Positions 1 to 36,115 of a DNA stretch of 36,115 nt are shown in pieces; the stretch's first letter is position 1, and each line of letters opens with the position of its first letter. Under the pieces are notes generated by a model. It had not been told where the DNA came from. It saw only the letters and a list, made by a program, of their open reading frames with translations, and made no database searches. A program made the translations under genes and the position numbers. The stretch spans positions 92,489 through 128,603 of the forward strand of contig NZ_FOIT01000003.1 in assembly GCF_900110815.1 (NCBI RefSeq). Reading direction: 5' to 3'. The DNA is from Aliicoccus persicus. GTDB taxonomy: Bacteria; Bacillota; Bacilli; Staphylococcales; Salinicoccaceae.

Positions 1-120
1 TCTCATAAACTTGAGGGCTCACAGCTTTATGCAAAGTGCTTTCTCATAAATATGAGGAACCACAGCTTTACGCAAAGTGCTTTCTCATAAACTTGAGGGA
101 CCACAGCTTTATGCTAGCAC
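1..120. repeat. Three 41-bp tandem repeats, left end
   Basis: Three units begin at 1, 42 and 83, an exact 41-bp period; the third is cut off or diverges after about 115. Each unit has a TCTCATAAA start, a TGAG a few bases later (a short CTCA/TGAG hairpin), then CACAGCTTTA, GCAAAGTGCT. Units differ at a few scattered positions only. There are no unique spacers, so this is a minisatellite-like array and not CRISPR. It begins at the window edge and may extend further left. Confidence 0.9.
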
Positions 121-133
121 CAAAAAACCTGAC

Positions 134-162
134 AAAAAAAGACCACCTACTAAAGATGGTCC
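134..162 (-). terminator. Intrinsic terminator of the YfhF-like gene
   Basis: On the minus strand a 7-bp stem (GACCATC with GGTGGTC, one T-G pair, 7-nt loop) is followed by seven T residues. It lies just after the stop codon of the minus-strand gene ending at 179. Confidence 0.75.
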
Positions 163-178
163 CAAACTCATCAAATAA

Positions 179-1093
179 TCAATCTTTATAAATTCTATCC
201 AGTGCAACGTCCAGCGACGGATATAAAAACTTAAATTCGTTTTCTATCAATACTTCTGGTAAAACAAATTGGGAATCTAATACTAGTGTTGACATTTCCC
301 CCAAAGCAAAGCGTATTACAAACTCTGGTGTTGTAAAAAACTCTGGTTGCTCGAGTGTACTGCTCAAATACGTAGAAAAATCTTTTTGGCGAAGTGGTTC
401 TGGTGCTGTGAAGTTTACTGGCCCTTCAATATCAGAGTTGGCGAACACAAACAGCAACCCATTCACAACGTCTTCAATGTGTATCCAACTATACCACTGG
501 TTGCCTTGGCCAATCTTACCGCCAACTTTAAATTTGTACGGCAATGACATCAACTTTAATGCGCCTCGGTTTTTATCGAGAATTAGGCCAAAGCGTGCAA
601 AGACGACCCGCACGCCATATGCTCTAGCTTGCAAGGCGGTATTCTCCCATTCAGTCACCACGCTTGATAAAAAATCTTGTGGTACGAATGCATGTGATTC
701 AACAAAATGTATAGATGTACTCGGTGGATAGTAACCAATTGCACTCGCATTGACGAGGACGCCGACTTTAAATCGATTCGTAGCAATTGCTTCGACCAGC
801 ATCTTCGTCACGTTTACTCGGGATGATAAGATGCGTTTTTTATAATCATCAGTCCATCGTCTTTGCAATGAAGCACCGGCTAAATTATAGATGGCATCAA
901 TCTCTTGAGGTAGATGATCACAAAAAGATAAATCATCGGGTTGTGTGGGGTTGTATGTCACGAAAGTCACATTGTCGTAATTCTTTTTATCTTTTTGTCG
1001 CGTTAACACATAGACATTGTCATTATCTATGCTTAATGATTGAATAAGGTCTGTTCCGACCATGCCTGTGCCGCCTGTGATGAGTATATTCAT
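179..1093 (-). CDS. YfhF-like NAD(P)-binding epimerase (TIGR01777 family)
   Basis: This 304-residue protein belongs to the TIGR01777/SDR39U1 group of extended short-chain dehydrogenase-like proteins. It is a cytosolic Rossmann-fold protein whose substrate is not established. The N-terminus has the nucleotide-binding pattern TGGTGMVG at residues 6-13, then YNLAGA, and the C-terminal third looks like the DUF1731 domain usual in this family. The ATG at 1093 is preferred over upstream in-frame starts because AGGAGG lies 6-7 bases ahead of it and the glycine motif then sits at the usual place. Homologues in staphylococci (sometimes called a cell-division inhibitor homologue, without firm support) also sit beside clpP. 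It has its own terminator and is separated from clpP by another, so it is probably monocistronic. Confidence 0.88.
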   Translation of the reverse strand: MNILITGGTGMVGTDLIQSLSIDNDNVYVLTRQKDKKNYDNVTFVTYNPTQPDDLSFCDHLPQEIDAIYNLAGASLQRRWTDDYKKRILSSRVNVTKMLVEAIATNRFKVGVLVNASAIGYYPPSTSIHFVESHAFVPQDFLSSVVTEWENTALQARAYGVRVVFARFGLILDKNRGALKLMSLPYKFKVGGKIGQGNQWYSWIHIEDVVNGLLFVFANSDIEGPVNFTAPEPLRQKDFSTYLSSTLEQPEFFTTPEFVIRFALGEMSTLVLDSQFVLPEVLIENEFKFLYPSLDVALDRIYKD

Positions 1094-1153
1094 TCGTGTC
1101 CTCCTTTCAATCCAAGTATAATTTAAAAATTCAGAAAAGTGTAGCAACACAAA

Positions 1154-1190
1154 TAAAAAAACCACAACACCGGAAATCAAGTGTTGTGGT
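1154..1190 (-). terminator. Intrinsic terminator of clpP
   Basis: A perfect 10-bp inverted repeat, ACCACAACAC (1161-1170) and GTGTTGTGGT (1181-1190), is followed on the minus strand by a run of seven T. It begins about 10 bases after the clpP stop and separates clpP from the downstream YfhF-like gene. Confidence 0.9.
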
Positions 1191-1200
1191 CATTATTAAA

Positions 1201-1794
1201 CTATTTCTCTAAGTCTGATGGTTCCATTACATCATCGATTAAACCATATTTCTTCGCGTCTTCTGCACTCATGAAGAAGTCACGGTCTGTGTCTTTTTCA
1301 ATTTTAGTCAATTTTTGACCCGTACGCTCAGCAAGAATTTTATTTAATTTCTCACGTGTTTTCAAAATGTGTTTTGCAGCAATTTCAATTTCTGTGGCTT
1401 GACCTTGCGCACCACCAAGTGGTTGGTGAATCATAATTTCAGCATTCGGTAATGCAAAACGTTTACCTTTTGTCCCTGCTGCAAGTAGGAATGACCCCAT
1501 TGAAGCAGCGAGACCGATTGCAATTGTTTGAACATCAGGTTTGATGTGTTGAATTGTATCGTAAATTGCCATACCAGCTGTTACGCTTCCGCCTGGTGAA
1601 TTAATGTAAAGATAAATATCCTTATCCGCATCTTGTGCTTGTAGGAATAACAATTGGCTGACAACAGAGTTTGCAACGTTATCATCAATTGGTGAACCGA
1701 TCATGATGATTCTATCTTTTAATAATCTTGAATAAATATCATATGCACGTTCACCACGGTTAGTTTGTTCAATAACTGTAGGTATTAAATTCAT
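1201..1794 (-). CDS. clpP: ATP-dependent Clp protease proteolytic subunit
   Basis: ClpP is the serine peptidase core of the cytosolic ClpXP/ClpCP proteases. The 197-residue length is typical. The catalytic triad is visible: Ser98 in GLAASMGSF, His123 in MIHQPLGG and Asp172 in [11 protein letters not shown]. The N-terminal [10 protein letters not shown] is the conserved axial-loop start. An AAGGAGAG ribosome binding site precedes the ATG. A CtsR-type operator lies about 58-74 bp upstream of the start, so heat-shock and protein-stress control by CtsR is expected. It is transcribed alone, with a strong terminator right after it. Confidence 0.98.
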
Positions 1795-1851
1795 AATATC
1801 TCTCCTTAAAAATGTATCTTCTTTAATGTACTGACTATATTAAAACACATT

Positions 1852-1868
1852 AGTCAATTAAGGTCAAA
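1852..1868 (+). promoter_or_regulatory. CtsR operator upstream of clpP
   Basis: The sequence AGTCAAT-TAA-GGTCAAA matches the tandem heptad CtsR box (RGTCAAA-NAN-RGTCAAA) with one mismatch. Read on the minus strand, the two heptads supply TTGACC and TTGACT, so the operator overlaps the probable -35 of the clpP promoter; a TAATAT-like -10 follows near 1837-1842. Confidence 0.85.
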
Positions 1869-1916
1869 AAATACGAATGACTCTTCTTAACTATATTATT
1901 ACGAATGTTTTCAAAC

Positions 1917-1943
1917 TTGTCATGTGATATGATACTCTATACT
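1917..1943 (+). promoter_or_regulatory. Possible tRNA-Arg promoter
   Basis: TTGTCA (1917-1922) and TATACT (1938-1943) lie 15 bp apart, which is short, and 17 bp ahead of the mature tRNA start. It is the best promoter-like pair in the gap, but weak. Confidence 0.3.
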
Positions 1944-1959
1944 TGCTATAAAAAAATCT

Positions 1960-2031
1960 GTCTCCGTAGTGTAATGGATAACACGTAAGATTCCGGTTCT
2001 TGAGATGGGGGTTCGATCCCCCCCGGAGACG
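1960..2031 (+). tRNA. tRNA-Arg (anticodon CCG)
   Basis: A full cloverleaf can be drawn. The acceptor stem is GTCTCCG (1960-1966) with CGGAGAC (2024-2030). The D stem is GTGT/ACAC. The anticodon stem TAAGA/TCTTG encloses the loop TTCCGGT, with CCG at 1993-1995. The T arm is GGGGG-TTCGATC-CCCCC, and G2031 is the discriminator. CCA is not encoded. It reads CGG arginine codons. Confidence 0.95.
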
Positions 2032-2064
2032 CTAAACAAAAGTTACATAAAGGGCGGTGAGTGT

Positions 2065-2856
2065 ATGAATGAAGTTGAAGTGGTCGAGGTGCCGAGGGCC
2101 GAGGAAGAATATAGTGAGTCCTTCGTGCGTTCGGTCTTTTTTGTGTCGATTAATGCTGGGAAAGTATTGTTAGAGAGTGGTGCAGAGACGTACAGAATTG
2201 AAGATACGATGACGCGAATTGCATCGGCTTACGGCATTGCAAACACGCAAGTTTTCGTGACGCCAACGGTGATCATCTTCTCCATCAATGATTACTCCCT
2301 AACACAAACCGTTAGAATTGATGAGCGTTTTAATAACTTGGCACGTGTCATTGAAATCAATGGATTATCACGTGAAATTTCTAATGGATTGCCGATTAAA
2401 AAAGCCATTGAACGTTTAGAAACAATACACGAAACACCGTCGTTACCATTATGGATCATGATAATCGCTGCAGGATTGGCATCTGCCATGTTTCTCATCA
2501 TGTTTAACGGCGTACCGAGCGATATGCTCATCGCATTCATTGGTGGCGCTGGTGCGTTACTCATTAACGAATCGATGCTGCGCTACACACGGATAAAATT
2601 TTTTACAGAGTTTTTTGCATCATTCTATGTTGCAATCACCGCAACGATTTATATAGCTATAGGGTTTTCATTAACAGAAATGTTGAACACAATTATCATC
2701 GCAAGTGTCATGCCACTTGTACCTGGTGTACTGATTACTAATGCAGTGCGCGAGATGATTCGCGGACACTTGATGGCAGGAGCGACGAAAGGTATCGAAG
2801 CGATGTTAACTGCTGTCGCAATTGGTGTCGGCGTCGGTGTGGTCTTTATCATTTAA
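2065..2856 (+). CDS. ThrE-type exporter, large subunit (PF06738-like)
   Basis: This 263-residue membrane protein resembles the N-terminal part of the threonine/serine exporter ThrE (DUF1212/PF06738). A soluble N-terminal region of about 120 residues includes the family-like stretch NAGKVLLESGAETYRIEDTM, and four or five hydrophobic segments follow (about residues 128-263). The conserved MPLVPGVLITNAVREM motif is present. The chosen ATG at 2065 follows a weak AAGGGCGG; longer in-frame reading would run back into the tRNA. The small partner gene follows 13 bp later, the split arrangement seen in Firmicutes. The substrate is inferred from the family and not shown here. Confidence 0.88.
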   Translation: MNEVEVVEVPRAEEEYSESFVRSVFFVSINAGKVLLESGAETYRIEDTMTRIASAYGIANTQVFVTPTVIIFSINDYSLTQTVRIDERFNNLARVIEINGLSREISNGLPIKKAIERLETIHETPSLPLWIMIIAAGLASAMFLIMFNGVPSDMLIAFIGGAGALLINESMLRYTRIKFFTEFFASFYVAITATIYIAIGFSLTEMLNTIIIASVMPLVPGVLITNAVREMIRGHLMAGATKGIEAMLTAVAIGVGVGVVFII

Positions 2857-2869
2857 AAGGAGGGATAAT

Positions 2870-3316
2870 ATGGAATACATTCTGCAATTTTTATTGGCAT
2901 TTGGTGCGACGATTGGATTTGGTGTTATGTTTAATGCACCGAAAAATGTGCTCATCTACTGTGGGTTAGCCGGTGGTGTGGGGTGGATTATTTATACCGT
3001 TGTCATGAACACGATAGATCAAAATATAATTGCTGCGTTTTTAGGCAGTTTTGTGTTGACGATTATCTCTCTCCTATTCGCACGTCGACTAAAAACGCCT
3101 GTTATTGTATTCATTGTCTGTGGTATTATCCCGCTCGTACCAGGTGGACTCGCATATCAAGCCATGCGACATATTGTGACGAATGACTATCAGCTTGCGA
3201 TTGAATTTATCTTCCAAGTTGGACTTGTATCGGGTGCAATCGCAATCGGAATTATCTTCGCCGAGACATTGAATCAAGTTTATTACGGCATTAAAGGAAA
3301 GTTGGTACGGTCGTGA
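2870..3316 (+). CDS. ThrE-type exporter, small subunit (PF12821-like)
   Basis: This 148-residue integral membrane protein has four to five hydrophobic segments and resembles the ThrE C-terminal domain family (DUF3815/PF12821). The motif CGIIPLVPGGLAYQAM parallels MPLVPGVLITNA in its upstream partner. The ATG at 2870 has a strong AAAGGAGGG site. It lies 13 bp after the large subunit, and its stop overlaps the next gene's GTG start, so the three genes should form one operon. The two subunits presumably form one exporter in the cytoplasmic membrane. Confidence 0.88.
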   Translation: MEYILQFLLAFGATIGFGVMFNAPKNVLIYCGLAGGVGWIIYTVVMNTIDQNIIAAFLGSFVLTIISLLFARRLKTPVIVFIVCGIIPLVPGGLAYQAMRHIVTNDYQLAIEFIFQVGLVSGAIAIGIIFAETLNQVYYGIKGKLVRS

Positions 3317-3555
3317 AGCTAAATTTTTATACGCGAAACAATTGTATGAATTGCGATGATGGTGAAATACAGCTTGCGCTGGCACTGGAAGACTATCCTG
3401 ATGTCATAGTAGAGAAAATCGATATTGATACGTCTGACGCACTTCTACAGAAGTATATGTTGGAAGTACCAGTTGTGGAACACAGAGGGAAAGTCATTCA
3501 ATATGGGCAGATTGATTTCGTTACGATTTTAGAATATGTTGAGAAAAATATTTAA
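3313..3555 (+). CDS. Glutaredoxin-like thiol-redox protein (DUF836-like)
   Basis: This 80-residue protein has a glutaredoxin/thioredoxin fold pattern: an initial beta strand (LNFYTR), the redox motif C11-M-N-C14, and a cis-proline segment EVPVVEHRG. It resembles the DUF836 (PF05768) group, whose partner is unknown. The start is a GTG at 3313 that overlaps the upstream stop (GTGA), which suggests translational coupling to the exporter genes. It is the last gene before the glycolytic regulator. A role in reducing a specific partner is family inference only. Confidence 0.82.
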   Translation: MKLNFYTRNNCMNCDDGEIQLALALEDYPDVIVEKIDIDTSDALLQKYMLEVPVVEHRGKVIQYGQIDFVTILEYVEKNI

Positions 3556-3564
3556 ATAAAATGA

Positions 3565-3592
3565 TTGCACTCTAACCATTTCATGGTATAGT
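3565..3592 (+). promoter_or_regulatory. cggR-gapA promoter
   Basis: TTGCAC (3565-3570) and TATAGT (3587-3592) are separated by 16 bp, and TGG directly before the -10 gives an extended -10. The predicted start near 3599 lies just ahead of the CggR operator, so bound CggR would sit downstream of the start site. Confidence 0.75.
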
Positions 3593-3610
3593 AAGAGTGT
3601 GATTATTTTT

Positions 3611-3644
3611 TGTCCCTATCGGGACGTATTTGTCCCACGAGGGA
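3611..3644 (+). promoter_or_regulatory. CggR operator, two 20-bp-spaced copies
   Basis: Two copies of TGTCCC-N4-GGGA begin at 3611 and 3631, exactly 20 bp apart. The intervening CGGGAC and TGTC blocks match the building blocks of the B. subtilis CggR operator (CGGGAC and TGTC direct repeats). The second copy runs into the GGGAGGAG ribosome binding site of cggR. Binding here would block elongation and possibly initiation of translation, and would be relieved by fructose-1,6-bisphosphate as known for CggR. Confidence 0.85.
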
Positions 3645-3654
3645 GGAGCGTTGC

Positions 3655-4683
3655 ATGAAATATGAACATTTAAAGTTGTTAAATCGTGTTGCACCTGATT
3701 TAATCACACAGCTCAATCGAAGGTATTTGATTCTAAAAGAGGTTAAAGCACATGCGCCGATTGGTAGGCGTGCTTTGTCTGAAAAGACAGGCGTAACCGA
3801 ACGTCTCATTCGCAAAGAAATAGATTATCTACAATCGATTGACCTCGTCAAGGTAGAACAAAAAGGAATTACTTTAACTCACGAGAACAGTCATTTAACA
3901 GAACAACTCGAAACATTTTTAGCACCACTTTCGGAGAACGAAATACTTGGCAGACAACTGAGAAGCATTTACAACATTGCAGGATTCTATGTCATTTCTG
4001 GTGATGCGGATGCCAATCAATCCACAAAAGATGGATTGGCGAAGGTGACGGCGGAGCTTTTATCTCGCGTGTTAACGGATGGTGCAATTGTTTCCGTAAC
4101 AGGTGGATCAACGATGGCGTCTCTCAGTGACTATTTAAAACCAGCAGTGAAAGATTTACTGTTTGTTCCTGCGCGCGGTGGACTCGGTGAGAGCAATCAC
4201 TTTCAGGCCAACTCGATCGCTAGTGCATTAGGAGAAGCAACGGGTGGAATGCACCGATTATTGCATGCACCGGACTACTTAAGTAAATCAACACTTGAGT
4301 CATTGATGCATGAACCAGATGTGAAAGAGATTATTCAGTTGAATCAGCAATCTGATTTCGTGATACACGGAATTGGGGAACCATTTACGATGGCATCACG
4401 CCGCCATTCACCTGAAGGTGAAGTGGAGATTTTAAAGCGCAACAAGGCAGTTACAGAAGCGTTTGGATTTTATTTTGATGAACATGGAAATGTTGTTCAT
4501 CGTATAAAAACTGTCGGTATACAAATGGAAGACTTGGCACAAAAGAAACAAGTATTTGCTGTTGCGGGTGGAACGAGCAAACAAGAGGCAATTGAAACGT
4601 ATTTAAAAATTGCACCAAAGAATACTGTATTAATTACTGATGAAGCAGTCGGAGAATATTTAATGAAAAATAGGAGGCCATAA
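3655..4683 (+). CDS. cggR: Central glycolytic genes regulator CggR (GapR)
   Basis: This 342-residue SorC/DeoR-type repressor matches CggR in length. It has an N-terminal winged helix-turn-helix (about residues 22-75: RYLILKEVKAHAPIGRRAL then TGVTERLIRKEID) and a C-terminal sugar-phosphate-binding domain (PF04198) starting near residue 100. That domain contains ISGDADANQ, VTGGSTM and the closing VAGGTSKQEAI. It senses fructose-1,6-bisphosphate. The ATG at 3655 follows GGAGG; longer in-frame starts would overlap the operator. gapA starts 3 bp after its stop, so the pair is co-transcribed and the regulator controls its own operon. Confidence 0.96.
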   Translation: MKYEHLKLLNRVAPDLITQLNRRYLILKEVKAHAPIGRRALSEKTGVTERLIRKEIDYLQSIDLVKVEQKGITLTHENSHLTEQLETFLAPLSENEILGRQLRSIYNIAGFYVISGDADANQSTKDGLAKVTAELLSRVLTDGAIVSVTGGSTMASLSDYLKPAVKDLLFVPARGGLGESNHFQANSIASALGEATGGMHRLLHAPDYLSKSTLESLMHEPDVKEIIQLNQQSDFVIHGIGEPFTMASRRHSPEGEVEILKRNKAVTEAFGFYFDEHGNVVHRIKTVGIQMEDLAQKKQVFAVAGGTSKQEAIETYLKIAPKNTVLITDEAVGEYLMKNRRP

Positions 4684-4686
4684 ATT

Positions 4687-5691
4687 ATGGTAAAAGTAGC
4701 GATTAATGGATTTGGACGTATTGGACGTATTGTTGCAAGAGAAATGAAAGATTTTCCTGAGTTAGAACTCGTAGCTGTAAATGATTTAACGGATGATGAC
4801 TTTTTAGCGCACTTATTTAAATATGATACTGCGCATGGTCCTTACAAAGGAACAATTGAAAACATCGAAGGCGGATTTAAAATCGATGGTAAGGAAATCA
4901 AATCATTTAATGAAGAAGACCCAACGAAGTTACCTTGGGGTGAACTCGATGTGGATATCGTACTTGAATGTACAGGATTTTTTACATCAGAAGAAGGTGC
5001 AAACAAACATATTGAAGCAGGTGCCAAACGCGTGCTCATTTCTGCGCCAGCAAAAGACTCAAGTATTAAACAAATTGTGTACGGTGTGAACGAAGGTGTA
5101 TTAGATGGCACGGAAACAATCGTTTCTGCGGCGAGTTGTACAACAAACTGTTTAGCACCTATGGCACAAGCATTGCATGAAGAATTCGGTATTGAAAATG
5201 GTTTGATGACGACGATTCATGCATATACGGGTGACCAAAACACATTGGATGGTCCACACAGAAAAGGAGACTACCGCCGTGCACGTGCTGCAGCGGAAAA
5301 TATCGTACCGAACTCAACGGGTGCTGCGAAAGCGATTGGCATTGTTATTCCAGAATTAAACGGTAAGCTTGATGGTGGTGCACAGCGCGTACCAGTTATG
5401 ACGGGTTCTTTAACAGAGCTTACTGCGACGTTATCAAACTCAACATCAGTTGAAGAATTAAATCAAGTGATGAAATCACGTGAGAATGATTCTTATGCTT
5501 ACAATGAGGATGAAATCGTCTCAAGTGATATTATCAGCACGAAAGCTGGATCAATTTTCGATGCGACTCAAACGCGTGTGATTGATGTAGATGGTAAACA
5601 GCTTGTACGTGTCGTTGCTTGGTATGATAACGAAATGGGTTACTCAACACAGATGTTAAGAGTGCTCAATCACATGGCGACAAATAAATAA
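4687..5691 (+). CDS. gapA: Glyceraldehyde-3-phosphate dehydrogenase, NAD-dependent
   Basis: GapA oxidises glyceraldehyde-3-phosphate to 1,3-bisphosphoglycerate in glycolysis. The 334 residues begin with the Rossmann motif INGFGRIGR. Asp33 in VNDL indicates NAD preference. The catalytic Cys151 is in ASCTTNC and His178 in TIHAYTGDQ. It sits 3 bp after cggR with a GGAGG site ahead of the ATG, so it is the direct target of CggR. A strong terminator right after it separates it from pgk, so gapA can be expressed at a different level from the remaining glycolytic genes. Confidence 0.98.
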
Positions 5692-5700
5692 AAAATGATG

Positions 5701-5732
5701 ACGAGTGGGATTATAATCTCACTCGTTTTTTC
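5701..5732 (+). terminator. Terminator between gapA and pgk
   Basis: A near-perfect 26-base inverted repeat (5701-5726, arms ACGAGTG and CACTCGT extended by GATT/AATC) is followed by six T. It starts 9 bp after the gapA stop. Confidence 0.9.
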
Positions 5733-5744
5733 ATGTGTTTCATG

Positions 5745-5750
5745 TATACT
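5745..5750 (+). promoter_or_regulatory. Possible pgk promoter (-10 only)
   Basis: TATACT at 5745-5750 lies 40 bp ahead of pgk and just after the gapA terminator. No convincing -35 is seen at the right distance. It is the best candidate for independent transcription of pgk-tpiA-gpmI. Confidence 0.35.
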
Positions 5751-5789
5751 TAGAGAGGAGAAATTAAAATAAAAAGGAGTCAAATACCC

Positions 5790-9268
<3,479 letters not shown>

Positions 9269-9294
9269 TATAAGGGTAAAAATTTAACACATAA

Positions 9295-10605
<1,311 letters not shown>

Positions 10606-10640
10606 AATAATTCAAGTATATTTCAATTGCATTACAATAT

Positions 10641-10660
10641 GCGTTACTTATTGATAACGC
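10641..10660. repeat. Inverted repeat over the secG -35
   Basis: GCGTTA (10641-10646) and TAACGC (10655-10660) form a perfect 6-bp inverted repeat with an 8-bp centre, overlapping the TTGATA -35 of the secG promoter. It may be an operator or a weak transcription stop after eno; no T tract follows. Confidence 0.4.
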
Positions 10661-10679
10661 CGTTATATATTGCTATAAT
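10651..10679 (+). promoter_or_regulatory. secG promoter
   Basis: TTGATA (10651-10656), a 17-bp spacer and TATAAT (10674-10679) with TGC directly ahead form a near-consensus sigma-A promoter with an extended -10. It lies 34 bp ahead of the secG start. Confidence 0.85.
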
Positions 10680-10713
10680 ATCACTGTTACTAAGCGTCGG
10701 AGGGATTACATTA

Positions 10714-10944
10714 ATGAACACAACTTTAATCATTTTACTAATCATTATCTCGATATCATTAATCACAGTGGTATTACTTCAATCAGGTAAGAGTGCAGGT
10801 TTATCCGGTGCGATCAGCGGTGGCGCTGAGCAATTATTCGGTAAACAAAAAGCACGTGGTATGGACTTGATGCTACACCGAGTGACTATTTTATTATCAA
10901 TCATGTTTTTCGGATTGTTAATGTTAATTACTTATATATATTAA
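10714..10944 (+). CDS. secG: Preprotein translocase subunit SecG
   Basis: This 76-residue membrane protein has two hydrophobic segments (about residues 3-22 and 53-75) around the conserved loop [24 protein letters not shown]. This is the SecG pattern, an accessory subunit of the SecYEG channel. The ATG at 10714 has GGAGGG ahead of it and gives the normal SecG length. The position between eno and est-rnr-smpB is conserved in staphylococci. Its own promoter and terminator make it monocistronic. Confidence 0.95.
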
Positions 10945-10985
10945 TGAATCAATAGAATATTCAAAATTGTATTGAACGGGATTTT

Positions 10986-11025
10986 ATAGCGTACGGAATC
11001 ATGATGATTCTGTGCGCTATTTTTA
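10986..11025 (+). terminator. Terminator after secG
   Basis: A long imperfect stem from ATAGCGTACGGAATC to GATTCTGTGCGCTAT ends in TTTTT. Confidence 0.88.
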
Positions 11026-11077
11026 TTCGACTTTTTCATGTAGAATTAATTTAAAGAGATGAAAGTAGGGTAAAGAG

Positions 11078-11812
11078 ATGAAGATACAACTACCAAAACC
11101 GTTTTACTTCGAAGGAGAAGCAGATTTTGCGGTACTTTTATTGCATGGATTTACAGGAAATTCATCAGATGTAAGACAGCTTGGCCGATTCTTAGAGAAG
11201 CAAAATATTACATCGATGGCGCCACATTATGAAGGTCATGCTGAAGATCCCAAAAACATATTAAATGCATCCCCACATGTGTGGTGGTCTCAAGTTGTTG
11301 AAAGTTACGAGTCACTCAAAGAAAAAGGATTCGACACAATTTATGTGTTTGGTGTATCACTCGGCGGTGTTTATGCATTGAGACTTGCTGCTGAAAAAGG
11401 AGTAGCAGGTGTATCGACGATTTGTTCACCGATGTTTTTAAAAGAAGATGTAGAACTCTTTGAAAGCTTTAAAACGTACGCGAGAACGTTTAAAAAACTT
11501 GAAGGCAAAGACGAAGAAACGATAGAAAACGAAATATCAACTTACGAAAAAACGAATGTGTTTGATGAAATAAGAGAAGTAATTCAACATACGAAGGACC
11601 GATTGGAAGACGTCTATGACTCGGTACTCGTCGTCCAATCAAAACATGATCCAGTGATCAATCCAGAGTCAGGAAATATTATTTACGACAATATCTCATC
11701 CGACGATAAAGATCTGATGTGGCTTGAAAAGAGTGGGCATGTACCGACGATAGATGTTGAAAAACAAGAATTGTTTGAGCGGCTGTTAGCGTTTATTCAT
11801 GAACAGCAGTAA
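11078..11812 (+). CDS. est: Carboxylesterase (alpha/beta hydrolase, Est/YvaK type)
   Basis: This 244-residue cytosolic alpha/beta hydrolase hydrolyses short acyl esters in characterised relatives (Geobacillus Est30). Visible features are the oxyanion segment LLLHGFTGNS, the nucleophile Ser94 in GVSLGG, Asp191 in SKHDPVI and His221 in SGHVPTID. It lies directly ahead of rnr (13 bp between stop and start), the conserved secG-est-rnr-smpB order of Firmicutes. The physiological substrate is unknown. Confidence 0.93.
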   Translation: MKIQLPKPFYFEGEADFAVLLLHGFTGNSSDVRQLGRFLEKQNITSMAPHYEGHAEDPKNILNASPHVWWSQVVESYESLKEKGFDTIYVFGVSLGGVYALRLAAEKGVAGVSTICSPMFLKEDVELFESFKTYARTFKKLEGKDEETIENEISTYEKTNVFDEIREVIQHTKDRLEDVYDSVLVVQSKHDPVINPESGNIIYDNISSDDKDLMWLEKSGHVPTIDVEKQELFERLLAFIHEQQ

Positions 11813-11825
11813 TAGGGAGGATACT

Positions 11826-14138
11826 ATGGCAAAATTTACTGAAGATATCCAAAACATCATTAACAAAGATGATTATAAACCACTCAAAATTGAGGACTTT
11901 CAAGCGCAGCTCGATATCCAAGATTCAGATGACTTTAAAGAGATGGTTAAAGAGATTGTTGGTTTGGAAGAAGCCGGTGTTTTATTTAAAACAAAAAAAG
12001 ATAAATTTATGAAAGTCGAACAGACGAATCTCGTTAAAGGTACTTTGTCAATGAACAAGCGAGGATTCGGATTCTTGCGCCCTGAGGATCGTGAACTTCA
12101 GGATATTTTCATCCCTCCGACAGAAATCAACGGTGCAATGGATGGCGATATCGTACTTGTTGAAGTTCGTAAAGAAACGACAGGTGATAATCAAGACGGC
12201 CGTATAACGAGCATTTTAACGCGTGGTACAACACGCATCGTTGGTACGTACCAAGACAACGAGAGCTTTGGTTTTGTCTTACCCGACTCAGAAAAACATC
12301 GCGATGATATTTTTATCCCGAAAGAAAATAACCTTGGGGCAGTAACCGGACATAAGGTGTTAGTAGAAATTACGAAGTTTCCGGATAACGATGATAATCC
12401 TGAAGGACATATCATCCAAATTCTTGGCCATAAAAATGATCCAGGCGTTGATATCTTATCGATTATTTATGCGCATGGCATTGAGATTGAGTTCCCAAAA
12501 GAAGTTTTAGAACATGCGGAGAGTATACCAGAAACGATTCAAGAAGATGAAATTCAAGGTCGCAGAGACTTAAGAGACGAATTTACAGTTACGATTGATG
12601 GTGCGGACGCCAAAGATTTGGACGATGCGGTTGCTGTGAAAAAATTAAATAACGGTAACTACGAACTCACAGTCAGCATCGCCGATGTGTCTCACTATGT
12701 AACAAAAGATTCACCGATGGACCAAGAAGCATATGAACGTGCAACGAGTGTGTACTTAGTCGACCGTGTCATTCCGATGATTCCACACCGACTGTCGAAT
12801 GGAATATGCTCATTAAACCCACAAGTCGACCGTCTCACACTGAGCTGTCGAATGGAAGTGAACTCAGAAGGGGAAGTCGTGAATCATGACATTTTCGAAT
12901 CGGTGATTCACTCAAATCGTCGAATGACTTATGAAGACGTCAATAAAATGCTCGACGATAATGACGAAACATTGATTCATGAATATAGCGATGTATTTCC
13001 GATGTTACAAGATGCCGAAGCACTTGCACAAATCTTTAGAAATAAACGTACCCGTCGTGGCGCAATCGACTTTGATTTCAACGAAGCAAAAGTTATCGTG
13101 GAAGATGATGGAACACCATCAGACATCGCATTACGTATCCGTTCTGTTGGAGAAAAGATGATAGAAGAATTCATGCTTGCTGCCAACGAAACTGTGGCAG
13201 AACATTTCCACTGGATGGATGTGCCATTCCTGTATCGTGTCCACGAAGATCCGAAAGAAGAGAAGTTACAGCGCTTCTATGAATTTTTAACAAACTTCGG
13301 AATCATGGTGAAAGGTAAGTCGAACGATGTTCACCCGAGAGCGTTGCAACAAATTATCGACCAGGTGAAAGATATGCCAGAAGAGCTTGTCATCAACACG
13401 TTGATGCTACGCTCAATGCAACAGGCAAGATATTCTGAAGAGAGCCTCGGCCACTTCGGACTATCGACAGATTTTTACACACACTTCACTTCACCGATTC
13501 GTCGTTACCCAGACTTAGTCGTACACCGCTTGATTCGTACGTACTTAATCGAAGGTAAGACCGATGCGAAAACGATATCTCGAATTGACAATGAGCTGCC
13601 AGATATTGCAGATCATACTTCGAAAAGAGAACGACGTGCACAAGATGCTGAGCGGGACACAGTTGATCTGAAAAAAGCAGAGTATATGAAACAACATATC
13701 GGTGAAGTATTTGAAGGTGTGATTTCAGGCGTGATGAACTTTGGCGTATTTGTGGAATTGCCGAATACGATCGAGGGACTTGTACACGTGACGAATATGA
13801 CCGACGATCATTATCAGTTCAATGAACGCGCCATGGCGATGATTGGTGATAATGCTGGAGCAGTTTATCGAATTGGAGATCCTGTTGAAGTTGAAGTACT
13901 TGATGCGAATACAGACGATCGCTCTATCGACTTTAAATTCGTTGGCATGCCGAAGAGAGAAGAACGCTCAAGAGTGAGAAAGCCGATTAACATCAAATCA
14001 AGAGACACTTCGAACAAAAAAGAAAAGACACGTTCAAGAAAGAAAAAGACCAATGGTCCAATAGTAACGAATGAAAAAGGACGCGCACCGTTCTATACGA
14101 AAGTTGCCAAAAAAGAGCAAAGACGTAAGAAAAAGTAA
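11826..14138 (+). CDS. rnr: Ribonuclease R
   Basis: RNase R is a processive 3'-5' exoribonuclease that degrades structured RNA and, with SmpB and tmRNA, non-stop mRNA. The 770 residues show an N-terminal winged helix (about 1-65), two cold-shock/OB domains (about 70-200), and the RNB domain. The RNB active-site acidic cluster is DGADAKDLDDAV at 259-270. An S1 domain spans about 620-705, and the tail is strongly basic (KKEKTRSRKKK, KKEQRRKKK). The ATG at 11826 follows GGGAGG; an earlier in-frame start would overlap est. smpB follows 14 bp later. Confidence 0.97.
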   Translation: MAKFTEDIQNIINKDDYKPLKIEDFQAQLDIQDSDDFKEMVKEIVGLEEAGVLFKTKKDKFMKVEQTNLVKGTLSMNKRGFGFLRPEDRELQDIFIPPTEINGAMDGDIVLVEVRKETTGDNQDGRITSILTRGTTRIVGTYQDNESFGFVLPDSEKHRDDIFIPKENNLGAVTGHKVLVEITKFPDNDDNPEGHIIQILGHKNDPGVDILSIIYAHGIEIEFPKEVLEHAESIPETIQEDEIQGRRDLRDEFTVTIDGADAKDLDDAVAVKKLNNGNYELTVSIADVSHYVTKDSPMDQEAYERATSVYLVDRVIPMIPHRLSNGICSLNPQVDRLTLSCRMEVNSEGEVVNHDIFESVIHSNRRMTYEDVNKMLDDNDETLIHEYSDVFPMLQDAEALAQIFRNKRTRRGAIDFDFNEAKVIVEDDGTPSDIALRIRSVGEKMIEEFMLAANETVAEHFHWMDVPFLYRVHEDPKEEKLQRFYEFLTNFGIMVKGKSNDVHPRALQQIIDQVKDMPEELVINTLMLRSMQQARYSEESLGHFGLSTDFYTHFTSPIRRYPDLVVHRLIRTYLIEGKTDAKTISRIDNELPDIADHTSKRERRAQDAERDTVDLKKAEYMKQHIGEVFEGVISGVMNFGVFVELPNTIEGLVHVTNMTDDHYQFNERAMAMIGDNAGAVYRIGDPVEVEVLDANTDDRSIDFKFVGMPKREERSRVRKPINIKSRDTSNKKEKTRSRKKKTNGPIVTNEKGRAPFYTKVAKKEQRRKKK

Positions 14139-14152
14139 GAGGAAGATAACCT

Positions 14153-14617
14153 ATGAATCAACAAAAAAATAAGCCTTTAGCACAGAATAGAAAAGCCAGA
14201 TATGACTATACGATCGATGACACGATTGAAGCGGGGCTTGTGCTCACAGGAACAGAGATAAAATCCATTAGGCGAGGATCGGCGAATATTGCCGATGCGT
14301 ATGCACGTGTTTACAAAGGTGAAATGTATGTGTACAACATGCACATCGCCCCGTATGAGGAAGGCAATCGCTATAACACAGATCCACTCCGCACGCGTAA
14401 GCTATTATTACATCGCAAAGAGATCGACCGATTGTATGGAATTTTAAAAGACCCAGGTACTGCAGTCATTCCGTTAAAATTGTATATTAAAAACGGCGTG
14501 TGTAAAATGTTACTTGGCATTGCTACCGGTAAGAAAAAACACGATAAACGTCAAGCGATTAAAGAAAAACAAGTGAAGCGTGATATGGCGAGAGCGATCA
14601 AGTCATATAACCAATAA
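14153..14617 (+). CDS. smpB: SsrA-binding protein SmpB
   Basis: SmpB binds the tRNA-like domain of tmRNA and brings it to stalled ribosomes. The 154-residue length is normal. Diagnostic stretches are [19 protein letters not shown], ranging to [13 protein letters not shown], the core [12 protein letters not shown] and the basic C-terminal helix [18 protein letters not shown], which enters the ribosomal channel. An AGGAAG site precedes the ATG. It is the last gene of the est-rnr-smpB group and lies about 285 bp ahead of ssrA, its RNA partner. Confidence 0.98.
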
Positions 14618-14647
14618 ACGTATCTAAATTGATTGGAGTCATAAGTG

Positions 14648-14836
14648 ATGATGTATTTATAAGCAGTAATCGCACCGCCTATTGCCGTGCTTTTTTCAGG
14701 TAAACCATTCCAAGCATTATTAAATGTTTTTTTAACAAAGATTGTTTGGCTGCCCGGAGCCATCCACGCAATACTCGTTGTTAAAGAAAGAAAAGACGAT
14801 AAACGTATGGAGAAATATTTTGACCACCGCAGTTGA
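14648..14836 (+). pseudogene. PMP3/YqaE-like small membrane protein, broken by an in-frame stop
   Basis: Translation from ATG-ATG at 14648 gives MMYL, then TAA at 14660-14662, then an uninterrupted 57 codons in the same frame to TGA at 14834. The downstream part reads AVIAPPIAVLFSGKPFQ, LNVFLTKIVWLPGAIHAIL and VVKERKDDKR. This is the PMP3 (UPF0057) pattern of two membrane segments with a proline-rich first helix. GGAG precedes the start at a workable distance. The one stop codon sits where the family has a hydrophobic residue, so a single substitution can explain it. No alternative start lies after the stop. It could be a real nonsense mutation, a sequencing error or, less likely, readthrough. 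Confidence 0.8.
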
Positions 14837-14846
14837 TGTTAATGAT

Positions 14847-14875
14847 TTGAGATATTGAATTCAAATTGGTATAAT
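14847..14875 (+). promoter_or_regulatory. ssrA promoter
   Basis: TTGAGA (14847-14852), a 17-bp spacer and TATAAT (14870-14875) with TGG ahead form an extended -10 promoter, about 27 bp before the mature tmRNA 5' end. Confidence 0.82.
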
Positions 14876-14901
14876 GAATAACGCACCATTTTTATACACA
14901 A

Positions 14902-15251
14902 GGGGACGTTTTGGATTCGACAGGGGATGGTCGAGCATTTTAAGCGTGTCGAAGACGTCGGCTTCGTAAAAACGACATCAGTTATAATAACTGGCAAACA
15001 AAACAATTTAGTAGCTGCCTAAGCTAGCTACATCATCCCATGAGCTCACCTGCGGCCCATGACGATGATCCAATTTAGCAGGATACGTACACTTTCTTTC
15101 GTCTAGAGAACAGTGTAAAGAGATCAATTAGACTAGCATAGAATTCGGTTTGTTCCGTACCACATTCTTTGCGAAATCTAAACGCGAACTACACACGTAG
15201 AAAGGAATGTAACGAGTCCCTTGGACGCGGGTTCGACTCCCGCCGTCTCCA
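14902..15251 (+). ncRNA. ssrA: Transfer-messenger RNA (tmRNA)
   Basis: tmRNA rescues ribosomes stalled on non-stop mRNA and tags the nascent chain for proteolysis. The 5' end GGGGACG (14902-14908) pairs with CGTCTCC near the 3' end, with A15251 as discriminator. TTTGGATTCGACAGGG is the conserved 5' block, and GGGTTCGACTCCC is the T arm. The tag frame at 14993-15022 reads GKQNNLVAA then TAA, so with the charged alanine the tag is AGKQNNLVAA. The ending VAA suits ClpXP, encoded nearby. The 350-nt length is typical. Its 3' end is the integration site of the island that follows. Confidence 0.97.
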
Positions 15252-15255
15252 TTTA
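15241..15255 (+). repeat. attL core (15-bp direct repeat) at the ssrA 3' end
   Basis: CGCCGTCTCCATTTA is found here and again, identical, at 18534-18548. It covers the last 11 bases of tmRNA and four bases after it. These are the expected attachment-site repeats of an element inserted by site-specific recombination. Confidence 0.9.
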
Positions 15256-15259
15256 AAAA

Positions 15260-15298
15260 GCCCCGTAAACCTTATAGGTACGGGGTTTTGTTATTTTT
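15260..15298 (+). terminator. Terminator now following tmRNA (inside the island)
   Basis: GCCCCGTA and TACGGGG(T) form a stem with an 11-base loop, followed by TTTTGTTATTTTT. It lies 9 bases after tmRNA but inside the island, so it was presumably brought by the element; it would also limit readthrough into the convergent integrase gene. Confidence 0.85.
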
Positions 15299-15300
15299 AC

Positions 15301-15317
15301 GGGGCATATCTGGGGCA
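15301..15317. repeat. Possible integrase arm sites near attL
   Basis: GGGGCA occurs at 15301 and 15312 (11-bp spacing). A very similar pair lies inside the other end (18420 and 18432). Such paired direct repeats near both att cores suggest arm-binding sites of the integrase. Confidence 0.5.
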
Positions 15318-15326
15318 TTTAGGTTT

Positions 15327-16163
15327 TCACTTTGAAAATAATGCACGTACTTTATTAGCTTGTTCGTCTTTATGTTCTTCAAGTAAATGTGAGTAGACTT
15401 CTAAAGTAATTTTGATATTAGCATGTCCAAGACGCTTAGAGATGTACTCTACTGGAATTCCCTCAGAAATCAAATAACTACAATGGGTATGTCTTAGTGA
15501 ATAGGGTGTCCGGTATTCTTTAATATCCAAATGTTTCATAGCAAACTTAAATGATTTAGTACAAGCGTTATGAGAAATACCAAATATCTCACCGTTTATT
15601 TTTTGTGGCATCATTCTTATAACACTTCTGATGTGCTCCATATCCTGGTGGCTTATTTCAATCACTCTATCACTCGTTTTTGTCTTTGTGCCACGTAGAT
15701 GGATTGTATCTATTGACAGATCATTCAATGTTAACTTATTCACTTCTGAAAACCGTGCTCCAGTAATCGCCAAGATGAACAATAATAAATATGAACGTTC
15801 GTTCTTACTTCTAAAGAATTCTATCAAGTCTAAATATTGCTTTATGGTCAAATACTTTTCTTCTTCTTTCATTTCTTCTTTTGAAAAATTCAAATCAATA
15901 TCATGAGCCGGGTTTCTAACTAAGATGCCTTGATTGTGTGCCCGTTTAATCACCTGGGATAGACACACATGCACTTTCTCTAAGCTAGACTTGGTCCGTC
16001 CTTTACCGTACCAATTCAAAAATGATTGGTATTCAATATCAGTTAGATCACTAATCTTTTTATCTTCACTGAAGTATTCACAAAATAACTTAATTGAATA
16101 GGTGTACCAATAATATTGTTGGTCGGTTATTTTTCCTTTTTTCTTCGCTTCAATCCACTCCAT
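15327..16163 (-). CDS. Tyrosine recombinase/integrase, N-terminus lost
   Basis: This is the 278-residue remainder of a phage-type tyrosine integrase that joins attP to the ssrA 3' end. The catalytic domain is complete: Arg in TGARFSEVNKL, the box SLRHTHCSYL, LGHANIKITL and the nucleophile region LEVYSHLLEEH. A core-binding SAM-like domain precedes it (about residues 10-85). The same frame stays open upstream to 16244 and encodes an in-family stretch (HARLHLEELENGISQAEKER) before a TAG. No start with a ribosome binding site exists there, so the arm-binding N-terminal domain and true start are gone. It is probably an inactive or poorly expressed fragment. Confidence 0.85.
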   Translation of the reverse strand: MEWIEAKKKGKITDQQYYWYTYSIKLFCEYFSEDKKISDLTDIEYQSFLNWYGKGRTKSSLEKVHVCLSQVIKRAHNQGILVRNPAHDIDLNFSKEEMKEEEKYLTIKQYLDLIEFFRSKNERSYLLLFILAITGARFSEVNKLTLNDLSIDTIHLRGTKTKTSDRVIEISHQDMEHIRSVIRMMPQKINGEIFGISHNACTKSFKFAMKHLDIKEYRTPYSLRHTHCSYLISEGIPVEYISKRLGHANIKITLEVYSHLLEEHKDEQANKVRALFSK

Positions 16164-16240
16164 GTAGTAGGACTTGAATGTTCTCTCTTTTTCCGCCTGG
16201 CTGATTCCATTTTCTAATTCTTCGAGATGTAGGCGAGCAT

Positions 16241-16417
16241 GTGCCTAGACATATCATAATTGGTAATATCAGTATATTAGGTTTTGAAGACGACGGCGAA
16301 GTAATTTACCGTGAAGAAATTGAAAAAGATAAGGATTTTAGAATAGTAATTAAAGAAGTAGAATTCTATGAATATGACATCGATGAATTCACATTAGAAG
16401 ATATTAAGCGATTGTAA
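16241..16417 (+). CDS. Short unknown reading frame at the deletion junction
   Basis: A 58-residue frame can start at GTG 16241, but no good ribosome binding site precedes it, and upstream the frame runs into antisense integrase sequence. The product is acidic and beta-rich in appearance (FEDDGEVIYREEIEKDK, ending DEFTLEDIKRL), as in many small phage proteins. I do not recognise it. It is most likely the C-terminal remainder of a phage gene joined to the truncated integrase by deletion. A terminator directly follows. Confidence 0.4.
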   Translation: MPRHIIIGNISILGFEDDGEVIYREEIEKDKDFRIVIKEVEFYEYDIDEFTLEDIKRL

Positions 16418-16427
16418 TAATTGTTGT

Positions 16428-16460
16428 AACCCTCTTAATTCATTTAAGGGGGTTGTTTTA
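16428..16460 (+). terminator. Terminator inside the island
   Basis: AACCCTCTTAA and TTTAAGGGGGTT pair around a short loop and are followed by GTTTTATT. It lies 11 bases after the short frame ending at 16417. Confidence 0.7.
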
Positions 16461-16549
16461 TTAATAATAGAGAATAAGTGTATAGGTGGAGTTTAGGGAG
16501 TTTCTCACTCGGTGATGGTCGCATCGTTCTAACCATTATTATGGTATAG

Positions 16550-16711
16550 GGGGTATATTTCCAGGGGTGCCCAACTATTTCAGAAGATGACTTCAAGAAT
16601 CATTGTTATATCTTAGTTAAAACTAACAAAAATGACATCGTAGACACCTGGAGTGATTACACTAGGGAAACTCTCGTAAAGACAACGATTGAACATCGTT
16701 CTAAACAGTGA
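16550..16711 (+). pseudogene. Unidentified gene fragment without a start
   Basis: A 53-codon open stretch with natural-looking composition (SEDDFKNHCYILVKTNKND, then DTWSDYTRETLVKTTIEHR) lies between TAG 16547 and TGA 16709. It has no start codon at a sensible place, and its end overlaps the next frame in a different phase. It may be the frameshifted upstream part of the ParB-like gene or another phage remnant. I cannot assign a function. Confidence 0.35.
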
Positions 16712-16982
16712 AGACTTGATAACAGAGATTGTTGAGAAGAACAAACTTAAACAATTGAGAGGTTTGAATAATCAAAAAACCTCGTTAGGTTCCTCGGAGT
16801 CAAACGACAAATTTATAACCAACACCAACGCCGAACTGGGGAAGATAGCTAGAGTCAGTAAGGCTACCGTCCAGAGGGCGAGAAGGATAAAGAAAGAAAA
16901 TCCTGAAGCTTACGAGAGAGTTGTTAAAGGCGAATCTAGTTGGAGGGCGGAATACGATAATAAAAGGATTGATAGAATATGA
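16689..16982 (+). pseudogene. C-terminal part of a ParB-like phage protein
   Basis: This 97-residue frame has only a TTG start and no ribosome binding site. Residues about 45-85 (TNAELGKIARVSKATVQRA to ENPEAYERVVKGE) match the helix-turn-helix and following helix of ParB/Srx-domain phage and plasmid proteins. In those, a nuclease-like N-terminal domain normally precedes this part. That domain is not seen here, so this is most likely a truncated gene. Its TGA overlaps the ATG of the head-tail connector gene (ATGA). Confidence 0.5.
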
Positions 16983-17293
16983 CATTTTTATTCAAAGATA
17001 GAATAAGACTATTTGAATTGGTGCATGGACCAAATTTTCATGATCCATTAGTTAAAAGATATGTAATGAATGTTTTTGCTAATGTTCGACCATTACGAGA
17101 ATGTGAGTTTGCCACACGGGAAATAGGTTGTACTAATTCTGAAATCAAACAATTCATCGTTCGATATACAAGAGATATCAAACCACATTACAAGATAGAG
17201 TTTAAGGGGAAAGAATATAGCATCATCAGAATTGTAAAAGATATTGGAAAAAACTATACAATAACACTTGTGGCACGAGTAAATGCAATGTAA
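16979..17293 (+). CDS. Phage head-tail connector (SPP1 gp16-like)
   Basis: This 104-residue protein resembles the head-completion/head-tail joining family (PF05521, SPP1 gp16). It shows the early F-K-D-R-I-R-L-F segment, ANVRPLRECEF in the place of the usual W-A-x-V-x-P-x-x-G-x-E pattern, then FIVRYTRDIKPHYKIEFKGKEY and a final beta strand. In complete phages it joins the portal to the tail. Here it is an orphan: portal, capsid, terminase and tail genes are absent. An AAAGGA site precedes the ATG, which overlaps the upstream stop. It is a relic of a prophage morphogenesis module and probably has no present role. Confidence 0.72.
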   Translation: MTFLFKDRIRLFELVHGPNFHDPLVKRYVMNVFANVRPLRECEFATREIGCTNSEIKQFIVRYTRDIKPHYKIEFKGKEYSIIRIVKDIGKNYTITLVARVNAM

Positions 17294-17479
17294 AACAAAA
17301 ACGGCTTATCAGATTCGTTTATATCGGCCGTTTAGACAGTTTGTAGGGGTATAAGTCATAAAACTGTTAAAACTTCTTAAAAGGTTAAATTTTAACGTTT
17401 AAAGCTATATCGTTATTATAGCTATCATTTTAAAGGTAAAATATTGAATCACTGATTATATTCTACTTAATGGGGCGCT

Positions 17480-17548
17480 CTATACCCTGGCATGGTCCAT
17501 CGTGTGTAAGAGTTGATTTCTCAACTTCTTTTGGATATACTTCTCCAT
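17480..17548 (-). CDS. Possible 22-residue peptide gene
   Basis: On the minus strand AAAGGAG lies 10 bases ahead of an ATG that opens a 22-codon frame, MEKYIQKKLRNQLLHTMDHA and two more residues, ending in TAG. The product is basic and amphipathic. The long hairpin at 17583-17663 would lie in its 5' leader, an arrangement reminiscent of a leader peptide or a small toxin, but no family is recognised. It may equally be the start of a truncated phage gene. Confidence 0.3.
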   Translation of the reverse strand: MEKYIQKKLRNQLLHTMDHARV

Positions 17549-17582
17549 GATTAGAAAACTCCTTTCTGCCGAAGAAAGGTAC

Positions 17583-17663
17583 AAAACTTGCACCTTTTTA
17601 CCTAGTAATATATGTTTTAAGTATTCAGCAAAAAACATATTAGGTAAAGGTGCAAGTTTTTTT
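17583..17663 (+). terminator. Long bulged hairpin with T tract
   Basis: AAAACTTGCACC...TTTACCTA...ATATGTTTT (17583-17616) pairs with AAAACATAT...TAGGTAAA...GGTGCAAGTTTT (17632-17660). There are two small bulges and an 11-15 base loop. Seven T close the right arm, so it should terminate plus-strand transcription. At about 35 paired positions it is much longer than the other terminators here. Confidence 0.7.
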
Positions 17664-17777
17664 GTGTTAAATACAGTAATATCAATGGATTAAGGGCTAT
17701 AGGGTCATATCTTCGATTTGACCCTTAGTATCAAGATAAGAAAGAACAGTTCAAAAACAAGAAAAAGGAGTGGAATC

Positions 17778-17990
17778 ATGAGCCAATTTGACCGTGTTTT
17801 TGGTGATGGGAATTATTTGGAATGCTCGAAATGTGGTAGCTTAACAACTCTTGATAAAGACGGAAGGTTAATGCGTATGATTTTAAATACACAAGACCTC
17901 CCAGTAATCTACGAAGAAAAAAATAAAGATTTATTTATAAACCAAGATGGCAGTTTAAAATGCAACTGTACCAACAAGGAGGAATTATAA
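17778..17990 (+). CDS. Small Cys-rich protein, unknown
   Basis: This 70-residue protein has C-x2-C (YLECSKCGS, about residues 15-18) and a C-terminal K-C-N-C, which together could bind one zinc ion as a minimal zinc ribbon. I recognise no family. An AAAAAGGAG site lies at good distance from the ATG at 17778. The next gene's ATG overlaps its stop (TAATG), so the two are coupled. It is the first gene of the only intact-looking two-gene cassette in the island and could be cargo. Confidence 0.7.
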   Translation: MSQFDRVFGDGNYLECSKCGSLTTLDKDGRLMRMILNTQDLPVIYEEKNKDLFINQDGSLKCNCTNKEEL

Positions 17991-18232
17991 TGAATTATTC
18001 AAAACTTGGTCTTTCTATATTATTTATAAGTGTTTTAATATACTGTACTCATATTATTTCCGCATCGATTTATAGCTATACTCTTTTAGAATCAAGTTGG
18101 AATCAAAATTTAGGTATCTTTAACACTGCTTTAGAAGAAATTTCAATAATACCAAATTTTATAATTATCATATTCATTCTAATTGGAATTTCATTATTGA
18201 TAATAAATTTTATAAATAATAAAAATAGATAG
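17990..18232 (+). CDS. Small two-helix membrane protein, unknown
   Basis: This 80-residue protein has two strong hydrophobic segments (about 7-29 and 54-75) separated by a short loop with few charges, and a basic C-terminus (NNKNR). AAGGAGG precedes an ATG that overlaps the stop of the Cys-rich gene. I recognise no family. With its partner it may form a membrane-linked accessory pair carried by the island. Its base composition is very AT-rich compared with the core genes. Confidence 0.7.
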   Translation: MNYSKLGLSILFISVLIYCTHIISASIYSYTLLESSWNQNLGIFNTALEEISIIPNFIIIIFILIGISLLIINFINNKNR

Positions 18233-18533
18233 TATTTATTCCAATTTCCTTTTGGTGTGAACCAACAGCGAAACAAAAAATAAAAAAGCTGTCGAATGGC
18301 TATATTGATCTAATTGAGGTAAAGTCATAACAATTAGTAATTCTAAAATTCTCTACCTGGAGCACGTAACTAAAAATACTATGGGTAATAAAAAGAAGGT
18401 TTATCACATATTAAAATCCGGGGCAGTTTTTGGGGCGTTTTAGTCTATATTAGTCTATAATTACAATGTGTAATAATTGACTAAACCATTGATACTATAA
18501 CATTCTGTAATTAATCAAAAGACTAAAAACGGT
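18233..18533. other. Non-coding right end of the island
   Basis: No convincing gene on either strand. It has a small TTGGT/ACCAA inverted repeat near 18251, the paired GGGGC repeats (18420 and 18432), two copies of TTAGTCTATA near 18440-18463 and two GACTAAA copies in the opposite sense (near 18479 and 18521). This looks like a cluster of integrase or excisionase binding sites next to attR. Confidence 0.55.
18420..18437. repeat. Possible integrase arm sites near attR
   Basis: GGGGCA at 18420 and GGGGCG at 18432, each followed within a few bases by T-rich sequence, mirror the GGGGCA pair at 15301/15312 inside the left end. Confidence 0.5.
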
Positions 18534-18548
18534 CGCCGTCTCCATTTA
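18534..18548 (+). repeat. attR core (15-bp direct repeat)
   Basis: Identical to 15241-15255 (CGCCGTCTCCATTTA). The host sequence that originally followed ssrA resumes after it. Confidence 0.9.
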
Positions 18549-18593
18549 TAAGGCCACAATCGTTTATTGAAACGACGTTGTGGCCTTATTTTA
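18548..18593 (+). terminator. Displaced native ssrA terminator
   Basis: ATAAGGCCACAA (18548-18559) and TTGTGGCCTTAT (18578-18589) form a perfect 12-bp stem extended by CGT/ACG, followed by TTTATT. It lies right after attR, where the terminator of uninterrupted ssrA would be, so it is inferred to be the original one. Confidence 0.85.
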
Positions 18594-18702
18594 TTGATTA
18601 AATTCAGATTCATACATATAATCTAATTAATGCACAAATTATTATAGGTCTATGGACAAAGTGTAGCTTTGGATAGTCAATAGCAGAAAGGAGATGTTAA
18701 AC

Positions 18703-18807
18703 ATGGAATATTTAATGATATTCGGTGCTATGGCAATCATCTTAATTGCTTCAATGGGTGTAGGAACTATTTTAGAATCGTTTGAAGCGCGTAAGAAAAC
18801 TAATTAG
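18703..18807 (+). CDS. 34-residue membrane peptide, unknown
   Basis: GAAAGGAG lies 8-9 bases before the ATG. The product has one hydrophobic helix (about residues 4-25: LMIFGAMAIILIASMGVGTI) and a charged tail ESFEARKKTN. A strong terminator follows within 45 bases, so this is a complete small transcription unit. No family is recognised. It could be a regulator of a membrane complex or a small stress peptide; a type I toxin is possible but unsupported. Confidence 0.6.
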   Translation: MEYLMIFGAMAIILIASMGVGTILESFEARKKTN

Positions 18808-18849
18808 CAGTTAGAGAAATTTTATATTCACTGATGCTCAAAAATCATT

Positions 18850-18874
18850 CCACCTCGTCTGAGGTGGTTTTTTT
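18850..18874 (+). terminator. Terminator after the 34-residue gene
   Basis: CCACCTC-GTCT-GAGGTGG followed by seven T: a perfect 7-bp stem with a 4-base loop. Confidence 0.92.
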
Positions 18875-18895
18875 GTGCCTAAATCTAACTGTTCA

Positions 18896-18957
18896 TGACA
18901 ATAATAATTATCATCTTGACAATAATAATTGACAAATTGTAAACAATATATTACACT
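18896..18957 (+). promoter_or_regulatory. XRE-DUF3169 promoter with repeated sequence
   Basis: TGACAATAATAATT occurs at 18896 and 18917, 21 bp apart. A promoter TTGACA (18929-18934), 17 bp, TACACT (18952-18957) follows, and the palindrome TTGTAAACAA (18938-18947) lies in its spacer. Autoregulation by the XRE protein through these sites is plausible. Confidence 0.65.
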
Positions 18958-18982
18958 AATATCGAAAGGGTGAGGAGATGAA

Positions 18983-19186
18983 ATGAAAACAAGACTAAAG
19001 GAACTTCGTGCACGCGATGGTTTGAATCAGACGGAACTCGCAAAAAGAGCTAAAGTATCCAGGCAGACAATTAGCTTGATCGAGCGTGAGGATTACATGC
19101 CATCACTTCTAATCGCTTTACGTTTATCGAAAATTTTTAACGAGCCAATAGAAAGTATTTTTATATTTGAGGAAGGTGAACTTTAA
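18983..19186 (+). CDS. XRE-family transcriptional regulator
   Basis: This 67-residue protein is almost entirely a Cro/CI-type helix-turn-helix: LKELRARDGLNQTELAKRA, then VSRQTISLIEREDYMPSLLIALRLSKIF, close to the YozG-like one-domain regulators. It probably binds its own promoter, which has a palindrome and 21-bp-spaced repeats. Its stop overlaps the ATG of the membrane protein (TAATG), a pairing often seen between such regulators and DUF2178/DUF3169 proteins. Its ligand or signal is unknown. Confidence 0.92.
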   Translation: MKTRLKELRARDGLNQTELAKRAKVSRQTISLIEREDYMPSLLIALRLSKIFNEPIESIFIFEEGEL

Positions 19187-19920
19187 TGAAAAGTGTAATG
19201 TCTAGAATGATAGTATCCGCGTTATTCGGATTTATATTTGGTGGACTCATTATATTGTTGTTCATGAATGATACTGTAAAAGAATATATATTAGGTGCAA
19301 GATTAATTGAAGATTACTTTATCTACATTTTTTCAATCACATGGATACTCGGTCTGATAACAACGGTAAATGGGATGTTGAAATCAAAAAGTATATTAAA
19401 TAGGAGCAGTCGTGAAAAAATAAGCGATGAGTTAGACGAATGGGTGAATAGAACTTATTATTCTGCCCAAGATAATGCAACTATTGGATTGTTACTCGGT
19501 CTGTTGACAATGTTCGTTACAGTGACGGGTGTTGTTATGACTGAAGATCAAAATACGTTTCTTCTACTTGGGATGATTATCCTCGCAGCTTTATTATTAT
19601 TTTTCACAGTTTACGTCACATTTTATAATGCGGGAATTTTGCCAAAGATTTACCCTGAACGTAATATTCCTTCAATAAATGATAAAGATTATTCAAAGAA
19701 AATATTTCAAGTGTCAGATGAAGGCGAGCGTCACCTGATATTAAAAGGATTATACAAATCGAATCAGTCAACACAGGTAAATATTATTCTCGGCGTACTC
19801 ATTCTTATGTTTGTCAGTATTGCTACAGAAACTAATCAATTGTTAGCAATTACCATTATGTTAGCAATCTTCGGATTAAATTCGCTAAGTTATACTTCGG
19901 CACTAAAAAAAGAAGTGTAA
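19186..19920 (+). CDS. DUF3169-like membrane protein
   Basis: This 244-residue protein has six hydrophobic segments (about 7-26, 42-62, 100-119, 124-146, 200-215, 222-236) with a cytosolic middle loop containing YPERNIPSINDKDYSKKIFQVSDEGERH. The layout matches the DUF3169 family found in Firmicutes next to small XRE regulators. The function is unknown. Translation is coupled to the regulator gene through a one-base overlap. A strong terminator follows, so the two form a complete operon. Confidence 0.8.
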   Translation: MKSVMSRMIVSALFGFIFGGLIILLFMNDTVKEYILGARLIEDYFIYIFSITWILGLITTVNGMLKSKSILNRSSREKISDELDEWVNRTYYSAQDNATIGLLLGLLTMFVTVTGVVMTEDQNTFLLLGMIILAALLLFFTVYVTFYNAGILPKIYPERNIPSINDKDYSKKIFQVSDEGERHLILKGLYKSNQSTQVNIILGVLILMFVSIATETNQLLAITIMLAIFGLNSLSYTSALKKEV

Positions 19921-19927
19921 TATTGCT

Positions 19928-19957
19928 GGATGACAGTTTGTCTGTCATCCTTTTTAA
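19928..19957 (+). terminator. Terminator after the DUF3169 gene
   Basis: GGATGACAG-TTTGT-CTGTCATCC followed by TTTTT: perfect 9-bp stem. Confidence 0.92.
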
Positions 19958-19987
19958 TTTTATTCATGAGTCAAAGTGGCTTGTTTC

Positions 19988-19996
19988 TGTTATAAT
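19988..19996 (+). promoter_or_regulatory. Extended -10 promoter of the dus gene
   Basis: TGTTATAAT at 19988-19996 is an extended -10 about 60 bp ahead of the coding start. No good -35 is seen. Confidence 0.5.
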
Positions 19997-20057
19997 CTAA
20001 TATGTTATTTTATCGTCTGATAAGTGGTATGGACGAGAGAGGATTGAACGAAACATT

Positions 20058-21035
20058 ATGAAAGAAAACTTTTGGCAAGAATTGAAACGTCCATTTTTCG
20101 TGCTGGCACCGATGGAAGATGTGACCGATGTCGTTTTCCGTCATGTTGTAGCAGCAGCCGGCGAACCGGACGTTTATTTTACAGAGTTCACAAACTCGGA
20201 CAGTTACTGTCATCCGGACGGCCAAGACAGCGTGCGTGGGAGACTTACATTTACAGAAGATGAGCAGCCCATCGTGGCACATATTTGGGGAGATAATCCA
20301 GAGTACTTTAGACAGATGAGCATCGGAATGGCAGAAGCGGGATTTAAAGGGATCGACTTAAACATGGGGTGCCCCGTACCGAATGTTGTCGGTAACGGTA
20401 AAGGCTGTGGATTGATAAAAAGACCAGATGTAGCTGCGGAATTAATCGAAGCCGCAAAAGCAGGTGGCTTACCAGTCAGTGTGAAAACACGACTCGGCCT
20501 GCATAAGGTAGAAGAGTGGCGAGATTGGCTTAGGCATATTTTGGAACAAGATATCGCGAACCTTTCAATTCATTTGAGAACGAAAAAAGAAATGAGTAAA
20601 GTCGATGCTCATTGGGAACTGATTCCAGAGATCAAGCAGTTGCGCGATGAGATTGCACCAAATACGTTGCTGACGATTAATGGAGATATTCCAGATCGAA
20701 AGACAGGTCTTGAGCTGGTTGAAAAGTATGGGGTGGATGGAGTGATGATCGGACGGGGTGTGTTTAAAAATCCTTTTGCATTTGAAGTGGATGAGAAAGT
20801 GCATTCGAGTAAAGAACACTTGGAATTATTGTTGATGCACTTGGACTTGTTTGATCAATATGTTGAAGATACTGGTAGAAAGTACAAAACATTGCATCGA
20901 TTCTTTAAGATATATGTTAAAGGATTTCGAGGCGCAGCAGAATTGCGAAATGAACTGATGAGTACATCATCAACGGATGACGCAAGAGCCATGATCTGTC
21001 AGTTTATGACCGAGTTTGCAGAAGAATTAGTATAA
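20058..21035 (+). CDS. dus: tRNA-dihydrouridine synthase
   Basis: Dus enzymes reduce uridine in tRNA D-loops with FMN and NADPH. This 325-residue protein has the opening [13 protein letters not shown], the catalytic Cys105 in [20 protein letters not shown], the FMN-phosphate region TINGDIPD and [12 protein letters not shown], and a C-terminal helical tRNA-binding domain with [13 protein letters not shown]. It is one of the shorter Dus subtypes of Firmicutes; I cannot say which uridines it modifies. The AGAGAGG site is far (about 17 bases) from this ATG, so the start is less certain than for other genes. It is monocistronic with a clear terminator. Confidence 0.94.
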
Positions 21036-21053
21036 GTTTGGTTTTGGTGAGTG

Positions 21054-21106
21054 AACCGTGCATTTTTAAGCTGAAAAAGGCTGTGAAGAGCACGGTTTTT
21101 TCTTTG
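21054..21106 (+). terminator. Terminator after dus
   Basis: AACCGTGC (21054-21061) and GCACGGTT (21090-21097) form an 8-bp stem with a small internal AGC/GCT hairpin, followed by TTTTCTTT. Confidence 0.85.
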
Positions 21107-21165
21107 GTTTGTGTAGAGTGGTACTCCCGTGGAGAGAAAGTGGTGCTGAGTCTCATAAATGGCAG

Positions 21166-21212
21166 TAAAGTGTTCCACCCGAGGTCAAAAATGGGTGCTG
21201 AGGAACATTTTA
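21166..21212. repeat. Hairpin 1 of a tandem pair
   Basis: TAAAGTGTTCC (21166-21176) pairs with GGAACATTTTA (21202-21212), with ACCC/GGGT continuing the stem inside. There is no T tract. It ends on the base where the next hairpin begins. Confidence 0.65.
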
Positions 21213-21253
21213 GGTGTGTGGCAGCCCCCAAAATCCCAAGCTGCCGCACACCT
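21212..21253. repeat. Hairpin 2 of a tandem pair
   Basis: AGGTGTGTGGCAGC (21212-21225) pairs with GCTGCCGCACACCT (21240-21253): 14 bp with one wobble position and a 14-base loop. It is GC-rich compared with its surroundings, has no T tract, and lies between two convergent genes. Confidence 0.75.
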
Positions 21254-21284
21254 CAAACATCCGGCACATAAATCCAAAATCTAT

Positions 21285-22535
21285 CTAATCAAAAAATGGG
21301 TCATCGCCCCGATCAAAATCATTAAACTCTTCTTCATAGACTGGCGTCGTGTCTTCAAAATTCCCATCGCCACCGTCTCCACCACCAGCAGCATTTAGTC
21401 CCATCGCATAAAATACACTGATTACAATTTTTAACCAAAGTCTCCAGTGGCTCGTCCACATCAAGACAAGTCCGACGGGGAAGAATACGATTAGGAAAAA
21501 GATGATCAAGAAATTATTTGAGCGTCCTCGTCGTCTGCGCTTTTTCTTGCTCTTTTTCTTCGGATTATCAAGTACTGACTGTCTATAATCCGATCCATAA
21601 CGATCCCCATCAACATCCCGCCTAGGCAGTTCTTGCATCTGATACTTTGTCTCGGGTTTCTCAATATTACGAGTTAGCCTTACGCGTCGTTGTTCAGTAG
21701 ACAGGACTTGCAGTCGCCCACCATTCTCTTCAAGGCGATGTTTTCTCATGTACTTTATCGTTCCGACGTTATATATTTTAGCCGTCTTAAACAAGTAGGC
21801 GAGTAAATATTTTTCAGCATTTCTATCATCTTCAGCACGCAAAGCAATGTAGTTTGCAGCCGCTTCCAAATGTTGGCGATCCCATTTCAATTGTCGGGCC
21901 GCTGTAAGTATATCATCACGGAGCAAAGCTGGACTTCTCTTTTCATGGTCAATGATGTATTGATAACGTTGCAAAAAATCGTTCGGAATCGGAAACCGCG
22001 CACGAATCTCATCCGGACTGGACTTCATCCGAACATCAACCATCGTCTCTTCCATCTGCATCAATGTACTCAGCATCTGGGCACAGTGCATATGGTTTTC
22101 ACTATGGTTCTGTTCTCCGATTTGCCCGAAGAGTTCACTCAATCGCATGTGTGCTTGTTGATGATGCTCTGGATTCGAAGAATACGATAAAATATCATCA
22201 TACATTCGGATTAACAATTCTTCCTCTGGTGTATTTCTATTATTACGATAGACAAGATACGCCTTATGTTCATCCAGTAACTTCGGACGCTCTTGTGTAA
22301 TTTCATAAATGAAACGCGTGTCTTTTATCTGACTATCGTATTGGGGTGAAACAAAGTAATGTTCATCTTTTTCTTCCACAATTCGTCTCGATTTTAATGA
22401 TTCAATTAATTCGAGTGGGTCCTCGTTATAATTTCTTTGCCATTCTTCAATAACGAGTTCACTCAAGACACTTTGATGTCGATTATTTATTAAATGGATA
22501 ATTAATAATTCATTTAAAGTTAGGAGCTCTCTCAC
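21285..22535 (-). CDS. Membrane-anchored protein of unknown function
   Basis: This protein of about 416 residues starts at a GTG (22535) placed 8 bases after GGAGG; an in-frame ATG at 22550 without a good site would add five residues. The large N-terminal part is soluble and helical, with a winged-helix-like first 70 residues. A polybasic patch (KKKSKKKRRRRGR) precedes one or two membrane helices with FFPVGLVLMWTSHWRLWLK, a motif shared by several uncharacterised Firmicute membrane proteins. The tail is Gly-rich then acidic (DGGDGNFED, ending RGDDPFFD). By the positive-inside rule the N-terminal domain is cytosolic. The function is not recognised. Confidence 0.85.
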   Translation of the reverse strand: MRELLTLNELLIIHLINNRHQSVLSELVIEEWQRNYNEDPLELIESLKSRRIVEEKDEHYFVSPQYDSQIKDTRFIYEITQERPKLLDEHKAYLVYRNNRNTPEEELLIRMYDDILSYSSNPEHHQQAHMRLSELFGQIGEQNHSENHMHCAQMLSTLMQMEETMVDVRMKSSPDEIRARFPIPNDFLQRYQYIIDHEKRSPALLRDDILTAARQLKWDRQHLEAAANYIALRAEDDRNAEKYLLAYLFKTAKIYNVGTIKYMRKHRLEENGGRLQVLSTEQRRVRLTRNIEKPETKYQMQELPRRDVDGDRYGSDYRQSVLDNPKKKSKKKRRRRGRSNNFLIIFFLIVFFPVGLVLMWTSHWRLWLKIVISVFYAMGLNAAGGGDGGDGNFEDTTPVYEEEFNDFDRGDDPFFD

Positions 22536-22566
22536 GATTTGATCCTCCATCCAGACTCTTTTTTCT

Positions 22567-22575
22567 ATTATAACA
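22567..22575 (-). promoter_or_regulatory. Extended -10 promoter of the minus-strand gene
   Basis: Read on the minus strand, TGTTATAAT ends at 22567, about 32 bp ahead of the GTG start at 22535. The -35 region is weak. Confidence 0.5.
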
Positions 22576-22649
22576 CCAATGGATTTACGTAACAGAGTTG
22601 GAAGTAATCAATAATAATGAAAATTTAGTGATAAAATTTGTATAGTTAC

Positions 22650-22678
22650 TTAAACATTTTTATATATAGTGTTACAAT
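22650..22678 (+). promoter_or_regulatory. Promoter of the 87-residue gene
   Basis: TTAAAC (22650-22655), 17 bp, TACAAT (22673-22678) with TGT directly ahead: an extended -10 promoter 48 bp before the coding start. Confidence 0.6.
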
Positions 22679-22725
22679 TGAATAGAAATCTATTAGTTTA
22701 GATAAATTATTGGAGGTTACGCAAA

Positions 22726-22989
22726 ATGATTAAAGTTTTTCTTCAAGAAATTAGTGTTGATCAGGAAACAGAAAAGTATGGTAAACCTGAAAACTTAGGT
22801 CTAGGTTATTTAGCAGAAGTTCCAACTGTAGGGGACAACATTCTTTTAGGTAAAAAAGGTGTGTGTGTCATCAGAGGTTTAATGCACCACGTATTACCTG
22901 AGGAAGACTTTACTAAAGACGTAAAAGATAAAAGTCCCGCAATGACAGTGATTATTGAAAACACAGGAAACATCAGACTAAAAAAATAA
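22726..22989 (+). CDS. Conserved-looking 87-residue protein, unknown
   Basis: A TTGGAGG site lies 8-9 bases before the ATG, and both a promoter and a strong terminator bracket the gene, so it is a real single-gene unit. The product is soluble, with alternating beta-type segments (MIKVFLQEI, VCVIRGLMHHVL, AMTVIIENTG) and no cysteine pair or signal peptide apart from one Cys at about residue 46. I recognise no domain or function. Confidence 0.75.
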   Translation: MIKVFLQEISVDQETEKYGKPENLGLGYLAEVPTVGDNILLGKKGVCVIRGLMHHVLPEEDFTKDVKDKSPAMTVIIENTGNIRLKK

Positions 22990-23002
22990 TGAATAAACAT
23001 AT

Positions 23003-23034
23003 AAAGACACCTTACATTGTGAAGGTGTCTTTTT
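23003..23034. terminator. Bidirectional terminator
   Basis: AAAGACACCTT (23003-23013) and AAGGTGTCTTT (23022-23032) form a perfect 11-bp stem with T runs on the plus side and TTTA on the minus side. It serves the plus-strand gene ending at 22989 and the convergent minus-strand gene ending at 23038. Confidence 0.88.
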
Positions 23035-23037
23035 CAT

Positions 23038-23226
23038 TTACACAAATAAATCAATCCAAAATAAGCCGCCGACAATCAATATAAATACAGTTAATATCAT
23101 CGCTCTGACAAATAGAAACAATTCATTTGTTTTATGCGTAATGAAGGATGCCATGATGATTATGATCATAAGTAAGAACATGATGATTAAAACATTTAGT
23201 GTTGTCAAAGTTTGTACACTCCCCAC
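23038..23226 (-). CDS. Small two-helix membrane protein, unknown
   Basis: This frame of up to 62 residues has two hydrophobic helices (about 9-29 and 39-60) and a basic loop (THKTNELF). It can begin at GTG 23226 or, more likely, at a TTG at 23208, which has GGGGAG about 9-10 bases ahead of it and gives 56 residues. On the minus strand TATAAT boxes near 23246 and 23262 are possible promoter elements. A shared terminator follows the stop at once. No family is recognised. Confidence 0.55.
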   Translation of the reverse strand: MGSVQTLTTLNVLIIMFLLMIIIIMASFITHKTNELFLFVRAMILTVFILIVGGLFWIDLFV

Positions 23227-23319
23227 GTTTACGAATAATTATAATCAATTGTATTATAGTAATACATACTCAACAATATCCAATGTAAAAATTTTAGTTT
23301 AGAAACTGGGTATAATTCT

Positions 23320-23483
23320 ATGAATCGTAAAACAAAGTACGCTTAATCCGGAATCTGGCAGTTTATTATTTCGGAATCGTATTGTCGATTCTTACGTACT
23401 GGTTGTTTGCTAAAACGCTCTTAAATCTAGGTCTTCATATTCAATTTACATTTGATACAACTCAAGGGATTGTTAATCTATAA
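23320..23483 (+). pseudogene. Degraded small membrane-protein gene
   Basis: ATG 23320 starts MNRKTKYA and stops at TAA. One frame over, from 23337, 48 codons read VRLIRNLAVYYFGIVLSILT, then YWLFAKTLLNLGLHIQFTF and DTTQGIVNL before TAA at 23481, with no start codon of its own. A frameshift in the A-rich stretch near 23330-23336 would join them into a basic N-terminus followed by a membrane helix. No ribosome binding site is seen. The family is not recognised. Confidence 0.5.
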
Positions 23484-23570
23484 TTTTGAGAAAAAGTTAA
23501 AAACATCTTTGGAAATTCCTTCCGAATCAACAGAAAAAAATATAATATACACGAAATGGAATAAATACGG

Positions 23571-23576
23571 TATAAT
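23571..23576 (+). promoter_or_regulatory. Possible aroD -10 element
   Basis: TATAAT at 23571-23576, 39 bp ahead of aroD. The -35 is poor. Confidence 0.35.
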
Positions 23577-23615
23577 CCACATAATACAAGTTGATATGAA
23601 GGAGGCATTAGAAAA

Positions 23616-24359
23616 ATGAAAATTAAAAATGTAAACATCGGTGAAGGGTCTCCGAAAATTGTCGTATCCTTTTCAGGACATAACCTAACAGAGATTAAGC
23701 GAGAGCTAAATGTCGCGCATGAAAACAATGATAAATTCGATATCATTGAAATTCGTGGGGACAGTTTCGAAGCACTGAGTCGTGAAGAGCATATCGAGTG
23801 TGTACAAACGGTAATTTCAGAACTGAGTCACATTCCAATTCTATATACATACCGCACGATTCAAGAAGGCGGTAAGGGTGGCAAGAGTGCAGCAGAATAT
23901 GAAGCGTTACTCTCTGAAATTATAGAGTTATGTGATATCGATATCATCGATATTGAATTCTTTAAGTACGAGGATATCGTCGATCACCTCGTGAAGAAGG
24001 CGAAAGAAAAAGGTGTGACGGTATTATTAAGTGTCCATGATATGGAGGATACGCCACACTTTGAAGAGATGATGGCAACTTACCAAGCGATGATCGCGCA
24101 AGGTGGAGAAATATTGAAGCTCGCTTACATGCCTAAAAATGGTCGGGATGTACTGAGTGTACTCAGTGCAGTACATGATGCGCGTCAAGCTTTTGATAAG
24201 CCAGTCGTCGGTATTTCTATGGGTGAGACGGGACGTATCACGCGGCTTGCAGGCGGTGTATTCGGTTCATGCTTGATGTACAGTTACTTAGAAGATTCAG
24301 TAGCTGACGGGCAAATCGATGCGCACTTGCTGAAGCAAAACTTAACGAAGTTTGATTAA
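23616..24359 (+). CDS. aroD: 3-dehydroquinate dehydratase, type I
   Basis: AroD dehydrates 3-dehydroquinate in the shikimate pathway through a Schiff base. This 247-residue TIM barrel has Glu45 and Arg47 in IIEIRGD, His141 in LLSVHDM, the Schiff-base Lys168 in EILKLAYMPK, and the substrate-binding ISMGETGRITR near the end. A GGAGG site precedes the ATG. It stands alone, away from other aromatic genes, with a terminator right after, as in staphylococci. Confidence 0.97.
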   Translation: MKIKNVNIGEGSPKIVVSFSGHNLTEIKRELNVAHENNDKFDIIEIRGDSFEALSREEHIECVQTVISELSHIPILYTYRTIQEGGKGGKSAAEYEALLSEIIELCDIDIIDIEFFKYEDIVDHLVKKAKEKGVTVLLSVHDMEDTPHFEEMMATYQAMIAQGGEILKLAYMPKNGRDVLSVLSAVHDARQAFDKPVVGISMGETGRITRLAGGVFGSCLMYSYLEDSVADGQIDAHLLKQNLTKFD

Positions 24360-24368
24360 TATAATGAA

Positions 24369-24404
24369 GCGACAATCCAGTTTTTCGGATTGCCGCTCTT
24401 TTTT
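24369..24404. terminator. Terminator between aroD and the thioredoxin gene
   Basis: GCGACAATCC (24369-24378) and GGATTGCCGC (24387-24396), one mismatch, followed by TCTTTTTT. It lies between convergent genes. Confidence 0.85.
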
Positions 24405-24406
24405 AC

Positions 24407-24724
24407 TTATAAATGTTCGCTTAAAAATGCTTCGACCTGTTCAGGTGTCTTCGCATCGCGCGAATGTAAATGCGCTAATTTTTCACCGTTTTTAAATACG
24501 AGTAGTGAAGGAATCCCCATCACTTCGTTTTCAGTTGCAGCATCTTCCACTTCATCACGATTGAGTTCATAGAACGTCGTGCTGTCGAACTTTTCTAAAA
24601 TCGGTGGGATAAACATATTTAATGCCGTGCAGTCTGGACACCATCCTGCATAAAACTTGATGACGATTTTCTCATCGCTATCGATCGTTGATTTGTAATC
24701 TTGGTACGTTGTAATTGGTTCCAT
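24407..24724 (-). CDS. Thioredoxin-family protein
   Basis: This 105-residue cytosolic thioredoxin-fold protein has the active site W-C29-P-D-C32 in FYAGWCPDCTAL and the cis-Pro segment MGIPSLLVFKNGE. The CPDC motif differs from the CGPC of housekeeping thioredoxin, so it is a thioredoxin-like reductase with a particular partner, as in YtpP-type proteins. The ATG at 24724 follows GAGGGG; a longer frame to 24757 lacks a site. It is a single gene, convergent with aroD. Confidence 0.9.
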   Translation of the reverse strand: MEPITTYQDYKSTIDSDEKIVIKFYAGWCPDCTALNMFIPPILEKFDSTTFYELNRDEVEDAATENEVMGIPSLLVFKNGEKLAHLHSRDAKTPEQVEAFLSEHL

Positions 24725-24871
24725 GAATAACCCCTCATTCTTTTCGTAGTCAAACACATGTTACCATGAACATTACAATTATAACAAAAAATTAAACCGA
24801 CAATTATACGCTAATTTATGTTGTTTGTTGTATAATTGAGATAAATCAATTAGGTGTAGTGGGGGTTTCAG

Positions 24872-25228
24872 ATGGTTAAAATTTACGGTTATAAAAAATG
24901 TTCAACATGTATGAAAGCAAAGAAGTTTTTATCGGAAAACAATAAAGATGTCACTTTTATTGATATGGTGGAAGATAGATTAGATAAAGACACAATCAGC
25001 GATGTCATTGCACAGTCTGGTGAAGACATTGATAGTTTCTTTAACACACGCGGGAAGAAGTTTAAAGAATTAGAATTAAAAGATAAACTACCAGCGATGT
25101 CAGACGATGAAAAACTGGATGTTCTTGCAAGTGATGGTATGTTAATCAAAAGACCGATCACTGTATCTCGTGACGCGGTTGTAATCGGCTTTAACGAAAA
25201 CACATATAGAGAAACTTTCAAGCTTTAA
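24872..25228 (+). CDS. ArsC/Spx-family protein (YusI-like)
   Basis: This 118-residue protein belongs to the ArsC/Spx thioredoxin-like family: YGYKKCSTC with Cys10 and Cys13, FFNTRGKKFKEL, and the conserved LIKRPITV segment. True arsenate reductase activity is not implied, because this subgroup lacks a known substrate, and Spx itself has a CxxC redox switch at the same place. It sits 64 bp before gcvH, the same neighbourhood as yusI-gcvH in B. subtilis. Confidence 0.9.
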   Translation: MVKIYGYKKCSTCMKAKKFLSENNKDVTFIDMVEDRLDKDTISDVIAQSGEDIDSFFNTRGKKFKELELKDKLPAMSDDEKLDVLASDGMLIKRPITVSRDAVVIGFNENTYRETFKL

Positions 25229-25292
25229 AAGACTTGTATAAGCACTTAATAAATGCAATAATTAAGGTGTAAAGATAAAAGGAGGTTTTCAC

Positions 25293-25673
25293 GTGGAAAC
25301 ACCAAAAGAGTTTAAGTATAGTAAGGACCATGAATGGGTTAAAGTTGATGGAAATGAAGTAACAATCGGAATTACTGCATTCGCACAATCTGAACTTGGA
25401 GATATCGTGTTCGTTGAACTGCCTGAAGTAGACGATGAAATAGAAGTAGACGAATCTTTCGGTAACGTTGAGTCAGTAAAAACTGTTTCTGAGTTATATG
25501 CACCAGTATCTGGTAAAGTTGTTGCAGTTAACGAAGAATTAGAAGATAGCCCTGAGTTAGTAAATGAATCTCCATTCGAAGGCGCATGGATGATCAAAGT
25601 GGAATTATCTGATGAATCACAATTAGACAACTTAATGGATGCAGACGCATACGACGAAATGACGAATGCGTAA
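25293..25673 (+). CDS. gcvH: Glycine cleavage system H protein
   Basis: GcvH carries the lipoyl group in glycine cleavage and, in Firmicutes, is also the starting point for lipoate transfer to other complexes through LipL. The 126-residue protein has Lys63 in [15 protein letters not shown] as the lipoylation site, KDHEWVK near the start and an acidic surface. The start is GTG 25293 with AAAAGGAGG 7 bases ahead. A strong terminator follows. No other gcv gene is in the window, which fits a lipoate-relay role. Confidence 0.97.
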
Positions 25674-25678
25674 TTTAT

Positions 25679-25708
25679 ACTCTAGACAATTCTGTCTAGA
25701 GTTTTTTT
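25679..25708 (+). terminator. Terminator after gcvH
   Basis: ACTCTAGACA-ATTC-TGTCTAGAGT, a perfect 10-bp stem, followed by seven T. Confidence 0.93.
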
Positions 25709-25749
25709 AAAACGATTTTCTAATACATTATGAATAGGTGGTTTTTAAG

Positions 25750-26157
25750 ATGTATTTTTGCGATAAAGTGCTCATTGTTGAAGGTAAAACAGATAAGCGA
25801 AGAGTCGAAGAAGTATTGATTGAACCAGTTCAAATTATATGTACGTATGGCACGATGGGGATCGAGAAGTTTGATGAAATTCTCGAACAACTCAACGGCA
25901 ACGATATTTATATATTATCTGACGCCGATAAAGAAGGTCGTAATATTAGAAAATGGTTTAAAAAACATTTAAGTGAAAGCACACACATTTATATAGATCC
26001 AAAGTTTGGTGAAGTTGGACGATGCCCGAGAGATTATTTGGCAAATGTTCTCATGCGCCACGGTTTTTATGTCGATACAAGTTTAGTAATGAGAGGCAAG
26101 TATAATAATGAGGAACGAACTAAGTACGACAGAAGTATCCAGTATAATCCAATCTAA
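25750..26157 (+). CDS. Toprim-domain protein (YusF-like)
   Basis: This 135-residue protein is almost only a toprim fold, as in RNase M5 and primases. Glu11 lies in LIVEGKTDKRR, the acidic pair Asp58/Asp60 in YILSDADKEGRNIRKWF, with DPKFGEVGRCPRDYL after it. The metal-binding acids are kept, so a nucleic-acid cleavage or processing role is plausible, but no substrate is known. The ATG at 25750 follows AGGTGG. Its last 50 bases overlap the next gene. The order matches yusF-yusE in B. subtilis. Confidence 0.88.
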   Translation: MYFCDKVLIVEGKTDKRRVEEVLIEPVQIICTYGTMGIEKFDEILEQLNGNDIYILSDADKEGRNIRKWFKKHLSESTHIYIDPKFGEVGRCPRDYLANVLMRHGFYVDTSLVMRGKYNNEERTKYDRSIQYNPI

Positions 26158-26431
26158 ATCACGCGTAATTATTTTCGGTTTCGCACCGATTTGTATGACA
26201 TGTGAAATCTCACATCGCATGCTAAAAATTGTTCAAGAAACATTGAAGTTTAAATTTTACTCGATCGATTTAAATTATCATCAAGAATGGGTACAACAAG
26301 AACAATTAATGTCTGTACCAGTGTTGCTATTGATCGAAGATGGAAAAATTATCGACAGAATTTATGCATTTCGTGATGTTTCTTATCTTTTTGAAAAATT
26401 AGAAAATTTTACGGTTGACGAACAAAATTAG
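26108..26431 (+). CDS. Thioredoxin-like protein (YusE-like)
   Basis: This 107-residue thioredoxin-fold protein has C29-M-T-C32 in FAPICMTCEIS and the cis-Pro MSVPVLLLIEDGK. It overlaps the toprim gene by 50 bp in another frame, an unusually long overlap, with AGAGG some way ahead of the ATG. The C-terminal half aligns with the standard fold through EKLENF. The partner is unknown. Synteny with B. subtilis yusE, next to the methionine transporter, supports the call. The promoter of the metNPQ riboswitch begins inside its last codons. Confidence 0.88.
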   Translation: MRNELSTTEVSSIIQSKSRVIIFGFAPICMTCEISHRMLKIVQETLKFKFYSIDLNYHQEWVQQEQLMSVPVLLLIEDGKIIDRIYAFRDVSYLFEKLENFTVDEQN

Positions 26432-26443
26432 TGATGATATGAT
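26415..26443 (+). promoter_or_regulatory. metNPQ promoter
   Basis: TTGACG (26415-26420), 17 bp, TATGAT (26438-26443) with TGA ahead, an extended -10. It overlaps the end of the yusE-like gene and lies 28 bp before the riboswitch. Confidence 0.8.
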
Positions 26444-26470
26444 TGGCAACAACAAATTAAATATTGTTTT

Positions 26471-26629
26471 AACTCTTATCAAGAGTGGTGGAGGGAAGTG
26501 CCCGATGATACCACGGCAACCGTCTTTTAGACAAGGTGCCAAGTCACTGTTATTTATTTAACGAAGATGAGAGGTTAAAGTATTTTAATATACTAACCTA
26601 CTCATTAAATTTATTGAGTAGGTTTTTTT
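26471..26629 (+). ncRNA. SAM-I (S-box) riboswitch
   Basis: The aptamer opens with CTCTTATCAAGAGTGGTGGAG and continues with GGGAAGTGCCCGATGATACC and ACGGCAACC, the S-box core, then AAGGTGCCAA and the closing GATGAGAG. The expression platform has an antiterminator (GGTTAAAGTAT with ATACTAACC) that competes with a terminator (AACCTACTCA/TGAGTAGGTT plus seven T, 26595-26629). High S-adenosylmethionine should stop transcription of metNPQ. Confidence 0.96.
26595..26629 (+). terminator. Riboswitch terminator of metNPQ
   Basis: Perfect 10-bp stem AACCTACTCA/TGAGTAGGTT with a 9-base loop and seven T, directly before the metN ribosome binding site. Its left arm is shared with the antiterminator. Confidence 0.93.
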
Positions 26630-26648
26630 GTTGGAAAGGAGGAGCCAA

Positions 26649-27674
26649 GTGATTGAAATTAAAGATGTCTCAAAGTTATTCAAAACGAAATCCGGGGATG
26701 TCCAAGCAGTTGATAACGTATCGATTCAAGTCGATAAAGGTGAAATTTTCGGTGTGATCGGTTACTCAGGTGCTGGGAAATCGACACTTATTCGATTGCT
26801 GAATGGCCTTGAGACAGTATCGAGTGGTGATATTCGCATCGGAGACGATTATATCAATGCACTGAGTGGTAGAGCGCTTAGGCAGAAGCGTCAGAAAGTA
26901 TCGATGATCTTTCAACATTTTAATTTACTCTGGTCTAGAACTGTTGAACAGAATATTAGTTTTCCACTTGAGATCGCCGGTGTAAATCGGCGAGAACGCA
27001 AGAAACGCGTTAAGGAATTGATCGACTTAGTTGGATTAACGGGTCGAGAAAAAGCATATCCGAGTCAACTGTCCGGTGGTCAGAAACAGCGCGTGGGCAT
27101 TGCACGCGCTTTATCGAATGAACCTGAGGTGTTGCTCTGTGATGAGGCAACGAGTGCACTTGACCCAGAGACAACAGATGAGGTACTCGACTTACTGCTC
27201 GATATACGAGAGAAACTGGGACTGACGATCGTGTTGATTACACATGAGATGTATGTCATTCGAAAAATTTGTGACCGCGCAGCGGTGATGGAAAACGGTC
27301 GTGTCGTTGAAATTGGAGAAATAAAGCAACTGTTTAGAAATCCACAGTCATCGGTGACGAAACGCTTCGTCAAAGATGATATCGATGATGAAGAAACAAA
27401 TGTTTCATTTGAAGCATTACGCGAACAATTTCCGAATGCCGAACTGGTTAAATTGTCCTTTGTCGGTTCAAAAAGTAAGACGCCAATCGTCTCAAAAATC
27501 ATTAAGAAATATGATGTCGATATGAACATCATCGCAGGGTCTATTAAACATACGAACAAAGAGAGTTTTGGTCATCTTCATGTAACGATCGACACATCTC
27601 CTTCAGTACTCGAGGCAATTACTAAAGACCTTGCAGCTGAGAATGTGAAGCTGGAGGTCGAGACGCATGGATAA
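26649..27674 (+). CDS. metN: Methionine ABC transporter ATP-binding protein
   Basis: MetN energises uptake of D/L-methionine. The 341 residues show Walker A GYSGAGKST (38-46), the signature QLSGGQKQRVGIARAL, Walker B VLLCDEATSALD and the switch histidine VLITHEM. The C-terminal NIL domain (about 265-341) in relatives binds methionine for feedback inhibition. The start is GTG 26649 with AAAGGAGG 6 bases ahead; earlier in-frame codons lie inside that site and the riboswitch terminator. It overlaps metP by 8 bp. Confidence 0.96.
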   Translation: MIEIKDVSKLFKTKSGDVQAVDNVSIQVDKGEIFGVIGYSGAGKSTLIRLLNGLETVSSGDIRIGDDYINALSGRALRQKRQKVSMIFQHFNLLWSRTVEQNISFPLEIAGVNRRERKKRVKELIDLVGLTGREKAYPSQLSGGQKQRVGIARALSNEPEVLLCDEATSALDPETTDEVLDLLLDIREKLGLTIVLITHEMYVIRKICDRAAVMENGRVVEIGEIKQLFRNPQSSVTKRFVKDDIDDEETNVSFEALREQFPNAELVKLSFVGSKSKTPIVSKIIKKYDVDMNIIAGSIKHTNKESFGHLHVTIDTSPSVLEAITKDLAAENVKLEVETHG

Positions 27675-28359
27675 ATTACGTGAAGATTTTCTAGAGATGA
27701 TTAGCTTTGAAAACGTTCAATGGGATAGAGTTTGGGAAGAGACAGTCGCAACGCTTTATATGACTGGATACGCAACGTTGTTCACATTTATTTTAGGATT
27801 GATCGTCGGTATTATTTTATTTTTGAGTGGTCGTTCAGACGGACGCTTCATACGGGTAATTTACTTAGTGACAGCCTTTTTAGTGAACTTGTTCCGCGCA
27901 GTGCCTTTTATCATATTAATTATTTTACTCATACCATTTACTTCAGAAATCATGGGAACAATCATGGGTGTTAAAGGTGCATTACCTGCATTGATTTTAA
28001 GTTCAGCACCGTTTTACGCGAGACTCGTTGAGATTGCACTAAAAGAAATCGATAAAGGCGTCATCGAAGCAGCACAGTCGATGGGTGCAAATATATGGCA
28101 CATCATTTTTAAAGTGTTGATTCCAGAATCATTACCTGCACTCATTTCAGGTATCACAGTCACTGCGATTATGCTCGTTGGTGCAACGGCAATCGCAGGT
28201 GTTATCGGTGCAGGTGGGTTAGGTACACTCGCTTACATGGTCGGACATACACGTGGACAACCAGACGTCACACTGGTTGCAACAATAGCAATACTGATTA
28301 TTGTCTTTATCATCCAGATTGTAGGAGATTTAACATCTAAAGCAGTCGATAAACGATAA
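27667..28359 (+). CDS. metP: Methionine ABC transporter permease (MetI/MetP)
   Basis: This 230-residue permease has five hydrophobic segments and the EAA loop EAAQSMGANIWHIIFKVLIPESLP that contacts MetN. Other family features are the RAVPFIILIILL helix and GAGGLG near the end. It overlaps metN by 8 bp and is followed 41 bp later by the binding-protein gene. It works in the cytoplasmic membrane as a dimer. Confidence 0.96.
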   Translation: MDKLREDFLEMISFENVQWDRVWEETVATLYMTGYATLFTFILGLIVGIILFLSGRSDGRFIRVIYLVTAFLVNLFRAVPFIILIILLIPFTSEIMGTIMGVKGALPALILSSAPFYARLVEIALKEIDKGVIEAAQSMGANIWHIIFKVLIPESLPALISGITVTAIMLVGATAIAGVIGAGGLGTLAYMVGHTRGQPDVTLVATIAILIIVFIIQIVGDLTSKAVDKR

Positions 28360-28400
28360 TCATAAATATAAATATTATAAAAAAATAGGAGAGATTTATT

Positions 28401-29339
28401 ATGAAATTAAACAAATTTGCTAGGTTCACATCAATTGCAGCTGCGTCAGTTATTGCGTTTTCAACTTTAACATCAGGTGCATACGCGCAAGAAGATGACG
28501 AAGTAGTTATTAAAATCGGTGCTTCACCTGCACCACATGCTGAAATTTTAGAAGAAGCGGCTAAGATTCTTGAAGAAGAAGGCATCGTTTTAGACATCTC
28601 TGTGATCAACGACTATGTGACACCAAATAGACTTTTATATGAAGAAGAATTAGATGCAAACTTCTTCCAACATATTCCTTTCCTAGACAATGATAATGAA
28701 ACAAATGATTACGATCTTGTAAACTTAGGCCCTGTACATATTGAGCCAATCGCAGTTTACTCTCAAGATTATGAATCAATTACAGATTTACCAGATGGTG
28801 CAACAATTCTCGTGTCGAATAACGTTGCAGATGAAGGACGTATCCTTTCATTCTTCTTGGACGAAGGATTGATTGAAATCGAAGAAGGTATCGAAATTCA
28901 AGATGCAAGATTTGAAGACATTACAGAAAACCCACATAACTTTGATTTCAATAACAATTCAGCACCAGAGTTATTAGTGAATCTTTACGAATATAATGAA
29001 GGTGACGTAACAATCATCAACTCAAACTTTGCAATCGATGGTGACTTAAATCCAGTTGAAGACTCAATCGCCATCGAAGATGGAGATTCACCTTATGTAA
29101 ACGTCATTGCAGTACGTAACGGAGATGAAGAACGTGAAGAGCTCGTTCGCTTACTTGAAGTATTGCAAAGTGAAGAAATTCAAACATTCATTGAGGAAAC
29201 TTATGACGGTGCAGTCATTCCAGTAGATGATACTGACGATGATGAAGACGAAGAAGCAGAAGACGATGAAGATGAAGAATCAGAAGACGTTGAAGAAGAA
29301 ACAGAAGAAGACACTGAGGATGAAGAGGATGAAGAGTAA
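28401..29339 (+). CDS. metQ: Methionine-binding protein MetQ, atypical
   Basis: MetQ captures methionine outside the membrane for MetNP. The NlpA/MetQ fold is clear: KIGASPAPHAEILEEA, NYVTPNR-type pocket (INDYVTPNRLLYEEELDANF), FQHIPFL and NNSAPELLVNL. Two features are unusual. The signal sequence (residues 1-29, ending GAYA) has no lipobox and the protein has no cysteine, so it cannot be lipidated like most Gram-positive MetQ. Residues 276-312 form a tail of almost only Asp and Glu. AGGAGAG precedes the ATG. It is the third gene of the riboswitch-controlled operon. Confidence 0.94.
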   Translation: MKLNKFARFTSIAAASVIAFSTLTSGAYAQEDDEVVIKIGASPAPHAEILEEAAKILEEEGIVLDISVINDYVTPNRLLYEEELDANFFQHIPFLDNDNETNDYDLVNLGPVHIEPIAVYSQDYESITDLPDGATILVSNNVADEGRILSFFLDEGLIEIEEGIEIQDARFEDITENPHNFDFNNNSAPELLVNLYEYNEGDVTIINSNFAIDGDLNPVEDSIAIEDGDSPYVNVIAVRNGDEEREELVRLLEVLQSEEIQTFIEETYDGAVIPVDDTDDDEDEEAEDDEDEESEDVEEETEEDTEDEEDEE

Positions 29340-29343
29340 TTTT

Positions 29344-29377
29344 AATGCACAATAGTTATGACGAGTTATCGTGCATT
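29344..29377 (+). terminator. Possible stem-loop after metQ
   Basis: AATGCAC (29344-29350) and GTGCATT (29371-29377) form a perfect 7-bp stem with ATA/TAT partly continuing it. The following bases are not T-rich, so termination would be weak. Confidence 0.45.
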
Positions 29378-29382
29378 ATTCG

Positions 29383-29391
29383 TGGTATAAT
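29383..29391 (+). promoter_or_regulatory. Extended -10 promoter of the DUF4870 gene
   Basis: TGGTATAAT at 29383-29391, 24 bp ahead of the coding start. No good -35 is present. Confidence 0.5.
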
Positions 29392-29414
29392 GAGCCCGTA
29401 AAGGAGATGAAATT

Positions 29415-29744
29415 ATGCACGAAGAACAAAGATCATTTGATGGTACACTAGTTGCAGTTTCTTACATCTCTACTCTCGTTTCTTTATTAATTATTCCAAT
29501 CTTAATATGGGTAATCAAAAGAGATGAGGGCGGCGAGACAGAGCAAGGACTTCGCGATGTCATGAACTATGGAATTAGCTACTCTATTTACTTAGCGATC
29601 TCTAGTCTATTGATGATTGTATTAATCGGATTTGTAACGACGCCGTTAATCGGATTAGCGCTTGTCATTTTCTCTATCTGTGGTGCTGTTAAAACAGCAG
29701 GTGGCGAACGTTGGAGACCACCTTTTGTACTGAATCTACTATAG
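29415..29744 (+). CDS. DUF4870-like membrane protein
   Basis: This 109-residue protein has three hydrophobic segments (about 12-34, 52-72, 76-90) with the family-like pattern of a first helix ending IPILIWVIKRDEGG, then GLRDVMNYGISYSIY and a final loop KTAGGERWRPPF. This matches the DUF4870 (PF09685, Tic20-like) family of small membrane proteins, function unknown. AAAGGAGATG precedes the ATG. It has its own promoter and a strong terminator. Confidence 0.88.
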   Translation: MHEEQRSFDGTLVAVSYISTLVSLLIIPILIWVIKRDEGGETEQGLRDVMNYGISYSIYLAISSLLMIVLIGFVTTPLIGLALVIFSICGAVKTAGGERWRPPFVLNLL

Positions 29745-29810
29745 AATAGTAATAATACTTGTCGACTCACTATGGTTATTACGAATTAAGAAAATTAGAC
29801 TTAAAAATTT

Positions 29811-29850
29811 AAGGTATACCACCTGTTTTTGCAGGCGGTATACCTTTTTA
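29811..29850 (+). terminator. Terminator ahead of the suf operon
   Basis: AAGGTATACC-CCTG and CAGG-GGTATACCTT form a 14-bp stem with one internal mismatch, followed by TTTT. Confidence 0.9.
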
Positions 29851-29970
29851 ATTTTGTATTTGTGTCATTCCTGATAAATCTCTTAAAATTAACCTGTTTA
29901 GTTATTAATTTACCGCAAAATGATGTAGACTATAAATGTAATAAAAATCACACTTTTGTTTGATTCTTAT

Positions 29971-29985
29971 TTAGAATTATTATAA
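29971..29985. promoter_or_regulatory. PerR-like box at the sufC promoter
   Basis: TTAGAATTATTATAA matches the 7-1-7 PerR box TTATAATNATTATAA at 14 of 15 positions (counting N). It overlaps the probable -10 (TATAAA, 29981-29986) and lies 44 bp ahead of sufC. The area is AT-rich, so a chance match is possible. Confidence 0.5.
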
Positions 29986-30029
29986 ACTAGAGTAGTGATA
30001 AGAAAAATATTTTGTGGAGGGTATTATTC

Positions 30030-30806
30030 ATGACTTCAGTTTTAGAGATTAAAGATTTACACGTTGAAATCGACGGTAAACCAATTTTAAAAGGGATCGA
30101 TCTAACGCTTAAACAAGGTGAGATTCACGCAGTAATGGGTCCAAACGGTACTGGTAAATCAACTTTGGCACAAGCGATTATGGGTCACCCAAGATATGAT
30201 GTTACACAAGGTGAAGTATTATTAGACGGTGAAAACGTACTTGAGATGGAAGTAGACGAGCGTGCACACGCAGGTCTTTTCTTAGGTATGCAGTATCCAT
30301 CTGAAATCTCTGGTGTAACAAACTCAGACTTCTTACGTTCAGCAATCAATTCACAGCGTGAAGAAGGCGACGAAATTAACTTGATGCAATTCATCAAGAA
30401 GTTAGATAAAAACATGAATGAACTCGAAATGGACTTAGACATGTCTACACGTTATTTAAACGAAGGTTTCTCTGGTGGGGAGAAAAAACGTAACGAGATT
30501 CTTCAATTATTAATGCTAGAACCAAAATTCGGTATTTTAGATGAGATTGACTCTGGTCTAGACATCGACGCACTTAAAGTTGTTTCTAAAGGAATTAACT
30601 CAATGCGCGGTGAAAACTTCGGTGCTTTAATCATCACGCACTACCAGCGTTTACTTAACTACATCACGCCTGATTTCGTACACGTTATCATGAAAGGTAA
30701 AGTAGTTAAATCTGGTGGTAAAGAATTAGCTGAGCGCTTAGAGGCAGAAGGTTACGAGTGGATTAAAGATGAGCTCGGTATCGAAGACGAAACGGTTGTA
30801 GAATAA
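30030..30806 (+). CDS. sufC: Fe-S cluster assembly ATPase SufC
   Basis: SufC is the ABC-type ATPase of the SufBCD scaffold that builds iron-sulfur clusters in the cytosol. The 258 residues show Walker A GPNGTGKST, the SufC-specific signature FSGGEKKRNEILQ, Walker B FGILDEIDSGLD and the H-loop LIITHYQRLL. GGAGGG precedes the ATG at 30030. It is the first gene of sufCDSUB, with sufD 18 bp downstream. Confidence 0.97.
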   Translation: MTSVLEIKDLHVEIDGKPILKGIDLTLKQGEIHAVMGPNGTGKSTLAQAIMGHPRYDVTQGEVLLDGENVLEMEVDERAHAGLFLGMQYPSEISGVTNSDFLRSAINSQREEGDEINLMQFIKKLDKNMNELEMDLDMSTRYLNEGFSGGEKKRNEILQLLMLEPKFGILDEIDSGLDIDALKVVSKGINSMRGENFGALIITHYQRLLNYITPDFVHVIMKGKVVKSGGKELAERLEAEGYEWIKDELGIEDETVVE

Positions 30807-30824
30807 TAAGACAGGAGGATACTC

Positions 30825-32141
30825 ATGACTACTGAAGTAAAAGATTTTAAGTTAGATGGTGAGTCGATCATCGCACGTTCTAAAGAGCGTGGTGAAGGGG
30901 ACTTTATCGTTGGTAAAAAACAAGAAGCAATCGACAAGTTCGATGCTTTAGAAATGCCAAAACCGGATAAGACAAGAATTAACCGTTGGGATTTCTTCAC
31001 TGTTTCTTCACCAGTTGTAAATAGCGAAGTGTATGAAAGCTTAGAAACATTGCCAAACACGGTGAAAGAAGTTGTCGATTTAGACGTCGTAGAAAACCTA
31101 TACGTACAACACAATAATACGCCTGCATTTTTAAAAGTCTCTGACGACTTATTAGAGCAAGGTGTCATTGTTGAAAATATATTTGAAGCAAGTGAGAACC
31201 ATAGAGAACTTGTTGAAAAATACTTTATGACAGATGGTGTCAAAATTGACGAGCATAAGCTTGCAGCATACCATGCAGCAATGTTAAACGGTGGACTCTT
31301 CGTTTACGTACCTAAAAATGTAAAGGTACCGACACCAATCCAAATGGTTGTATTACATGATGATGAGAACGCGTCATTATTCAATCACTTGTTACTCGTT
31401 GCTGATGAAGGGTCGGAAGTGACATTCGTAGAAAACTACGTATCAACTGTTGAAGAATCAAAAGAGCAGTTGAACATCATCTCAGAAGTCATCGCAAAAG
31501 ATAATGCAAAAATCACATATGGTGCAGTTGACTTCTTAGCAGCTGGATTTACTGGTTATGCAAACCGTCGCGGCGTTGCTTCAAATGATGCAACAATCGA
31601 CTGGGCACTTGGTCTGATGAACGATTCAAACGTTATTTATGACAACACGACATATTTAATGGGTGACCGTTCAAACTCAGATTTAAAAATTGTTGTCGTA
31701 GGTCGCGGAGATCAAAGACAAAACTTTACAACAAAAATTATCCATTACGGTAAAGAATCTAATGGTCATATTTTAAAACACGGTGTGATGAAAGATAGCG
31801 CAACAAGTATCTTTAACGGTATTGGTCAAATTAAAAAAGGTGCTTCTGGTGCCGATGCACAACAGGAATCTCGTGTACTGATGTTAAACGATCGTGCACG
31901 TGGAGATGCAAACCCTATTTTACTCATCGATGAAGATGATGTAACTGCAGGTCACGCGGCGTCAGTTGGACGTGTTGACCCAATTCAACTCTTCTACTTG
32001 ATGAGCCGTGGTATTTCACAAAAAGAAGCAGAAAGACTCGTGATCCATGGGTTCTTAGCACCAGTTGTTAAGGCTTTACCAATCGAATCAGTTAAACGTC
32101 AGTTAACTGAAGTGATTGAGCTTAAAGTCGTTTCTAAATAG
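30825..32141 (+). CDS. sufD: Fe-S cluster assembly protein SufD
   Basis: SufD is the scaffold partner of SufB. The 438-residue beta-helix protein shares the C-terminal pattern of SufB ([21 protein letters not shown], matching Suf[21 protein letters not shown]), but lacks the cysteine-containing cluster site. ACAGGAGG precedes the ATG. It lies between sufC and sufS in the standard Gram-positive order. Confidence 0.97.
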   Translation: MTTEVKDFKLDGESIIARSKERGEGDFIVGKKQEAIDKFDALEMPKPDKTRINRWDFFTVSSPVVNSEVYESLETLPNTVKEVVDLDVVENLYVQHNNTPAFLKVSDDLLEQGVIVENIFEASENHRELVEKYFMTDGVKIDEHKLAAYHAAMLNGGLFVYVPKNVKVPTPIQMVVLHDDENASLFNHLLLVADEGSEVTFVENYVSTVEESKEQLNIISEVIAKDNAKITYGAVDFLAAGFTGYANRRGVASNDATIDWALGLMNDSNVIYDNTTYLMGDRSNSDLKIVVVGRGDQRQNFTTKIIHYGKESNGHILKHGVMKDSATSIFNGIGQIKKGASGADAQQESRVLMLNDRARGDANPILLIDEDDVTAGHAASVGRVDPIQLFYLMSRGISQKEAERLVIHGFLAPVVKALPIESVKRQLTEVIELKVVSK

Positions 32142-33810
<1,669 letters not shown>

Positions 33811-33827
33811 TATAAGGAGTGATCAAC

Positions 33828-35225
33828 ATGGTAAAAAACGCACCAGAAATTGGCGATTACAAATATGGATTCCATGATGAAGACGTCTCAGTTTTCCGTT
33901 CAGATAGAGGTTTGACAGAAGAAATCGTTCGTGAAATTTCTAATATGAAAGGTGAACCACAGTGGATGTTAGACTTCCGTTTGAAGTCTTTAAAGCATTT
34001 CTACAAAATGCCAATGCCAATGTGGGGTGGGGATTTATCAGAGTTAAACTTTGATGAAATCACATACTATGTAAAACCATCAGAAAAAACAGAGCGTTCA
34101 TGGGATGAAGTTCCAGAAGAAATTAAACGCACATTCGATAAATTAGGTATTCCAGAAGCAGAGCAAAAGTACTTAGCAGGTGTTTCTGCACAGTATGAAT
34201 CTGAAGTGGTATACCACAACATGGAGAAAGACTTAGAAGAAAAAGGTGTAATCTTCAAAGATACGGACTCTGCATTACGTGAAAACGAAGAGTTATTTAA
34301 AGAGCACTGGGCAACAGTAGTACCACCAACGGACAACAAGTTCGCTGCGTTAAACTCAGCAGTTTGGTCAGGTGGATCATTTATCTACTGTCCACCAAAC
34401 GTGAAATTAGATACACCATTACAAGCATATTTCCGTATTAACTCAGAAAACATGGGTCAGTTTGAGCGTACACTCATCATCTGTGATGAAGGTTCAAGCG
34501 TACACTATGTAGAAGGTTGTACAGCACCAGTATTTACGACGAATTCACTGCACTCAGCTGTTGTTGAAATCATCGTTAAAAAAGATGCATACTGCCGTTA
34601 CACAACGATCCAAAACTGGGCAAACAACGTATATAACTTAGTAACTAAGCGTACATTCGTTGATGCGAACGGTACGATGGAATGGGTTGACGGTAACATA
34701 GGTTCGAAAGTGACAATGAAATACCCAGCAGTACACCTACGAGGAGAAGGTGCACGTGGTATGACATTATCAATCGCACTTGCAGGAAAAGGACAACACC
34801 AAGATGCTGGTGCAAAAATGTATCACCACGCACCGAATACATCTTCAACAATCGTTTCAAAATCGATTGCACAAAAAGGTGGTAAAGTGACGTACCGTGG
34901 TATCGTACACTTCGGACGTAAAGCAGAAGGCGCACGTTCAAATATCGAGTGTGATACGTTGCTGATGGATAGCCAGTCAACTTCAGATACAATTCCATAT
35001 AACGAAATGTTAAATGATAACATCTCATTGGAACACGAAGCGAAAGTTTCTAAAGTATCAGAAGAACAGTTATTCTACTTGATGAGCCGTGGTATCGGTG
35101 AAATCGAAGCAACAGAAATGATCGTCATGGGCTTCATTGAACCATTCACAAAAGAATTACCAATGGAATATGCAGTAGAAATGAACCGTCTAATCAGCTT
35201 TGAAATGGAAGGTTCGATTGGTTAA
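33828..35225 (+). CDS. sufB: Fe-S cluster assembly protein SufB
   Basis: SufB is the main scaffold subunit on which the cluster forms, in complex with SufC and SufD. The 465 residues include [53 protein letters not shown]-type [15 protein letters not shown] and [14 protein letters not shown] with its conserved cysteine. The ATG at 33828 follows AAGGAG; an ATA-ATG upstream extension has no better site. It is the last gene of the operon and has a strong terminator. Confidence 0.97.
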
Positions 35226-35247
35226 TTTTTATAATGTGCTTTTAGAA

Positions 35248-35277
35248 GAGAGACGGATTGACGTCTCTCTTTTTTTG
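35248..35277 (+). terminator. Terminator of the suf operon
   Basis: GAGAGACG-GATTGA-CGTCTCTC followed by eight T (one interrupted): perfect 8-bp stem. Confidence 0.93.
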
Positions 35278-35333
35278 TTTGGTTGATTAATCGATATTTA
35301 CAACTTCTGAATGTCATAAACAATTTGAAAGTT

Positions 35334-35342
35334 TGTTATGAT
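35334..35342 (+). promoter_or_regulatory. Extended -10 promoter of the last gene
   Basis: TGTTATGAT at 35334-35342, 67 bp ahead of the thioredoxin-fold gene. The -35 is weak. Confidence 0.45.
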
Positions 35343-35408
35343 GGTCATGAGTAAGTATACGTTTTATCCCTTAAAAATTTTTATTAAACAGAGACAGGAG
35401 AATTGAAT

Positions 35409-35957
35409 ATGGATTTAAAACAATATTTTGACAAAGGAATCGATTTCGAGACGTACGTTTCACAAATGGAATCGCATAAAGAGAATATGCAATACGTTTA
35501 TGAGAATTTTAAACTTCCAGCAGGTAGCGATTTATCAGACATCAAAGATAAAGATTTACGTGTCCTTGTAATTAGTGAAGACTGGTGTGGAGATGCGATG
35601 ATGAACATGCCGATTTTAAGACATATTGCTGATGAAGCAGGCTATGAAGTGCGCATTGTTTATAGAGATCAGAATCTTGAATTGATGGATCAATATTTAA
35701 CAAACGGTGGACGCTCAATTCCGAAGTTTATCTATTTAGATGAGAATTTTAATGACCTTGGCAATTGGGGACCACGTGCAGAATCCGTTCAGAAACTTGT
35801 CGATGAAAGAAAAGCTTTGTTACCTCACAAAGACACTGCAGGATTTAAAGATGCTCAACAAGCTTATATCAATGACTTGACGGAACGGTATCGTACAAAT
35901 GAAACACTGTGGAACGAAGTATACGAAAGCATCCGTGCAAGTTTTGTCAGATTATAA
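35409..35957 (+). CDS. Thioredoxin-fold protein, single active-site Cys
   Basis: This 182-residue protein resembles the Thioredoxin_9 (PF14595) family. A helical N-terminus (about 1-50) is followed by the fold core LRVLVISEDWCGDAMMNMPILRHIA and the cis-Pro segment GRSIPKFIYLDENFNDLGNWGPR. The active site is C-G-D-A, so the second cysteine of a CxxC motif is absent; the protein is a monothiol type or not a classic reductase. CAGGAG precedes the ATG at 35409. It stands alone downstream of the suf operon, with no cargo or partner gene in view. Confidence 0.85.
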   Translation: MDLKQYFDKGIDFETYVSQMESHKENMQYVYENFKLPAGSDLSDIKDKDLRVLVISEDWCGDAMMNMPILRHIADEAGYEVRIVYRDQNLELMDQYLTNGGRSIPKFIYLDENFNDLGNWGPRAESVQKLVDERKALLPHKDTAGFKDAQQAYINDLTERYRTNETLWNEVYESIRASFVRL

Positions 35958-36040
35958 CTGAAACCTTATTAAAATGGGTATATAAATACTATTCAATGTA
36001 GTTTTATAAAATAAAGAATATGATTTTGTTTATTAATAGG

Positions 36041-36115
36041 ATTTGCGCGCCAATGAGAGTCGCTCATAGTCCGTCAAACTGATTTGCTCGCCAATGAGAG
36101 TCGCTCATAGTCCGT
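36041..36115. repeat. 41-bp tandem repeat, right end
   Basis: Two units begin at 36041 and 36082, again a 41-bp period; the second is cut by the window end. They differ by one base (GCGCG versus GCTCG) over the visible 34 bases. Each contains the perfect hairpin ATGAG-AGTCG-CTCAT. The sequence is different from the left-end array but has the same period and a CTCAT-based hairpin. Confidence 0.88.

Follow-up and report, generated by a model that had tools for sequence, protein, structure and literature searches.

How a Gram-positive bacterium keeps a nutrient-binding protein at its surface when the protein lacks the site for a lipid anchor is the question raised by the metQ gene of Aliicoccus persicus. 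In Gram-positive bacteria, a lipid anchor is generally ascribed to the binding proteins of ABC importers, whereas the MetQ protein encoded in the window (the whole stretch of DNA that was analysed, 36,115 nucleotides) has no lipobox and carries a polyacidic C-terminal tail. The gene is the last of a metN-metI-metQ operon that is led by a SAM riboswitch, with the following features:

26473 to 26573, plus strand: SAM riboswitch aptamer (RF00162) at the head of the operon, 87.7 bits against a gathering score of 44.4

26595 to 26629, plus strand: terminator-like hairpin with a T run after the aptamer, recognised by eye, the probable expression platform of the riboswitch

26649 to 27674, plus strand: metN, ATPase of the methionine ABC transporter with a NIL domain (PF00005 and PF09383, both above cut-off)

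27667 to 28359, plus strand: metI, permease (PF00528, above cut-off)

28401 to 29339, plus strand: metQ, methionine-binding protein of 312 residues (PF03180, 252.1 bits)

The hairpin at 26595 to 26629 is absent from the output of the consensus scan, and the top NCBIfam matches of metN (TIGR02314, MetN) and metI (NF008049, MetI) lie under their cut-offs. The metQ reading frame opens with ATG, and an AGGAG just 5' of it resembles a ribosome-binding site by eye. Directly 3' of metQ, at 29415-29744, lies a gene for a DUF4870 membrane protein (PF09685), and a tmRNA gene is found elsewhere in the window, at 14902-15254. The product of metQ matches PF03180 over profile positions 1-235 of 236 with 252.1 bits against a cut-off of 27, and no second Pfam domain was found in it; its best NCBIfam matches are sub-threshold (TIGR00363, 146.6 against 228.85 bits; NF008285, 153.4 against 374 bits), while its membership of the PF03180 family, as MetQ, is clear. 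An earlier reading of the DNA from its sequence alone (hereafter the sequence-only reading) had named a second, lipidated MetQ that does the work as the finding that would speak against its interpretation. Such a protein was looked for, and the hidden second copy is ruled out by the genome-wide PF03180 search, in which the 2.06 Mb genome (99.53% complete) gave a single match, so that this MetQ is the only one.

The protein can be divided into three parts:

28401 to 28487, plus strand: signal peptide, residues 1-29, ending in AYA, without a lipobox and without cysteine (sequence, heuristic prediction and a low-confidence region of the structure model)

28488 to 29228, plus strand: predicted mature start at Gln30 (QEDDE) and two-lobed binding core, residues 30-276 (pLDDT and alignment)

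29229 to 29336, plus strand: polyacidic tail, residues 277-312, 30 of 36 residues Asp or Glu, predicted to be disordered (pLDDT about 54, no counterpart in relatives)

With a slash marking the cleavage site, here and below, the signal region reads MKLNKFARFTSIAAASVIAFSTLTSGAYA/QEDDE, and the A-x-A site follows residue 29. There is no cysteine in the 312 residues, hence no lipobox with a cysteine at position +1, and the combination of a positive n-region, a hydrophobic core and A-x-A is the pattern of a signal peptidase I (SPase I) substrate, as judged by eye and by the in-house heuristic with which signal peptide types were assigned throughout (not SignalP). The absence of lipobox and cysteine and the AYA-type site had both been reported by the sequence-only reading and are confirmed. 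Its 37-residue tail (276-312) stands in so far as the acidic run does start at D276, but the orthologues stop at position 276 or 277, and the true extension is therefore residues 277-312, 36 amino acids long. The DNA of the tail is an imperfect 24-base tandem repeat. No sign of a frameshift or read-through was seen, as the tail lies in a single frame with its own stop and comparable tails occur on unrelated genes.

In the structure model the pLDDT is mostly at least 90 from about residue 35 to 270, and the top Foldseek matches are MetQ/YaeC-family structures, the first six with an rmsd of 1.0-1.3 Å. The fold is shared with Bacillus subtilis MetQ (4GOT; 48% identity, 1.0 Å rmsd) and with the YaeC-family protein EF2496 of Enterococcus faecalis (4EF1/4EF2; 46% identity, 1.3 Å rmsd), both of which are named lipoproteins in their entries, in contrast to the A. 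persicus protein with its 36-residue acidic tail and no lipobox. The core fold is thus intact and two-lobed in the predicted structure, and the tail is modelled as disordered.

Among 32 other genomes of the same family, 31 contain a PF03180 orthologue at 52% identity or more, the exception (G024) having only a distant relative of about 30% identity with a lipobox. Together with Gracilibacillus halotolerans this gives 32 orthologues at 52-70% identity. A lipobox is present in every one of the 32 and a C-terminal extension of more than 12 residues in none; they reach at most one residue beyond the core. Likewise, none of the 22 relatives aligned in the core (41-62% identity) has a C-terminal tail. 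The relatives' lipoproteins share the SAM riboswitch, which was present at 11 of 11 metQ loci scanned, but differ in their lipobox and in the lack of a tail. In 26 of the 32 orthologues the cysteine is joined to the core by a linker of 14-38 residues with 5-17 Asp or Glu, whereas in the other six the linker is short or none was measured, and a "relocation" of the acidic segment would therefore not be a simple swap.

Beyond these orthologues, 64 further MetQ sequences were inspected, consisting of the best 30 loci of a phylum search (the best-scoring ones, not a random draw, from a search with a match in 197 of 299 genomes) and 34 sequences from the order, ten of which are from the same family and seven of these ten orthologues already counted. 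A lipobox, judged by an in-house pattern, was seen in 55 and was missing from eight, and one sequence, whose N-terminus is cut by an in-frame stop, was dropped (8/63); the C-terminal extension never exceeds nine residues. MetQ without a lipobox is thus a recurrent minority state, and the idea that it is unique to A. persicus is ruled out by these eight sequences. The statement that Gram-positive MetQ is normally a lipoprotein accordingly holds for the close orthologues (32/32) and less strictly at the level of order and phylum. Two MetQ relatives without a lipobox, L024 (G058) and L029 (G056), belong to another family of the order and have AFA/NE and ALA/DE sites and no tail, apparently a separate loss. 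The acidic tail, on the other hand, is present on no other MetQ examined. In all comparisons the genus is represented by a single genome, that of A. persicus.

The loss of the lipobox and the gain of a tail are not peculiar to MetQ but recur in other proteins of this genome. About 39% of it was covered in stretches, some chosen for coverage and some on binding-protein matches, and in these 17 binding proteins were identified by Pfam (one of them, L213:12357, below the cut-off), a partial set, as only six of the 16 OppA-type matches in the genome were seen. Twelve have no lipobox, namely MetQ, PhnD (L156), PstS (L219), TAXI-1 (L173), an FhuD-like protein (L222), five OppA-type proteins (three in L162, one each in L375 and L376), ZnuA (L212) and an SBP_bac_8 protein (L212). 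One (L223:3365) is ambiguous, with an early LVGC that the script had scored as a lipoprotein, and the lipobox is kept in TAXI-2 (L172), an SBP_bac_3 protein (L162:2433), L213:12357 and the OppA-type protein of L374. The three OppA-type proteins of L162 are encoded in tandem (L162:11968-17882, G000:C6, about 212-218 kb) and have AxA/Q signals. Of the 13 binding proteins in which no convincing lipobox was seen, four (MetQ, PhnD, PstS and TAXI-1) bear an acidic tail, as does the lipoprotein SBP_bac_3 (L162:2433), whereas both lipobox and tail are missing from the five OppA-type proteins, ZnuA, SBP_bac_8 and the FhuD-like protein. A protein without the lipid thus does not need a tail, nor is the tail confined to such proteins.

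Comparison with relatives points in the same direction family by family. The PhnD-type protein, which was found by searching the genome for nine consecutive acidic codons, starts with VSA/QDEE, has no cysteine in its mature part and ends in a long acidic tail, while its close orthologues have a lipobox in 4/4 cases and a tail in 0/4. A lipobox is present and a C-terminal extension of more than 12 residues is absent in all 29 relatives of PstS, in the closest 14 of 20 sequences for TAXI-1 and in the closest 9 of 21 for the FhuD-like protein. The remaining six TAXI sequences are orthologues of TAXI-2 and lipoproteins as well, and the other twelve FhuD sequences are more distant (24-43%), with a lipobox in most and no signal region in frame in one (L175). 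When the five families (MetQ, PhnD, PstS, TAXI-1 and FhuD-like) are pooled, 88 of 88 orthologues are tailless lipoproteins, whereas the A. persicus members are lipobox-free in 5/5 and tailed in 4/5 cases. TAXI-1 (L173:14038-15135, G000:C3) reads LVAA/DDND, with uncertain cleavage, where relatives read LAAC/G, so that its lipobox looks to have been lost through a change of the cysteine. For the OppA type, five of the six A. persicus proteins seen are not lipoproteins, while all 29 reading frames with an N-terminus in relatives are (12 edge-truncated sequences were dropped); the relatives' proteins share 24-28% identity with the L162 OppA and are compared here as a type, not as established orthologues. 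Loss of the lipidation pathway as a whole is ruled out as an explanation, since Lgt is still encoded (PF01790, 252.1 bits, G000:C6:85461-86198) and lipoproteins persist in the genome; lipidation itself has not been lost.

The tails can be followed beyond binding proteins. Strong tails, defined as 14 or more Asp or Glu within the C-terminal 25-mer and counted with the same heuristic in all three samples, were seen in A. persicus on 11 of the 49 proteins predicted to be exported versus 1 of 762 other proteins (Fisher p 1.4e-13), and on none of those from two sister-genus samples (0/24 in G010 and 0/17 in G032, 0/41 pooled), whose other proteins gave 1/373 and 2/390, respectively; these statistics use the undropped lists of predicted exported proteins, which contain false positives. 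Lowering the threshold to 12 gives 12/49 for exported proteins, 3/762 for others and 2/41 for sister-genus exported proteins. The two control proteins that then appear are PrsA-like PPIase lipoproteins (L235:13427-14560 in G010 and L257:3363-4376 in G032), whose Glu-rich C-termini have 13 Asp or Glu in the last 25 residues. This distribution bears on the possibility that the tail is a neutral, functionless low-complexity expansion of GAN codons. The imperfect 24-base repeat of the MetQ tail and the plainly repetitive sequence of several other tails would be in line with such an origin, but a neutral expansion is improbable in view of the concentration of strong tails on exported proteins and their absence from all 88 orthologues of the five families.

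The mere number of acidic gene ends is not unusual, as three genes here match a pattern of five terminal acidic codons versus between 0 and 10 in each of 32 related genomes (where some matches end in TGG, not in a stop), and the anomaly therefore lies in which genes bear tails and in the length of the tails. By eye, the 29 such places in relatives (L094-L122, of which L111 and L112 are not stop-ended) are mostly in cytoplasmic, membrane or probable penicillin-binding proteins. Short acidic ends are also seen on two lipoproteins, L102 and L109, and a longer one on L097, whose product has a single hydrophobic segment at the N-terminus. Ten (L095, L096, L098, L099, L103-L105 and L116-L118) resemble penicillin-binding proteins by eye, with Ser-rich and then poly-Asp ends (SSSSDDDDDD); ends of this type occur in several genera of the family and differ from the MetQ-type acidic C-terminus. 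Acidic C-termini on surface proteins are hence not unknown in the family, given the milder ones on PrsA-like lipoproteins of the sister genera, on other lipoproteins and on probable penicillin-binding proteins. What is special in A. persicus is the length of the tails and their presence on binding proteins that have lost the lipobox.

A related question is whether the tails merely reflect life in salt. The mean net charge per residue of predicted exported proteins, in lists that include false positives, is -0.214 here, compared with -0.141 in G010 and -0.136 in G032, whereas that of predicted cytoplasmic proteins is equal (-0.036, -0.036 and -0.039, respectively). Only the exported proteins are more acidic, which sets the pattern apart from whole-cell salt adaptation, and acidification of the whole proteome is ruled out by the match of cytoplasmic charge with the two sister-genus samples. 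The salt adaptation suggested by the sequence-only reading would accordingly fit the exported proteins, but does not extend to the cytoplasm. It could still be that surface chemistry of a halophile is all that is involved, so that the tail aids solubility in salt and is unrelated to anchoring, while MetQ is retained by sieving in the wall or by its affinity for MetNI. Relatives of this kind are commonly halotolerant, and tails are also borne by enzymes, which together with the charge of the exported proteins speaks for this account. However, the tailless orthologues have a similarly acidic MetQ core (their final 245 residues have a net charge between -34 and -55, versus -54 for residues 30-276 here) and many exported proteins of A. 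persicus are tailless, so that salt chemistry by itself seems somewhat unlikely to explain the tail. The enzymes concerned, both encoded on G000:C8 and predicted to be secreted, are a gamma-glutamyltranspeptidase (L170:7662-9743) with a repetitive TEEDDA tail and a protein of the glucose/sorbosone dehydrogenase type (L167:5422-6954) with a repetitive DADAEE tail. Two small lipoproteins without a Pfam family (L171:9662-9919 and L157:10189-10848, G000) have both a lipobox and an acidic tail.

A second feature, common to many of the exported proteins, is glutamine directly after the A-x-A site, which was seen in 15 of 22 predicted SPase I substrates of A. persicus (19 of 27, or 70%, with targeted additions) in a hand-curated sample from about 39% of the genome. 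The 22 were obtained from 31 predicted substrates after the manual removal of nine cytoplasmic, membrane or spurious entries, among them EF-Tu, CTP synthase, TypA, CarB and an SDR; L163:12387, which is ambiguous, was counted as non-Gln. The total of 27 includes five manual additions (L167:10162, L222, L375, L376 and L223), and further exported proteins may be missed, as the predictor had missed L222. In the sister samples the count is 0/6 (Fisher p 0.0046 for 15/22 and 0.0027 for 19/27), a small control of six proteins hand-picked from the 17 predicted substrates of both samples; if one of them, L259:17615, is read as GAA/Q, it becomes 1/6 (p 0.057 and 0.025, respectively). A looser count of A-x-A-Q in signal-like N-termini, false positives included, gives 22 of 811 genes here versus 2/397 and 4/407 in the controls.

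A preference of this kind is described as the Q-rule in Bacteroidetes, where the mean share of Gln at +1 is 71% (PMC5837995), and it is termed specific to that phylum (PMC5837995; PMC10653852), although the first of these papers also lists a few high values outside it, namely 77% for Ignavibacterium album and 55-67% for three Chlorobi entries. A. persicus resembles the Bacteroidetes in that most predicted SPase I sites of the sample would expose Gln (19/27), but differs in being Gram-positive and in that the count comes from predicted sites in a part of the genome. Among open-licence papers searched by title and the opening of the abstract, no report was found of a Q-rule in a Gram-positive bacterium or of a switch from lipobox to non-lipobox signals in several families.

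The signal peptide itself could serve as the anchor if it were left uncleaved, as had been suggested by the sequence-only reading. For Neisseria MetQ, a Cys-to-Ala variant is reported to be partly present as uncleaved pre-protein, which stimulates MetNI to a lesser extent (PMC8416018), and retained signal peptides have been proposed to explain the residual function in lgt mutants (PMC3404074). In A. persicus, however, the most hydrophobic 19-residue window of MetQ averages only 1.36 on the Kyte-Doolittle scale, and AYA/QEDD fits the AxA/Q pattern that is seen in many exported proteins of this genome, so that an N-terminal membrane anchor of this kind is weakly founded and distinctly improbable. 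Alternatively, MetQ might be released and capture methionine, or act otherwise, outside the cell, with uptake by diffusion back to MetNI or through another transporter. No sortase motif or other anchor was seen in the MetQ sequence, which besides has the single Pfam domain, and secreted enzymes bear similar tails; yet it is the only MetQ of the genome, and its gene shares a SAM-riboswitch-led operon with metN and metI, as in a dedicated importer, and we consider release quite unlikely.

We are inclined, with moderate confidence, to regard the protein as the genuine and only MetQ of a riboswitch-led MetNIQ system, which in this lineage has been converted from a lipoprotein to an SPase I-processed protein as part of a remodelling of several families. 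MetQ would be secreted, cleaved at AYA/Q30 and left with a free N-terminal Gln, would still feed MetNI without the lipid, and would be retained non-covalently in the region of the wall. The acidic disordered segment, which follows the lipid in most sister-genus orthologues, sits at the C-terminus here, where it might form a hydrated polyanion that binds divalent cations and thereby favours wall association and solubility. That MetQ, PhnD, PstS and TAXI-1 have a C-terminal acidic segment where relatives have one behind the lipid suggests that the segment has a role of its own. Cation-bridged wall association as this role is a guess, with solubility in salt as its main rival, and the several converted binding proteins that are tailless count against it. 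The same remodelling would also have altered the PhnD-, PstS-, TAXI- and FhuD-like and, apparently, the OppA-type binding proteins.

On a wider scale, a monoderm lineage may have given up the lipid anchor in much of its set of nutrient-binding proteins in favour of SPase I export that exposes Gln, a Gram-positive Q-rule with N-termini probably capped as pyroglutamate, with polyacidic tails on part of the set that would keep these proteins in, or direct them to, the zone of the cell wall. This broader reading is offered tentatively and is, as it stands, rather unlikely, our estimate having been lowered by the ambiguous control L259:17615 and by the high Q-values outside Bacteroidetes.

In Lactobacillus, the binding protein BspA of a Gram-positive bacterium likewise lacks a lipobox and is held on the surface by charge, but it is basic, unlike the strongly acidic MetQ of A. 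persicus. A likeness in MetQ itself is the C20A variant of Neisseria meningitidis, which similarly has no lipidated Cys and occurs in secreted and pre-protein forms, although it is a laboratory mutant of a diderm protein (PMC8416018). Its secreted, unlipidated form is reported to have hardly stimulated the MetNI ATPase, and several uptake functions of ABC transporters were reduced in an lgt mutant of the pneumococcus (PMC3404074). Loss of the lipid should thus cost function, and since it impairs MetNI and ABC uptake elsewhere, this lineage should compensate by retention in the wall zone or by high expression or affinity.

As lipobox-free MetQ occurs elsewhere, what appears to be new, judging from the sequences compared, is the tail together with the same switch in several families of one lineage. 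The textbook rule of lipid anchoring fails for these binding proteins, several of which have been rebuilt without a lipobox, and annotation that expects lipoproteins, as in the Pfam family name NlpA lipoprotein, would mislabel them. Should Gln at +1 prove to predominate across the whole genome, this would amount to a Q-rule in a Gram-positive bacterium. The lineage offers a natural experiment: the lipid has been lost from several orthologous families that retain it in relatives, and it can be tested directly whether an anchor is needed and what acidic disordered segments do close to the wall.
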